A program made the position numbers and the translations under genes. From Pseudidiomarina indica (GTDB lineage Bacteria > Pseudomonadota > Gammaproteobacteria > Enterobacterales > Alteromonadaceae), in NCBI RefSeq assembly GCF_900104245.1, contig NZ_FMXN01000001.1, positions 248,001 through 312,000 on the forward strand: 64,000 nt of DNA, read 5' to 3'. Positions 1-64,000 of the stretch are shown piece by piece. The notes under the pieces were generated by a model. It had not been told where the DNA came from. It made no database searches and worked only from the letters and a program-made list of their open reading frames with translations. Each line of letters opens with the position of its first letter. The stretch's first letter is position 1.

Positions 1-305
1 GCGCCTGCACATACCAAGGCTGAATATTCACCTAAACTATGGCCAGCCATAAAATCAGGTGCTGGTACTCCTGCTTGTTCTAGAACGCGATACAAAGCAA
101 CACTTGCCGTTAATAATGCCGGTTGCGTCCGTTGCGTTTCATTCAACTGTTCGGCTGGGCCTTCTTGAACCAGCTGCCATAAATCATAACCTAATACTGA
201 GCTTGCTTCAGCAAAGGTTTCACCGACCACCGGGTACGCGGCAGCAACATCTGCCAACATTCCGACCGATTGCGATCCTTGTCCAGGAAATACATAAGCT
301 CGCAT
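1..305 (-). CDS. fabD: Malonyl-CoA:ACP transacylase (FabD), N-terminal part, cut by window edge
   Basis: Only the first 101 codons are in the window; the gene runs off the left edge. The product starts MRAYVFPGQGSQSVGM, the typical N-terminus of FabD, and carries the nucleophile elbow GHSLGEY near residues 90-96, where the serine takes up the malonyl group. The enzyme moves malonyl from CoA to acyl carrier protein for fatty acid elongation in the cytoplasm. It lies 15 bp downstream of fabH on the same strand, the usual fab cluster order. The start is the ATG whose complement is at 303-305. Confidence 0.96.
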   Translation of the reverse strand, partial: MRAYVFPGQGSQSVGMLADVAAAYPVVGETFAEASSVLGYDLWQLVQEGPAEQLNETQRTQPALLTASVALYRVLEQAGVPAPDFMAGHSLGEYSALVCAG

Positions 306-320
306 GACAATGTCCTTTCG

Positions 321-1280
321 TTAATAATCGATTAATGCAGAGCCCCAAGCGAAACCACCGCCAAAGGCCTCTAACAAGAGTTTTTGTCCCCGTTGAATCC
401 GGCCATCACGAATCGCCGTATCCAGCGCAATGGGCACGGACGCAGCCGACGTGTTCCCCGTATAAGATAACGTGGTCACGACCTGAGCCAAAGGCAAATC
501 TAGTTTTTTTGCAGTTGCAGTAATAATGCGCATATTGGCTTGGTGGGGTACCAGCCAGTCAATCGCCGCAGGCGTTAATTGATGGGCGGCTAAGGTTTCA
601 ATAACCAACTCACTAAGTTTTGTCACGGCAACTTTAAAGACTTCGCGGCCTTGCATAAACATCCATGCTTCCGCCAGCGGTTCCGCCGCCTGACGGGCTG
701 CATGTTTTACCCCTAATAGTTGTGCAAATTCGCCCGCACTGTGTAAATGGGTGGATAGAATTCCTCCCTGCTCACCTGCGGTTAACACAACAGCACCAGC
801 TCCATCGCCAAACAACACCAAAGTATTGCGATCATCGGGGTGGCAGAAGCGCGATAATACATCGCTCCCAATCACCAACACATTGCGATAGGTCCCCGCG
901 CGAATATATTGATCAGCAACGCTCAGCGCAAAAATAAAGCCGGCACATGCAGCGCCAACATCAAACGCGGGAATGGGACGGGAGGTTAGTTGCGCTTGGA
1001 TTTCACAAGCAACGCTCGGGAAAGCGTAATCACCGGAGGTGGTGGCCACAATAATTAAATCAAGATCAGCCGCATCTAATAAAGCTGCTTGCAGTGCCTG
1101 ACGTGCCGCAGCGACCCCCATGGTGACGTTATTCTCTGTGGGGCCAGCAATGCGCCGTTCATGAATTCCAGTACGTTCTACAATCCACTCGTGGCTAGTG
1201 TCGACACGCTGTTCAAGCATGGCGTTGGTCAGGCACTGAACGGGCAAATAATGCCCTGTGCCTGCAATAACGGATGGCAT
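321..1280 (-). CDS. fabH: 3-oxoacyl-ACP synthase III (FabH)
   Basis: Condenses acetyl-CoA with malonyl-ACP to start type II fatty acid synthesis. The 319-residue product has the family's full length and catalytic triad: Cys112 in GAACAGF, His246 in PHQANMR and Asn276 in TGNTSAAS. The C-terminal glycine-rich GGGFAWGS is also typical. It lies 8 bp after plsX and just before fabD, so the three are almost certainly co-transcribed. The Shine-Dalgarno sequence is weak, which fits translational coupling with plsX. Confidence 0.98.
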
Positions 1281-1288
1281 AATAACTT

Positions 1289-2317
1289 CTATTCCTGCTC
1301 TAACAGAACCTGTTCTACTCGATCACGAATACGTGCGGGTAGATCGCGTTGGGTTGCTGCCACAGCCTGCTCAATCGCACTATAAAAAGCGCGAGCATTC
1401 GCATCACCATGACTTTTGATAACCACTCCGCGCAATCCTATCAGACTCGCTCCATTATAGTGGTCGGGCTTCAACCACTCCCAAGAGCTTTTTAGCCGAC
1501 GATAAAATAGTTTCACAAACCAGCGGGTCAGCCAATGCTTATGAATATTCTCATTAATATTACTCAGCAGCAGATCGGCTAAACCTTCACAACTTTTCAG
1601 GGCTATATTACCGACAAACCCATCACAAACAATCACATCCGCCTGATTCGAAAATAAATCGTCCCCTTCAATGAAACCAATGTAGTTCAATTGGGACGAT
1701 TGCTGGAACAACGCGGCCGCAGCTTTCACGACATCATTCCCTTTGGTGTCTTCCTCGCCCACATTCAGCAAGGCAATCCGCGGCCGCTCAATACCTAGTA
1801 CGGCTTGCGCCGCAACGGCTCCCATTACGCCAAATTGAAACAGCGTTTCTGAGTCACACACAGTGTTAGCGCCGAGATCCAGCATCAATGAAAATTTTTC
1901 TTGCTGTTGAGGTATGGCAGAGACTAAAGCGGGACGTAACACACCAGGTAAGGTTTTCAACGTGAAGTAGGCATTCGTCATTAACGCGCCTGTGTTCCCC
2001 GCACTCACACAAGCCATGGCTTGTTCGGTCGCCACCAATTCAAGCGCGACACGCATGGATGAGTCGGGTTTAGCTCGTAATGAATAGCCGGGCTTATCCG
2101 TCATGGTCACGGTTTGGCTGGCATGTTTGACTACGACACGAGGATTGCCAAGCAATTGAGCTTGGTCTAAGAGCGGCTGAAGCTCCGTGTCATCGCCTAC
2201 GACAATGAATTGGACCTCAGGAAATGTGGATAACGCTTGCGTTAAAGCGTCGATAACAATAGAGGGGCCATGATCGCCCCCCATTGCATCAAGAGCCAAA
2301 GTTGTCAGTGTGGCCAT
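1289..2317 (-). CDS. plsX: Phosphate acyltransferase (PlsX)
   Basis: Makes acyl-phosphate from acyl-ACP, the acyl donor for PlsY in phospholipid synthesis. The product begins [18 protein letters not shown], matching the conserved N-terminal ALDAMGGD motif, and contains SAGNTGALM, also typical of PlsX. The frame stays open upstream to a TTG at 2332. I chose the ATG at 2317 because it gives the family N-terminus, although its GTGAGG Shine-Dalgarno sits very close (2 nt). Length is then 342 residues. It lies 22 bp after rpmF and 8 bp before fabH, the classical rpmF-plsX-fabH order. Confidence 0.95.
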
Positions 2318-2339
2318 TGCCTCACTTTCCAAACGTCGG

Positions 2340-2510
2340 TTACTTGTTAATTACTTTACGACCTTTATAGAAACCATCAGCTGTTACATGGTGACGACGA
2401 TGTGTTTCACCAGAGGTAGAGTCAACCGACAGTGTAGGGCCGCTCAGCGCATCGTGTGCACGACGCATGTCGCGTTTAGAACGACTTTTCCGATTCTGTT
2501 GTACAGCCAT
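2340..2510 (-). CDS. rpmF: 50S ribosomal protein L32
   Basis: A 56-residue protein read directly from the sequence. It starts [20 protein letters not shown] and ends [11 protein letters not shown], which is L32 of gammaproteobacteria. It is a small basic protein of the large ribosomal subunit. It sits 18 bp after yceD and 22 bp before plsX, as in E. coli, where ribosome and lipid synthesis genes share this operon. No zinc-binding cysteines are present, so this is the Cys-less form. Confidence 0.97.
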
Positions 2511-2528
2511 TTACGCTATCTCCTAAGT

Positions 2529-3053
2529 TTATTTACGCTTTAATTCTTGCAACACAGCAAACGGGTTATCACTGACATCAGGTGTTTCGTCAATGTCCCC
2601 CCATTGCATTGCATGAGTATCTACACGACATTCGCGTTCGTCATGCTTGACCACGACTGGCATCGCCAATATCAGTTCATCTTCGACTAGGGTATGCAGA
2701 TTAACTTCACCCATTTCGTCAACTTCAAAGGGCTCGTACTCTTCAGGCATTTCGGTGGCCGTTTGTCGACGTGTTATCGGTGCATAAATAAAGTCGCTCG
2801 CTAATGCTAACGCCATTTTTTCACCGCAGCGTTCACACGCCGCCTGAACCGTCACTTGGCCACTGCCCAGAATGCGCTTGATTCCCTGCTCGTCAGTATC
2901 AAAGGATAATGATACCTCAACATCCGCACAGGGCTCAATGAGCATCTCTTGTAAACGGGCAAGCGACTTCCCTGGAACGATCCCTAGATAAGTCAACTGT
3001 TTGCCGGCACTTTTGACCGGATCTACCGAAATCGGTACACGAACCTTCTGCAT
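2529..3053 (-). CDS. yceD: YceD family (DUF177) protein, 23S rRNA accumulation protein
   Basis: A 174-residue acidic protein of the YceD/DUF177 family, found upstream of rpmF in most bacteria and linked to 23S rRNA accumulation in E. coli. Cys73 and Cys76 in ACERCGEK form the conserved CxxC; a third cysteine, Cys142 in ERECRVD, is also seen. The C-terminus reads DNPFAVLQELKRK, the familiar end of this family. The gene has its own good promoter (3063-3091) directly upstream. The biochemical role is not settled; the assignment rests on family and context. Confidence 0.93.
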   Translation of the reverse strand: MQKVRVPISVDPVKSAGKQLTYLGIVPGKSLARLQEMLIEPCADVEVSLSFDTDEQGIKRILGSGQVTVQAACERCGEKMALALASDFIYAPITRRQTATEMPEEYEPFEVDEMGEVNLHTLVEDELILAMPVVVKHDERECRVDTHAMQWGDIDETPDVSDNPFAVLQELKRK

Positions 3054-3062
3054 AGGGCGCGA

Positions 3063-3091
3063 ATCTTAATGGATTAAGCTGCTGAACACAA
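3063..3091 (-). promoter_or_regulatory. Sigma70 promoter of yceD-rpmF-plsX-fabH
   Basis: On the minus strand: TTGTGT (-35, 3086-3091), a 17-nt spacer, then TAAGAT (-10, 3063-3068), about 10 nt before the yceD ATG. It probably drives yceD-rpmF-plsX-fabH-fabD independently of rluC-maf. The very short distance to the start codon implies a short leader. The promoter is flanked by a 10-bp inverted repeat with one mismatch (3078-3087 and 3105-3114) that straddles the -35 box. Confidence 0.65.
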
Positions 3092-3117
3092 GTGCTTTAT
3101 CGGCGTTCAGCGGCAAA

Positions 3118-3723
3118 TTAACGGACCACTGAATTCATCAGTAATGGATTATATTCCCAGCGGGCAAGCATTCGGACCAGCTGGATTAAAGGTAACCCCA
3201 CCAAGGCGTTGGGATCATCGCCACGTAAGTGTTCAAACAAACAAATACCCAGCCCTTCACTTTTAAAACTTCCCGCACAATTCAAGGGTTGCTCAAGTGC
3301 AACATAAGTGGCTATTTCCGCATCCGTCAAATCCCTGAGGGTGACGGCAAATGGCTCGACCACACTTTGGATGCGATTTTGCGCGCTGTCATACAACGCC
3401 AATCCGGTTAAAAACGTCACCGTTTTACCCCGCATTTGTTGCAACTGCTGGATGGCGTTTTCTGTGGTACCAGGCTTTCCTAAAATCTGCTCCCCTACCA
3501 CCGCTACTTGGTCGCTCCCAATAATATAGTGCTGCGGAAAAGCTGCGCCAACAGCACGAGCTTTAGCCTGTGCTAATCGCTCCACTAATTGTTGCGGGGA
3601 CTCGTTTGGCTGCGCTGTTTCATCCACCTCCGGCGCTGCCACAGCAAACTCTGGGATGACCTTCTGCAGTAACGCGCGACGATAAGGTGAAGTGGACGCT
3701 AAGACGATATTGGGTGTTTTCAT
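3118..3723 (-). CDS. yceF: Maf/YceF-type nucleotide pyrophosphatase (7-methyl-GTP pyrophosphatase)
   Basis: Maf-family nucleotide pyrophosphatase, which cleaves modified nucleoside triphosphates; the YceF branch prefers 7-methyl-GTP. The 201-residue product has the phosphate-binding N-terminus LASTSPYRR (residues 8-16) and the GSDQ motif with catalytic Asp71. YceF is inferred over YhdE-type Maf because of the SPYRR signature and its place next to rluC and yceD. It is 64 bp upstream of yceD and 28 bp after rluC. The start ATG at 3723 has only a weak ribosome site. Confidence 0.9.
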   Translation of the reverse strand: MKTPNIVLASTSPYRRALLQKVIPEFAVAAPEVDETAQPNESPQQLVERLAQAKARAVGAAFPQHYIIGSDQVAVVGEQILGKPGTTENAIQQLQQMRGKTVTFLTGLALYDSAQNRIQSVVEPFAVTLRDLTDAEIATYVALEQPLNCAGSFKSEGLGICLFEHLRGDDPNALVGLPLIQLVRMLARWEYNPLLMNSVVR

Positions 3724-3751
3724 TCAAGCAAACCTTTATTTATGTTCCGGC

Positions 3752-4708
3752 TTACACTCGCTTAAGCTGACTTAAGACCTCTTGCAACTGTTCATCAAGG
3801 GGCGCCTCAATGGTAAGGGTTTGCCCCGTTTGCGGATGCTGAAACGACACGCGATGGGCATGTAAAAACAATCGTTGCAAGCCCAGCTCACGCAGACTTT
3901 GGTCAAAGTCTGCATCTCCATATTTTGGATCCCCAGCAATGGGATGCCCGGCATGCAACGTATGCACACGAATTTGATGCGTACGGCCGGTAATGGGAGA
4001 TGCTTCGACTAAAGTCGCGGTGGCGTATTTTTGCACAATCCGAAATTTAGTTTCCGACGGTTTCCCTTGCACATCAACCCGCACCACTCGCTCGCCCGAC
4101 TTCAAGGTATTCTTCAGTAGCGGCGCTGTCACCCGCTTTACATGTGGCTGCCACTGGCCTCGGACTAACGCGAGATAATATTTATCCATGATCTTATTGC
4201 GCAGTTGCTCGTGCAAATGACGCAACGCAGAACGCCGCTTCGCAATCAAGATACACCCACTGGTATCGCGGTCAAGACGGTGCACGAGTTCTAGGTGCTT
4301 TGCTTCCGGTCGCAACGCGCGCAGGCTTTCAATCAAGCCAAACTGCAACCCTGACCCGCCATGAACTGCTAGCCCTGCCGGCTTATTCAGCACCAGCAAT
4401 AATCCATCTTCATACAAAATGAGATCTTTGAGGGCCTGAACTTGAGCAAGGTTCGCCGATGGTAACGGGTTTTCTGCCGCCACTCGAACCGGGGGGATAC
4501 GCACCACATCACCGGCTTGTAACTTATACTCCGGTTTTACCCGCTTCTTATTAACGCGCACTTCGCCTTTACGAAGGATTCGATAAACCAATGACTTAGG
4601 GACCCCTTTTAGCTGTGCTAAGAGGTAATTATCGATGCGTTGGTCCTGATAGTCAGCTTCGACTGTCTGGAATTGTACGCCTTGTGAAGTGGGGGTGGAG
4701 TCGCTCAT
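3752..4708 (-). CDS. rluC: 23S rRNA pseudouridine(955/2504/2580) synthase RluC
   Basis: Pseudouridine synthase of the RluA family. The 318-residue product has an N-terminal S4 RNA-binding domain (about residues 20-80) and the catalytic signature HRLDRDTSG with Asp146. Context supports RluC rather than RluD: it is divergent from rne and next to maf/yceD/rpmF, exactly as in E. coli. The N-terminal extension [18 protein letters not shown] also resembles RluC. It is the first gene of the minus-strand cluster. Confidence 0.93.
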
Positions 4709-4748
4709 AGGGGGCGGATTTTAGCATGAGCTTTCACCAAGATACATC

Positions 4749-4778
4749 TTGTATTTACACTAAAATTCATGGGATAAT
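4749..4778 (+). promoter_or_regulatory. Candidate sigma70 promoter of rne
   Basis: TTGTAT (4749-4754), an 18-nt spacer and GATAAT (4773-4778) on the plus strand. It would start transcription near 4785 and give a leader of about 480 nt before the rne ATG at 5264. A long leader is expected for RNase E, which controls its own mRNA. E. coli rne has several promoters, so others may exist further downstream. Confidence 0.5.
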
Positions 4779-4784
4779 GGGCCG

Positions 4785-5263
4785 CCGGAAAAATCCGCAC
4801 CGGTTCAGAGAGAGCGGTACACCATAATCAGTGCATTTGCGGGTTATGGTTGAAGCAACGAAACAAATAATACCTTGAGGTTTGAGTCGAGCGCAGTTAT
4901 GCCAATTCATCCACCTCAGCTTACGATAGCCCTGTTGTTGAAACATTGAAGGCATCGAGAAGTTGACGGCATGGAATTTTTATATTGGCCTTCTTCACTG
5001 TTGAATTATTGAAGATTGATTGAATGCGCCGAAAAGTCACTCAAACCAAATTTGAAGAACCAATGCTGCAACGCAGTATGGCCTTTAACAAGCGCATTTC
5101 GGCTTGGTAACAAATTTCATGTCTCACGTTTAAGCAGAGTCGTACAACGGGGGATGTTAGGGTTGGCTGAATGAGCCCCTTAACCGAAAACAATTCAATC
5201 TCGAAATAGCGATGGCGAATGCCAGTCGTACTGTGTTGTGGCCTGATGATATGAGTCACAACC
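4785..5263 (+). promoter_or_regulatory. Structured 5' leader of rne, probable RNase E autoregulatory element
   Basis: A gene-free stretch of about 480 nt between rluC and rne. Visible structure includes hairpin 4821-4850 (nine pairs with one G-U, ACCATAATC with GGTTATGGT) and hairpin 5060-5081 (stem ATGCTGC/GCAGTAT with loop AAC plus two outer C-G pairs). The second is enclosed by the long-range pairing 5023-5029 (AATGCGC) with 5092-5098 (GCGCATT). An alternative pairing 5028-5034 (GCCGAAA) with 5097-5103 (TTTCGGC) excludes the first. In enterobacteria, hairpins in the rne leader let RNase E destabilise its own mRNA; assignment to that element is by position and structure. Confidence 0.6.
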
Positions 5264-8257
5264 ATGAAAAGAATGTTAATTAACGCAACCCAGCAAGAAG
5301 AGCTGCGCGTTGCGCTTGTTGATGGTCAACGTTTGTATGACCTCGACATTGAAAGCCCGGGCCATGAGCAAAAGAAAGCAAATATCTATAAAGGCAAAAT
5401 CACTCGGATTGAGCCAAGTTTAGAAGCTGCTTTCGTTGATTACGGTGCCGAACGGCACGGGTTCCTTCCCTTAAAAGAAATTGCCAAAACTTACTTCCCT
5501 GACGGTTATTCGTTTTCCGGCCGCCCCAACATTAAAGAAGTTATTTCTGAAGGCCAGGAAGTTATCGTTCAGATTGATAAAGAAGAGCGTGGCCAAAAAG
5601 GTGCTGCCCTTACTACCTTCATTTCGTTGGCTGGCAGCTACTTAGTTCTAATGCCCAACAACCCTCGTGCGGGTGGTATTTCACGCCGGATTGAAGGCGA
5701 AGAGCGAAGCGAATTAAAAGCAACCCTCGATGCACTTAATCTCCCGAATAATATGGGATTGATTGTACGCACTGCTGGGGTTGGTAAATCCCAAGAAGAA
5801 CTCGAATGGGACTTAAACGTTTTATTACATCACTGGGACGCGATCGAAAAAGCATCGCAAACCCGCCCTGCTCCATTTTTAATTCACCAAGAAAGCAACG
5901 TGGTCTTCCGTGCTATCCGCGATTATTTGCGTCGTGATATTGGTGAAGTATTAATTGACAATGAACAGGTGTACGCGCAAGTTCGTGATCACGTCAAACT
6001 GATTCGCCCGGATTTTGTGAATCGCGTGAAAATGTATCAAGGCGACGTCCCACTGTTTAACCATTTCCAAATCGAAAGCCAAATCGAATCCGCGTTCCAA
6101 CGCGAAGTTCGGTTGCCTTCTGGCGGCTCCATTGTCATTGATCCGACTGAAGCGCTCACCTCTATCGATATCAACTCGGCCCGTGCCACCAAAGGCGGTG
6201 ATATTGAAGAAACGGCATTCCAAACAAACCTTGAAGCGGCCGAAGAAATCGCCCGTCAACTGCGCTTACGTGACGTGGGTGGCTTAGTAGTCATCGACTT
6301 TATCGATATGACCCCGCCACGGCATCAGCGTGAAGTGGAAAACCGCTTACGTGATTGTTTAAAGCAAGATCGGGCACGTATCCAAGTGACTCGAATTTCG
6401 CGGTTTGGTTTGTTAGAGATGTCGCGGCAACGCTTACGCCCATCGCTTGGTGAAGCGGCAAACCACGTTTGTCCTCGTTGTCATGGGCAAGGCACCATTC
6501 GTTCGGTGGAATCATTAGCTCTGTCTATTCTGCGTTTAATCGAAGAAGAAGCACTGAAAGACAATACGGTTCAAGTGCAAGCACAAGTGCCTATTTTGGT
6601 CGCAACGTATTTATTGAATGAAAAACGCCAGTTTATTTTTGATATCGAAAAACGATACAAAGTGTCGGTGTTAATTATTCCTAATCCGCATCTTGAAACG
6701 CCGCATTTTGACGTGCGCCGTTTCCGCACCGATGAAGTTGCTGAAACCAACAGTTTCCAACTGATCATGCAACCGCAAGCGGACGAAGTAGAAATTGTGC
6801 TAAATAAAGACAAACCGAGCTTTGAAGAGCCTGCGATTAAAGGAATTCAAGCACCGGTGACGCCTGCGCCTACTCCAGCACCAACGCCAGCAGCAAAACC
6901 AGCCACGAAAAAAGTGGAAGGTCCTGGTTTATTAGCACGACTTGGCAAATGGCTCGCTGGTTTGTTTAGTAGCGACGAAGCTGCTGCTGAAAAGACTCAA
7001 AAACAGCCGGCTAACCAACGTCGCCAAGGTCAACAGCGCCGTAATAACCGTAATAATCAACGTCGTCATAATAACCGCAATCAACGTCACCGTGATCGGA
7101 ACAACGACGATGTCGAGAATCAACCGACTGCTGCCACCAATGAGCAAGTGGAAGCGAAGAAGTCAACGCGCCCAGAACGCAATGGACGCCGTCGCGGTTC
7201 TCGTGGCAAAGGAAAGTCGCAAGCCTCGCAAGAGCAAGTACTGCAAACGACTCCAGCAGCAGAAGCGCAAGCTGCGCCAGACAACGTTGAAGCAAAAGAA
7301 AAAGTACAGGCGCCTAAACCGCGTCGTCAACGTCGTCAGCTCGAACAATCAGTACGGGTGACTCAAGCCGCTGCGATGGCTGAAAGCGATGATGTAACAG
7401 CAAGTAAGGTAGAGCAACCCGTACCAGCAACAGAAAAAGTTGTTGAGAGCGTTGTTGTTGAGCAAACTGAAGAAACCGCTGTGACAAGCCCTGAAGCAGC
7501 AGAAGATGCCAATGCACCACGAAGCCGAAATCGTAGCCGTCGTTCACCGCGTCATCAGCGTGCGGCCGGTCAACGTCGTAAGGCCGAACTTGAAGTTCAA
7601 CAACAAGATAGCCAAACCCCGGCGGCGGAAGAAGGAACTGTAGTAGAAGAAGGAGCTGTTGCAGAACCAGCTGCGGTAACCGCAGCAACGGTTGCGACCG
7701 AAAACGAGCAGGCAGCACCAGTGACTGAGCCAGCAGTTGCTGAAGCTCCAGTCACCGCTGCGGCTCCAGTTGCCGCAGAAGTACCGGCCACAGCCAGCGA
7801 AGCTGAGAACGTACAAGCTGAGGTTAAGGCTGAGGCTGAGGTTAAGGCTGAGGCTGAGGCTGAGGTTGAAACAACCGAAGTGGAATCGGCTGCAGCGGAA
7901 GCGGCTGAAGTTGTCGTGGTTGAAGAGACGCAAGAAGCGGAAACGCCTGTTGCTGAAACCACAACCCAAGAGGAAACCACAGCAGCTCCGATTGCGGTAG
8001 CCGCAACCTCTGAAGAACATTCAGCTAATGTTTCCAGCAATTCATCAGCGCAACAGCCAAACCGCAGCAATGGGCGTGCCCATGGCAGCAGTTATGCGCC
8101 TATGACCAAAGCCAGTGCGGCAATTCGGGATGATGAGTTTACGCCTTTAGCAGCCGCGACTCATGCAGAACGCCTCCCCTTTACCAAGGACGAGCGCGTA
8201 GCCAGCTTCCACGAAGCGCGTGCGACAGCCTCTGCGGCGATGACGAAAACACAATAA
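5264..8257 (+). CDS. rne: Ribonuclease E
   Basis: The main endoribonuclease for mRNA decay and for rRNA/tRNA processing, and scaffold of the degradosome at the inner membrane. The N-terminal half is nearly identical to E. coli: S1 domain (about 38-120), catalytic Asp302 and Asp345 in the DNase I-like domain, and the Zn-link Cys403/Cys406 in CPRCHGQGT. After it comes a probable membrane-binding amphipathic helix ([16 protein letters not shown], about 550-567), then an Arg/Asn-rich RNA-binding stretch (about 583-615), further Arg-rich blocks and a long Ala/Glu/Val-rich tail. [11 protein letters not shown] near the end resembles the PNPase-binding segment of E. coli RNase E (inference). Total 997 residues; the start is the conserved [13 protein letters not shown]. 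Confidence 0.98.
7820..7870 (+). repeat. Short tandem repeat in the rne coding region
   Basis: Two exact 18-bp units, GAGGTTAAGGCTGAGGCT (7820-7837 and 7838-7855), followed by a partial, shuffled copy. They encode EVKAEA repeats within the disordered acidic tail of RNase E. Such units gain or lose copies by slippage without breaking the frame, so tail length may vary between strains. Confidence 0.85.
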
Positions 8258-8284
8258 CCCCGTTGTGATAACAGGGTAAGAAAT

Positions 8285-8314
8285 AAAAATCCCGGCCTAA
8301 GCCGGGATTTTTTT
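8285..8314. terminator. Bidirectional terminator between rne and the S9 peptidase gene
   Basis: A-tract, stem CCCGGC/GCCGGG with loop CTAA-like centre, then a T-tract (AAAAATCCCGGC ... GCCGGGATTTTTTT). The A-tract on one side and T-tract on the other allow termination from both strands, as expected between the convergent rne (ends 8257) and the peptidase gene (ends 8334). Confidence 0.9.
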
Positions 8315-8333
8315 ATGCGTGCGATTTATGCCG

Positions 8334-10808
8334 CTATTTTAAGTTTTCTTCGAACAGCTTGAAGATACGACGGTATTCATCCAACCAGCTTGATGGCTGA
8401 CGGAAACCGTGCGGCTCCACTGGGAAAATTGCCGTTTCAAAGTTCTCTTTTTCTTGTTCAATCAACCGTTGCACCAAGCGCACACTGTCTTGGAAGAACA
8501 CGTTATCATCCACCATCGGTGAGTTGATCAAGAGTGCGTCTTGAAGCCCTTCGGTAAAGTAAATGGGCGAACTGCGACGATAAGCAATCGGGTCATCATC
8601 AGGTAAGTTCAAGATATTTGACGTATACCCAGTATTGTAATGCGCCCAATCACTGACCGGTCGTAACGCCGACCCGGCTTTAAATAACCCTGGCTCTTTG
8701 AATAACGCCATAAAGGTTAGGAAGCCACCGTAAGAACCGCCATAGGTTCCCATCCGCTCGGTATCGACATGCGCGTGTTCACCCGCCCATTTTACCACGT
8801 CAACCAAGTCTTCTACTTCCGGGGTTCCCATTTGACGATAAATGGCCGTGCGCCAATCCCGCCCATAACCTTTCGAACCGCGATAGTCGAGGTCAAGAAC
8901 CACATAACCTTGTTCCGTTAAGAAGGTATGGAACATGAATTCGCGTTGGTAATTGGACCAACCCGCATGAGCGTTCTGCAAATACCCTGCCCCGTGAATA
9001 AAGACCACCGCTGGATATTTTTCCGCACGGTTTGGATCATAATCCTTCGGATAGTAAACTCGGGTATAAATCGGATCATCCACATGGCTTGATGGAATGG
9101 CCACAATTTCTGGTGCCACCCAATCAAAACTCATAAACTCTTCCGTTGCGGTGTACGTCAAGCGCTGCGTATCTTGTTGGCCGATGGTTTGAACATACAA
9201 CTCTTCTGGCTGTAAAGCCGATGAGTGTTTGATTAACAAACGGTCTTCTTGTGGACTCAGTTCGTAATGGTTCATCCCACCCAGAGCAGTTAATTGCTCC
9301 AGTTTCGCGGTACCAGTGTGCACGCGATAGACTTCATATTGCCCTGGGTGAATCACGTTGGCAGAGAAATAAATATAACTGCCATCCGCACTCACCGACG
9401 GGTTTTCCGTCACAAACTTGCCCTTGGTTAATTGTTTGGCTTTGCCGGTTAATGGCTTCACATAAAGGTGAGCGTACCCGTCTGCCTCAGATTGGAACCA
9501 TAATGTATCGCTGTGCGGTAAGAATCCGAATTCATTATGGGTGTAATTGATCCAAGCCGGATCATGTAAGCGTTCGTGGTTCACCAACTGTTTGCCGGCA
9601 AAGTCCACGGTCGCAATCCAGCGGTCTTTATTATCCCAAGCTTCCAACATTAAGGCGGCTTGCGAACCATCGTGGGTCCAGCGAATCGCACCTGCTTGCC
9701 ATCCCCAGTCTTGCATCAAGGTGATGGGACGAGGCTTCTTCTCTGAACGATACGTTTTCCCTTCGGCGGCGTAGTTCTCGCGACGGACGTCTGCAAGAAC
9801 ATCTTCATCCCAGCCTGGCAAGGTGTTGTAAGTTAGCTTGGTGGCATCGCCTTGGGTTAAATCAAGCAAATAGATTTCATGATCAACCGGCTTGGCATCT
9901 GCCACTCGTGCACGAACTGGCTCCGCTGCAATACGTCCATCTTCGGTCACATAATTCGGCATAATATCGCCATCATCACGCCACTTCTGCGGGGCGCTCA
10001 CTGCCACCAGTAACTTGTCGCCCGCAGGGGATAGGCTAGTGGCAACAATTTGTTTGCCGCTTCCTAAATAGAAAGGCTCAGGAGCTAACGAACTGTTTTG
10101 GCGCTGTAATTGCTGACGGTAATCAAACCGCTCCGCTTTATTTTTCCGCTCCACCTGCACAAACTCAATGAGTTGCTGTTGCTCACGGGCAATGAAATCT
10201 TTGGGCTCCGTGTTGGCGGCCGGTTTGTCACGTAAGGCTAATGCGGCAATCTGCTGCGTTAATCCAGTTTGTGGGTCAACCGTGTAAAACTCGTTCCCTT
10301 GACGATAGGCAAGTAAGCCATTGGTCAAAAACACCAGCTGTGATTGGCGGGCATCATTACGTGTCAATTGGCGTGTTTCTTGGGTGCTTAAGTCGCGAAC
10401 AAAGACGTTGCCTTCAAAGGTGTATGCCAGCATGCTGCGATCACCGTTATAGACACCACTTTGGTAGGCATAAAGATGCAGTTTCTCTAACGGAACTAAA
10501 TGAGCCGCTTCATTCAAGGGCTGGTGATACCAATCACTGACTTGTGAGCCGAGACGTTTTTGCTGATACAAAACGCCACTGCCATCCAACATCCAATAGG
10601 CATTGCTCGGTGACCGTGCCACCCAGTCTTGATCAGCCATAATTTGCTTTAAGGTCAATGACTGACCCGCCACCGCTTGTGGGTTTTCGGCAGTGGCTAG
10701 TACAGCTACTGGTGCATTCACTTGTTGTGGTGCTGCGGGTGCCTGCGTTGTGGTGCAAGACACGGTAAATAACGCTGCAGCTATGGCAATCGCTAATTTG
10801 CTTTTCAT
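8334..10808 (-). CDS. S9 family serine peptidase (dipeptidyl-peptidase IV/prolyl oligopeptidase type), lipoprotein
   Basis: An 824-residue predicted exopeptidase. The N-terminus has a signal peptide with a lipobox-like TVSC (Cys18), so it is probably a lipoprotein. Residues about 100-560 form a beta-propeller-like region with repeated segments. The C-terminal alpha/beta hydrolase has nucleophile Ser692 in GGSYGGF, Asp767 or Asp768 in SPMVDDNVFF and His800 in PHGFRQP. It likely cleaves dipeptides or short peptides imported as nutrients, common in peptide-eating marine bacteria; the exact specificity cannot be read from sequence. Ribosome site AAGGA lies 9 nt before the ATG. It follows maiA but is separated from it by a terminator-like hairpin. 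Confidence 0.9.
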   Translation of the reverse strand: MKSKLAIAIAAALFTVSCTTTQAPAAPQQVNAPVAVLATAENPQAVAGQSLTLKQIMADQDWVARSPSNAYWMLDGSGVLYQQKRLGSQVSDWYHQPLNEAAHLVPLEKLHLYAYQSGVYNGDRSMLAYTFEGNVFVRDLSTQETRQLTRNDARQSQLVFLTNGLLAYRQGNEFYTVDPQTGLTQQIAALALRDKPAANTEPKDFIAREQQQLIEFVQVERKNKAERFDYRQQLQRQNSSLAPEPFYLGSGKQIVATSLSPAGDKLLVAVSAPQKWRDDGDIMPNYVTEDGRIAAEPVRARVADAKPVDHEIYLLDLTQGDATKLTYNTLPGWDEDVLADVRRENYAAEGKTYRSEKKPRPITLMQDWGWQAGAIRWTHDGSQAALMLEAWDNKDRWIATVDFAGKQLVNHERLHDPAWINYTHNEFGFLPHSDTLWFQSEADGYAHLYVKPLTGKAKQLTKGKFVTENPSVSADGSYIYFSANVIHPGQYEVYRVHTGTAKLEQLTALGGMNHYELSPQEDRLLIKHSSALQPEELYVQTIGQQDTQRLTYTATEEFMSFDWVAPEIVAIPSSHVDDPIYTRVYYPKDYDPNRAEKYPAVVFIHGAGYLQNAHAGWSNYQREFMFHTFLTEQGYVVLDLDYRGSKGYGRDWRTAIYRQMGTPEVEDLVDVVKWAGEHAHVDTERMGTYGGSYGGFLTFMALFKEPGLFKAGSALRPVSDWAHYNTGYTSNILNLPDDDPIAYRRSSPIYFTEGLQDALLINSPMVDDNVFFQDSVRLVQRLIEQEKENFETAIFPVEPHGFRQPSSWLDEYRRIFKLFEENLK

Positions 10809-10850
10809 GCTTATAATCCTTGGTTGCTATGCGTGAGGCTATTAAAGCAA

Positions 10851-10879
10851 AATGCCTAGCAAGATACGAGCTAGGCATT
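10851..10879 (-). terminator. Probable terminator after maiA
   Basis: Perfect 10-bp inverted repeat AATGCCTAGC (10851-10860) and GCTAGGCATT (10870-10879) with a 9-nt loop. On the minus strand it is followed by TTGCTTT, a weak U-rich tail. It lies 34 bp after the maiA stop and upstream of the peptidase gene, so it probably ends the hpd-hmgA-fahA-maiA transcript. Confidence 0.6.
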
Positions 10880-10912
10880 CGGTTTGTGCGATGAAACTCA
10901 AAGTAAATGCGG

Positions 10913-11554
10913 TTAGTTTTCAGCGTCTGGTTGTTTGCTCGGGTGAGCTGCTGCCACCCAAGGTAACTCGCTTAAACGCCCATAAACAGACCGCAATAAG
11001 GGATAAGGTGTTAAATCAATCCCAAAGCGTTCAGCACTATAAACTTGGGGGACTAAACACACATCAGCCATGGAGAACTGGTTCCCCACACAGTAGTTAC
11101 CCGCCACCTCTTCTAAGTTGCGTTCTAAGGCAGTGAAACTATGTCGAAACCAATGCTGCAACCAAGCTTGTTTTTGCTCATCCACAAGGTTGAGCTCCCG
11201 CATTAAGTACTGCTGTACACGCAAATTAATCAGCGGTTGCAGTTCACTGGCAATATCCAAGGAAATCGCCCGAATCGCGCCACGCTGTTGCGCTGTTCCC
11301 GGCAGCAACGACGGATGCGGATAGGTTTCATCCAGATATTCCATAATCGCGAGGGATTGATGCAAGATCACCGTGCCGTCCACAAAGGTTGGCACCAGTC
11401 CATTGGGGTTCAACTGTCGATACGACTGTTTGTGTTGTTCGCCACCATCTTTAATCAGGTGAACAGGAATATAATTGTATTCGAGTTGTTTGTATTTGAG
11501 CGCAATACGCACTCGGTAACTGGCGCTTGAGCGCCAGTAGCCATAGAGTTCCAT
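10913..11554 (-). CDS. maiA: Maleylacetoacetate isomerase (zeta-class glutathione transferase)
   Basis: Isomerises maleylacetoacetate to fumarylacetoacetate in tyrosine breakdown, with glutathione as cofactor. The 213-residue product has the thioredoxin-like N-terminal domain with the zeta-class motif SSASYRVRI (about residues 9-17) and an all-helical C-terminal domain. The frame opens upstream at a TTG (11560), but the ATG at 11554 has a well-placed CGGAG and gives the normal N-terminus. It is the last gene of the hpd operon, 20 bp after fahA. Confidence 0.95.
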   Translation of the reverse strand: MELYGYWRSSASYRVRIALKYKQLEYNYIPVHLIKDGGEQHKQSYRQLNPNGLVPTFVDGTVILHQSLAIMEYLDETYPHPSLLPGTAQQRGAIRAISLDIASELQPLINLRVQQYLMRELNLVDEQKQAWLQHWFRHSFTALERNLEEVAGNYCVGNQFSMADVCLVPQVYSAERFGIDLTPYPLLRSVYGRLSELPWVAAAHPSKQPDAEN

Positions 11555-11575
11555 ATTCAACTCCGCGAGTGAATG

Positions 11576-12595
11576 TTAACCACCGTGATATGGCACAACC
11601 TGTTGCTCAATGCTGCCAAAAATACTTGCGCCAGTGGTGTCCAGCATTTCAATTTTAATGGTGTCACCAAATTGCATAAACCCGGTCGAAGGCTGACCAT
11701 CACGGATGGTTTCAATCATGCGAACTTCTGCGATACAACTATACCCCACCCCTCCTTCATCAATGGCGCTTCCGTACTCCGTTCCTTGCTTATTGGAAAC
11801 GGTCCCAGAACCAATGATAGCGCCAGCACCTAACCTGCGTGTTTTTGCCGCATGAGCAATTAACTGGGCAAAATTAAACGTCATATCCTGCCCCGCATTA
11901 GGTTTACCAAAAGGCTTATCGTTATAGTAGCTCAATAATGGCAAATGCACCTTATAATCGTGCCATTGTTCCCCTAATTCATCCGGGGTCACCGCCACTG
12001 GAGAAAACGCTGAGGATGGCTTCGATTGGAAGAAGCCAAAGCCTTTGCCAAGCTCACCCGGAATTAACCCGCGTAACGAAACATCATTCACTAACATCAG
12101 CAGACGAATGTGTTGTCCTGCGTCAGCAACCGATACTCCCATTGGCACATCGCTGGTAATGACTGCGACTTCGCCTTCAAAATCGATGCCCCAAGCAGGA
12201 TCAGCCATAGCGATATCTTCTTTTGGCCCTAAGAAATCGTCTGAGCCCCCTTGGTACATCAAGGGATCCGTCCAAAAACTTTCCGGCATTTCTGCGTTGC
12301 GCGCTTTGCGAACCAACTCCACATGATTCACATAAGCACTGCCATCCGCCCATTGATAAGCTCGCGGCAGTGGTGATTCACAGCGACTTTCATCAAATGC
12401 TACGGCAGCAGCCAACTCACCTTGATTCAGTGCTTGATAGGTCTGTTTCAACTGCGGCGCAAGTGTATCCCAGTTATCCAGAGCTTCTTGTAAGGTTGCG
12501 GCAATGGCTGGTACCGCAACTGCCTGACGCAAATCGCGACTCACAACCATCAGTTGTCCGTCGCGCGTTCCGTTTCGATAAGTAGCAAACTTCAT
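11576..12595 (-). CDS. fahA: Fumarylacetoacetate hydrolase (FAH family)
   Basis: Splits fumarylacetoacetate into fumarate and acetoacetate, the last step of tyrosine degradation. The 339-residue product belongs to the FAH superfamily; the fold core includes GKGFGFFQSKPSSAFSP and the metal-binding acidic residues around GIDFEGEVAVI and GTVSNKQGTEYG. The frame is open to 12634, overlapping hmgA. I prefer the ATG at 12595 (MKFATYRNG), the usual family start, with AAGG 11 nt upstream. This bacterial form is shorter than the roughly 420-residue animal enzyme. Confidence 0.93.
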   Translation of the reverse strand: MKFATYRNGTRDGQLMVVSRDLRQAVAVPAIAATLQEALDNWDTLAPQLKQTYQALNQGELAAAVAFDESRCESPLPRAYQWADGSAYVNHVELVRKARNAEMPESFWTDPLMYQGGSDDFLGPKEDIAMADPAWGIDFEGEVAVITSDVPMGVSVADAGQHIRLLMLVNDVSLRGLIPGELGKGFGFFQSKPSSAFSPVAVTPDELGEQWHDYKVHLPLLSYYNDKPFGKPNAGQDMTFNFAQLIAHAAKTRRLGAGAIIGSGTVSNKQGTEYGSAIDEGGVGYSCIAEVRMIETIRDGQPSTGFMQFGDTIKIEMLDTTGASIFGSIEQQVVPYHGG

Positions 12596-12615
12596 ATTTT
12601 GTGATGCCTTATTCT

Positions 12616-13749
12616 TTAAGGTTTGGCTTTCCAACTATTCACATAGTCATGATTTTCGACCGTGGCACAGACGTCGCCCATGGTAAGCGCATGACGCGTA
12701 TCCAGCATCACCGCCACCTCATCGGTAAATTTTTTCCGATATTCTAATCCGGCCTGGAAAGCTTTTGGATGAGGGCCATGGGTAAACCCAGCAGGATGGA
12801 AGGTCACCATGCCGCGATCAATGTTGTCGCGACTAAAGAAGTCACCCTCGTGATAGAACAGCACCTCGTCGTAATCGTCATTGTTGTGATAAAAAGGTAC
12901 TTTCAAGGCTCCCGGATCGGATTCAATTGGGCGCGGCACAAAGGTACAGACCACAAAACCATCGGCCACAAAGGTGGTATGGGCAGAAGGAGGCAAGTGA
13001 TAGCGGTGACTCATCAACGGACGAATATCACGCCAATTAATTCGCACCGGCGCCAAATCGCCATGCCAACCGATCGCATCCAATGGGTTGAATGGATAGG
13101 TAATACAGGATATCTCACCATGACGCTTGACCAGAACCTGCCACGGTTCTTCACTGTATTGGGCCTTGAAAGCATCATCAATCAGCGGTGTTTCTAAACA
13201 GGCAGGGTCAAAAATCGCATGATTCCCAACAATGCCTTTCTCTGGCAATTGATAGGCACTATTGGTGGCTTCAATCATCAGAATCTGCATGGGTTCAAGC
13301 GGTTCTAAGCGCCACGAAGTCGAGCGCGGCACCACAAAGTAATCCCCTTTTTCCAAGGTGATGTGGCCATAGTCACAGAATAGTTCACCTCGGCCCTCAT
13401 GAATAAACAGGAGATCGTCGCCATCCGCATTGCGCACTAAAAACGTCATCGCTTCGTGGCAATGCCACATACGGAACTTACACTGAGCATTATGGAGCAA
13501 CAGCGGCACTTGCCACGGTGATTCCGTGGCAAGCTCAGTCAGTTGGTTGAGGTCAAAATTACGCGGCCGTAACTCGCCCTCCCAAGAACTCCAATCGGTT
13601 GGAGCATGGCGATGATGAAAGTGCGTCGCAGGTCCAAAAAAACCACTCCGCCCTACTTCGCGCTCATAGATCGCTTGCTCCGGAAAGTCGGCATGCGCCT
13701 GCTTTGAGGCAATCCCAACTTGTTTCGGAAAGCTGATCCATCTACGCAT
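12616..13749 (-). CDS. hmgA: Homogentisate 1,2-dioxygenase (short form)
   Basis: Opens the ring of homogentisate to maleylacetoacetate using Fe(II) and O2. The protein has 377 residues, clearly shorter than the roughly 430-445 of the Pseudomonas and human enzymes. Fe ligands can be proposed from the known human site: His288 and Glu295 in FYHNNDDYDEV and His324 in FTHGPHP. It overlaps the end of hpd by 8 bp, so the two are translationally coupled. Position between hpd and fahA strongly supports the assignment. Confidence 0.93.
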   Translation of the reverse strand: MRRWISFPKQVGIASKQAHADFPEQAIYEREVGRSGFFGPATHFHHRHAPTDWSSWEGELRPRNFDLNQLTELATESPWQVPLLLHNAQCKFRMWHCHEAMTFLVRNADGDDLLFIHEGRGELFCDYGHITLEKGDYFVVPRSTSWRLEPLEPMQILMIEATNSAYQLPEKGIVGNHAIFDPACLETPLIDDAFKAQYSEEPWQVLVKRHGEISCITYPFNPLDAIGWHGDLAPVRINWRDIRPLMSHRYHLPPSAHTTFVADGFVVCTFVPRPIESDPGALKVPFYHNNDDYDEVLFYHEGDFFSRDNIDRGMVTFHPAGFTHGPHPKAFQAGLEYRKKFTDEVAVMLDTRHALTMGDVCATVENHDYVNSWKAKP

Positions 13750-14806
13750 CGCTCAATACTCCCCGACGAATTTGATCTTCTTCGATGGATTCAAACAGCG
13801 CTTTGAAGTTGCCTTCACCGAAGCCTTCGTTACCTTTCCGCTGAATGATTTCGAAGAACACCGGACCAATCACAGTTTGGGTGAAAATCTGCAGCAAAAT
13901 ACCATCTTTCATCGGCGCACCATCAATCAGAATTTGCAGCTCACGCAAGGCGTCGACGTCTTCTTCATGGCCTTCAACGCGGTCATTCACGCGGTCATAG
14001 TAGGTATCTGGGGTTGGCATAAAGTCCATGCCGATCGAACGCAGATAACGAACCGTCTCATAAATGTTATCGCTGGTTAGTGCAATGTGCTGAATTCCTT
14101 CACCATTGTATTCACGCAAATACTCTTCAATTTGCGATTTATCATCCAATGACTCATTAATTGGAATGCGAATCTTGCCACAAGGACCGGTCATTGCACG
14201 GCTCAGTAAGCCCGTGAGTTTGCCTTCAATATCGAAATAGCGAATTTCACGGAAGTTCGCAATGCGCTCATAGAAGCCAGCCCAAGTATCCATGTTGCCG
14301 CGATGGACGTTATGGGTTAAGTGGTCAATTTCATAGAGGCCCGCACCATGGGCTTTCATGTTTTCTTCCCAATTCTCATGGAATTCAAAATCCACGGCAT
14401 AAATGTCACTGTCCACGAACGACAGCACGCTTTCGCCAATGCCATACACCGCTGGAAATTCAGCTTCACCAGCATTTACTTGGCGCTGGAAAGGTTTAGC
14501 TCCTTTGGCTACCGCATGTTCAAATGCTTGCTTGGCATCCGCCACTCGCCACGCCATGCCACAAACACTCGCACCATGAGCTTTGGCAAAGGCTTCTGCT
14601 TGACCGCCTACGTCGGCATTAATAATGAAGTTAATGTCGTTTTGCTTATACAACCAAACGTCTTTGGATTTATGCTTGGCCACTTCAGTAAAGCCAAGCT
14701 TCACGAACAAGTCTTTTAATGCGGCAATGCCTTGAGCATCCGGAGCCGTGTATTCGACAAACTCAAAGCCGATGGTTTGTAATGGGTTGTAATGAATATC
14801 AGACAT
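13742..14806 (-). CDS. hpd: 4-hydroxyphenylpyruvate dioxygenase
   Basis: Converts 4-hydroxyphenylpyruvate to homogentisate, the entry step of the homogentisate pathway. The 354-residue product has two vicinal-oxygen-chelate halves and the iron triad His162 (IDHLTHNV), His240 (IQHIAL) and Glu319 (VFFEIIQR), at almost the same positions as the Pseudomonas enzyme. First gene of hpd-hmgA-fahA-maiA. Ribosome site GAGG lies 6 nt before the ATG. Three TyrR-box-like palindromes and a hairpin lie upstream. Confidence 0.98.
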   Translation of the reverse strand: MSDIHYNPLQTIGFEFVEYTAPDAQGIAALKDLFVKLGFTEVAKHKSKDVWLYKQNDINFIINADVGGQAEAFAKAHGASVCGMAWRVADAKQAFEHAVAKGAKPFQRQVNAGEAEFPAVYGIGESVLSFVDSDIYAVDFEFHENWEENMKAHGAGLYEIDHLTHNVHRGNMDTWAGFYERIANFREIRYFDIEGKLTGLLSRAMTGPCGKIRIPINESLDDKSQIEEYLREYNGEGIQHIALTSDNIYETVRYLRSIGMDFMPTPDTYYDRVNDRVEGHEEDVDALRELQILIDGAPMKDGILLQIFTQTVIGPVFFEIIQRKGNEGFGEGNFKALFESIEEDQIRRGVLSDA

Positions 14807-14832
14807 AATGACCTCGTTGTTCCACTAAAAAT

Positions 14833-14862
14833 GACTCCCTTAATTGTTATGTGGTGGGAGTC
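14833..14862 (-). promoter_or_regulatory. Terminator-like hairpin in the hpd leader
   Basis: Inverted repeat GACTCCC (14833-14839) and GGGAGTC (14856-14862), 16 nt apart. On the minus strand the stem is followed by ATTTTTAG, 27 nt before the hpd ATG. It lies downstream of the TyrR boxes, so if the hpd promoter is near those boxes the hairpin is in the transcribed leader. It could be an attenuator, a leader stabiliser, or an end for tyrR readthrough. Confidence 0.45.
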
Positions 14863-14955
14863 TCGATAAATGCTATCTGTATTACTATGCGCAGAGATGG
14901 GCATTCACGCCAGAGGGCACCAATGAAAGGTGGTGTTTTAGTAAAAGTAAGAGCC

Positions 14956-14973
14956 TGTAAAGATAAACTTACA
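14956..14973. promoter_or_regulatory. TyrR box (hpd-proximal)
   Basis: TGTAAA-GATAAA-CTTACA matches the E. coli TyrR consensus TGTAAA-N6-TTTACA with one mismatch. It is 150 bp upstream of the hpd start and closest to the likely promoter of the three boxes. Confidence 0.75.
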
Positions 14974-15005
14974 CTTTAGGAGTAAGGCCAGCAGACAAGG
15001 GGGCG

Positions 15006-15023
15006 TGTAAAAATTCCGTTACA
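15006..15023. promoter_or_regulatory. TyrR box (middle)
   Basis: TGTAAA-AATTCC-GTTACA, one mismatch to TGTAAA-N6-TTTACA. Its centre is 50 bp from the hpd-proximal box, close to five helical turns, so both can sit on one DNA face. Confidence 0.75.
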
Positions 15024-15037
15024 AAGCTGCGTCAGCC

Positions 15038-15055
15038 TGTAAAGATTCATTTACG
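15038..15055. promoter_or_regulatory. TyrR box (distal)
   Basis: TGTAAA-GATTCA-TTTACG, one mismatch to the consensus. Its centre is 32 bp from the middle box, about three helical turns. It lies 38 bp beyond the tyrR stop codon. Confidence 0.75.
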
Positions 15056-15092
15056 CAGACTGTTTTCTAGAATGGATTGCTTGGGAAACCAG

Positions 15093-16643
15093 TTACTTGC
15101 GGCGACTTTTGCCAATCCCGTATTCACGGAGTTTGTTCGCAACAGCAGTATGAGAAAGGCCTAGTTTCTTCGCTAATTGTCGGGTGCTTGGGTAGCTGGG
15201 ATACAGTCGTCTTAGAATGGTAGCTTCGAATTTTTTCACCGCTTCTTCCAAGCTGCCTTCTTCCAAATCCACTGCGACATTTTCGTGCAAGCGTTCGCTA
15301 TCCGGTAAGTGAATGTCAGCGAGATTCAAGGTATCGCCTTCCGCCATCGAGATAGAGCGGAACAGCACATTCTCTAATTGACGAACATTTCCTGGCCATT
15401 GATAACGTTGCAAGGCTTCGCGGGCAGCTCGGGTCATTAACATCATACTACGCCCCAAGCGCTGGCACGATTGCACCATAAAATGATCGGCTAATAGGTT
15501 GATATCTGACTTTCGCTCCCGCAACGGTGGAATGTGTAGTGTCAGCACATTCAGGCGATAAAATAAATCCTCACGGAACGTGCCTGCCTCGACGCGTTCG
15601 AGTAAATCATCTTGCGTGGAGCAAATAATTCGTACATCCACGGTAACTTCTTGCTCCTCGCCAATCCGACGAAACCGGCCATCCTGAATAAACCGCAGGA
15701 GTTTGGCTTGCAAACCATTGGACATTTCACCCACAGCATCCAGTAATACGGTGCCACCATTCGCCTGCTCAAAAATTCCTTTTTTCCCTTCCGTGTATGG
15801 CCCTAAGCTCCCCTTACCATGGCCAAATAACTCGCTCTCAGCCACGTTATCGGGCAAGGCGGCGCAATTAATCGCAAGAAATGGTTTTGCTGACCGTGAA
15901 CTGGCTTGATGACAAGCTCGGGCCATGAGCTCTTTACCCACCCCCGTTTCACCTTGAATGAGCAAGGGAACGTTCAACTCTGCCATGCGTGCTGCTTCTT
16001 TAAGCAGCTTTTTCATGCTGCTGTGCTCGCCTAAAATTTGTTTAAACGCATCATGATGCCCGCCCCGTTGCCACTGTTGCACCAGCGGTTGCGGCTTACA
16101 GGTAATGACCGCTCCAGCAAACTGGCTGGTGCCATCATTATCACGCACCCAGGTTGGAAGTATGTCAGCAAAGTATTTTGAACCGCCCGCACTAATTTGT
16201 TGGGTGGTGGGTTCTTCGGGTTGTTTTTCTAACCAACGAACCACCGAAAAACCTGTCAGCCATTGGCTAATCGAGGTGCCTGACAGTGGCGTACAGTGAT
16301 CGCTAAACACCAACTGGGCAGCTTCATTAGCAATATCAATGACCCCGCGACTATCAACGGTGAGAACGGGATCAGGAAGCTTATTCAGCAGGAGTTTAAA
16401 TTCGAAGTGCTCTCGCTCTGAGGGCATAATTGAAATGGTTTTAACGTCTTTGACGTTAGGAATGCGACGTATTTCTGGCATTAAATGTTGAAAATCTTCA
16501 AACTCCAATTCTGGAAAATTTAGGAATATTTTCCCTTTGGGGTCCACTTCAATACCACGCAAGTCGATCTCATGATCACGCAATATCTGTAAGACATCTT
16601 GAGCGATGCCCAATCGATCATCACATGTAATCTCTAGCCGCAT
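15093..16643 (-). CDS. tyrR: Aromatic amino acid-responsive regulator TyrR
   Basis: Transcription regulator of aromatic amino acid metabolism. The 516-residue product has an N-terminal ACT domain (1-75), a PAS domain (about 80-190), an AAA+ domain (about 205-430) and a C-terminal Fis-type helix-turn-helix (YPSTRQLAKKLGLSHTAVAN, about 488-507). Walker A is GETGVGKE (231-238). The sigma54-contact loop GAFTGA is replaced by GSLGPYTEG (278-286), as expected for TyrR, which works with sigma70. Unusually, Walker B reads LLDAVGEM with Ala303 in the place of the common glutamate. A TyrR-like box 25 bp upstream suggests autoregulation. It lies between the phh and hpd operons. Confidence 0.95.
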   Translation of the reverse strand: MRLEITCDDRLGIAQDVLQILRDHEIDLRGIEVDPKGKIFLNFPELEFEDFQHLMPEIRRIPNVKDVKTISIMPSEREHFEFKLLLNKLPDPVLTVDSRGVIDIANEAAQLVFSDHCTPLSGTSISQWLTGFSVVRWLEKQPEEPTTQQISAGGSKYFADILPTWVRDNDGTSQFAGAVITCKPQPLVQQWQRGGHHDAFKQILGEHSSMKKLLKEAARMAELNVPLLIQGETGVGKELMARACHQASSRSAKPFLAINCAALPDNVAESELFGHGKGSLGPYTEGKKGIFEQANGGTVLLDAVGEMSNGLQAKLLRFIQDGRFRRIGEEQEVTVDVRIICSTQDDLLERVEAGTFREDLFYRLNVLTLHIPPLRERKSDINLLADHFMVQSCQRLGRSMMLMTRAAREALQRYQWPGNVRQLENVLFRSISMAEGDTLNLADIHLPDSERLHENVAVDLEEGSLEEAVKKFEATILRRLYPSYPSTRQLAKKLGLSHTAVANKLREYGIGKSRRK

Positions 16644-16667
16644 ACGTTGCCATCAAATTAACTGAAC

Positions 16668-16685
16668 TGTAAAGCAAAGTATACA
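16668..16685. promoter_or_regulatory. TyrR box upstream of tyrR
   Basis: TGTAAA-GCAAAG-TATACA, one mismatch to TGTAAA-N6-TTTACA, 25 bp before the tyrR start codon. It would overlap the promoter or early transcript and so fits self-repression, as known for E. coli tyrR. Confidence 0.65.
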
Positions 16686-16687
16686 TT

Positions 16688-16725
16688 AAAAAAGCCCGTG
16701 AGATAAGTCATCTCACAGGCTTTTT
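16688..16725. terminator. Terminator after phhB
   Basis: Long stem with A-tract and T-tract: AAAAAGCC-C-GTGAGAT paired with ATCTCAC-A-GGCTTTTT, loop of 5 nt, one internal mismatch. It works for minus-strand transcripts leaving phhB (stop at 16748) and separates the phh operon from tyrR. Confidence 0.9.
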
Positions 16726-16747
16726 CATTCTCGTTTCTAAAGCTCTG

Positions 16748-17092
16748 TTAATCGGTCGTTAACACTGCATCCGTACGGGCTGCCATAATAAAGTCGTTTT
16801 TATGCAACCCTTGGATGGCGTGCGTCCACCAGACCACGGTGACTTGACCCCATTCAGTAATTAATGTCGGATGATGGAACTCTTCCTCAGCAATCTCTGC
16901 GACCTGATTGGTAAACGCCAACGCTTGTTTAAAGTTTTTAAACTTAAACACCCGTTCCAATTGCATCACTCCATCACGAACCACCGGGGTCCAATCGGGA
17001 ATTTGGCGAATCAACTCAGCCAACTCGGCGTCGGAAACTTTAGGCGCATCCGCTCGACAGGCTTCACAGCGTTGGTTTTTTAAGTCTGACAT
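16748..17092 (-). CDS. phhB: Pterin-4a-carbinolamine dehydratase
   Basis: Dehydrates the pterin carbinolamine made by phenylalanine hydroxylase so that the cofactor can be recycled. The 114-residue product has the family core [20 protein letters not shown] followed by [11 protein letters not shown], with the conserved histidine pair. An N-terminal CxxC (RCEACRAD) is visible. It follows phhA by 27 bp, the standard PhhAB pairing, and is closed by a strong terminator. Confidence 0.96.
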
Positions 17093-17119
17093 GAACTTCC
17101 TCTTTATTTTAATCGTTAA

Positions 17120-17923
17120 TTAAGCTGCGCTGGTTTTATTCTTTGGTGGAAACTTGGGTTCAAACAGCCCCAACGTCATGGCTTCATGCACCAAAGCCAT
17201 AATATCCATTTCAGCAATTTCAAAGAGTTCTTCGGTGCTACCCAAGGTGTAATAGATGGGTTGCATAATATCGATCCGATATGGGGTCCGCAATGCGTCA
17301 AGCGGCTTTAACGGCTTACGCTCTGGCTTATCACTGAACATGGCGTACTCCGTTTCACCCGGTGAGGACAAAATCCCGCCGCCATAAATACGCAATCCTT
17401 CGGCGGTTTGAAGTAACCCAAATTCCACGGTAAACCAATACAAACGCGCTAAATAAACACGCTCTTTAGGCGTCGCATTTAATCCCAACTTACCGTACTG
17501 ATGGGTAAAGTGAGCAAATGCCGGATTCGTCAATAACGGACAATGGCCAAATATTTCATGGAAAATATCCGGCTCTTGTAAGTAGTCAAATTCCTCACGG
17601 GTACGGATAAAGGTTGCGACCGGGAACTGTTTATTAGCTAGCAGTCGGAAAAACTCATCAAATGGAATTAACGCAGGAACCTGAGCCACTTGCCAGCCCG
17701 TTGTTGCTTCCAATACGCGATTAATTTCATGCAATTGCGGAATGCGATCGCGAGGCAGGTCAAGCAGCTCGAGGCCATGTAAATACTCATCACAAGCTTT
17801 ACCAGGAACAATGCTCAACTGACGAGTGATCAGATCACGCCAGATAGCATTTTCTTCATCGCTCCAGGCAATAATGCCGTTCGCGTCGGGTTGATGTGAC
17901 ACGTATTGACTTGACTTACTCAT
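17120..17923 (-). CDS. phhA: Phenylalanine 4-monooxygenase
   Basis: Hydroxylates phenylalanine to tyrosine with Fe(II), O2 and tetrahydropterin. The 267-residue product is the bacterial catalytic domain alone, without a regulatory ACT domain. Iron ligands His122 and His127 are in FHEIFGHCP, and Glu167 is in WFTVEFGL. It overlaps the end of the upstream lyase gene by 8 bp and precedes phhB, so the three genes form one transcription unit. It feeds tyrosine towards the hpd pathway. Confidence 0.98.
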   Translation of the reverse strand: MSKSSQYVSHQPDANGIIAWSDEENAIWRDLITRQLSIVPGKACDEYLHGLELLDLPRDRIPQLHEINRVLEATTGWQVAQVPALIPFDEFFRLLANKQFPVATFIRTREEFDYLQEPDIFHEIFGHCPLLTNPAFAHFTHQYGKLGLNATPKERVYLARLYWFTVEFGLLQTAEGLRIYGGGILSSPGETEYAMFSDKPERKPLKPLDALRTPYRIDIMQPIYYTLGSTEELFEIAEMDIMALVHEAMTLGLFEPKFPPKNKTSAA

Positions 17924-19160
17924 GGCTCACCAGCTCCTTATTCGTCTGCTGTGAAAGTGATTGGCAATTCATCAGCGCTTGCTCAAGGTCGGCAAGAATA
18001 TCTTCGACCGCTTCCAGCCCTACCGACATGCGAATTAGGGTATCGCTAATGCCCGCAATGGCACGTGCTTCGGGCGTATACGGCGAGTGAGTCATGGAAG
18101 CCGGATGCTGGATCAAAGTTTCAGCATCCCCCAAACTCACCGCCAAGGTAATTAATTGCAAACTATCCAACACCTGCCGCGCGGTTGCCAAGTCGCCATG
18201 CAATTCAAAGGCGATCACTGCGCCAGCACCATACATTTGTGTGCCCATCAAGGCTTGGGCAGGATGGTCGGCAAACCCTGGGAAGTAGACTTGTTTCACC
18301 GCCGGATGCGCACGCAAGTACTCAGCGACTTTGACGGCATTATGACAATGCCGTTCCATGCGTACATCCAAGGTCTTCAATCCACGTAAAATTAACCAGG
18401 CATCATGAGGGCTCATAGTTGCGCCCATATCTTTTAACGTGGTTAATTTAATCAGCTCAATATCTTCTTCGCTGCCACAGACAATGCCCGCCACCACATC
18501 GCCATGGCCATTCAAATACTTGGTGGCACTGTGTAATACCAAGTCGGCCCCTTGGCGTTTCGGCTGCTGCAATAAGGGGGTCATGAACGTGTTGTCGACC
18601 ACGACGCGCGCACCAACCTCATGGGCAATGGCCGCGATGGCGGCAATATCTAGCACCTTTAAATGTGGGTTCACTGGCGATTCAAGAAATACCAAGCGGG
18701 TATTGGAGCGAATGGCCGCCCGCGTTTTTTCTAAATCAGCCATATCCACAAAATCGACGGCAATGCCAAAGCGAGTAAATAGCTCCGAAAATAACGCAAA
18801 GCTACAACCATAAATGGCATCAGAGACCAAAACGTGGTCACCCTGCTGCACAAACGCCAGCATGGTCGCCGATACGGCCCCCATACCAGTCGCTGCTGCC
18901 GCCGCTGCAGGAAACCCTTCCAACGCGGCAACTCGAGCTTCGAGTTCCGTCACTGTGGGGTTTCCTAATCGGGTGTAGATATAACCGGATTCTTCCCCGG
19001 CGAAACGGGCTGAACCTTGCGCCGTATTCGCAAAGGAAAACGTCGCGGTTTGATAGAGAGGTGCAACCAATGACCCAAACTCATCCCGACGACGACCGCC
19101 GTGAATGGTAAGAGTTGCTGGCTGCCACTGCTGCGATTTATCTTTATCGTTATTGCGCAT
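17916..19160 (-). CDS. Methionine gamma-lyase-like PLP enzyme
   Basis: PLP-dependent enzyme of the Cys/Met metabolism family, probably breaking methionine into methanethiol, ammonia and 2-oxobutyrate. The PLP lysine is Lys214 in SATKYLNGHG. The motif YGCSFALF contains Cys119 at the position where true methionine gamma-lyases have their active-site cysteine; cystathionine lyases have glycine there. The frame opens to 19241, but ATG 19160 has a perfect AAGGAG 11 nt upstream and gives a 414-residue protein of normal length. It is coupled to phhA by an 8-bp overlap, an amino acid catabolism operon. Confidence 0.85.
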   Translation of the reverse strand: MRNNDKDKSQQWQPATLTIHGGRRRDEFGSLVAPLYQTATFSFANTAQGSARFAGEESGYIYTRLGNPTVTELEARVAALEGFPAAAAAATGMGAVSATMLAFVQQGDHVLVSDAIYGCSFALFSELFTRFGIAVDFVDMADLEKTRAAIRSNTRLVFLESPVNPHLKVLDIAAIAAIAHEVGARVVVDNTFMTPLLQQPKRQGADLVLHSATKYLNGHGDVVAGIVCGSEEDIELIKLTTLKDMGATMSPHDAWLILRGLKTLDVRMERHCHNAVKVAEYLRAHPAVKQVYFPGFADHPAQALMGTQMYGAGAVIAFELHGDLATARQVLDSLQLITLAVSLGDAETLIQHPASMTHSPYTPEARAIAGISDTLIRMSVGLEAVEDILADLEQALMNCQSLSQQTNKELVSHE

Positions 19161-19249
19161 GGGCAGAAAATCTCCTTGTTGTCTGCCTTCAGCTTGCATA
19201 GTGAATGAAGAATAGGCAACTGCACAGAAACAGAACAACACCTATTCGC

Positions 19250-19267
19250 TGTAACGTAAATTTTCCA
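19250..19267. promoter_or_regulatory. Degenerate TyrR box upstream of the lyase-phhA-phhB operon
   Basis: TGTAAC-GTAAAT-TTTCCA, one mismatch in each half against TGTAAA-N6-TTTACA, centred about 99 bp before the lyase start. Weak by itself; it is supported by the presence of better boxes before hpd and tyrR. Confidence 0.4.
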
Positions 19268-19279
19268 CTTCAACAAAAA

Positions 19280-19313
19280 AACCCCGCTGCTAGCCATGCT
19301 AAACAACGGGGTT
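19280..19313 (-). terminator. Terminator of the psp operon
   Basis: On the minus strand AACCCCG ... CGGGGTTTTTTT with a 20-nt apical part that can pair partly (TTTAGC with GCTAGC-like bases). It follows the pspC stop (19348) and is upstream of the lyase operon promoter region. Confidence 0.8.
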
Positions 19314-19347
19314 GTTCACGAGTGAGTTGATGCGCTGTGATAAAAAA

Positions 19348-19743
19348 TTATAACTGATTCAATTCTCGATCAATTTTGTACGAATTCGACGTCACATAAT
19401 GTTCCATGCGTTGCAGTGATTTCTCCATTGCTTGAAACTCCTGCTGAATCTCTTGCAATGCTCGCGTCGGTGCTTCACCCGCTTCCCACACTTTCGTTTT
19501 AACGCCAATCTGTGACGTATTTAGTGCTGCGGGCTCGGGCTTTTTTTCGTCGAGAATAAACCACAATGCAATATAGATGACAGTGACAAAACTCGAGCTA
19601 AAAATCAGTGCCGTGACTGCAATAATGCGCACTAACCACACTTCAATATGATAATGCTCGGCAATGCCAGCACAGACTCCAGCAATTTTCCCTTTCGCTT
19701 TATCGCGCATCAATGTGCGACGTGTTCCACTGGACTGACTCAT
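19348..19743 (-). CDS. pspC: Phage shock protein C
   Basis: Inner-membrane PspC-domain protein that, with PspB, senses envelope stress and releases PspA from PspF. The 131-residue product has an RGMC-type N-terminal segment (RTLMRDKAKGKIAGVCAGIAEHY when read in two parts) and a hydrophobic region about 38-65 with the signature ALWFILDEKK. The C-terminal half is predicted helical. ATG at 19743 overlaps the pspB stop as ATGA and has GGAG 9 nt upstream, so this start is preferred to the one at 19758. Confidence 0.95.
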   Translation of the reverse strand: MSQSSGTRRTLMRDKAKGKIAGVCAGIAEHYHIEVWLVRIIAVTALIFSSSFVTVIYIALWFILDEKKPEPAALNTSQIGVKTKVWEAGEAPTRALQEIQQEFQAMEKSLQRMEHYVTSNSYKIDRELNQL

Positions 19744-19976
19744 ACTCGGTCCCTCCACTTCGGTGACTCTGCATCAAGAATCGATTCTAAGGTTGCAATG
19801 CGGTCACGCATCCGTTCTGCCTGCTGCGCTAACTCTTGCAGTTGTACTAATTCTTCTTCACTGAGCCCTTGACTGATTTTACGCTGACTGCGGTAATGCA
19901 TAATGACCCAAAGGGGTGCCACAAAGATCATAAATAAAATAATGGGGGCACCAATGATCGCTGCGATACTTTCCAT
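19740..19976 (-). CDS. pspB: Phage shock protein B
   Basis: Small membrane protein, 78 residues from the ATG at 19976: one N-terminal membrane segment (IIGAPIILFMIFVAPLWVIM) followed by a coiled coil ending ERMRDRIATLESILDAE and PKWRDRV, very like E. coli PspB. It partners PspC in sensing. The frame stays open to an ATG at 19994 (MTRDIN); I prefer 19976 because it places the membrane segment as in the family, but no strong ribosome site decides. Overlaps pspC by 4 bp. Confidence 0.94.
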   Translation of the reverse strand: MESIAAIIGAPIILFMIFVAPLWVIMHYRSQRKISQGLSEEELVQLQELAQQAERMRDRIATLESILDAESPKWRDRV

Positions 19977-20048
19977 ATTAATGTCTCTTGTCATTCAACT
20001 TAATCGGCGGGGGATTGATTCCCCCATCCGTTCGTACTGGCTTCGAAG

Positions 20049-20726
20049 TTAAGCATTATCCTCTGCTTTTCCCTTCTGAATCCGCGCTTTCAAAGCGGCT
20101 AATTCATCATCGATCTTTTCATCAGTTTCGAGTTGAGCAAATTCATCACGAAGGGTTTTCTTGCCGAGATCATAGGCTTCAACTTGTGACTCAAGATCAT
20201 CAATTTTTGATTCAAATCGTTCGAAGCGCAACATTGCATCATCAATTTTTCCACTATCAATGCGTTTTTTCACTTCCAACCGACTGCTGGCAGCTCGTTG
20301 ACGCATGATGATGGCTTTTTGACGCGCTTTCGCATCCGCCAATTTTTCTTGTAACTGCCCCACTTCTTCACTTAAACGATTTAAGTGTTCATCCAAGCGA
20401 CCTAGTTCTGCCTGCAAAGATTCTGCATCCGTCATCGCTTTTTGCTTTTCAATCAGAGCCAAGCGCGCTAAATCTTCGCGATCTTTACTGAGCGCGAGTG
20501 TTGCTTTCGCTTCCCACTCAGCTGCTTCTTTCTCAAAGCGTCCCAGTTGGCGTTCCGTGTCTTTCTTCTCTGCAATTAAGCGAGCCGACGTTGAACGGAC
20601 TTCAACCAGGGTGTCTTCCATCTCTTGGATAATCAGACGAACCATTTTTTCTGGATCTTCCGCTTTATCCAATAAGGCATTGATGTTTGAATTTACGATA
20701 TCTGTAAAACGTGTAAAGATACCCAT
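20049..20726 (-). CDS. pspA: Phage shock protein A
   Basis: Peripheral inner-membrane protein of the ESCRT-III/IM30 family, 225 residues. It starts MGIFTRFTDIVNSNINALLDKAEDPEKM, the conserved amphipathic helix, and is otherwise almost all coiled coil. It represses PspF when the membrane is intact and stabilises the membrane under stress. First gene of pspABC, 72 bp before pspB. Expressed from a sigma54 promoter at 20783-20799 under PspF. Confidence 0.97.
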   Translation of the reverse strand: MGIFTRFTDIVNSNINALLDKAEDPEKMVRLIIQEMEDTLVEVRSTSARLIAEKKDTERQLGRFEKEAAEWEAKATLALSKDREDLARLALIEKQKAMTDAESLQAELGRLDEHLNRLSEEVGQLQEKLADAKARQKAIIMRQRAASSRLEVKKRIDSGKIDDAMLRFERFESKIDDLESQVEAYDLGKKTLRDEFAQLETDEKIDDELAALKARIQKGKAEDNA

Positions 20727-20782
20727 TGTGTGTTCCTCATTTAAACTCTATGAAACATAAATTAACTTTCGCTTGGTTTTAA

Positions 20783-20799
20783 TGCAGATACCATGCCAA
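20783..20799 (-). promoter_or_regulatory. Sigma54 promoter of pspABC
   Basis: On the minus strand TTGGCATGGTATCTGCA, against consensus YTGGCACGRNNNTTGCW: two differences, with the essential GG and GC exactly 10 nt apart. Transcription would start about 45 nt upstream of pspA. Together with the PspF sites about 100 bp upstream this is a complete enhancer-type promoter. Confidence 0.85.
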
Positions 20800-20885
20800 C
20801 TTTTTCATCACGACGAAATCCCTTTAATTTCAATCGTTTTAGCGTATTATCAAAAAATCATTTGACGCAGTCCACTTATGAAATA

Positions 20886-20911
20886 CACTAATATTTAGTG
20901 AAATTCACTAA
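20886..20911. promoter_or_regulatory. PspF upstream activating sequence
   Basis: Perfect palindrome TTAGTGAAATTCACTAA (20895-20911) with 8-bp arms, preceded by another half site so that CACTAA (20886-20891) and TTAGTG (20895-20900) form a second palindrome. The sequence closely resembles the E. coli PspF site TAGTGTAATTCGCTAA, recalled from the literature. It is about 100 bp from the pspA sigma54 promoter and 29 bp before the pspF start, so PspF bound here could activate pspA and repress its own gene. Confidence 0.8.
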
Positions 20912-20939
20912 TAACAACAATGAATGTGTGGTACTTCCT

Positions 20940-22022
20940 ATGAGTCGCTTTGGCGCCGCTGAAAATTTAATTGGGGAAGCAAATAGCTTTCTGTCTGTTT
21001 TAGAGCAAGTTTCCCAAATCGCCCCGTTGCACAAACCCGTCCTTATTATCGGTGAACGTGGCACCGGTAAAGAGTTGATTGCGGCGCGGATACACTACTT
21101 ATCCAAGCGCTGGGAACAAAACTATGTCAAGCTTAACTGTGCAGCACTCAGCGAAAGCTTATTAGAGAGCGAATTGTTTGGCCATGAAGCCGGGGCGTTT
21201 ACCGGAGCACAAAAACGTCATGAAGGTCGCTTTGAACGCGCGGATGGGGGAACTCTCTTTCTCGATGAGCTTGCCAACACCTCAGCGTTGGTGCAAGAAA
21301 AAATACTGCGTGTGATTGAATACGGTGAGTTTGAGCGGGTGGGCGGCGCTAAAACCATTCGCGTCGATACCCGTCTTATTGCCGCCACCAATGAAGACTT
21401 GCCCAGCCTTGCTGAAGCTGGAAAGTTTCGGGCGGACCTATTGGATCGGCTGGCCTTTGACGTGATTACCCTGCCCCCATTACGAGAACGGCGGGAAGAT
21501 ATTCTGATTTTAGCCGAACACTTTGCCATTCAAATGGCGCGTGAGCTGGACTATGAACTATTTAGCGGCTTCACCGAACAGGCCAAGCAAACCTTATTGG
21601 ACTACCATTGGCCAGGCAATGTGCGGGAATTGAAAAACGTGATTGAACGTTCCGTGTATCGCTTAGGCAGCGGTCATTTGGCCTTGCATGACATTATTCT
21701 TGACCCCTTTGCGAGCCCTTATCGCCCGCAACCAGCGGCACATCGTCAACAATCGAGTAAGCCACAGGCAACCCCGATAACTCTGGAAGCAACACCAGCA
21801 TCGCCGACTGCCGCCAAGCCCGCGCAATCATTTCAACTCGATTTCGACCAACAGCCAGTGGATTTTAAAACCCTCACGGCCGATTTCGAAATTGATGTGT
21901 TACAACGCGCCTTGCAACATGCGCAATTTAACCAAAAGAAAACGGCAGATATCTTGGGGTTAACCTATCATCAGCTACGCGGTTATTTGAAAAAATATCA
22001 ACTACTAGAAGGCCAAGGATAG
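20940..22022 (+). CDS. pspF: Psp operon transcriptional activator PspF
   Basis: Sigma54 enhancer-binding protein lacking a receiver domain, 360 residues from the ATG at 20940 (MSRFGAAENLIGEANSF). It has Walker A GERGTGKE, the sigma54-contact loop GAFTGA, Walker B LFLDELA and a C-terminal Fis-type helix-turn-helix (KKTADILGLTYHQLRGYLKK). A Pro/Ala/Gln-rich linker of about 50 residues between AAA+ and HTH makes it longer than the 325-residue E. coli protein. The frame extends up to a GTG at 20898, but that lies inside the PspF operator and is rejected. The sap operon follows after 3 bp, as in the E. coli gene order. Confidence 0.95.
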   Translation: MSRFGAAENLIGEANSFLSVLEQVSQIAPLHKPVLIIGERGTGKELIAARIHYLSKRWEQNYVKLNCAALSESLLESELFGHEAGAFTGAQKRHEGRFERADGGTLFLDELANTSALVQEKILRVIEYGEFERVGGAKTIRVDTRLIAATNEDLPSLAEAGKFRADLLDRLAFDVITLPPLRERREDILILAEHFAIQMARELDYELFSGFTEQAKQTLLDYHWPGNVRELKNVIERSVYRLGSGHLALHDIILDPFASPYRPQPAAHRQQSSKPQATPITLEATPASPTAAKPAQSFQLDFDQQPVDFKTLTADFEIDVLQRALQHAQFNQKKTADILGLTYHQLRGYLKKYQLLEGQG

Positions 22023-22025
22023 CTC

Positions 22026-23645
22026 ATGACACGCTGGCTGCTTGCCGCAGTATGCTTATCCTTGGCTGGCTGCGGTCCACTCAAAACCCATGAGCAGATC
22101 ATTCATGATGGACTGGTGTATTGCTCAGAGGGAAACCCAGAGAGTTTTAACCCACAGTTAGATACCTCAGGAACAACGGTTGATGCCACCTCGGCGCAAC
22201 TTTATAACCGTCTCATTGATTACGATGCCGAACAACAGATCTTTGTGCCAGGCCTTGCTCACCGGTGGGAAACGCTCGATCAGGGACAACGCTATCGCTT
22301 CCATTTACGGCAGCAGGTGAACTTCCACCACACGCCTTGGTTCAGTCCAACGCGCCCTTTTCAAGCTGAAGATGTTCTATTTAGTTTTCAGCGGTGGTTG
22401 GATCCGCAGCATCCCTATCACACCATCAATGGCGGCCAATACCCCTTTTTCCGTGCCAGTGGCTTAATGCAGTTAATTGCCCGGATCGAAATAATTGATC
22501 CCTGGACCGTTGATTTTGTTCTCACGCGAATTGATAGCTCTTTTCTTGCTAATTTAGCCACTGATTTTGCGGTGATTCTATCCGCAGAATATGCGCAGCA
22601 ACTCACTGAGCAAGGCACTCCTGAATTACTCGATCGCCAACCGGTGGGAACGGGACCGTTCCAATTTATTGAATTTCGGAAAGATTCATTTATTCGTTAT
22701 GCAGCGAATCCTAGTTATTGGCAAGGAAAACCAGCTGTGAACCATTTAGTCTATGCCATTACTCCTAATGCCAATAAACGTATGCTGAAATTGCTTACGG
22801 GAGAATGTGATGTCATTGCTTACCCTCTGGTACAAGAGCTAGAGCAGCTCGATGATAATACGACGATTAAGGTGACGCGTTCAGCCAGTCCTAACCGCGC
22901 ATTTTGGGCATTTAATACCGCCCGCCCACCTTTTGATCAGACGTTGGTACGGCAAGCGCTCGCGCATGCGATTAATCGACCTGCAATGATTCAGACCATC
23001 TACCATGGGCAAGCACAACTGGCGGCTGGCATCTTGCCGAGTACTTCTTGGGCCTACCAAGCGAATGCGACGGGTTATCCTTATGATCCTCAACGCGCGA
23101 AAGAATTGCTCAAGCAAGCGGGGTTTCCAAATGGATTCACCATGTCAATTTGGGCCCCCGCCATTCAACGGGTCTATAACCCAAACGCCTTGCGCATGGC
23201 GGAATTAATGCAAGCAGACTTAGCCCAAGTTGGTATTGAAGCTCAAATTATCAGCTATGAATGGAATACCTTTCGGCAACGTATGGCGCGCGGTGAACAC
23301 GACACCGCACTCATCGGTTGGGTTGCAGACAATGCCGACCCTGACAACTTTTTACGCCCCCTCCTTAGTTGTGAAGCAGTCCGTTCGGGCGCCAATCGGA
23401 CGAATTGGTGTGACCCGGACTTTGACCAGCAACTCTTAGCGGCAATTCAGTTGACCGACAAGGAACAGCGCCAGCAGTTATACCAACGCATTGAAACCCA
23501 TGTAATGCACCAAGTTCCGTTGCTCCCCATTGCCAGTTCGCTGCGCTTTGAAGCTCACCGACAAAATATTACTGGGGTTGAACTTCCTCCTTACGGCGGT
23601 ATTCGCTTTGGCAACGCGCGGAGGTTAACCCATGTTCCGCTTTAG
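22026..23645 (+). CDS. sapA: Sap ABC transporter, periplasmic peptide-binding lipoprotein
   Basis: Solute-binding protein of the peptide/nickel family 5, 539 residues. The sequence tracks SapA: NGGQYPFFRASG, LDRQPVGTGPFQFIEFR, LTGECDVIAYP, LLSCEAVRSGANRTNWCDP and LPIASSLRFEA. The N-terminus MTRWLLAAVCLSLAGCGP has a lipobox with Cys16, whereas E. coli SapA has a soluble-type signal, so this one is probably membrane-anchored. Sap imports peptides (defence against antimicrobial peptides, and putrescine export has been reported for SapBCDF). Ribosome site AAGGA is 8 nt upstream, inside the pspF end. Confidence 0.92.
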   Translation: MTRWLLAAVCLSLAGCGPLKTHEQIIHDGLVYCSEGNPESFNPQLDTSGTTVDATSAQLYNRLIDYDAEQQIFVPGLAHRWETLDQGQRYRFHLRQQVNFHHTPWFSPTRPFQAEDVLFSFQRWLDPQHPYHTINGGQYPFFRASGLMQLIARIEIIDPWTVDFVLTRIDSSFLANLATDFAVILSAEYAQQLTEQGTPELLDRQPVGTGPFQFIEFRKDSFIRYAANPSYWQGKPAVNHLVYAITPNANKRMLKLLTGECDVIAYPLVQELEQLDDNTTIKVTRSASPNRAFWAFNTARPPFDQTLVRQALAHAINRPAMIQTIYHGQAQLAAGILPSTSWAYQANATGYPYDPQRAKELLKQAGFPNGFTMSIWAPAIQRVYNPNALRMAELMQADLAQVGIEAQIISYEWNTFRQRMARGEHDTALIGWVADNADPDNFLRPLLSCEAVRSGANRTNWCDPDFDQQLLAAIQLTDKEQRQQLYQRIETHVMHQVPLLPIASSLRFEAHRQNITGVELPPYGGIRFGNARRLTHVPL

Positions 23646-24657
23646 TCTACGGCGCATTCTATTATTCAGCATCACCCTCTGGCTGCTTTCCATTTTTACC
23701 TTCTCGTTAAATTACTGGTATCCAGGGAATACCCTCACCAACATGAGTGGTGTGACTCCCGCAATGGATACCTATCACGATGAAGCCAACGCGCGCGCGA
23801 TGGATAGCACAATTTTTCGTCAGTATGGCCAATATATTGCCCATCTAACACGCGGTGATTGGGGGCTTTCATTAACCAGCCAAGAACCTGTTTTCCCCCG
23901 TCTGATGCAGCAGTTAGGTGCTACCGTAGAACTCATGATTCTAGGAGCCTTGTTGGCCGTGTTAGTTGGTGTCCCGCTCGGTGTCTATGCTGCCTTACAA
24001 CAACGCCAATGGCAGGATCGACTCATTCTCAGCTTGAGTCTCAGCACCTATTCCATTCCAGTATTTTGGTTCGCACAGTTGGCCATTCTGCTCTTTGCAA
24101 TTCAGTTAGACTGGAGTCCTGTCACGGGTCAAATTCACCCGTTATACGCCATTGACACCCAAACTGGCTCAATTCTTGTTGATATTTGGCTGAGCGATAT
24201 ACCGTACCGAGCTTCCGCGTGGGTCAATGCACTCAAGCATCTTTGGCTGCCAACCTTAGTCGTCGCGTTGATCCCATTAACCATGTTAGTTCGCATGATC
24301 CGCAGTGCGGTGCTCGATACCTTGCAGCTCAACCACATTAAAGCAGCCCGAGTTCGCGGGCTCAGCGATCGCACCATTTTAGTAAAACATGTCTTACCCA
24401 CCTCCATTCAACCGGTGCTGCGCGAAGCCGGGTTACAATTTAGTGTGTTAGTGACAAACATCATGATTGTTGAAGTAATTTTTAATTGGCCGGGTATTGG
24501 CAGTGCGTTAGTCAAAAGTATTTTTGAACGTGATTACCCTGTGTTGCAGGGCGGAGTAATTTGTTTAGCGATGCTTATCCTAGCGGTTAACTTTGCCGTT
24601 GATTTAATTCATGCATGGCGTTTTCCACAAGTGCGAGATGTCATTGATGAAGACTAA
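23632..24657 (+). CDS. sapB: Sap ABC transporter permease SapB
   Basis: Inner-membrane permease, 341 residues, with one N-terminal membrane helix, a periplasmic stretch, and five further helices in the binding-protein-dependent transport domain. The cytoplasmic coupling motif is seen around IKAARVRGLSDRTILVKHVLP. It overlaps the sapA end by 14 bp and has GGAGG 8 nt before the ATG. It pairs with SapC to form the channel. Confidence 0.93.
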   Translation: MFRFSLRRILLFSITLWLLSIFTFSLNYWYPGNTLTNMSGVTPAMDTYHDEANARAMDSTIFRQYGQYIAHLTRGDWGLSLTSQEPVFPRLMQQLGATVELMILGALLAVLVGVPLGVYAALQQRQWQDRLILSLSLSTYSIPVFWFAQLAILLFAIQLDWSPVTGQIHPLYAIDTQTGSILVDIWLSDIPYRASAWVNALKHLWLPTLVVALIPLTMLVRMIRSAVLDTLQLNHIKAARVRGLSDRTILVKHVLPTSIQPVLREAGLQFSVLVTNIMIVEVIFNWPGIGSALVKSIFERDYPVLQGGVICLAMLILAVNFAVDLIHAWRFPQVRDVIDED

Positions 24658-25546
24658 ACATGGAATTTATTATCAGTTTAAAGCCCCCTCGCCATTACTG
24701 ATGATTTGGCGAGAGTTTCATGCCAACCCGATCTCGGTTGCCGCCTACTACCTGTTAGCAGTGATTGTTCTTGCCATGCTATTGGCGCCCATCCTAGCCC
24801 CCTACTCGCCTGAATGGCAGTTTACCGATGTGATCTATCTTCCGCCGGCCTGGCATCCTGAAGGTGAAATGCGCTTTGTTTTTGGTACCGATGATCTCGG
24901 CCGCGATATTCTGTCGCGAGTCCTGTACGGGGCGTGGTACAGCCTTGGCTACCCATTGATTGCGACATTTATTGCTGCCTTTATCGGCACCACAATTGGC
25001 GCATGGGCGGGCATGAGTCGTGGCGTTCAATCATCAACGCTCACCCATTTTTTGGATGTGGTCTTAACCATACCGTCGTTATTATTAGCATTGGTGATTG
25101 TGGCGATTTTTGGTCCATCGCTCCATACAGTCATGATCGCCATTACGCTCGTGTTAATTCCACAATTCATTCATAGTGTCCAGAATGCGGTCTACACCCA
25201 ACGAGCCAAAGAATATGTCATTGCTGCTCGGCTCAATGGTTGCTCGCGCAGTTACATACTTAGACGTGTCATCTTTCCGAATATCACCTCGGTGATTGTG
25301 GTGCAGCTGACCTTTGCTTTGTCGACCGCCATTCTTGATATTGCCGCACTCGGTTTTCTTGGCTTGGGTGTGCAATCACCGGCTCCCGAGTGGGGCACCA
25401 TGCTAGCGCGCAGTCTCGACCATATGTACCTAAACCCATGGTCCATGCTCCTGCCCGGACTGATGTTATTTGTGACCGTTCTCTCGATTAATATACTCGG
25501 AGATAATTTGCACCGCGCCATTCAACAACAGGAACGTTTGTCGTGA
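24647..25546 (+). CDS. sapC: Sap ABC transporter permease SapC
   Basis: Second permease, 299 residues from the ATG at 24647 (MKTKHGIYYQFK). Hallmarks are FGTDDLGRDILSRVLYGA and the coupling loop YVIAARLNGCSRSYILRRVIFPN. Six membrane segments are expected. The reading frame continues upstream to 24611 with another ATG at 24638; the start is uncertain because the overlap with sapB (11 bp here) hides any clear ribosome site. Forms the heterodimeric pore with SapB. Confidence 0.92.
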   Translation: MKTKHGIYYQFKAPSPLLMIWREFHANPISVAAYYLLAVIVLAMLLAPILAPYSPEWQFTDVIYLPPAWHPEGEMRFVFGTDDLGRDILSRVLYGAWYSLGYPLIATFIAAFIGTTIGAWAGMSRGVQSSTLTHFLDVVLTIPSLLLALVIVAIFGPSLHTVMIAITLVLIPQFIHSVQNAVYTQRAKEYVIAARLNGCSRSYILRRVIFPNITSVIVVQLTFALSTAILDIAALGFLGLGVQSPAPEWGTMLARSLDHMYLNPWSMLLPGLMLFVTVLSINILGDNLHRAIQQQERLS

Positions 25547-26538
25547 ATCCCATTCTAGATATCCGTAACCTCACCATTGCTTTGGAAAGCCCCGAAGGTC
25601 CCGTCAAGGTACTTGACGGGTTTAATTTGCAATTAGCCGAGGGGGAAATCCATACCCTTGTGGGTGAGTCGGGATCTGGTAAAAGCTTATTAGCGAAAGC
25701 GATTCTTGGTTTTATTCAACCTAAGTGGCGAATCACCGCCGATCGCCTGTGGTGGCGGCAACAAGATTTACTTGCCATGACAACCTCACAACGCCGGGCA
25801 ATTACAAGCCAAGACATGGCGATGATTTTTCAAAATCCAGCCAGTTACCTCGACCCCTATGTGCGTGTTGGTCACCAATTAGAAGAAGTCATGATGCGGC
25901 GGCAGTCCACCAGATTGTTTCGCCGTAAACGGGAGCAACGCGAACAACTGAGCCAGCTCCTTCAACAAGTTGAAATCGATGATATAGATGCCATCTACAC
26001 CAGCTACCCGTCCCAGCTATCCGATGGCGTGGCACAAAAAATTGGGGTCGCAATGGCATTGGCCCATCGCCCTAAGTTCTTAGTTGCCGATGAACCTACA
26101 TCGGCTATGGGCCCGTATACGCGTCACCAAATCTACCAGCAATTAGCGCGGTTGAATCGCGATGATGGCATGAGCATTTTATTGATCACCCAAGATCTCA
26201 CCAGCATGATGCCACAAACCGAACGCTTAAGTTTTATCTACTGTGGGCAGCTCATGGAAGTGGGGCCGAAAGACGAGTTACTATCCAGACCACGGCATCC
26301 TTATACCGATGCCATGTGTAAAATGAGCTTTCTGGATCAGTCCTACCCCGCAAAAACCAAGCTCCCCACTCTTCCCGGAGCAATACCAACCAGCCAAAAT
26401 CTACCCATTGGTTGTCGGCTTGGCCCACGCTGCCCCAATGCCCAACGTATTTGTGTTCAACGTCCTGAGCTCCGGATGTCTAATAAACGTCAATTCGCCT
26501 GCCATTATCCCTTAGGTGACGGAGATGATAATGAGTAA
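25543..26538 (+). CDS. sapD: Sap ABC transporter ATP-binding protein SapD
   Basis: ATPase subunit, 331 residues, GTG start overlapping the sapC stop (GTGA). Walker A is GESGSGKS (41-48) and Walker B FLVADEPT. The ABC signature is divergent, QLSDGVAQK in place of LSGGQ, as it also is in E. coli SapD (LTEGE). The C-terminal oligopeptide-transporter domain ends with CRLGPRCPNAQRICVQRPEL and ACHYPLGD, typical of SapD. It heterodimerises with SapF. Confidence 0.93.
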   Translation: MNPILDIRNLTIALESPEGPVKVLDGFNLQLAEGEIHTLVGESGSGKSLLAKAILGFIQPKWRITADRLWWRQQDLLAMTTSQRRAITSQDMAMIFQNPASYLDPYVRVGHQLEEVMMRRQSTRLFRRKREQREQLSQLLQQVEIDDIDAIYTSYPSQLSDGVAQKIGVAMALAHRPKFLVADEPTSAMGPYTRHQIYQQLARLNRDDGMSILLITQDLTSMMPQTERLSFIYCGQLMEVGPKDELLSRPRHPYTDAMCKMSFLDQSYPAKTKLPTLPGAIPTSQNLPIGCRLGPRCPNAQRICVQRPELRMSNKRQFACHYPLGDGDDNE

Positions 26539-27310
26539 CCTGTTACAGATTCATAATCTGACCAAGTATTACGTCAAACAAGTGGGTTGGCTGAAACAAC
26601 AACGGATTTGTGCGCTGGATGCAGTGAGCTTTACAGTGCGGCAAGGAGAAACCGTTGCGATTATCGGCGAAACAGGGTCTGGTAAATCGACTCTGATTAA
26701 GTTAATTGCAGGCATTGATACGCCCCATGCGGGTTCCATCGCATTGAATGGCACCCTACTAAAACCTTATGACTACAAATCACGTTGTCAGCAAATCCGT
26801 ATGATTTTTCAAGATGGTTTGGCCTCACTCGATCCACAACGCAATATTGGCCAACAATTATTAGAGCCATTACGGTTCAACACCGATTGGCCTTTGGCGA
26901 AACAGCATCAGCATGTTCTCGCAACTCTAGAACGGGTCGGATTACTCGCTGAACATTTTGATTTTTATCCGCATATGCTCGCCAGTGGCCAGTTAGCACG
27001 GGTTTGTATCGCGCGTGCCATCCTTTTAAACCCGCTAGTTATCGTGGCAGATGAGGCACTCAGCGCATTGGATCCGTCCATCCGTGCGCAGATTATAAAC
27101 TTACTTATTGATTTAAAAAAAGAAATGGGCGTGTCGTTTATTTTTTCATCCCATTCTCCGGAGCTCGTGCGCCACCTTGCAGACAAGATATTAGTATTAC
27201 ACCATGGTAAAATGCTCGAGTTTGATACAACAGTAACGCTGATAACAAAGCCTAAGCAGCCGCTTACTCAAGCCTTGCTGCATATGGAAAACTTAAGAAA
27301 AAGCGTCTAA
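26531..27310 (+). CDS. sapF: Sap ABC transporter ATP-binding protein SapF
   Basis: Second ATPase, 259 residues. Walker A GETGSGKST, signature MLASGQLARVCIARA (LASGQ instead of LSGGQ; E. coli SapF has LAPGQ), Walker B VIVADEALSALD. The ATG at 26531 is chosen because GGAG lies 6 nt upstream; in-frame ATGs at 26516 and 26525 are less well placed. Overlaps sapD by 8 bp. Last gene of the sap operon; putP follows after 26 bp. Confidence 0.92.
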   Translation: MSNLLQIHNLTKYYVKQVGWLKQQRICALDAVSFTVRQGETVAIIGETGSGKSTLIKLIAGIDTPHAGSIALNGTLLKPYDYKSRCQQIRMIFQDGLASLDPQRNIGQQLLEPLRFNTDWPLAKQHQHVLATLERVGLLAEHFDFYPHMLASGQLARVCIARAILLNPLVIVADEALSALDPSIRAQIINLLIDLKKEMGVSFIFSSHSPELVRHLADKILVLHHGKMLEFDTTVTLITKPKQPLTQALLHMENLRKSV

Positions 27311-27336
27311 ATACACAACAACATAGGAGTTTTAAC

Positions 27337-28860
27337 TTGGAAACAGGTACGCTCTTCTCGCTTGCCGCCTACTTTATTGCGATGTTAGCAATTGGCTATT
27401 ATGCGTATAAAAAAACAACCAATGACGTATCTGGCTATATGCTTGGTGGACGTTCACTAAGTCCCAGCATTACAGCTCTTTCCGCAGGTGCATCCGACAT
27501 GAGTGGTTGGATGCTCATGGGGTTACCAGGTGCGATTTACGTGTCCGGGGTATCGCAAATTTGGATTGCAGTGGGCTTACTCATTGGTGCCTATCTGAAC
27601 TACATCATTGTTGCACCACGGCTAAGAACCTATACCGTCGTCGCCAACGACTCCATCACCATCCCTGATTATTTTGCGAATCGTTTTGATGATAAAGCAC
27701 GAGTCCTCCGCGTCTTCTCATCATTGGTTATTATTATCTTTTTTACCTTGTATACCTCGGCCAGCTTAGTGGCTGGTGGTAAATTGTTCGCCAGTGAAGC
27801 TTTTGGCATGGATTACCATTTGGGCTTGTGGGTGACCGCAGGGGTCGTTTGTGCCTATACCCTATTTGGTGGCTTTCTAGCAGTATCCATGACCGACTTT
27901 GTCCAAGGGGTGATTATGTTCGTCGCCTTGGTCTTAGTTCCCGCTGTCGCATTCTATGAATTAGGTGGCATTGTAGAAACCACAACTATGGTGCAATCCA
28001 TTAACCCTAACTTCACTGAGCTTTTCCGTGACGCCGCTATTGCGGACCCACTCTTGAATCAATTGAGTATTCTGGGAATTATCTCCCTGCTCGCATGGGG
28101 GTTAGGATATTTTGGTCAGCCTCATATTATTGTTCGATTCATGGCGATTCGTTCGCTGAAGGATATTCCAACGGCACGTCGTATCGGTATTGGTTGGATG
28201 CTGATTTCGATACTCGGCGCATTAGCAACCGGGTTTGTCGGTATCGCTTACGTTGCCCAGACGCAAATGACATTGAGTGATCCTGAAACTGTTTTTATTA
28301 TTTTCTCACAGTTTTTATTTCACCCTCTCATTACCGGCTTCCTGCTCGCAGCTATCTTGGCCGCCATAATGAGTACCATTTCATCTCAATTATTGGTCAC
28401 CTCGAGCTCACTCACAGAAGATCTGTATAAGGCCTTTTTACGTCGGAATGCCAGCGATGCTGAACTCGTGATGATTGGACGAATCTGCGTTCTCTTAGTT
28501 TCCGTGGTGGCGATTATTCTTGCCTGGAACCCAGATAACACCATTCTTGGCTTAGTTGCGAATGCCTGGGCTGGTTTTGGAGCAGCCTTTGGGCCGGTCG
28601 TTATCTTAAGTTTGTTCTGGAAGCGAATGAACAAGCACGGTGCACTTGCTGGAATGGTCGTGGGGGCTGCTACCGTATTGTTCTGGATTTACATGCCAGT
28701 ACTGGAGAATGGCGCAACCCTTAGCAGCTGGATGTACGAAATTATCCCTGGCTTTGTGTTATCCACGATTGCGGTGGTTGTTGTAAGCTTAATGACCAAG
28801 CAACCCTCTGAAGAATTACAAGCAACTTTTGATGCCATGGAGCAGCAATTGCGTCAATAG
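27337..28860 (+). CDS. putP: Sodium/proline symporter
   Basis: Sodium:solute symporter family protein of 507 residues with about 13 membrane helices. The PutP signature is clear: YMLGGRSLSPSITALSAGAS, DMSGWMLMGLPGA, SITIPDYFANRFDD, GWGLGYFGQPHIIVRFMA and SSSLTEDLYKAF. It takes up proline for nutrition or osmoprotection in salt water. Translation starts at TTG 27337, fixed by AGGAG 7 nt upstream. Followed by a strong terminator. Confidence 0.95.
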   Translation: METGTLFSLAAYFIAMLAIGYYAYKKTTNDVSGYMLGGRSLSPSITALSAGASDMSGWMLMGLPGAIYVSGVSQIWIAVGLLIGAYLNYIIVAPRLRTYTVVANDSITIPDYFANRFDDKARVLRVFSSLVIIIFFTLYTSASLVAGGKLFASEAFGMDYHLGLWVTAGVVCAYTLFGGFLAVSMTDFVQGVIMFVALVLVPAVAFYELGGIVETTTMVQSINPNFTELFRDAAIADPLLNQLSILGIISLLAWGLGYFGQPHIIVRFMAIRSLKDIPTARRIGIGWMLISILGALATGFVGIAYVAQTQMTLSDPETVFIIFSQFLFHPLITGFLLAAILAAIMSTISSQLLVTSSSLTEDLYKAFLRRNASDAELVMIGRICVLLVSVVAIILAWNPDNTILGLVANAWAGFGAAFGPVVILSLFWKRMNKHGALAGMVVGAATVLFWIYMPVLENGATLSSWMYEIIPGFVLSTIAVVVVSLMTKQPSEELQATFDAMEQQLRQ

Positions 28861-28880
28861 TAAGGCCAATTAAAGCAAAT

Positions 28881-28908
28881 AAAAAAGGCGCCAATCGGCG
28901 CCTTTTTT
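28881..28908. terminator. Bidirectional terminator between putP and rssA
   Basis: AAAAAAGGCGCC-AATC-GGCGCCTTTTTT: perfect stem of GGCGCC extended by A-T pairs, with T-tracts for both strands. It lies between the convergent putP (stop 28860) and rssA (stop 28933). Confidence 0.95.
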
Positions 28909-28932
28909 GAAAGTGTCAGTTGTTTTTTTGCG

Positions 28933-29979
28933 CTAACTACCGCGCCGTTCTTTATACAGTTCTAATTCCGCCAGAATAAAATCTTTCATTCGAATCGTTG
29001 TTTCATATCCCACTGCAATGGCTTCATTCCCCCGCTCAAACTCCATGAGACTAATCTGTCCCAATTTTGGTTGAATTAAGATATCAGGCGGGTCACCAGC
29101 CAATCGCGCTTTGGTAATACGTTCTTGCATGATATCAATTGAACCTGACATCACGCCAAGCATGCCCGGTGCTTTATGAAGATTACCGTTCATTTTTTCC
29201 ATCATCGCATCCCAATATTGCTGGCTATGGGAGAGGAAGTTATGAAAGAACCCAGGTTCAGATTGATCCCCTTCGTCCGTCTTTTGCGGGTCGACCGTGG
29301 TCTCTGAGGGCGGCGTATTATGCCCGTATACATCGACCTGTGGTTGATCTTTGGCTGTCACATCATGGGTTGGTTCTTTGGGAGCAACATATTTGCTCCG
29401 CGCTTCAATGGCCGAGGTATTGAGTTGAGAGTTCAAGTTCACGGCAATCACAAAATCAGAGCCTAGCGCTCGGCACAAGGAAACAGGGACAGGATTCACC
29501 AGAGCGCCATCAACTAACCAGCGCCCGTTCAGTGCTGTTGGAGCCAACAACCCCGGCATGGAGCAAGATGCACGGGCAGCTTCATAGACATCCCCTTTGC
29601 GTAGCCAAATTTCACGGCCGCTATAGAGATCGGTCGCCACTGCGCCATACACCAAAGGCATGTCTTCAATATCAATCGAGCCAATCACTTCACGTGCGCG
29701 ACTGAAAACCTTTTCACCATGGATAAGCCCCCCATGGTTAAATCCGAAATCTAACAGATTGAAAACTTCCCAGCGATCCATGCCTCGGACCCAGCTTTCA
29801 AGATCACTGAGTCGGCCTGCCGCGAAGGCAGCGCCGACCAAGGAGCCAATCGAGGTTCCAGCCACGAGGTGAACATGAACCCCCATTTCTTGCAACGCTT
29901 GGATAACACCAATATGCGCCCACCCGCGCGCCGCTCCTGAACCAAGTGCTAATGCCACTTGAACATTGGGGGTCATCAT
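28933..29979 (-). CDS. rssA: Patatin-like phospholipase family protein (RssA-like)
   Basis: Predicted serine lipase of 348 residues. The patatin fold motifs are present: oxyanion loop GSGAARGWAHIGV, nucleophile GTSIGS and the catalytic aspartate in DGALVNP. E. coli RssA is about 300 residues; here an extra polar insert of about 60 residues with KYVAPKEPTHDVTAKDQ lies after the catalytic domain core. Start is the first of two adjacent ATGs with AGAGG 7 nt upstream. It directly follows recA by 16 bp, where many gammaproteobacteria have recX, so it may be co-transcribed with recA. Confidence 0.85.
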   Translation of the reverse strand: MMTPNVQVALALGSGAARGWAHIGVIQALQEMGVHVHLVAGTSIGSLVGAAFAAGRLSDLESWVRGMDRWEVFNLLDFGFNHGGLIHGEKVFSRAREVIGSIDIEDMPLVYGAVATDLYSGREIWLRKGDVYEAARASCSMPGLLAPTALNGRWLVDGALVNPVPVSLCRALGSDFVIAVNLNSQLNTSAIEARSKYVAPKEPTHDVTAKDQPQVDVYGHNTPPSETTVDPQKTDEGDQSEPGFFHNFLSHSQQYWDAMMEKMNGNLHKAPGMLGVMSGSIDIMQERITKARLAGDPPDILIQPKLGQISLMEFERGNEAIAVGYETTIRMKDFILAELELYKERRGS

Positions 29980-29995
29980 GTTCTTACCTCTCAAC

Positions 29996-31060
29996 TCATT
30001 CGATTAAATCGTCATCCAATAAAGTTTTATCAACGACCAATTCGCCCCCTTCAGCTTTGCCTTCTGGAATTGGCTTCGCTAAAAGCTGTTCACGAATTTG
30101 TTGTTCTATCTCAGCGGCAATCTCAACATTCTCTTGCATAAAACGCATTGCATTCGCTTTACCTTGACCAATTTTATTGCCTTTATAACTATACCAAGCG
30201 CCCGCTTTATCAATGATTTTCTGTTTTACACCCAGATCGATGAGCTCGCCTTCTTTTGAAATACCTGTGCCATACAATATCTGGAATTCTGCTTGTTTGA
30301 ACGGGGGAGCGACTTTGTTTTTCACAACTTTAACACGCGTTTCGTTCCCGACCACTTCTTCCCCTTCTTTCACCGCACCAATTCGGCGAATATCAAGACG
30401 TACAGAAGAGTAGAACTTCAGCGCGTTTCCACCAGTCGTCGTTTCTGGGTTACCAAACATAACCCCAATTTTCATCCGGATCTGGTTGATGAAGATACAC
30501 AAACTATTTGATTTTTTAATGTTGGCAGTTAGCTTACGCAACGCCTGAGACATTAAACGTGCTTGCAAACCAACGTGGCTATCGCCCATTTCCCCTTCAA
30601 TTTCTGCTTTCGGGGTTAATGCAGCTACTGAGTCAACGACCACCACATCGACCGCACCGGAACGAACTAACATATCGCAGATTTCTAACGCTTGCTCACC
30701 GGTATCGGGTTGTGAGACCAAGAGCTCATCAACATTCACCCCAAGCTTTTCTGCATACACAGGATCAAGCGCATGCTCCGCGTCAACGAAAGCACAGGTC
30801 TTGCCCATTTTCTGTGCTTCAGCAATCACCTGTAACGTGAGTGTTGTTTTACCGCTGGATTCTGGTCCATAAATTTCAACCACTCGGCCAAAAGGTAATC
30901 CGCCAATCCCTAAGGCAATATCAAGAGTTAATGAACCGGTCGAAACAGATTCGATATCCATGGCTTGGTTATCACCAAGACGCATGATAGAACCTTTACC
31001 AAATTGGCGTTCAATTTGACCTAACGCCGCGTCAAGTGCTTTTTGTTTATCGTTGCTCAT
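29996..31060 (-). CDS. recA: Recombinase RecA
   Basis: Strand-exchange ATPase and SOS co-protease, 354 residues, starting [23 protein letters not shown] when read in two parts. Walker [10 protein letters not shown] spans 65-73, the Walker B/loop 1 region [19 protein letters not shown] is intact, as is loop 2 ([16 protein letters not shown]). The frame extends upstream to 31096 but the ATG at 31060 gives the family N-terminus. A canonical LexA box sits 41 bp upstream. Confidence 0.99.
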
Positions 31061-31100
31061 GATAATGTCCGTTCTGTTGCAAAATATATGATCCATAGTG

Positions 31101-31120
31101 TACTGTAAATTTATACAGTA
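31101..31120. promoter_or_regulatory. LexA (SOS) box of recA
   Basis: TACTGTAAATTTATACAGTA matches TACTGTATATATATACAGTA, with perfect CTGT-N8-ACAG ends. It lies 41-60 bp before the recA ATG and immediately after the pncC stop codon at 31121, so LexA will control recA here; pncC lies upstream on the same strand. Confidence 0.93.
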
Positions 31121-31603
31121 TCAAGTTATTTTTTTAAAACTCAATAACGCTTCTGCAATGGTCGCTTCGCGAATGGCTGCACGATCGCCTTCAAACTGCT
31201 GGGACCAGGTGATGCAGTGCTCCGCCCAAGCCAAACCAAACCACACCAAGCCGACTGGCTTTTCGGGAGTCCCACCGCTTGGGCCCGCCACCCCTGTTAC
31301 TGCAATGGCTAGGTCGGCACCACTGTGCTGCAATGCACCTTGCGCCATCGCTGCAGCTGTTTCTGCAGACACTGCGCCATAGCGAGATAACGTTGTTGCT
31401 GGCACCCCGACCAAGCGTTGTTTCAACTCATTCGAATAAGTGATAAACCCTCCGGCAAACCAATTCGAACTGCCGGCAATGGCACTCATAGCATAACCAA
31501 TTCCGCCCCCAGTGCAGGATTCGGCAGTGACCACCTGCCAGCCTCGCTGCAACAGCCATTGGCTTAAATCTACTGCTAATTCTTGGACTGATTGTGATAC
31601 CAT
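31121..31603 (-). CDS. pncC: Nicotinamide-nucleotide amidohydrolase (PncC/CinA C-terminal domain)
   Basis: Deamidates nicotinamide mononucleotide for NAD recycling. The 160-residue product is the stand-alone CinA C-terminal domain, with TAESCTGGGIGYAMSAIAGS, GGFITYSNELK and AVTGVAGPSGGTPEKPVGLV. The ATG at 31603 has AAGGTG upstream at proper spacing and gives the E. coli-like length; the frame is open to 31666 but that would overlap mutS. It is upstream of recA, a common arrangement. Confidence 0.94.
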   Translation of the reverse strand: MVSQSVQELAVDLSQWLLQRGWQVVTAESCTGGGIGYAMSAIAGSSNWFAGGFITYSNELKQRLVGVPATTLSRYGAVSAETAAAMAQGALQHSGADLAIAVTGVAGPSGGTPEKPVGLVWFGLAWAEHCITWSQQFEGDRAAIREATIAEALLSFKKIT

Positions 31604-31655
31604 CTCAGTACACCTTATCCTGTGATAACTCGGGTAAATACGGATAATAACAGGC

Positions 31656-34226
31656 ATGTCGAACACTACAACAACGATACCGATGAATTCTTCTCACACC
31701 CCTATGATGCAGCAATATCTTCGGATTAAAGCCGAACATGCTGATACGCTATTATTCTATCGTATGGGTGATTTTTATGAACTCTTCTATGACGATGCCA
31801 AACGTGCTGCAGAGCTCCTGGATATTACCCTCACCAACCGCGGCCAAAGTGCGGGCCAACCCATTCCCATGGCAGGCGTCCCGTACCATGCTGCCGAGGG
31901 CTATCTCGCGCGCTTGCTGGAATTAGGCGAATCGGTCGCAGTCTGTGAGCAAACAGGCGATCCTGCCACCAGTAAAGGGCCAGTTGAACGGCAAGTGGTA
32001 CGTATTTTAACGCCAGGAACGCTCACCGATGAAGCCCTCTTACCTGCGGCACAAGAAAGTCTGTTAGTCGCGATTTTACCGGGCTCTCCCATCGGGATTG
32101 CCAGCCTTGATATGGCCAGTGGACGTTTTACCGTCCTTGAAGTGGCCACCTTTGAGCAACTCACGGCCGAACTCGAACGCCTGCAACCCGCAGAAGTACT
32201 TTATCCTGAAACTTGGGATTGGAGTGAGCAGCAACTGAATTGTGCGTGTTGCCGACGCCGCCCGGAATGGGAATTTGAACCGGTCAGTGCCCGCGCGATT
32301 TTACTGCGCCAATTCCAGGTGGCACATTTAGATGGATTTGGCATTACCCATCTCACCCAGGCTATCGGAGCTGCTGGCGCCATTATTAATTACGTGCGGA
32401 TGACACAGCGGGCGGCCCTGCCCCACATAACCAGTATTGTGGCGGAGCGGCATGATGATGGCATTTTACTCGATGCCGCCACCCGTCGTAATCTCGAATT
32501 AGTCCGCTCTCTGAGTGGCCAAAAAACCTCGTTATTTGACGTTATTAACAGCACCAGTACCGCCATGGGCAGCCGCCTATTGCAGCGCTGGCTGCAACGC
32601 CCCTTACGAGACCAAAATATTCTTAATCAACGCTATGATGGCGTGGCGACCTTACTGCAACTCGATCACGCTCAGCTTCATCAGCAATTACGCCAAATTG
32701 GCGATATCGAGAGAATCCTTACCCGCATTGGCTTGCGCACTGCCCGGCCGCGCGATTTAGCACGCTTACGCTTGGCTCTTACCGTGCTACCGGAGGTTCA
32801 AAAAACCCTAGATCACCCCAGCCTACAACCCTGGCGACAAGGCTTACAAAGTTTCCCAGAATTGGCGGACTTGCTTACGCAAGCGGTGGTTGAGCAACCT
32901 CCTCTGTTAATTCGTGATGGTGGTGTTATTTGCGATGGCTTTGATGAAGAACTTGATGAGCAACGCCAGCTTGCCGCAGGCGCCACGGACTTCTTGCAAC
33001 GTATCGAAACCCGAGAGCGACAACGGACTGGTATCGCGACGCTGAAAATTGGTTTCAATAAAGTACATGGTTATTACTTAGAAGCCAGTCGGGCCGCTCA
33101 AGCCCAAATTCCGGCCGATTATCAACGACGCCAAACATTGAAAAATGCGGAACGTTATATTATTCCGGAACTGAAAACCTATGAAGATAAAGTGCTACAA
33201 AGCCAAAGTCGTGCCTTAGCCCGTGAAAAATGGCTGTATGAGCAATTATTAGAACAGGTTGCTGAGCACTTGGTTGCGCTGCAAAAAACGGCTCGAATCC
33301 TCGCCGAGATTGACGTATTGCGGTGTTTCGCGGAACAAGCCGAACGCTACCAATATAGCCGCCCTGAATTAACCCAACGCATTGGGATTCAGTTAACTGC
33401 AGCACGCCACCCAGTCATTGAGCGCATGCAACAGGAACCGTTTATTCCGAACGATGTCACTCTGTCACCGACGGAGCGGTTGATTTTAATTACCGGTCCA
33501 AATATGGGGGGTAAATCAACTTACATGCGTCAAACCGCCCTCTTAACCATCCTCGCCCATTGCGGCAGTTTTGTCCCAGCCGAGCGGGCGGTGTTTGGTC
33601 CGGTCGATCGTATTTTCACGCGGATTGGAGCTTCCGATGACCTGGCTTCGGGGCGCTCAACTTTCATGGTGGAAATGACGGAAGCTGCAAACATTCTACA
33701 TAACGCCACGCAGTATAGCTTGGTGCTCATGGATGAAATTGGCCGTGGTACCTCAACCTATGATGGACTTGCTTTAGCTTGGGCGTGTGCCGATGCGCTC
33801 TTGAATCAGAATCAAGCGATGACGCTCTTCGCCACTCATTACTTTGAGTTGACCCAAACCATTGGTCGAGCACCCGGTGCCGTCAATGTGCATGTTGAAG
33901 CCATCGAACATGAAGACACCATTGCTTTTCAGCATCAAGTGAAGGAAGGCGCCGCTAGCCGAAGTTTTGGAGTGCAAGTTGCACAATTAGCAGGCTTGCC
34001 TTTGCCGGTGTTACAACAGGCAAAAACCTATTTACAGCAGCTTGAAAAAACGACTCCAGCAAAGACTTCTGCGCAACAAGTGCAGCCAGTTGAAACGCCT
34101 GAACCGGTAGCAGCGCCCCCGAGTGAACTCGAACAAGCATTGCAGCAGTTGGATATTAACCAACTGACGCCAATGGCTGCATTAAATTGGTTGGCGCAGT
34201 GGCAACGCCACCTGAAGAACGATTAA
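31656..34226 (+). CDS. mutS: DNA mismatch repair protein MutS
   Basis: Recognises mismatches and small loops, then recruits MutL. The 856-residue protein has the mismatch-reading Phe-x-Glu in [11 protein letters not shown] near the N-terminus, connector and lever domains, and the ATPase with Walker [10 protein letters not shown] (614-622), Walker [13 protein letters not shown], and a C-terminal helix-turn-helix. The start at 31656 gives [22 protein letters not shown]; a second ATG at 31683 is possible. Divergent from pncC (52 bp apart), convergent with rpoS. Confidence 0.98.
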
Positions 34227-35191
34227 TCGCGGTGAAACAACGCGTCGAGACTCAAGCCTTGTTGGCGCAACATATCCCGTAAGCGGCGCAAGGCTTCCAC
34301 TTGAATCTGTCGAACGCGCTCACGCGTTAAGCCAATTTCACGGCCGACATCTTCCAACGTCGCTGGTTCATATCCGAGTAAACCAAAGCGGCGCGCTAGG
34401 ACTTCTCGTTGCTTATCATTCAACCCTTCCAACCACGACATCACATGATCACGAACTTTCTGTTCCTGCATTTCTCCTTCAGGACCATAATCATTTTCGT
34501 CCGTCAGCATATCGATCAATGTTTTATCGTTATCGTTGCCGCCAATGGGTGAATCGACCGAAGTTACCCGCTCGTTCAGCCGTAACATGCGATTCACGTC
34601 ATCCACGGAAACATCCAATTTTTCTGCAATATCTTCGGCGGTGGGTTCATGGTCTAGCGTTTGAGCCAGTTCACGAGCAGCTCGCAAATAACTGTTCAGC
34701 TCTTTGACCACGTGAATAGGTAAACGAATGGTACGCGTTTGATTCATGATGGCCCGCTCAATGGTTTGACGAATCCACCAAGTCGCATAGGTCGAAAAAC
34801 GGAACCCGCGTTCGGGATCAAATTTTTCCACGGCTCGAATAAGCCCTAAATTACCTTCTTCGACTAAATCTAGTAATGCGAGGCCACGGTTGGTATAACG
34901 GCGGGCAATTTTGACCACCAACCGAAGGTTACTCTCAATCATTCGCGCCCGTGCCGCAGCATCACCCTTGCGCGCTAATCGAGAAAAATAAACTTCTTCT
35001 TCGGCAGTTAATAACGGGGAGTACCCAATCTCACTTAAATAAAGTTGGGTGGCATCCATTTTTCTCTGATAAGTGCTTCCACTCGCAATGATTTCGTCAA
35101 ATGCCTCATCACTATCTTGAGCCTGTTCGTGCTCGACCGATAGCAACTCTTTGGCATCGACGTCGTCTATGTCATCCTGATCTCGACTCAT
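34223..35191 (-). CDS. rpoS: RNA polymerase sigma factor RpoS
   Basis: Stationary-phase and general stress sigma factor, 322 residues. Region 1.2 ([21 protein letters not shown]), region 2 ([31 protein letters not shown]), region 3 and region 4 ([20 protein letters not shown]) are intact. The start overlaps the nlpD stop as ATGA, with GGGGGA 5 nt upstream. The stop overlaps the mutS stop tail to tail by 4 bp. In enterobacteria the main rpoS promoter lies within nlpD; I cannot see it clearly here. Confidence 0.97.
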
Positions 35192-36108
35192 TGTGTCCCC
35201 CTAGGCAAATAATGCCGAGGATTCACTGACTTGCCCCGGAAGCGCACTTGAAAATGCAACTTCACACGCTCAGCATCAGTGTCCCCCATGGCAGCGATTT
35301 GCTCACCCTTATTAACCCACTGCTGCTCTTTGACAAGCAACTGCTGATTATGTGCATAAGCAGTAATATAGTCATCATTGTGTTTTAGAATAATGAGTTG
35401 ACCATATCCTTTTAAAGCATTTCCTGCGTAGACCACTTTACCGGCTGCTGCTGCATATATTGGAGCGCCGCGCGTACCCGCAATGTCCAGCCCTTTACTC
35501 CCTGTCTCAGCGCTAGAAAATTCTCGTAGAACCTTCCCGGTTGCAGGCCATTGCCAGACGATATCCTTACTTGCCGGCAGTGGTGGTTCAGCACGCGTTG
35601 GTGGCGAAATCTGACCACTGGATGAGGGAGCCTGCACCCGGGCTGGCTGTTTTTTATTCTCTTTAACCTTTTGTTCACCATACCCTTTCCCTGAAGTGGA
35701 AGCAACGTTTTGTGATGCCGACGGGGTCGGTGTACTTTTTTTAACCACTGTCGTTGAGCGTGTTTGCGTCGATCTTGATGTGGAGGTTGGCGTGGACACA
35801 GGTGTTACTGGCGGGGCCGAAATACGAAGCTTTTGTCCAGGCTGGATGGTATAAGGGGCGTTTAGGCGATTCCATTGCGCCAAGGTGCGGACATCTTCAT
35901 TCGCCCTAAAGGCAATTGAATAAAGCGTATCCCCGGCTTCTACCACATAAGAGTCACCGGTTAAGCTTGCGGGTTCAAAGTCATGAATCGTTTTGCCTTG
36001 ATAAAGACGAGTGACAGGGGCAGGTTCCGTCCGCTGAGCACAACCTGTTAGCACCACCATGGATGCTAACAGAGTCACCCCAATCTTTCGCCTAACGCAT
36101 CCACACAT
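35188..36108 (-). CDS. nlpD: Murein hydrolase activator NlpD (LysM and LytM domain lipoprotein)
   Basis: Outer-membrane lipoprotein that activates the amidase AmiC at division. From the ATG at 36108 the product has 306 residues: signal with lipobox LTGC (Cys23), LysM domain (about 53-97), a Ser/Thr/Pro/Gln-rich linker, and a C-terminal LytM/M23 domain ending [13 protein letters not shown]. The LytM metal site is degenerate (KGLDIAG where active peptidases have a histidine), as in other NlpD activators, so it is not itself a hydrolase. Start overlaps the yqaA end by 17 bp; the ribosome site is poor. Confidence 0.92.
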
Positions 36109-36670
36109 ATGCAATGATGGCAAGAACAACCACCCCCCAACCGATTCTATCTACATAGGTTCGTAGTCGAGCCGCCATCGCGGGACCACCGGTCTTCATC
36201 AGCCACGCAACCAAGAAGAAGCGTAACCCACGGCTCAGCGCCGAACCAATTACAAAGGGAATCAGGGCGATACTTAACATCCCTCCGGTCACCGTAAATA
36301 ATTTATACGGTAATGGTGAAAAACCAGCAATAAAAATAATCCAAAACCCATATTGTTGGAACCAAGCCGTCACCTGAACCAGCTTTTCTTGATAACCCGC
36401 CCACTCGACAATAGGGAGAACCACAGGCTCGAAGAGAAAGTAGCCCAGCCAATAACCGGTTAACCCGCCCAATGCTGAAAATATGGTCGTCAATCCCGCA
36501 AAGTACCATGCGCGCTGTGGCTGGGTCATAGCCATTGGCGCTAGCATTACGTCCGGTGGAATGGGGAAAATAACTGATTCAGAAAAACTCAACCCAGCTA
36601 AAATTGCCGGGGCACGTCGATGTTGTGACCAACTCAATACTTTGTCATACAGCCAACCAAAAATTTTCAT
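36092..36670 (-). CDS. yqaA: YqaA family inner-membrane protein (VTT/DedA domain)
   Basis: A 192-residue membrane protein of the VTT (SNARE-associated/DedA-like) family. Family motifs are [18 protein letters not shown] and [18 protein letters not shown]; four to five hydrophobic segments are seen. The function is not established; DedA relatives act in lipid flipping and membrane homeostasis. It lies between pcm and nlpD and overlaps both by a few bases, as in many gammaproteobacteria. Confidence 0.9.
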
Positions 36671-37302
36671 ATGGGTGCTCCTGGCACTAATGGCACGAAT
36701 TTCACTTCGGCCAATTCCTTGTATTCAAACTCGTCGCCAAAACGACGCACCACGATGAGTCGTTGAATCCTTTCCCCAACGGGAATAACCATCACTCCAC
36801 CATCGCTCAATTGCTGGAGTAATGCGGTTGGCATTGTACTAGCCGCTGCGGTCACAATAATCCCATCAAACGGTGCTTTACTCGGCCAACCTTGCCAACC
36901 GTCGCCATGCCGCATCGAGACATTATGTAAATCCAGTTTGTTCAAACGACGTTTGGCTTGGTATTGTAACTCAGCGATCCGTTCGACCGAATACACATGA
37001 TCCACCAGCTGCGCCAATATTGCAGTTTGATACCCGCTCCCAGTGCCAATTTCTAAGACATTTTGGCATTGGTGCTGAATCAATAATTGCGTCATGGAGG
37101 CGACCATCAACGGCTGCGAAATAGTTTGCCCATTGCCAATGGGGAGCGCGGTATTCTCGTACGCTTTATGCGCCAGTGATTCAGGCATAAATAAATGCCT
37201 CGGGGTGACTTGAATCACATCCAGCACCCCAGCATGAGTAATTCCTTCGGCCCGCAAGCGTTCCGTTAACCGACGAGCCATTCCTTGAAAGTTATGAATC
37301 AT
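36667..37302 (-). CDS. pcm: Protein-L-isoaspartate O-methyltransferase
   Basis: Repairs isoaspartyl damage in ageing proteins using S-adenosylmethionine. The 211-residue product has the family motifs [37 protein letters not shown] and [21 protein letters not shown]. The ATG at 37302 overlaps the surE stop as ATGA; the frame opens to a TTG at 37323, and another ATG (MARRL) lies 24 bp in. surE-pcm-nlpD-rpoS is a classical stationary-phase gene cluster. Confidence 0.96.
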
Positions 37303-38054
37303 GACGATGTTTCTGAGAGCCAATCGGTTAAAGTAGTTTGATGACGTTGAGCCGTCATATCCAGGCTGATCGGGGTGATGGACACATAGCCTTCACGAAC
37401 CGCATGAAAATCCGTGCCTTCAGCATCATCCAATTGACGACCAACAGGGCCGTACCAGAAGATATCCCGACCAAACGGGTCCTCACTTTTCACCATGGTT
37501 TCAGCACGATGACGACGCCCCAACCGAGTGACTTTATAGCCCTTCAATGCCTCATAAGGGACTGCCGGCACATTAATATTCAGAATTGTATCGAGACGCA
37601 GCGGCTCATGAGCCATCCGTGTCACAATATTGGCAACCACCCGTGCGGCCGTGTCATAAAACTCGTCGGAACGTGCCCCCATGGATACCGCAATGGCAGG
37701 CAAGCCCATAAACCGCCCTTCCATGGCTGCGGCAACGGTGCCAGAGTACAGCACATCATCCCCCATATTAGGGCCATCGTTAATGCCTGAAACGACGAGA
37801 TCCACATCGTCTGCTAACGGTGAGTTCGTCCCCAAATGCACGCAGTCTGTTGGCGTCCCGTTCAACGAATAAAAGCCATTCATCAGTTTTTGCAAACGCA
37901 ACGGATTATGTAAGGTTAGCGAATTACTCGCACCACTACAGTTGCGATCTGGGGCGATCACACGCACCTGGGCAATATCTTTCAGACGTAAATATAATGC
38001 TTCGATACCCGGGGCATGAACGCCATCGTCGTTACTAACTAACAACTTCATCAT
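37299..38054 (-). CDS. surE: 5'/3'-nucleotidase SurE
   Basis: Metal-dependent nucleotidase that dephosphorylates nucleoside monophosphates, linked to stationary survival. The 251-residue product begins [16 protein letters not shown]; the SNDDG metal-binding motif and [10 protein letters not shown] are diagnostic. Two adjacent ATGs (38054 and 38051) are possible starts, and AGG lies 11 nt upstream. It starts 4 bp after truD and overlaps pcm. Confidence 0.96.
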
Positions 38055-38058
38055 GTGT

Positions 38059-39093
38059 TTAATTACCTTGTCTTGATTCATCCATTAGCTCGCGCAGGAC
38101 ACTGGTTGCAAAGCTACCGCGCGGTAAGGTGAATGCGAGTTCCACTGAATTTTCTGTTAACCAGCGTAACTGCGGCTGCGTTAACGACAATAATAGGGGA
38201 CGACGAGCGTGTTCAACCCGTTGTTTTACAACGCCTTGATACAATTCTGGAGCCTTTGCGCAGGCTGCTTGCTCTAGCTCCGCAATGGCGGCTTGCGTTG
38301 GCCATGCACCTTCCCCCGGCAGCGCCGCTGTGAGCATAATATCACCCTGTTCATACCGCTTAAACAAGGTGTCGTCTAACTGCTCAACAATAAAATAAGA
38401 TTGGCTCCCCTTCAGCATCATGGCATCTCCTAGTTCCGGAGTTAAGCGTTGTTGAGCAATGCGTTCACTCACAATCTCGTTAAATAACCATGACCGAGCT
38501 GCAGAGAGGTACATGCTGATTTGATTGCGATTCAAGCGACGCTTCAGCAGCCCCGCAAACCAGCGTTGCGCCATGACGACATTTTGCTGGTCTCGGCCAA
38601 ACCGCTGCTCCCCAAAATAATTAGGGACGCCCCCTGCCACCACTTGTTCCCAGCGTTGCTGGAAGGCTTCTGAATCCGAAATAGCACGAATCACAATCAC
38701 AAAATGATTTGCCCGATGAGTCCCACGTTTCAATTTGCGCGGTTGAATCACTGCCTGCATCACTTGAAATTCATCGTGCTGGAGTTCATGCCAGGCTAAT
38801 AATGGTTTTCCTGGCAGTTGCACCGAAAACCATTGATAGGTTTCCGCATGCCGATCTTTCAATCCTGAATAACTAACATCGCGCTCATGCACCCCGGCAA
38901 ATTTTGCGAGCTGAGCAGCAACAAAGGTGGTGTTTGCCCCGACCTTTTTGACCCATAACCACTGGTGTTCCCCTTGTTGCAATGCAGGATCAGCAACAGG
39001 GAGTTCTAACTCTTCAGTGACTTTGAAATCGGCAGGACTCGCTTTAAATTCCCCTTGCCACATTGGCGCTCCATACAAGTAGGCATTAGTCAC
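38059..39093 (-). CDS. truD: tRNA pseudouridine(13) synthase TruD
   Basis: Makes pseudouridine 13 in tRNA-Glu. The 344-residue product has the TruD signature [15 protein letters not shown] with the catalytic aspartate, and [12 protein letters not shown] with the TRUD insertion domain after it. The start is GTG at 39093, supported by GGAG 8 nt upstream, overlapping the ispF end by 8 bp. Same ispD-ispF-truD-surE order as E. coli. Confidence 0.96.
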
Positions 39094-39571
39094 GCGTTTG
39101 CTCCGGCTTCAGCAGAGCCACGGCATAACACGCAATTCCTTCACGACGACCAACAAAACCTAATTTTTCAGTGGTCGTTGCTTTCACATTAATTGCCTCA
39201 ATAGGAACTTGTAGTAATTCAGCAATTCGAGCTCGCATGGCGGGAATATAGCTAGCCAACTTAGGTGCTTGGGCAGCAATCGTCACGTCTGCGTTCCCCA
39301 GCCGGTAATGCTGCTGTTTTACCAATTCATAAGCGCGTTGAAGTAAGACACCGCTGTCAGCACCCGCGTACTGGTCATCGGTATCCGGAAAATGCTGGCC
39401 AATATCACCAAGTGCCATGGCTCCTAACACTGCATCCGTCAGTGCATGTAACACGACATCACCATCAGAATGTGCCTCGAGGCCAAATTCATAGGGAACA
39501 CTAATACCACCCAGCATCATTGGCCCGGTTCCACCAAAGCGGTGGACGTCATAACCATGCCCTATTCGCAT
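39086..39571 (-). CDS. ispF: 2-C-methyl-D-erythritol 2,4-cyclodiphosphate synthase
   Basis: MEP pathway enzyme for isoprenoid precursors. The 161-residue product starts [13 protein letters not shown], with the zinc-binding Asp and His of GYDVH, and has [20 protein letters not shown] and [10 protein letters not shown]. It ends KPEQTRD and overlaps truD by 8 bp. Two bases separate it from ispD, giving a typical ispD-ispF pair. Confidence 0.98.
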
Positions 39572-39573
39572 GC

Positions 39574-40281
39574 CTACTCCTTCGTCTTTAATGTTAAAAA
39601 CAGGGCAGCTAATGTTTCATCTCCCGGATGAGTCACTTTAATATTAGTGGCGCTGCCTTGCACCAATTTAGGCCGCCCGCCGAGGCATTCGATAGCCGAA
39701 GCTTCGTCGGTCAGCTGAGGATGAAATAATCCAACTTGCTCAAATGCGTGCAATAGTTGTTCAGTCCGAAAAACTTGCGGCGTTAGCGCACGCCATAAGT
39801 GATCCCGAGGCACACTTTCATGGCTCAGTTCAGGCGCATCGGGGGCCGCTCGTTTAATGGTATCCGCAATAGGCATCGCAAGCAAAGCCCCATCAGCATG
39901 ACGAATTCCAGCATCGAGCACCCGAGTTAATTCATCGCGTTGTAGACAGGGGCGAGCGGCGTCATGGACTGCCACCCATTGATAGCCTGCAGCATGTGCA
40001 GCATGAACACCGGCATAAACTGACGCAGCGCGGGTTGCTCCGCCATCAACAAAATAAAGGTTTTCGGAATGCGCAAAATTGAGTTGCTGGAGCCAAGGGT
40101 CGTTGGGTGCGGTGGCAATAAAAATCGCCTCAACCCGCGGGTCTTGGCGCATTGCTGCCACACTATGCTCTAATAAGGTTTGTTGGCCTATCCGCAAGTA
40201 TTGCTTAGGCTGGGTCAACTTCATCCTTTGCCCTATCCCAGCGGCGGGGATGACTGCGGCAACCCGGACATGATTTTCCAT
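39574..40281 (-). CDS. ispD: 2-C-methyl-D-erythritol 4-phosphate cytidylyltransferase
   Basis: MEP pathway enzyme that couples CTP to MEP. The 235-residue product has the nucleotidyltransferase N-terminus [14 protein letters not shown] and [11 protein letters not shown], typical of IspD. The ATG at 40281 gives a normal start; a GTG at 40290 overlapping the ftsB stop is an alternative, and neither has a strong ribosome site. Third gene of ftsB-ispD-ispF. Confidence 0.97.
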
Positions 40282-40289
40282 ATAACGCA

Positions 40290-40577
40290 CTAGTTCTTAG
40301 TTGGGTTGACTGGGACAATTCTAAAAAATGTTTCGTGGGGCTGAATTAAACCGAGTTCATTACGGGCACGTTCTTCGAGTGCTTCTTGGCCCTCGCGTAA
40401 ATCCACGATATCAGCAGCTAGCACTTGATTGCGTTGCATCAGTCGCCCATTTGTTTCGGCCTGTCGCAGAACATCTGACTGCAAGTGCCAATAATCTGGT
40501 AGGCTATTCTTACCGAACCAAAGTCGATATTGCAACGCAATCAAAACAACGATAAAAATTAATTTTAATAATCGCAT
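40290..40577 (-). CDS. ftsB: Cell division protein FtsB
   Basis: Bitopic division protein, 95 residues: a short cytoplasmic start, one membrane helix (LLKLIFIVVLIALQYRLWFG), and a periplasmic leucine-zipper-like coiled coil (residues about 35-70), ending NELGLIQPHETFFRIVP. It bridges FtsL and FtsQ at the septum. The ATG at 40577 is chosen because of GGGGG 6 nt upstream. Confidence 0.95.
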   Translation of the reverse strand: MRLLKLIFIVVLIALQYRLWFGKNSLPDYWHLQSDVLRQAETNGRLMQRNQVLAADIVDLREGQEALEERARNELGLIQPHETFFRIVPVNPTKN

Positions 40578-40683
40578 GAACGCCCCCGTCGCTGTGATCA
40601 TTATTGTGTCTGTTGTTCCAGCGCTGGAAGTAGTATATCGACCTTTCTAACAAAGCCCAACGTTTATTCAAGGCAGATCATTC

Positions 40684-41412
40684 ATGGAATACCTCGTCAT
40701 CGCGCTCATTATGTTCTTAGGTGCGTTTTTACAAGGCTTAACTGGCTTTGGCTCGGGATTAATTGCCGTGCCATTATTGGTGCTCTATTTACCCCTCACC
40801 ACCATCACGCCCACCTTGTCGATTGTCAATCTGCTCATGGCAACCTATCTCAGTTGGGTGTTACGCCGACATATTCACTTAACACAATGGCGTTGGCTAT
40901 TAGTAACTGGCGTGTTGGGAACCTTGGTTGGTAACTTATTACTCGCCCACGTGAATCTGGTTGGCTTACAAGTTGGTATGGCGCTCTTGGTGATGTCCGT
41001 CGCTATTTGCTTTTGGTTTGGTGTGCAATGGCAGCTTGCGAACACCCCGCGCTTGCAAGGGACGACAGGCCTGTTAGCAGGTTTTAGCAATGGCGCGCTC
41101 ACCTTGGGAGGTCCTCCCGTGGTGTTATTTTTAACCAGCCATCGCCTTGCCCGAGATAGCTTCCGAGCCACGTTGGCAGTATTTTTCTGGGTACTGGCCC
41201 TCACCAATGTCATTTCGTTTAGCGTTCAGCAACGTTATGAAGTTTCACAACTCCCAATTTTGCTTGCCTTACTAGCGGGCATGGGAATTGGGACAGCACT
41301 GGGCCATCAAGTCAGTCGTTACCTTTCAGAATCCCTGTTTCGGCGGATCACTTTGGTGTTGGTGTTTAGCGCAGGCGCTATGGCGCTGTTTAGTGCGTGG
41401 CAGAGTTCTTAA
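40684..41412 (+). CDS. TSUP (TauE/SafE) family membrane permease
   Basis: A 242-residue membrane protein with about seven or eight hydrophobic segments and the TauE/SafE repeats: GFGSGLIAVPLLVLYLPLT in the first half and GFSNGALTLGGPPVVLFL in the second. The family exports or imports sulfite, sulfonates and related anions; the substrate here cannot be told. Ribosome site AAGG is 9 nt before the ATG. Divergent from ftsB; its stop overlaps the convergent gene at 41409 by 4 bp. Confidence 0.85.
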   Translation: MEYLVIALIMFLGAFLQGLTGFGSGLIAVPLLVLYLPLTTITPTLSIVNLLMATYLSWVLRRHIHLTQWRWLLVTGVLGTLVGNLLLAHVNLVGLQVGMALLVMSVAICFWFGVQWQLANTPRLQGTTGLLAGFSNGALTLGGPPVVLFLTSHRLARDSFRATLAVFFWVLALTNVISFSVQQRYEVSQLPILLALLAGMGIGTALGHQVSRYLSESLFRRITLVLVFSAGAMALFSAWQSS

Positions 41413-42035
41413 AAATTCACGCGCGTGGCAAGTAGCACTTCGCGGAGCGCTAGGGTACGAGGGTCGATACGGCCTTTATGATTCCATTGATGTCCGCAAA
41501 AGGCGGGAGCTAATGTGGTCGCGTCTGGGCGCAATAAAAACAACTGCTCGTGCTCCGGCTCTAAACAGTTCCCTGAAAACGAAAACCAGCCATGCATGTT
41601 GCAATGCACGCGTTGCTGTTCATGATCAATCCGGTCAATGGAGTCTAAGCGTGCTTGTTGGATAGGAGTTCGCAAATCATAAACCGGCACCGTATCACCA
41701 AGGCGAGCGGCTTGGGCTAACCAACGTTCTAATTTTTTTGGTTGGGTTGCTGTCACTGCCAAACGACGTTTTTGCGGAGCTTGCCAACTCGCATTTTGAA
41801 TATCGAGGGAATAAGGAGCGTCGCTTTCCAGCATGCCTAATGCGGCATTACGCACATGGTAAGGCAAGCTTTGTAAGCGGCGTTGTAGAAAGGCAACGGA
41901 GACCTGCTGCAACTGAGCTAAATGTACCAGTTCACGCTCATACAACGCCGTACTGATTTCAGCAAACGCAGCAGCGCTGACACCAGAAACTGATGCCAGA
42001 TGAAGCTGCTGAAAAATATCCCCTTGCTGTGTCAC
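41409..42035 (-). CDS. Protein of unknown function, downstream of eno
   Basis: I do not recognise this 208-residue protein. It is soluble-looking, with an N-terminal helical, Gln/Ala/Leu-rich half (about 1-70) and a C-terminal half with several His, Cys and Trp residues (CNMHGWFSFSGNCLEPEHEQ, FCGHQWNHKGRID). No signal peptide or membrane helix is evident. GTG start at 42035 with TAGGTC 8 nt upstream. It follows eno by 22 bp on the same strand without a visible terminator, so it may share the eno transcript. Coding character is supported by the clean fit between neighbours. Confidence 0.75.
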   Translation of the reverse strand: MTQQGDIFQQLHLASVSGVSAAAFAEISTALYERELVHLAQLQQVSVAFLQRRLQSLPYHVRNAALGMLESDAPYSLDIQNASWQAPQKRRLAVTATQPKKLERWLAQAARLGDTVPVYDLRTPIQQARLDSIDRIDHEQQRVHCNMHGWFSFSGNCLEPEHEQLFLLRPDATTLAPAFCGHQWNHKGRIDPRTLALREVLLATRVNF

Positions 42036-42057
42036 TGGTGTGACCTACTCTCAATTG

Positions 42058-43362
<1,305 letters not shown>

Positions 43363-43388
43363 CTACTCCTTTGCCAAGCACGCAGCGC

Positions 43389-45041
<1,653 letters not shown>

Positions 45042-45077
45042 TCAGGTAAAATGGGAGTTGCTTCAAGACGGGAAAAT

Positions 45078-45106
45078 AGTATACCTGATGGATTGCTAAT
45101 CGACAA
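45078..45106 (-). promoter_or_regulatory. Sigma70 promoter of pyrG(-eno)
   Basis: On the minus strand TTGTCG (45101-45106), a 17-nt spacer and TATACT (45078-45083), about 52 bp before the pyrG ATG. The -35 region overlaps a near-perfect 17-nt palindrome (45102-45118, GACAATTT-A-AAATCGTC), a possible operator. Confidence 0.7.
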
Positions 45107-45131
45107 TTTAAAATCGTCAAGAATCTCCAAA

Positions 45132-45932
45132 TCACTGGCTTTCATGCTTCACCGCCTGCCATTCCGCCTCAAGCTCATCCAAACTCAGTTGGTCTGCGCG
45201 TAATTGGCGCGTTTGCAAGCGTTGCTCAATGCGTTGGAAGCGCTGCTTGAACTTTTGATTGGCGCGACGGAGCGCATCTTCTGGATGTACTTGTGCATGA
45301 CGAGCTAAATTGACCACCGCAAATAGTAAATCACCAATTTCATCGGCAATGGCATCTGGATTAGGATGTGCACGAGCAAGCTCCTCTTGGACCTCGACCA
45401 GCTCCTCCTGAATTTTTTCTACGACCGGTGGCAAGGAGGTCCAATCAAACCCGACCGAGGCAGCGCGCTGCTGCAATTTTAGGGCCAGTAACAAGCTTGG
45501 CAGACGATCAGGAACTCCCTCAAATACACTGGCGTTTGTTCCAGCACGTTCCCGTTCGGTCGCTTTAATCTGCTCCCATTGATCTTTGACGTCACTTGCA
45601 TCTGCAACTTGCGCATCACCAAACACATGGGGATGACGATGGATGAGCTTATTTGCCATCCGTTGCGCGATGGCATCAAAATCGAATTGCTGTTGCTCCT
45701 GTGCCAGCTGTGCATAAAACACCACTTGGAATAGCAAGTCGCCGAGTTCACCTTGAATTTCGTCCCACTCACCACCGTTGATAGCCGCCGCCACTTCATA
45801 AACTTCTTCAATGGTATATGGAATTAAACTGGCCATGGTTTGCGCCCGATCCCACGGGCATCCCCGCTCAGGATCGCGCAATTGTGCCATGACCTCTAAT
45901 AAGGCTGCGGTGCCTGTTAGTGAGGTTGTCAT
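45132..45932 (-). CDS. mazG: Nucleoside triphosphate pyrophosphohydrolase MazG
   Basis: Hydrolyses NTPs and dNTPs to monophosphates and lowers ppGpp-linked toxicity in E. coli. The 266-residue product carries two MazG domains, each with an EExxE/ExxD metal motif: IEEVYEVAAAIN and ELGDLLFQ in the first, ELVEVQEELARA and EIGDLLFAVVN in the second. It overlaps the relA end by 4 bp (ATGA), so it is coupled to relA. Confidence 0.96.
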   Translation of the reverse strand: MTTSLTGTAALLEVMAQLRDPERGCPWDRAQTMASLIPYTIEEVYEVAAAINGGEWDEIQGELGDLLFQVVFYAQLAQEQQQFDFDAIAQRMANKLIHRHPHVFGDAQVADASDVKDQWEQIKATERERAGTNASVFEGVPDRLPSLLLALKLQQRAASVGFDWTSLPPVVEKIQEELVEVQEELARAHPNPDAIADEIGDLLFAVVNLARHAQVHPEDALRRANQKFKQRFQRIEQRLQTRQLRADQLSLDELEAEWQAVKHESQ

Positions 45933-48121
45933 TGTTTAATACGCTCAATAATATCAATGCCTTTCAATTGGCTTAAACGGTTCATCATGCGCTGCACACT
46001 GTCTTGATTGTTAATCAGCGCGCCGAGGGTTACCACCGCTTGCTGACTCACCGCATCGGAACGAGAATCCAATTGCACCACATGTATTTTTTCGTTGGCT
46101 AGAATACTGGTGATGTCATGTAACAAGCCTTGCCGATCATCCGCCACGACGCGTAAATGCACCTTGTAACGGCCTTGATGCCGTTGACTCCAGCCGACAT
46201 CAATGGCTCGCTCTGGGTGTTGTTCCAATAAATGTTTCAATTGATCGCAATCGCTGCGATGCACGGATACACCACGCCCTTGCGTGACAAACCCAAGAAT
46301 GGCGTCACCCGGCACCGGTTGGCAACATTTCGCAAATTGCACCAACAGGTTACCAATTCCTTCAACCGTCACGTCACTTTGTTGCCCTGCTGGGGGCAAT
46401 ACTTTCGGTGCTTTGGTAGTAATTCGTTCAATTTTTTCAGCGAACACTTCGGCTTCTGGCCGGAGTTGATTCACCACCTGCTGCAAACGAATATCACCGG
46501 CTCCAATGGCTGCCAGCAAATCATCTAGATGCAGCATATTAAACCGCTCTAGAACACTTTCAGCTTGGCTTAACGGCACTTGATATTTCGCCAGTTCAGT
46601 TTCTAGCAGTTCTTTCCCGAGCTTTAAGTTTTTCTCGCGATCCAGCTTTTTAAAGTAGGTCACGACCTTGCTACGGGCACGAGTAGTATTCAGGTAGCCG
46701 TTCGAAGGGTTCAGCCAATCACGGCTCGGCTGGGTATTTTTTTGGGTAAGAATTTCGACCCGCTCCCCATTTTTTAGGTGATACGTGAAAGGCACAATAT
46801 TGCCATTCACTTTCGCCCCCACACAACGATGACCCACTTGGGAGTGAATGTAGTACGCAAAGTCTAACGGTGTGGCTCCAGCCGGTAAGTCGATGACTTC
46901 GCCTTTGGGCGTGAACACATAAACGCGATCTTCAAACACTTGGCTACGGATTTCATCGACCAAGCCGTCGTAATCGGCCATGTCATCCTGCCAGGCTAAG
47001 AGTTTTCTTAACCAAGCAATTTTATCTTCTAAGCCCGTGCCTTTCGTCGTGCCACTGCCTTCTTTATAACGCCAGTGAGCCGCCACCCCTAATTCTGCAT
47101 CATCATGCATGCCCTGGGTACGGATTTGAATTTCGACGTGTTTCTCTTCAGGGCCCGCAACCACCGTATGAATGGACTGATACCCATTGGCTTTAGGGGT
47201 GGCAATGTAGTCATCAAATTCAGAGCCAATATGGGACCATAAGCTATGGACGACCCCTAAAGCTGCATAGCAGTCCTTCAACGACTCAGTGATGATACGG
47301 ACTGCGCGGATATCGTAGACTTGCTCAAATGGCAGGCCTTTTTTATGCATTTTCCGCCAAATCGAGTAAATGTGCTTGGGCCGCCCGTAAACTTTCGCTC
47401 GAACCCCTTCGTCATTGAGCTTTTGCTGTAACAAGCTGACAAAGTCACGAATGTAATGTTCTCGGTCAATCCGCCGCTCTAATAATCGTGCTGCAATCGT
47501 TTTATAGGTAACGGGATGCAAGTAACGAAATGCTAAATCTTCCAACTCCCATTTGAGCTGACCGATTCCTAACCGATTTGCTAAAGGGGCATAGATTTCA
47601 TGACATTCTTTGGCGGCCAACACCCGTGATTCTTCGTCAAGACTTTTCACTTCCCGAAGAAAGCAAATACGTTCCGCCAGCTTAATCAGCACCGCACGAA
47701 TGTCGGTGACCATCGCCAGTAACATCCGCCGCACATTGTCGATTTGGGTTTGATCGGGCTTGCCACGTTGAAAGTGTTGCAAAGCACTAATGGTTTGCAT
47801 TTGCTGAATGGCGCGCAGCAGCTCAGACAAAGCGGGACCGCCCCACTCTGTCGCTTGTTCGTCAGTCATTAACTGCGCTTCATAAACGGGGCTGTATAAG
47901 GCGGCAATAAGGGATTCTTGATCAAGGTTCAGAGCAATGAGAATCTCGACCATCTCTTTGCCTTTTACGGCCAGCTTGGGTTGTTTGGCCTGCTCACTGA
48001 GTTCCGTGACCCGTTTCGCATGCTCACGCAATTGCGCGCGCCGCGATTCAGATTCTAATTCTGCTAACCAATCCCCCTGTTGATGAGGCATATCAACGTG
48101 TGTACTGCGCACCCAAACCAC
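45929..48121 (-). CDS. relA: GTP pyrophosphokinase RelA
   Basis: Ribosome-associated (p)ppGpp synthetase of the stringent response, 730 residues. It has a pseudo-hydrolase domain, in which the HD metal pair is replaced by Ser77-Pro78 (ALYSPVYEA), a synthetase domain (GRPKHIYSIWRKM, DIRAVRII), TGS (YVFTPKGEVIDLPAGATPLDFAY in two parts), a zinc-finger/helical region with CCQPVPGD and a C-terminal ACT domain. Hence synthesis only, like E. coli RelA. Start is GTG 48121 with GGGGG 7 nt upstream, giving MVWVRSTHVD. Confidence 0.97.
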   Translation of the reverse strand: MVWVRSTHVDMPHQQGDWLAELESESRRAQLREHAKRVTELSEQAKQPKLAVKGKEMVEILIALNLDQESLIAALYSPVYEAQLMTDEQATEWGGPALSELLRAIQQMQTISALQHFQRGKPDQTQIDNVRRMLLAMVTDIRAVLIKLAERICFLREVKSLDEESRVLAAKECHEIYAPLANRLGIGQLKWELEDLAFRYLHPVTYKTIAARLLERRIDREHYIRDFVSLLQQKLNDEGVRAKVYGRPKHIYSIWRKMHKKGLPFEQVYDIRAVRIITESLKDCYAALGVVHSLWSHIGSEFDDYIATPKANGYQSIHTVVAGPEEKHVEIQIRTQGMHDDAELGVAAHWRYKEGSGTTKGTGLEDKIAWLRKLLAWQDDMADYDGLVDEIRSQVFEDRVYVFTPKGEVIDLPAGATPLDFAYYIHSQVGHRCVGAKVNGNIVPFTYHLKNGERVEILTQKNTQPSRDWLNPSNGYLNTTRARSKVVTYFKKLDREKNLKLGKELLETELAKYQVPLSQAESVLERFNMLHLDDLLAAIGAGDIRLQQVVNQLRPEAEVFAEKIERITTKAPKVLPPAGQQSDVTVEGIGNLLVQFAKCCQPVPGDAILGFVTQGRGVSVHRSDCDQLKHLLEQHPERAIDVGWSQRHQGRYKVHLRVVADDRQGLLHDITSILANEKIHVVQLDSRSDAVSQQAVVTLGALINNQDSVQRMMNRLSQLKGIDIIERIKQ

Positions 48122-48124
48122 AAT

Positions 48125-49441
48125 CTACCCCCGTTCGAATAATGTGATTACCTCAATGTGATGGGTCTGAGGAAACATGTCAACTAGCTGAGCCTGTTTT
48201 AATTGATATCCGTGCTCGACCAGCACCTGGGCGTCTCGCGCTAAGGTATCTGGTGCACAGGAAACATAAACAATTCGCTCGGGCTGGCGACGTGCTACTT
48301 CCCCAATGGCGACGGCCGCTCCTGCCCGCGCTGGATCAAGCAAGACTTTATTAAACGGACTATTAGCCCAAGGTTGCTGGCTCCACGTTTCTTCTAAATT
48401 TGCGCAATGGGCCACCACTGGCAGCTTCAGCTGAGTTGCACTGTCCTGCAAACGATTCACCATACTAGGGATCCCTTCAATAGCGGTGACCTGTGCTCCG
48501 GTGAGTGCAATTGGTAAGGTGAAGTTACCGCTGCCGGCAAATAGTTCGAGCACCTGATCTTGAGCAGTTGGCGCTAACCACTGTATCACTTGCGCGACCA
48601 TCTGCTCACTCAGTTCACGATGCCCCTGCATAAAATCTGTTGGCCAGCTTGCAACTTCCACCCTATGGGAGCGATAGCTCATGGGTTCAGGGCGTGCGTG
48701 AAGCGGTGTTAATGCCTGATCCGTTTCAGCCCAAACCGCTACCTGATGCTGTTCGGCAAAGGCTTGTAGCTGTTGATGATCCGCTGCATTGGGTACCTCT
48801 GGTAAGCGTAATAACACCACCAACTGCTGGGTAAATTCTATTAATTCCACATGACCCAACCGCGCTGTACATTGCAATTGTTCGAGCAAGGAACGAAGCG
48901 GTTGCAATAACTGATCCAGCGGTTTAGCCAGCACCAGACAGCTATCGATGGCAATGATTTGCTTACTTTTTGCCGCTCGAAAGCCCAGTGTGAGTTGCTG
49001 CCGTTGCCGGTTCCAATACACGGCCAAACGAGCTCGCCGACGGTAATGCCAACGAGCACCACGTAACGGTTGCAGCCATTGTTGTGCCTGCAACTGAGCA
49101 AATTTTTTCAGCATTTCTTGCACCGTCCGCTGCTTATGTTGCCACTGTTCGTCGTCCGCCAAATGCTGTAAATCACACCCACCGCACGTTTGGTAATAGC
49201 TGCAGGGGGGCGTGACACGAATAGCACTGGGTTGTTCAATACCGATAAGCTGTGCGTCATAGCGCCCTGTCACCGACACACTGATCACGTCACCGGGAGC
49301 TGTGCCAGCAACGAATTTAGTGCCTTGCGGGGTGCGAATAATGCCGCGACCTAGATGATCAAGGCCAACCACTTGTTGGCCTTTTAATGAACGGGATGGT
49401 TGGCGTTGTGCTCGCGTTTGCGGCTTATAAAACTGTGCCAT
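48125..49441 (-). CDS. rlmD: 23S rRNA (uracil(1939)-C5)-methyltransferase RlmD
   Basis: Methylates U1939 of 23S rRNA. The 438-residue product has a TRAM domain (about 20-75), a 4Fe-4S cysteine cluster starting [11 protein letters not shown], the SAM site [15 protein letters not shown] and the catalytic cysteine in [13 protein letters not shown]. It is upstream of relA by 3 bp, the same order as in E. coli (rumA-relA). It overlaps the pdxJ end by 17 bp. Confidence 0.96.
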
Positions 49442-50189
49442 TTTGACGAGCCTGCTGCATGATGGTTTTCATATCGCGAACAGCTTGCTCTAAACCAACA
49501 ATCACTGCACGGGCAATAATGGCATGACCAATGTTTAACTCCACCAACTGGGGAATGGCAGCCACGGCGGCGGTATTATGATAATGCAAGCCATGGCCTG
49601 CATTTACTTGCAATCCCGCTGCTTGTGCGTATTCTGCGGCATCACGTAGTTGCGCGAGCAGTTGGGAACGCGTGCGGTCATCGGTTGCATCTGCATAATG
49701 CCCGGTATGCAACTCAATAATAGGTGCTCCGGTTGCTACGGCGGCATCAATTTGCTGTTTATCGGCGTCCACAAAGAGACTGGTCGCGATTCCTTGCTCT
49801 GCTAAGCGCTCAACAGCTGCGGTAATTTTATCCTGCTGTCCGGCAACATCGAGGCCCCCTTCAGTCGTTAATTCTTCTCGTTTTTCGGGAACCAAACAGC
49901 AATAAGCAGGTTTAATGCGGCAGGCGATACTGAGCATTTCTTCCGTCACCGCCATTTCTAAATTCATTCGGGTTTGCAAGGTTTTCGCAAGAATCTCTAC
50001 ATCGCGATCGGTAATATGCCGACGATCTTCGCGCAGATGCACGGTAATCCCATCTGCACCTGCTCGTTCTGCCACTGCGGCAGCTTCGACAGGCTCAGGA
50101 TAACTCACCCCACGGGCATTACGAACGGTGGCCACGTGGTCAATATTGACCCCTAAATAAATTGGGTTTTTCCGTACCGTTGAACTCAT
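49425..50189 (-). CDS. pdxJ: Pyridoxine 5'-phosphate synthase
   Basis: Last ring-forming enzyme of vitamin B6 synthesis. The 254-residue TIM barrel has the family motifs [38 protein letters not shown] and GHGLHYHN, and ends with the phosphate-binding [13 protein letters not shown]. It overlaps recO by 4 bp (ATGA). The order recO-pdxJ is as in E. coli. Confidence 0.98.
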
Positions 50190-50890
50190 GGCATTTCCTT
50201 ATATTGCAAAAAAAACTCACGACTACGAAGTGGCTGCGCCCCTAAATAAGGTTGCAGTGCCATTCGCATGATGCGTTTAAATACGACCAACAAACGCGGC
50301 TCAGCAACATCAAATTCGGCCAACCGCAGAATATCAGCCCCGCGATAAACGGAACTGGGTCCACTGGCTGGCAACGCTAAGCATAACTCAAAACCTGCTT
50401 CGGGCATAAACTGATAAGTTCGCTCAGACTGTATCGGGTTCCCAGAGGTATCCAGAACCCAATCAAACCCATGCCCTAAATGACAGAGTAATTGCCATTC
50501 AAAGCGCCTTAATATTGGCTCAACTTGCTCGACTTTAGTCAACAATTCAAGGGTTTGTTGATAGTCGCGAAATAATTGCTCGTTGGCATGGTAAGGCGTG
50601 GTTAAACGCTGAATAAGTTCGTTCACATAAAACGCACTATACAACGCAATGCCTTGTAATGGGAATGCGAGGGCAAGCGCTTCTGCACTCACTAAGGTTT
50701 GCAGCTCATGCCGCCCTCGGGTTTCAATTTGTAAGGGAATAAAGGGTTGTAAGATACTACGCCATGGGCTTTTTGCCCGCTTCGCCCCTTTTGCAATGGC
50801 TCGAAAACGCCCATGTTCTGGGGTAAATAACTCTAGCAATAAGCTAGTGTCTTGATAGGGCCAGCGATGCAGCACAAACGCCGGAGACAC
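50186..50890 (-). CDS. recO: DNA repair protein RecO
   Basis: RecFOR mediator that loads RecA onto gapped DNA. The 234-residue product has the N-terminal OB fold with [19 protein letters not shown] and ARG-rich [11 protein letters not shown], followed by a helical C-terminal part. GTG start at 50890 with GAGGA 7 nt upstream. It lies 3 bp after era, the conserved rnc-era-recO-pdxJ order. Confidence 0.95.
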
Positions 50891-50893
50891 GGC

Positions 50894-51802
50894 TTAGTCC
50901 TCGCCGTATCCTAAACTGCGCAGCGCCCGCTCATCATCGGCCCAGCCTGATTTCACTTTCACCCACAGCTGAAGATGAACTTTGCCCCCAATCAATTGCT
51001 CGATATCCCGACGTGCTTCAATCCCGATGGTTTTTAGCTTTTGCCCACCGGCACCGATAACCATTTTCTTCTGACCATCACGCTCCACCAGAATCAGGCC
51101 ATGAATATGGGTGGTACCCGCAGGGGAAACGGCATATTGTTCAATTTCTACCGTCGTACTGTAAGGTAATTCATCGCCGGTAAAGCGCATCAACTTCTCA
51201 CGAATAATTTCTGCCACCATAAAGCGTACTGAGCGGTCGGTAACATAATCTTCAGGATAATGATGGTCGCCCGGGCGTGCATACAGATGCACTTGCTTAC
51301 GCAAGGTTTCCACTTGTGACCCCGTGCTGGCAGACACCGGCATGATCTCCGCAAACCCATGCAAGCCCGCCAACTTTTCTAAATAAGGCAACAGCGTTGC
51401 TTTGTCTTTGATTTGATCGACTTTGTTGACCACCAACACCACTGGAACGCTAAGGTTTTTCAGTTTCGCCAAAACCAGTTCGTCATCTGGGGTCCAGCGC
51501 CCTGCCTCAACCACAAACAACACCGCATCAACACCGCTTAGCGAGGACGCTGCGGCACGGTTCATTAATCGGTTAATGGCGCGCTTTTCATCCTGATGCA
51601 AGCCAGGCGTATCGACATACACAATCTGCCGAGCGCCTTCGGTTTCAATGCCGAGAATGCGGTGGCGCGTGGTTTGCGGCTTACGTGAGGTAATACTAAT
51701 CTTTTGCCCCAGAATACGGTTCAATAACGTTGATTTACCAACGTTTGGGCGTCCAACAATCGCCACAAAGGCGGTCTCTGGGGTCATTGCTAATTCGTTC
51801 AT
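50894..51802 (-). CDS. era: GTPase Era
   Basis: Ras-like GTPase that binds 16S rRNA and helps 30S assembly. The 302-residue product has G1 [10 protein letters not shown]3 DTPG, G4 NKVD and a C-terminal KH domain with [16 protein letters not shown] at 51802 with AGGA 6 nt upstream, overlapping the rnc stop by 4 bp. Confidence 0.98.
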
Positions 51803-52494
51803 GCATGTTCCTGCTGAGTCAGTCGTTGCAGTGCGATATCAGCAGCTTGCTGTTCTGCTTTGCGGCGGCTGGTGCCGGTGCCAATCACCGCTTCAGCCAA
51901 CCCTTCGACACGACAACTGACAGTAAATTTTTGATTATGCGCTTGCCCTTGCGTGGCCACGACCTCATAGTCAGGCAACGTCTGCTGTCGCCCTTGTAAG
52001 TATTCTTGCAATCGCGTTTTCGGATCTTTGTGGCTTGCGCCTGGCTTGATTTCTGCTAACTGGGTGGCGTACCAACTTAATACCACGGGCCGGCAAACAG
52101 CCAGACCACTTTCAATATACATCGCGCCTAATAAGGCCTCTACTGTATCGGCCAGAATTGACTCACGGCGATGCCCCCCACTTTTTAATTCACCCGGTCC
52201 CAACACTAAATATGGCCCGAGATCAAACTGCTGAGCGAGTTTGGCTAAGTTGCGCCCACACACCAACGTCGCGCGCATGCGACTTAAATCCCCTTCATCG
52301 CTCTGGGGAAACTTCTCAAATAAGGCTTCGCTAATCACCACACTCAACACGGCATCGCCAAGGAACTCCAACCGCTCATTGTGTTTCCCCGCTGCACTAC
52401 GGTGGGTTAACGCACGCATGAGGTTATCCTGGTTTTTGAACGTGTAACCAAACCGTTTTTCTAATTGCCGTAATGAAGGTCTTGGTAAACTCAC
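51799..52494 (-). CDS. rnc: Ribonuclease III
   Basis: Double-strand-specific RNase for rRNA processing. The 231-residue product has the catalytic signature [19 protein letters not shown], the second acidic site in [12 protein letters not shown], and a C-terminal dsRNA-binding domain ([15 protein letters not shown] onwards). GTG start with GGAG 6 nt upstream, 3 bp after the lepB stop. In E. coli rnc cuts its own leader; no such stem is obvious here because lepB abuts it. Confidence 0.98.
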
Positions 52495-52497
52495 AGC

Positions 52498-53433
52498 TTA
52501 CTCCACAGTTCCTAAACGATGCCAACGCACGCCTGAAGGAATCCAGCTCGGGAACCACTGCGGCACCCAGCTATCAGCACCACGTTCAAACTCCAAACTC
52601 ATCCAAATCAGTGTCGCACGTCCCACCAAATGGTCGTATGGCACAAAGCCCCAATAGCGGCTGTCTTCTGAGTTATCACGGTTATCGCCCATCATAAAAT
52701 AATGCCCTTCGGGCACCACCCATTCGTCCATTGCGGTGCCTGGCTGTTGGTAATAGAACGCAGCACGAGAAGCAACGGATGGGTCGACAAGAATTTCATG
52801 TTCCACGTCGCCGAGCTGCTCGGTAAAGCGCTGCAATGGCGTGGTACGATTAAAATAAATCTCGTCTTGTGGCTGAATGGTTTGCTTGATCACTTGCAGT
52901 GGCGGACAGGACTCATTCCGCGTCTCGCAAGCTGGCTCAATATACAGCGTTTTATTACGGTAAATAATCCGATCCCCGGGCAACGCGACAATCCGTTTAA
53001 TAAAATCAACCTGCGGATTTACCGGGTATTTAAACACCGCAACATCACCACGCTGTGGCAGCCCTGTGGCAAATAATTCGCTCCGAAATAACGGGTCACG
53101 AACGCCGTAGCTAAATTTTTCCACCAACACAAAATCGCCCGCCAACATGGTCGGCATCATGGAGGCAGAAGGAATCCGAAACGGTTCGTACAGAAAAGAA
53201 CGGAGGATCAGAATCACAAATAAAATGGGAAACACACTTTGCGCAAACTCTGCAATGGTTCCCTGTGGGGCCAGACGCTCACGTTCTTCTGCAGACAACG
53301 TCTTATTGGCTTCTTGTTCGGCCTGTTGAATCAGTGCAACCCGAGCCGGCCGTTTCATTTTGGCGTCATACAACCAAATTAAACCCGCAGCCAAGGTGAC
53401 CAAGGTTAACAGTATCGAATAAAAGTTTGCCAT
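52498..53433 (-). CDS. lepB: Signal peptidase I
   Basis: Inner-membrane leader peptidase, 311 residues from the ATG at 53433 (MANFYSILL), preferred to the upstream in-frame start at 53478 because AGGAAG lies 8 nt before it. Two N-terminal membrane segments (about 5-21 and 67-81). The catalytic dyad is Ser91 in RIPSASMMPTM and Lys146 in DFIKRIVALPGD; the C-terminal GDNRDNSEDSRYWG box is intact. It follows lepA. Confidence 0.97.
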   Translation of the reverse strand: MANFYSILLTLVTLAAGLIWLYDAKMKRPARVALIQQAEQEANKTLSAEERERLAPQGTIAEFAQSVFPILFVILILRSFLYEPFRIPSASMMPTMLAGDFVLVEKFSYGVRDPLFRSELFATGLPQRGDVAVFKYPVNPQVDFIKRIVALPGDRIIYRNKTLYIEPACETRNESCPPLQVIKQTIQPQDEIYFNRTTPLQRFTEQLGDVEHEILVDPSVASRAAFYYQQPGTAMDEWVVPEGHYFMMGDNRDNSEDSRYWGFVPYDHLVGRATLIWMSLEFERGADSWVPQWFPSWIPSGVRWHRLGTVE

Positions 53434-53467
53434 GAATTCGCTTCCTAACGCTGTGAACTGATACGAA

Positions 53468-55279
53468 TTATTTGCCAACCTTGAGAACAGCTAAGAATGC
53501 TTCTTGCGGAACTTCAACGTTACCAAGTTGTTTCATCCGTTTCTTCCCTTCTTTTTGCTTTTGCAGCAATTTCTTTTTACGGCTCACGTCACCGCCATAA
53601 CATTTTGCAGTCACGTTTTTACGCAATTGTTTCACCGTAGAACGCGCAATCACATGGGTGCCAATCACTGCCTGAATGGCAATATCAAACATTTGTCGAG
53701 GAATCAGCTCACGCATTTTATCGACTAACTCTCGACCGCGCCCTTGGGCATGATCGCGGTGAGTAATCATCGCCAATGCATCCACTTTGTCCCCGTTAAT
53801 CAGGACGTCTACCCGCACCATGTCAGCCTCTTCGAAGCGCTTAAAGTTATAGTCCAGCGAGGCATAACCACGACTGGTTGACTTCAACCGATCAAAGAAG
53901 TCCATCACCACTTCTGCCATCGGCAACTCATAGGTGACCGCAACTTGTTTTCCATGGTAGGACATTTTGGTCTGCACACCCCGTTTATCGACACACAAGG
54001 TGATCACGTTGCCAAGAAACTCTTGCGGGACCAAAATATTCGCTTCAACAATGGGTTCGTAAATGATTTCAATATCATTCACTGCTGGCAAGTGAGCAGG
54101 GTTATCCACCATCAGCTCTTTGCCATCTTTGGTAATGACCCGATATACCACCGTCGGCGCGGTCGTAATAAGGTCGATATCGTATTCACGTTCCAAGCGT
54201 TCTTGAATAATTTCCATATGGAGCATGCCCAAGAAACCAACTCGGAATCCAAATCCTAGTGCTGCTGAGTTTTCTGGCTCATAAAATAGCGACGCATCAT
54301 TTAATGAGAGCTTAGCCAATGCATCACGGAAGCTTTCATAGTCATCCGACGAAATCGGGAACATGCCCGCATAAACCTGCGGCTTAATTTTCTTAAAGCC
54401 AGGCAAAGGTTCAGTCGCCGAATCTTTCGCTAAGGTTAGGGTATCCCCTACCGGGGCTCCTAGGATATCTTTAATCCCGGCAATCACAAAGCCAACTTCA
54501 CCACAGCGTAAGATGCCTGTTTCCGTTGGTTTTGGTGAGAAAAAGCCCACTTTATCAATTTGGTGCACTTGGCCTGTCGACATCACCTTCATTTTGTCGC
54601 CAGCCCGTAGCACGCCGTTTTTGACCCGCACCAAACTCACCACCCCTTGGTAGTTATCAAACCAAGAGTCAATGATTAACGCTTGTAACGGTGCGTCTGG
54701 ATCGCCTTGCGGTGCAGGGATCTGAGTCACGATACGCTCTAACACATCGCCGATACCAATTCCGGTTTTCGCCGAGCATTGCACCGCATCAACCGCCTGG
54801 ATTCCGACAATATCTTCAATCTCTTCAGCAACCCGCATAGGATCAGCTTGTGGCAAGTCAATTTTATTCAAGACCGGTACCACTTCTAAATCCATTTCAA
54901 TGGCGGTGTAGCAGTTGGCGAGAGTTTGAGCTTCCACTCCTTGGGCCGCATCCACCACCAATAGCGCCCCTTCACAACCGGCTAGGCTGCGCGATACTTC
55001 ATACGAGAAGTCGACGTGGCCGGGCGTATCAATAAAGTTTAATTGATAGGTTTCGCCATCTTGGGCGGTGTAATGCAAGGTGACACTCTGTGCTTTAATG
55101 GTAATGCCACGCTCACGCTCAAGATCCATCGAGTCGAGGACTTGTTCGGCCATTTCACGATCAGTCAGACCGCCACAATATTGAATCAGTCGATCAGAAA
55201 GCGTCGACTTGCCATGGTCAATATGTGCAATCACTGAGAAATTACGAATATTTGTTTGCTTAAACGCCTGATTTGGCAT
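53468..55279 (-). CDS. lepA: Elongation factor 4 (LepA)
   Basis: Ribosome-binding translational GTPase involved in initiation and back-translocation. The 603-residue product has G1 [10 protein letters not shown]3 DTPGH, G4 NKID and the LepA-specific C-terminal domain ending in [20 protein letters not shown]. The N-terminus has about 9 more residues (MPNQAFKQT) than E. coli LepA. First gene of lepA-lepB-rnc-era-recO-pdxJ. Confidence 0.97.
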
Positions 55280-55319
55280 TAATGCCCCCGCAACAACAAA
55301 AAATAATAACGATACAGAT

Positions 55320-55346
55320 ACCGCTGATCATACTGATTTTAGCGGT
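55320..55346 (-). other. Small hairpin between rseC and lepA
   Basis: ACCGCT (55320-55325) and AGCGGT (55341-55346) form a 6-bp stem with a 15-nt loop. On the minus strand it is followed, after about 15 nt, by a T-rich run. It may weaken readthrough from rseC to lepA or lie in the lepA leader. Weak evidence. Confidence 0.3.
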
Positions 55347-55371
55347 CCGGGACAAAGAGTTTCGGTTTGAT

Positions 55372-55806
55372 TCAATCGATTTGCTGGACACTCAAGAGCT
55401 GCATGACTTGGATATCACGCTTTTGCAGCCATTGTTTGAGCCCATAAAAGCTAAACCCGAAGCCCAAAAATGACGCAATAATGACCCAACCTTCGGTCCA
55501 TTGCAGAATGTTTCCTGTGAACCACGCCAGTAAAAACAGACTGAGTAAAGGCACCACATACACCAACAGTGAAAAACGTGATAACGCTTGTTCTGGCAGT
55601 AGGAGATCGACCTGCTGTCCAGTTTCAAAGTGCCCTTGAGGTTTTACCACCCGAAATGCAGCACGGCGATCCGCAAATGCTTTCGAAATGATGCCGGTAC
55701 CGCACACAGTCTGCTGCGCACAACCACTGCACCCAGTTTTTATCTGGGTAGTGACATATAAATGGTCCGCTTCTACTCGGACAATTTCTGCACGTTCTCG
55801 AATCAC
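55372..55806 (-). CDS. rseC: SoxR-reducing system protein RseC
   Basis: Inner-membrane protein, 144 residues, with a cysteine-rich N-terminal part (TGCSGCAQQTVCGTGII) and two membrane segments (about 80-98 and 106-122). Family members act with the Rsx complex in reducing SoxR and modulate the sigmaE pathway. GTG start overlapping the rseB stop as GTGA. Last gene of rpoE-rseABC. Confidence 0.92.
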   Translation of the reverse strand: MIRERAEIVRVEADHLYVTTQIKTGCSGCAQQTVCGTGIISKAFADRRAAFRVVKPQGHFETGQQVDLLLPEQALSRFSLLVYVVPLLSLFLLAWFTGNILQWTEGWVIIASFLGFGFSFYGLKQWLQKRDIQVMQLLSVQQID

Positions 55807-56792
55807 TGTGTCGCACCTTGTGAATTCATGACCATTCCCGCAGCAATTTGATGCAAGGTTACCACCGGTAATTTCCCAACAACCGTGACGGCATAACCAT
55901 CAATGGCCGTGTTAATTAATGACTCAGCACCTTGAAAGGCTAACTCAGGTAACCCCTGCTGTTGCTGTTCACCAATATAAATGGATACTTCGGTTAATCC
56001 GTCGCTAAATAAATAATGATCGGTCGGCAGTTGTGTGTCATACAAGCGGCGGTGCTGTGCCCGGCGTAATTCAAACCCCTCCGGCAACCAATTAGGGCGT
56101 AAGTTAAACCGTGGCGCCTCTAACTGGGCTGCCTCATACAGCCGAGGAGGCCGTTGAATGGCACCAACTTCTGTCAATTGTGCTGGAATCTGTTCAGTAA
56201 ACAGAATGGAAGTAAGCTGTAACTGCTCCAATACCTCTCCTTGAGGCGTCATCATTTGCAGTTTCAACAGCATGGCCGATTCACGATCAATCCAAAGATC
56301 GTAATGATAGCGATATTCATCGCGACTCACCAGCCGTAAATATTGAGCTGGCCGCCCCGTTACTCGCATGCCGCCACTGGCTATCACTTGGTAATGTTGA
56401 CTAATTTGCGCAAAAGGTTCGTAAAATGCTGGCGGAATAAAACCTGCTGTCACATTGGTTTGCAGTGAATAGGAGCCGCCCACCGGTGAATAATAGTAGG
56501 TTTGATCACCAATCCGCAGCGCTCGTGAATCCGCGCCATTCAGATGGATGAGTAATTCAAGATCGGTTTCGTGATCATATCGACCGTGAAACCACACCAG
56601 GGGCTGGATCCGTTGTCCTTGGGATTGAACTAAGGTGGCTTCAAAATTGAGTTGCCGCAACGCGAGTGCCATGCGGTCGAACCAGACTTCTCCTAAATTG
56701 GCCGCCTGGTCTGGACTGGTTTCACTATGCGCTGTGCCGCTAACAGGGAGGAATAGCAGGCACAGCACTACTGCAGTAAAAGTTCTAATCAT
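55803..56792 (-). CDS. rseB: Sigma-E factor regulatory protein RseB
   Basis: Periplasmic sensor that binds RseA and is released by lipopolysaccharide intermediates. From the ATG at 56792 the product has 329 residues with a signal peptide (MIRTFTAVVLCLLFLPVSG, cleavage near AHS) and the lipoprotein-sensor-like MucB/RseB fold. The frame opens upstream to 56918, inside rseA, but the signal peptide fixes the start. It overlaps rseA by 8 bp. Confidence 0.94.
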   Translation of the reverse strand: MIRTFTAVVLCLLFLPVSGTAHSETSPDQAANLGEVWFDRMALALRQLNFEATLVQSQGQRIQPLVWFHGRYDHETDLELLIHLNGADSRALRIGDQTYYYSPVGGSYSLQTNVTAGFIPPAFYEPFAQISQHYQVIASGGMRVTGRPAQYLRLVSRDEYRYHYDLWIDRESAMLLKLQMMTPQGEVLEQLQLTSILFTEQIPAQLTEVGAIQRPPRLYEAAQLEAPRFNLRPNWLPEGFELRRAQHRRLYDTQLPTDHYLFSDGLTEVSIYIGEQQQQGLPELAFQGAESLINTAIDGYAVTVVGKLPVVTLHQIAAGMVMNSQGATQ

Positions 56793-57426
56793 GTGGGTGG
56801 TCGATTGGCTCAACCTCGTTTGCATGCTCTTGCTGCTCCATCTCAGCCTGCAGGGATAACTGCAATTGCCGTTGATGATCGAGTAAGTAAGACTGCAATA
56901 ATTGGCGTTGCTGAGCAATTTCTGCTTGCGTCGGTGCTGGTGCTTCCATCACGGTGTTAAAGCTGACTGGATTTCGTCCACCAAACGGATTGGTTACCAG
57001 CGTAGGGGTTGTTACCGCTGGGGTATTTGGCATCACTTCCAGCCCAGGTTGTTGCACCGATAATACCGCAACAATGGCCACACTCGCAGCAATGGCAATA
57101 CTTCCCGCTGGCTTCAGCCAACGGCTTGCCGCCCGTGTCAACGCCCCACCCGATTGCATCAGCGGGGTGACCACTTGAGCAGTCACTTGAGGCTCTTGCG
57201 CAATCTGTGCTGCAACTTGCGCGCTAATATCAAGCGACTGGGCAGCACTCACTTCACGCCGCATAATCTGGCCCACTAATGCATAGCGTTGCCAAACAGC
57301 CCGTGCCTGTTCGTCATCCAATAATGCTGATAAATCGGCATTAAATGGCTGACCGGCATCAGCATCTGTGTCTTCAAAATGACTATCCAGCAGTGCTGAG
57401 GCATTTTGTTTTAAACAATCAGACAT
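56785..57426 (-). CDS. rseA: Anti-sigma-E factor RseA
   Basis: Bitopic inner-membrane anti-sigma factor, 213 residues. The N-terminal cytoplasmic domain (SALLDDEQARAVWQRYALVG) binds RpoE, one membrane helix spans about 107-124, and the periplasmic tail is Gln-rich. DegS and RseP cleave it under envelope stress. Located 19 bp after rpoE, in the standard rpoE-rseABC order. Confidence 0.93.
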   Translation of the reverse strand: MSDCLKQNASALLDSHFEDTDADAGQPFNADLSALLDDEQARAVWQRYALVGQIMRREVSAAQSLDISAQVAAQIAQEPQVTAQVVTPLMQSGGALTRAASRWLKPAGSIAIAASVAIVAVLSVQQPGLEVMPNTPAVTTPTLVTNPFGGRNPVSFNTVMEAPAPTQAEIAQQRQLLQSYLLDHQRQLQLSLQAEMEQQEHANEVEPIDHPHD

Positions 57427-57445
57427 AAAGCTTCCTCAAGTGATG

Positions 57446-58024
57446 TTAGCGTTCTAACAAGGGTCGTAGTTGCTGGTCGATAGCCTCGCGAGCGCGGAAA
57501 ATCCGCGAACGTACGGTGCCTATCGGGCAATCCATTTCGATGGCTATTTCTTCATAGCCCAGCCCTTCGATTTCTCGCAGCACAATGGCGCGGCGTAAAT
57601 CTTCTGGGAGTTCATCGATGGTTCGCATTACCACATGACGAATCTCATCGGTCAGTAACAAACTTTCGGGGGACGCTGAATCTCTGAGCGCCTCACTTCC
57701 CTCATAATATTCTGCTTCATCCGCATCAACATCATTGGCAGGCGGCTTACGCCCTTGAGCAACCAAATAGTTTTTCGCGGTATTCACAGCAATTCGGTAC
57801 AACCATGTATAAAATGCACTATCGCCCCGGAAATTCGCCAATGCACGATAGGCTTTCACAAATGTTTCTTGGGCTACGTCAGGCACATCGGCTGGTTGTT
57901 TAACGTAGCGCGAAATCAGACTCATCACCTTGTGTTGATACTTTTTCACCAACAAATCAAAGGCTCGCTGATCACCCTGTTGTACGCGTTCGACCAGGAC
58001 TTTATCTATCTCTTGTTCGCTCAT
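57446..58024 (-). CDS. rpoE: RNA polymerase sigma factor RpoE (sigma-E)
   Basis: ECF sigma factor for envelope stress, 192 residues. Region 2 (DVAQETFVKAYRALANFRGD) and region 4 (LPEDLRRAIVLREIEGLGYE and IAIEMDCPIGTVRSRIFRAR) closely follow E. coli RpoE. A sigmaE-like promoter lies just upstream, which would make the operon self-activating. Divergent from nadB as in E. coli. Confidence 0.98.
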   Translation of the reverse strand: MSEQEIDKVLVERVQQGDQRAFDLLVKKYQHKVMSLISRYVKQPADVPDVAQETFVKAYRALANFRGDSAFYTWLYRIAVNTAKNYLVAQGRKPPANDVDADEAEYYEGSEALRDSASPESLLLTDEIRHVVMRTIDELPEDLRRAIVLREIEGLGYEEIAIEMDCPIGTVRSRIFRAREAIDQQLRPLLER

Positions 58025-58088
58025 CCGAGCCTACTCTCCTCAACCCCTAGCTACGTCAGATTTTAAGGCCCGTTGCGCGCTTGCAAAA

Positions 58089-58116
58089 TAAGACCCACGA
58101 ATTCGCAAAAAGTTCG
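58089..58116 (-). promoter_or_regulatory. Candidate sigma-E promoter of rpoE
   Basis: On the minus strand GAACTT (58110-58115), a 16-nt spacer and TCTTA (58089-58093). The sigmaE consensus is GGAACTT-N15-16-TCTGA/TCAAA-like. Transcription would start about 58 nt before the rpoE ATG. It fits the known autoregulation of rpoE in enterobacteria. Confidence 0.6.
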
Positions 58117-58197
58117 CAAAAAAAATTCAAAAGAGTAAAATCTCTTTCATTCAAAAGTAAATCAGCGTTTTGCCACGCCAACATACCTACATACTTT

Positions 58198-59799
58198 ATG
58201 GAACAAAATTCAGATTATCAATGTGATGTGCTTATCATTGGAAGCGGCGCAGCCGGTTTAACCTTGGCTTTACAATTAGCAGATCACGCACAAGTCATGG
58301 TGCTTTCCAAAGGTCCATTGACCGAAGGGTCAACCTATTATGCACAAGGTGGCATCGCTGCTGTTTTCGATGAAAATGATAGCATTGAAAGCCATATTGA
58401 AGATACTCTCATTGCCGGTGCGGGGTTATGTGATCTCGCGGCCGTACAATTCACCACCGAACATGCAAAAGAAAGTTTGCAATGGCTCATTGATATTGGC
58501 GTTGGCTTCGATCGCATTGACGACGAGCATTTTCACTTAAATCGTGAAGGCGGCCACAGTCATCGGCGTATTCTACACGCCGCCGACGCCACCGGCCGTG
58601 CCGTGCAAACCACCTTGGTTGAGCAAACGCGACAGCATCCTAATATCACCATTCTCGAGCAAGTCACCGCTGTTGACTTAATTACAGAGAAACATGTGGC
58701 CGGCGCACCACGCTGCTACGGTGCCTATATTTTTAATCGCCGGACCCAGCAGGTAGAAACCGTTGCCGCTCGTTTTGTCGCCTTGTGTACGGGCGGCGCT
58801 AGCAAGGTCTATCAATATACTAGCAATCCCGATGTGGCAAGTGGGGATGGCATTGCCATGGCATGGCGTGCAGGCTGTGCGGTCGCCAATATGGAATTCA
58901 ATCAATTCCACCCAACTTGCTTATTTCACCCGAATGCCCAGTCATTCTTGCTCACCGAAGCCTTGCGAGGCGAAGGGGCAGTATTAAAACGCCCCGATGG
59001 CACACGGTTTATGCCAGACTTTCATCCGGCCGCAGAATTAGCCCCGCGTGATGTCGTGGCGCGCGCTATTGATTATGAAATGAAACGTCTTGGTGCGGAT
59101 TGCATGTACTTAGACATTTCGCACAAGCCGGAATCCTTTATTCGTGAACATTTCCCGAATATCTACGAACGCTGCTTAAGTCTCGGCATTGATATCAGCC
59201 GTGAACCCATGCCAGTGGTTCCTGCTGCCCATTATACCTGCGGCGGAGTGCAAACCGATTTACGTGCTCGCACCGCTGTGAATCATCTATACGCGATTGG
59301 CGAAGTGGCCTATACCGGCTTACATGGCGCCAATCGCATGGCCAGTAATTCCTTGCTGGAGTGTCTGGTGTTTGCGCGTGCCGCGGCCACCGACATCCTT
59401 GCCCAACTCGACCACGTTGAACTACAACCTCGCCTGCCGCGCTGGGATGACAGTCAAGTCAGCGATTCCGATGAAGAAGTGATTATTCAGCACAACTGGC
59501 ACGAATTGCGGTTATTTATGTGGGACTATGTTGGCATTGTCCGCACCAATAAGCGGTTAGAGCGTGCACTAAGACGCATCGAGCTTTTACAGCAAGAAAT
59601 TCACGAATATTACAGTCATTGCAAAATCAGCAATAACTTGCTGGAACTGCGGAATTTAGTGCAAGTGGCGGAATTAATCGTGAGATGTGCCATGGCGCGG
59701 AAAGAAAGCCGTGGGTTGCACTACAACCTTGATTACCCTGATCTAGCCGCTGATCCGCAACCGACCATACTGACGCCAGCGCAGCAACCACCGCGCTAA
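58198..59799 (+). CDS. nadB: L-aspartate oxidase
   Basis: FAD enzyme for the first step of de novo NAD synthesis (aspartate to iminoaspartate). The 533-residue product has the FAD-binding [46 protein letters not shown] and [10 protein letters not shown]; the C-terminal helical domain is intact. The frame opens at 58081, but the ATG at 58198 ([12 protein letters not shown]) gives the normal length. Its last 57 bp overlap a convergent gene. Confidence 0.97.
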
Positions 59800-60039
59800 T
59801 CGTCGGTACTGGCCGTCCCCTAGCCAGCTGCGCGGCAACCAGAGCCAGCGGCGCGGCTGGCCGGCGCGCTCTAACATGACTAGAGCGCCCCATGGAGTCA
59901 CCCAAGATAACGGATGAACCTGCCAAGTCAGTTGGTCAAAATCCGTTAACTGCACCCACCGCCCTTGGTGGGTGTCAATGCCCCATAACTGGTTGGGTTG
60001 CCGCAGCCAGGGCCAAGGACAAACCACCAGTTGCCACAT
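59743..60039 (-). CDS. Short YgfX-like protein, membrane segments missing
   Basis: A 98-residue Trp- and Leu-rich protein 3 bp after sdhE. Its C-terminal part ([20 protein letters not shown] and [24 protein letters not shown]) can be aligned by eye with the C-terminal domain of YgfX (CptA), which normally follows sdhE (ygfY). E. coli YgfX has 135 residues and starts with two membrane helices; here the N-terminus begins [20 protein letters not shown] and has no room for them. It may be a reduced form, or a degraded remnant. Its 3' end overlaps nadB by 57 bp in the opposite direction. Confidence 0.65.
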
Positions 60040-60042
60040 TAG

Positions 60043-60315
60043 TTATACTTTCACCCGGCTTAAAATAAAGGCCACCATGTCAGCGAGTTCTTTATCGTCG
60101 CAAACTTCGTGCCCCATAAACCAAGCAAAGAGATCCGGATCATCACACGTCAACAGCCGCCGAAACACATCTTGTTGGGGTTCTGTTAGCTCATCGTATG
60201 CTTCCTCAACAAACGGCATAAAGAGTACGTCTAACTCCAACATGCCACGACGACACGCCCAGCGCAGGCGATTTTTATTTCTTAATGAGTCAGCATCTTG
60301 TTGCAACTTTTCCAT
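60043..60315 (-). CDS. sdhE: FAD assembly factor SdhE
   Basis: Helps covalent attachment of FAD to succinate dehydrogenase SdhA. The 90-residue, mainly helical product has the diagnostic RRGMLELD (RGxxE motif, about residues 23-30) and ends with ELADMVAFILSRVKV. Ribosome site AAGGGA lies 6 nt before the ATG. Followed by the ygfX-like gene; ygfZ is divergent, as in E. coli. Confidence 0.95.
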   Translation of the reverse strand: MEKLQQDADSLRNKNRLRWACRRGMLELDVLFMPFVEEAYDELTEPQQDVFRRLLTCDDPDLFAWFMGHEVCDDKELADMVAFILSRVKV

Positions 60316-60378
60316 GCGAATCCCTTATTACGACAATTAAGTATTACCACTAAAAATACACTTCGTTTCAATAAACGC

Positions 60379-60391
60379 TTGTATAATACAA
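60379..60391. promoter_or_regulatory. Palindromic -10 region between sdhE and ygfZ
   Basis: Perfect palindrome TTGTAT-A-ATACAA containing TATAAT (60382-60387) on the plus strand. It is about 50 bp before ygfZ and 64 bp before sdhE, so it could serve as a -10 element in either direction. No good -35 hexamer is visible for the plus strand. Confidence 0.4.
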
Positions 60392-60437
60392 AACTATCCC
60401 CATCTATTCGAATATCGATGACAAAATGAGGTTTCAA

Positions 60438-61382
60438 GTGTTAACAACAGAGTTTACCAAAGCCCAGCCTGAATACGTATCGGTTTCCTTGGATGATTAC
60501 GCAGTCATCACTTTAACAGGCCCGCAAACTGACCAATTTTTGCAAGGCCAGCTCTCCTGTGACATGAAGGAATTAACGTCACAAGCCTGGTTGTACGCAG
60601 CTCACTGCGATAACAAGGGGAAAGCGCTGAGTACGTTATTCGTCGCTCGCTGGGGCGATAAAGTCGTTTTAATTAATCATAAAGACGCGATTGCCGCCAG
60701 TTTGGCACAGTTACAAAAATTTGGCGTGTTTAGCCAAACAGAAATTGTTGACGCAACAGCCCAATGGCAATTATACGGGGTTTTTGGAACCCAAGCGCAG
60801 GCCAAGTTGACCGAATTATTGCAGCAACCGTTGAATGAAAGCACGCCACAAGCGGTGACAGCAACTGCAACTGACCTTGTGTTGCAGGTCGGCACAGCCC
60901 CTGCTCAATTCATTCTTATCAGTGCGCCAAATCGGCTGCCAACTTCTGCCTCACCAGAAGTTTGGCAGGCGCTTGAAATTGAACGTGGTCGACCCACCCT
61001 AGTTTCAGGTACACTAGAAGAATATGTCCCTCAAATGCTAAACGTCCAAGCCTTGGACGGAATTAGCTTTACGAAGGGGTGTTATATTGGCCAAGAGACT
61101 ATTGCCCGAATGAAATATTTGGGCAGACAAAAACGTGCACTATTTCGTTTACGAGGCCAAGGACAGCCTGTTCAAGCGGGAACCACCATTGAACAGCAAC
61201 TTGGCGACAACTGGCGACGTGCCGGTACGGTAATTAATGCAGTGAGCCGTGCTGAAAATCAGCTGGATCTGTTAGCAGTGCTGCCGAGCGATATTGACGC
61301 AGATACTAAGTTAAGAGTGAAAGACGATGACGCGAGTCTTTTGGAAATTTACCCACTGCCCTACACACTGGATGAAACATGA
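60438..61382 (+). CDS. ygfZ: tRNA-modifying protein YgfZ (folate-binding, Fe-S cluster repair)
   Basis: Folate-dependent factor that maintains Fe-S enzymes such as MiaB. The 314-residue product belongs to the GcvT-like family and has the diagnostic KGCYIGQE (213-220) with the essential Cys215. The frame opens at ATG 60426, but GAGG at 60428-60431 sits exactly 6 nt before the in-frame GTG at 60438, which I take as the start. It overlaps the following slyD-like gene as ATGA. Confidence 0.93.
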   Translation: MLTTEFTKAQPEYVSVSLDDYAVITLTGPQTDQFLQGQLSCDMKELTSQAWLYAAHCDNKGKALSTLFVARWGDKVVLINHKDAIAASLAQLQKFGVFSQTEIVDATAQWQLYGVFGTQAQAKLTELLQQPLNESTPQAVTATATDLVLQVGTAPAQFILISAPNRLPTSASPEVWQALEIERGRPTLVSGTLEEYVPQMLNVQALDGISFTKGCYIGQETIARMKYLGRQKRALFRLRGQGQPVQAGTTIEQQLGDNWRRAGTVINAVSRAENQLDLLAVLPSDIDADTKLRVKDDDASLLEIYPLPYTLDET

Positions 61383-61867
61383 GTCAAACAATTAGCCAGG
61401 ACAAAGTTGTCGGAATTCACTACACCGTCAAAACCACCGAAGGTCAAGTGCTCGATCAATCAAAAGAAGGTCAGCCTTTGCAGTTTATTTTTGGTCGTGG
61501 AATGCTGATCAAAGGTCTTGAAAACGCCTTAGATGGTAAAGTGGTTGGCGATAAGTTTGTTGCTGACGTTGCCCCTGCAGACGCTTATGGCGAGCGCCAT
61601 GACGGCTTAGTACAAACCGTTCCACGTAGCCTGTTTGGTGACAACGAAGTCGCCGTTGGCATGCAGTTCCGTGCCAGCACCGATGCGGGTGATCAATCCG
61701 TGATGATCGTTGATGTAACCGACGACGAAGTCACTGTTGACGGAAACCACCCACTGGCAGGTGTTGCCTTAAACTTTGATGTGGAAGTGGTAGAAGTGCG
61801 TGATGCTGATCCAAGTGAATTAGACCACGGTCACGTTCACGCCGATGGTCATCACGATCACGACTAA
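61379..61867 (+). CDS. FKBP-type peptidyl-prolyl isomerase, SlyD-like
   Basis: A 162-residue FKBP-type prolyl isomerase and chaperone. The FKBP core (YTVKTTEGQVLDQS, GRGMLIKGLENALDG) and the inserted flap domain (about 70-125, with VDGNHPLAGVALNFDVEVVEV) follow SlyD. The C-terminal tail is His/Asp-rich (ELDHGHVHADGHHDHD), a short version of the metal-binding SlyD tail without cysteines, so nickel binding is likely weaker. Coupled to ygfZ, which is not the E. coli arrangement. Confidence 0.9.
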   Translation: MSQTISQDKVVGIHYTVKTTEGQVLDQSKEGQPLQFIFGRGMLIKGLENALDGKVVGDKFVADVAPADAYGERHDGLVQTVPRSLFGDNEVAVGMQFRASTDAGDQSVMIVDVTDDEVTVDGNHPLAGVALNFDVEVVEVRDADPSELDHGHVHADGHHDHD

Positions 61868-61876
61868 GCCATCGAT

Positions 61877-61916
61877 TCACTTCAGCCAGTTCGATGAGTC
61901 TTACTGGCTGAAGTGA
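61877..61916. terminator. Long perfect hairpin between the slyD-like gene and lysS, no T-tract
   Basis: Perfect 14-bp inverted repeat TCACTTCAGCCAGT (61877-61890) and ACTGGCTGAAGTGA (61903-61916) with a 12-nt loop. It lies between two convergent genes (stops at 61867 and 61941), where a terminator is expected, but neither side has a U-rich tail. It may stabilise 3' ends or stop transcription with Rho or NusA help. Confidence 0.55.
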
Positions 61917-61940
61917 TACTCATACACGAGCTTACGATAA

Positions 61941-63449
61941 TTATTTACGTGGGCGCATGTGTGGGAATAACAACACGTCTCGAATTGACGGTGAATCCGT
62001 TAATAACATGACCAAGCGGTCAATCCCAATCCCCTCACCTGCCGTTGGCGGCAAGCCATACTCTAACGCCGTAACATAGTCTTCGTCGTAGAACATTGCC
62101 TCATCATCACCGGCATCTTTTTGTGCCACTTGCTCACGGAAGCGCTCTGCTTGATCTTCGGCGTCGTTTAACTCCGAAAAACCGTTCGCTAATTCCCGCC
62201 CGCCAACAAAAAACTCGAACCGATCAGTCACGAAGGGGTCGTCATCATTACGGCGTGCTAGCGGCGACACTTCTGCCGGATAAGCGGTGATAAACGTGGG
62301 TTGAATTAATTGGTGCTCTGCCACTTCCTCGAAAATTTCAATTTGGATTTTCCCTAAGCCCCACGATGGCATTACCTTGATACCCAAAGATTCAGCCAAG
62401 GCTTTCGCTTGGTCAAAATCATCTAACTGGGCCATGGTGGCCTCAGGTAAATAAGTCAAAATCGCTTCTTTCACCGTCATCCGTGCAAAAGGTTGACGGA
62501 AATCATATTGCACCCCACCGCTTTCAAATTGTGGTGCGCCCAATAATTCCGTCGTCATGCCCCGTAACATGTCTTCAGTTAAGTCCATGAGATCTTCATA
62601 ATCCGCATAGGCCCAGTAGAATTCCAACATGGTAAATTCAGGGTTATGTCGAGTGGACAAGCCCTCATTACGGAAGTTACGGTTTACTTCGAATACTTTT
62701 TCAAAGCCACCAACCACCAACCGTTTTAAATACAGCTCAGGAGCAACTCGCAAATACAGCTGCATATCCAAGGCATTGTGATGCGTCATGAAGGGGCGAG
62801 CACTGGCACCACCAGGAATGGTATGCATCATGGGGGTTTCGACTTCTAAGAACTGCTTCTCTGACAAGTAGCGACGAATATAGTCGATCACCTTCGAACG
62901 GATAATAAAGGTGTTGCGTGAATCGGCATTGGTGATCAAATCAAGGTAACGCTGGCGATAGCGCAACTCTTGATCGGCCAGCCCATGATATTTATCAGGG
63001 AGTGGACGCAAGGCTTTTGTCAGCAGACGAATTTCATCCACTTGCACGCTCAACTCACCGGTGCCAGTGATAAACAAGGTGCCTGATGCACCCAGAATAT
63101 CGCCTAAATCCCATTTCTTAAACTCGTCGTTGTACAACCCTTCTGGCAGATTATCTCGTGCCACGTACAACTGAATTTGACCCGACATGTCTTGAATGGT
63201 TGCGAAGCTCGCTTTCCCCATAATCCGACGCGTCATCATCCGACCGGCAACACGAACACGAACACCTTTTTCGGCTAAGGCTTCTTTTTCCCAATGATCG
63301 TATTCGCGGTGCAGATCAGCCGCTAAACTATCGCGGCGGAAGTCATTCGGGAATGCTACGCCTCGCTCACGCAACGCAGCAAGCTTAGCCTTGCGCTGGG
63401 CGATTTGTTCATTGACGTCCAACTCAGGTGCTTGCGTTTTCTCGTTCAT
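61941..63449 (-). CDS. lysS: Lysyl-tRNA synthetase (class II)
   Basis: Charges tRNA-Lys. The 502-residue product has an N-terminal OB-fold anticodon domain ([20 protein letters not shown]) and class II motifs 1-3 ([46 protein letters not shown]). The ATG at 63449 gives MNEKTQAPE; the frame opens at 63470. prfB lies just upstream (47 bp), the classical prfB-lysS operon. Confidence 0.98.
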
Positions 63450-63496
63450 GCTGTTCGTTCCTCTTCTCACACGCGCCTGCGTGTTGCTTAACCAAT

Positions 63497-64000
63497 TTAT
63501 AAACCAGACTTTAAACTTGCTTCAATAAATGGATCCAAATCACCATCTAATACGGCTTGGGTATTGCGCGTTTCGACGCCCGTCCGCAAATCTTTAATGC
63601 GCGCGTCATCTAACACATAAGAGCGAATTTGGCTGCCCCACCCAATATCCGACTTGGAATCTTCTAACTTTTGCTTTTCCGCGAGCTGTTTCTGTAATTC
63701 ATACTCATAGAGCTTAGCTCGCAATTGCTTCATCGCCGCATCTTTGTTCTTATGCTGGGAACGATCGCTTTGACATTGCACCACAATACCTGTCGGCTCG
63801 TGGGTAATCCGAATGGCTGAGTCCGTTCGGTTAACGTGCTGACCACCAGCTCCCGAAGCTCGATAGGTATCGATGCGCAGATCCGCAGGGTTAATATCAA
63901 TCTCGATGGAGTCATCCACTTCCGGATAGACAAACACCGAGGAAAATGAGGTATGCCGGCGGTTCCCTGAATCAAATGGTGATTTTCGTACCAGTCGGTG
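63497..64000 (-). CDS. prfB: Peptide chain release factor 2, C-terminal part, cut by window edge
   Basis: The last 167 codons are in the window. The GGQ motif that triggers peptidyl-tRNA hydrolysis is seen in [15 protein letters not shown], and the end reads [12 protein letters not shown] as in RF2. The open frame runs to the edge ([21 protein letters not shown] at the start of the visible part). The programmed +1 frameshift site and the stop-codon-reading motif lie outside the window. Upstream of lysS. Confidence 0.97.

Follow-up and report, generated by a model that had tools for sequence, protein, structure and literature searches.

A YgfX protein without its membrane hairpin is conserved and under purifying selection in Pseudidiomarina and Idiomarina

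RESULTS

A short ygfX gene between sdhE and nadB

The gene directly behind sdhE in Pseudidiomarina and Idiomarina encodes a YgfX protein that lacks the two-helix membrane hairpin of its family, and its reading frame is conserved and under purifying selection. Judging from sequence comparison, we think it fairly probable that the hairpin disappeared in an ancestor shared by the two genera and that the hairpin-less protein still works beside SdhE. YgfX of Escherichia coli has about 135 residues; the protein encoded in the DNA stretch analyzed here (64,000 nucleotides, called the window) has 98. The features of the locus, by window position, are as follows.

59743 to 60039, minus strand: ygfX, hairpin-less form, 98 codons plus stop (open reading frame list, PF07254, conservation, pN/pS, and family profile)
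60043 to 60315, minus strand: sdhE (Sdh5 family), upstream of ygfX (PF03937, 93.8 bits)
58201 to 59799, plus strand: nadB, presumably the L-aspartate oxidase gene (family match), convergent with ygfX, start chosen by eye (FAD_binding_2, 343.4 bits; Succ_DH_flav_C, 60 bits)
60426 to 61382, plus strand: open reading frame that we take to be ygfZ, divergent from sdhE (open reading frame list); its relatives were used for the YgfZ tree
60022 to 60036, minus strand: codons of predicted strand 1 (residues 2 to 6; AlphaFold2, mean pLDDT of 87 for residues 1 to 10), which we take to have been retained ahead of the hairpin site
59992 to 60021, minus strand: codons of residues 7 to 16, which by the models lie where full-length relatives would carry the two helices
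59749 to 59817, minus strand: codons of the predicted C-terminal helix (residues 75 to 97; AlphaFold2), mostly inside the nadB overlap
59743 to 59799, no strand assigned: convergent overlap of ygfX and nadB, 57 nucleotides, codon boundaries aligned (open reading frame coordinates and overlap comparison)

The start codon of ygfX is an ATG three nucleotides past the sdhE stop codon. Because a single sense codon separates this ATG from the in-frame stop of sdhE (the open frame has 99 codons), no earlier start is possible, and a longer form starting inside sdhE is ruled out for the window. The overlap with nadB holds 18 sense codons of ygfX and its stop codon; the other 80 codons lie outside. These coordinates agree with the first-pass annotation, which had described a YgfX-like frame of 98 residues between the sdhE stop and its own stop, overlapping nadB by 57 bp, with its last 19 codons opposite the nadB end.

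Homology to the cytoplasmic domain of YgfX

Residues 5 to 87 of the window protein align to positions 48 to 131 of the Pfam model for CptA/YgfX (PF07254, Cpta_toxin; 133 positions) with 27.1 bits, close to the cutoff of 27.3. In a whole-genome PF07254 search, the window frame with its neighbors reached 27.5 bits, above the cutoff, and no second match was found in the genome at an E value of 0.001. Searched against Pfam at an E value of 1, the window protein matched PF07254 and, at chance level, Avr2 (E = 0.18), and nothing else. The bacterial PH family with two membrane helices, bPH_2, gave no match at this threshold, although the two may be distantly related. No NCBIfam match up to an E value of 1 was found for the window protein, the full-length protein of Aliidiomarina indica, or the protein of Aliidiomarina sanyensis.

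Profile comparisons were clearer. With hhalign, a profile of 28 hairpin-less proteins, 13 of which reach an E value of 0.1 for PF07254 individually, aligned to one of 21 full-length proteins over 71 columns (E = 1.3e-11). A profile built from 80 full-length proteins of the family (73 distinct) scored 36.1 bits against the window protein and recovered 52 of 61 hairpin-less proteins at an E value of 0.01, compared with 0 of 122 reversed or shuffled decoys. By group, it recovered 21 of 25 proteins from Pseudidiomarina, 15 of 19 from Idiomarina, the single one of A. sanyensis, 6 of 6 from a Colwellia-like genus, and 9 of 10 from a small-genome genus; the nine that missed the threshold include four each from Pseudidiomarina and Idiomarina. 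Sequence identity to the window protein falls to 21% between species. The window protein thus resembles YgfX/CptA in its place directly downstream of sdhE and in its cytoplasmic domain, but it lacks the hairpin. By place and domain, we class the window gene as a hairpin-less orthologue of ygfX; we do not grant it full membership in the membrane-bound family, since the two helices were looked for and are not there.

Absence of the hairpin

The part of the PF07254 profile that holds the two helices is unmatched in the window protein, where the match begins only at profile position 48, and the highest Kyte-Doolittle mean over 19 residues is 0.66; the first-pass annotation had likewise described a protein without membrane helices. 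Hydropathy over the whole protein was dropped as a criterion for the hairpin in relatives: a middle segment, which by its position in the profile belongs to the domain and not to the hairpin, scores 1.86 in Idiomarina and 1.68 in P. atlantica. Because of this segment, which could still touch a membrane in these proteins, we used the highest 19-residue hydropathy in the part before the last 62 residues. This value is at most 1.44 in all 61 hairpin-less proteins and at least 1.6 in 77 of the 80 full-length ones.

Distribution of the short form

The sample of Pseudidiomarina comprised 26 genomes, 25 of which match the window SdhE; the remaining one is 77% complete. In all 25, the interval between sdhE and nadB is 241 to 277 nucleotides long and holds an open YgfX-like frame of 93 to 103 residues, and none carries a full-length ygfX behind sdhE. 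Where measured in named records of this genus, ygfX overlaps nadB by 27 to 57 nucleotides, including the stop codon. All 19 Idiomarina genomes have an interval of 225 to 295 nucleotides and a short hairpin-less frame, of 81 to 91 residues except for one of 117 (in L143 the frame was picked by hand, the longest frame being another gene). Counting both genera, the short gene immediately follows sdhE in 44 of 44 genomes. In three Idiomarina genomes (L153, L154, and L155), the usual ygfX start position carries none of the codons ATG, GTG, and TTG; the GTG of L151 is replaced there by GCG or ACG, followed by CTG. The frames of these three are open and conserved. In Idiomarina xiamenensis (L145/L079), ygfX overlaps nadB by 109 nucleotides, far beyond its relatives.

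The intervals are long in Aliidiomarina, at 390 to 571 nucleotides in 15 of 17 genomes; that of A. sanyensis measures 334 nucleotides, and in one genome the nadB end was not parsed. Sixteen of the 17 retain a hydrophobic segment (mean over 19 residues of 1.59 to 2.75), the exception being A. sanyensis (L160/L082). The YgfX of this single genome has 106 residues, lacks the hairpin, and is nested among full-length relatives; it probably represents a separate loss. Among 32 further genera of the family, each represented by one genome and taken from those with an sdhE position among the matches listed, a hydrophobic segment (at least 1.59) is found in the longest frame behind sdhE in 31; a crude C-terminal motif was missing from 10 of the 32, whose frames are assigned to YgfX on position and length only. 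In total, 36 of the 52 genera in the family sample were read.

Hairpin-less YgfX also occurs in all six genomes of the Colwellia-like genus (g26; L217 to L222, L120), and a strongly hydrophobic hairpin is missing behind sdhE in all 10 genomes of the small-genome genus (g7; L207 to L216). In the latter, L209 has a putative YgfX frame of 190 residues with no YgfX profile match at an E value of 0.01, and L211 and L212 still have a mildly hydrophobic stretch. As judged from sequence, the hairpin is thus absent from at least three groups beyond Idiomarina and Pseudidiomarina. A class-wide search for other short forms gave matches in 213 of 369 genomes, and the open frames among the matches listed have at least 131 residues, a search that weak short matches could escape.

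Number of losses

In a NadB tree of 78 rows (of 80; L092 and L104 were left out since no nadB was parsed), the 29 rows with a short interval lie on one side of a branch with an SH-aLRT support of 99, and in a YgfZ tree, the 29 short-interval rows are likewise set apart by a branch with a support of 98. When A. sanyensis and one Colwellia-like row were added to the NadB tree, three changes were needed. A 96-row YgfZ tree that includes every hairpin-less group requires a minimum of six changes, four of which are forced by branches with support of at least 95; two of the six come from a split of the small-genome genus into two places and from L220 (Colwellia-like), which stands beside a full-length relative. 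These were quick trees without bootstraps, the YgfZ tree was drawn with midpoint rooting and came with long-branch warnings, and the changes count as losses on the assumption that the hairpin is never regained. Read in this way, the hairpin probably disappeared on several occasions, in distinct marine bacterial lineages. As to a single loss in the ancestor of Idiomarina and Pseudidiomarina, the available text of a published phylogeny places the two genera as sisters in the core-genome tree, which its authors prefer, and Aliidiomarina and Pseudidiomarina as sisters in the 16S tree (PMC6193092); the 16S topology would ask for two losses.

Predicted structure of YgfX with and without the hairpin

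As modeled by AlphaFold2 (mean pLDDT of 84.5), the window protein has six strands (residues 2 to 6, 17 to 22, 27 to 31, 36 to 48, 51 to 58, and 61 to 69) and a helix (75 to 97), and no N-terminal helix of four or more residues. The model of the full-length A. indica YgfX (L083; mean pLDDT of 88.3), which shares the place between sdhE and nadB, starts with a two-residue strand (5 to 6), followed by two helices (13 to 35 and 39 to 55) that the window protein lacks; after them, strands and a C-terminal helix are predicted in the same order as in the window model.

The best match of the window model among solved folds is the Ran-binding domain of RanBP3 (Z = 8.4, rmsd of 3.2, 90 aligned residues), and the other rows listed have Z values of 6.3 to 7.8. 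From their titles, we take these matches to be PH, PTB, EVH1, Ran-binding, or FERM-F3 domains. The PH superfold is a seven-stranded barrel capped by a C-terminal helix. The predicted fold of the window protein resembles PH-superfold proteins such as RanBP3, Osh3, and Akt, but sequence identity is 2 to 11% in the rows listed. With Foldseek, neither model had a match below 0.001 (best E value for the window model, 0.07), and no relative of solved structure was found by profile search (five rows, all with E values of at least 0.8). With Z values as middling as these, a PH-like fold of the YgfX domain is no more than likely.

For the full-length model, PH domains are among the best rows (Z of at most 4.6, tied with unrelated chains). 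They span residues 1 or 2 to 145 to 149 with about 90 residues aligned, the pattern that an insertion of the helices would produce. The two models suggest that the hairpin is inserted between strands 1 and 2 of a PH-like domain, and we infer that it was lost by internal excision. The Colwellia-like proteins match the full-length profile in two pieces (12 to 27-39 and 76-80 to 151-155), skipping most of the leucine-rich consensus in between. The first piece is weak (7.9 to 12.0 bits), and its opening residues are encoded within sdhE in a different frame, so that some of the N-terminal similarity comes from the conserved end of sdhE. In the window protein, strand 1 is encoded outside sdhE. The proteins of Pseudidiomarina, Idiomarina, and A. 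sanyensis match the second piece only.

Purifying selection and the overlap with nadB

Raw pN/pS ratios were calculated for 22 pairs from the part of ygfX outside the nadB overlap; synonymous sites are saturated in several of these pairs, an effect that inflates raw ratios rather than lowering them. The ratio lies between 0.07 and 0.59 in 21 of the 22 pairs. The close pair L020/L021 has two nonsynonymous changes and no synonymous one, and for the close pairs L018/L020 and L014/L015, the intervals include 1. Pooled over seven pairs each with no shared sequence, pN/pS is 0.29 in Pseudidiomarina and 0.27 in Idiomarina. For the window sequence paired with P. indica, it is 0.26 (0.15 to 0.41), compared with 1.35 and 2.09 in the shifted frames, and in the shifted-frame control as a whole (L020/L021 left out), 36 of 42 ratios exceed 1 (range, 0.69 to 4.65). 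SdhE is more constrained (0.00 to 0.09 in 20 pairs, 0.26 in one, and undefined in one). In the Colwellia-like genus, ygfX has ratios of 0.25 to 0.33 (three pairs), and in the small-genome genus, 0.06 to 0.31 (five pairs).

Within the overlap, compared in 10 pairs, differences were counted at 19 of 135 codons, including stops, in the YgfX tail and at 31 of 125 in the NadB tail. The idea of the first-pass annotation that nadB constrains ygfX is therefore not supported; since the NadB tail changes more, the pinning is, if anything, the reverse. In the window (59746 to 59799) and the other loci compared, the antisense overlap is codon aligned, and NadB tails rich in Pro, Gln, and Ala face YgfX helices rich in Trp, Arg, and Leu; the overlap itself may create this link in composition.

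DISCUSSION

The first-pass annotation had left two readings side by side, a soluble, reduced YgfX working with SdhE and a gene in decay. The reduced protein is borne out as a selected and conserved one. The step from selection to a function linked to SdhE is one that we infer, and it yields the reading proposed at the outset. After loss of the hairpin, an N-terminal strand and the cytoplasmic domain, a predicted PH-like barrel closed by the C-terminal helix, would be left over. Translated directly after SdhE, the protein would act with it as an adaptor, in the cytoplasm or bound peripherally to the membrane, in the flavinylation or assembly of succinate dehydrogenase. If YgfX still acts in this way, the cytoplasmic domain would be its working part and the hairpin a dispensable tether, absent from some lineages. 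Two adjacent PF01127 (Sdh_cyt) genes are still present in the Pseudidiomarina genome, and the SdhE motif RRGM(L/V)ELD is kept in 12 of 12 aligned proteins. The YgfX family is known, and the hairpin-less variant appears to be new: among the matches listed from the open-access literature, none described it in its title or the start of its abstract, and no paper was found with both "Idiomarina" and "ygfX."

A possible refinement of this reading, to which we give distinctly less than even weight, is that the protein is not soluble and that a Trp- and Arg-rich loop, together with the C-terminal helix, binds the membrane surface in place of the hairpin. Of the 98 residues in the window protein, 13 are Trp and 13 are Arg, the domain contains on average 10.5% Trp in Pseudidiomarina and 9.3% in Idiomarina versus 5.3% in Aliidiomarina, and the net charge per 100 residues is +7.3 in each of the first two genera versus +4.0 in the third; a PH-like fold would also suit such a role. 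However, the composition of the C-terminal helix is biased by the nadB codons on the opposite strand. In addition, Idiomarina proteins lack a Trp- and Arg-rich C-terminal helix, the Colwellia-like proteins have few Trp, and one event per genus pair is not an independent test. Compensation for a lost anchor by Trp and Arg was rejected as a general rule, as it does not extend across the hairpin-less groups.

It is rather unlikely, but not far-fetched, that the fold is kept and selected for a new job unrelated to SdhE or succinate dehydrogenase. Published accounts of YgfX function disagree. In Enterobacteriaceae, YgfX interacts with SdhE, according to the available text of a paper citing McNeil 2013 (PMC5042078). 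A study of Shewanella, as far as its available text goes, reports no contact of YgfX with YgfY/SdhE, FtsZ, or MreB in two-hybrid tests, normal growth of a ygfX deletion strain, and slower growth of E. coli with unchanged cell shape upon overexpression of YgfX or YgfY; inhibition of FtsZ and MreB by the type IV toxin CptA, countered by CptB/SdhE, is described there as claimed for E. coli and Acinetobacter and as not reproduced for Shewanella YgfX (PMC8621075). The missing contact with YgfY in Shewanella and the rapid divergence of the hairpin-less forms would fit a new job, but the unbroken place of ygfX directly behind sdhE in both genera argues against it.

That ygfX is a decaying remnant whose frame stays open through chance and the nadB overlap is very improbable. 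A Pfam score at the cutoff, the strong divergence between species, and the three Idiomarina genes without a usual start codon are what decay might produce, but the frame is uninterrupted in every one of the 44 genomes, both pooled pN/pS ratios are low while most shifted-frame ratios exceed 1, 80 codons lie outside the overlap, and inside it the NadB tail changes more than that of YgfX. A truncation by sequencing or assembly error, in favor of which nothing was found, can be set aside, as 25 Pseudidiomarina genomes agree.

Returning to hairpin-less YgfX as a partner of SdhE, the membrane anchor seems not to be the essential part of the protein. A broader proposal, which we put forward tentatively and at slightly less than even confidence, is that YgfX is a PH-like SdhE adaptor whose hairpin, an insertion into the loop that joins strand 1 to strand 2, was excised on four or more occasions within a single family of Alteromonas relatives; an integral membrane protein would thus have become a soluble or surface-bound one with its job kept. 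The Pfam title files YgfX as the membrane-bound toxin of a type IV toxin-antitoxin pair, a label that would then miss the functional core. Natural proteins that lack the hairpin, are under selection, and probably arose several times point to the part of YgfX that matters, and they offer small domains for structural, binding, and complementation tests that are hard to perform with a membrane protein.
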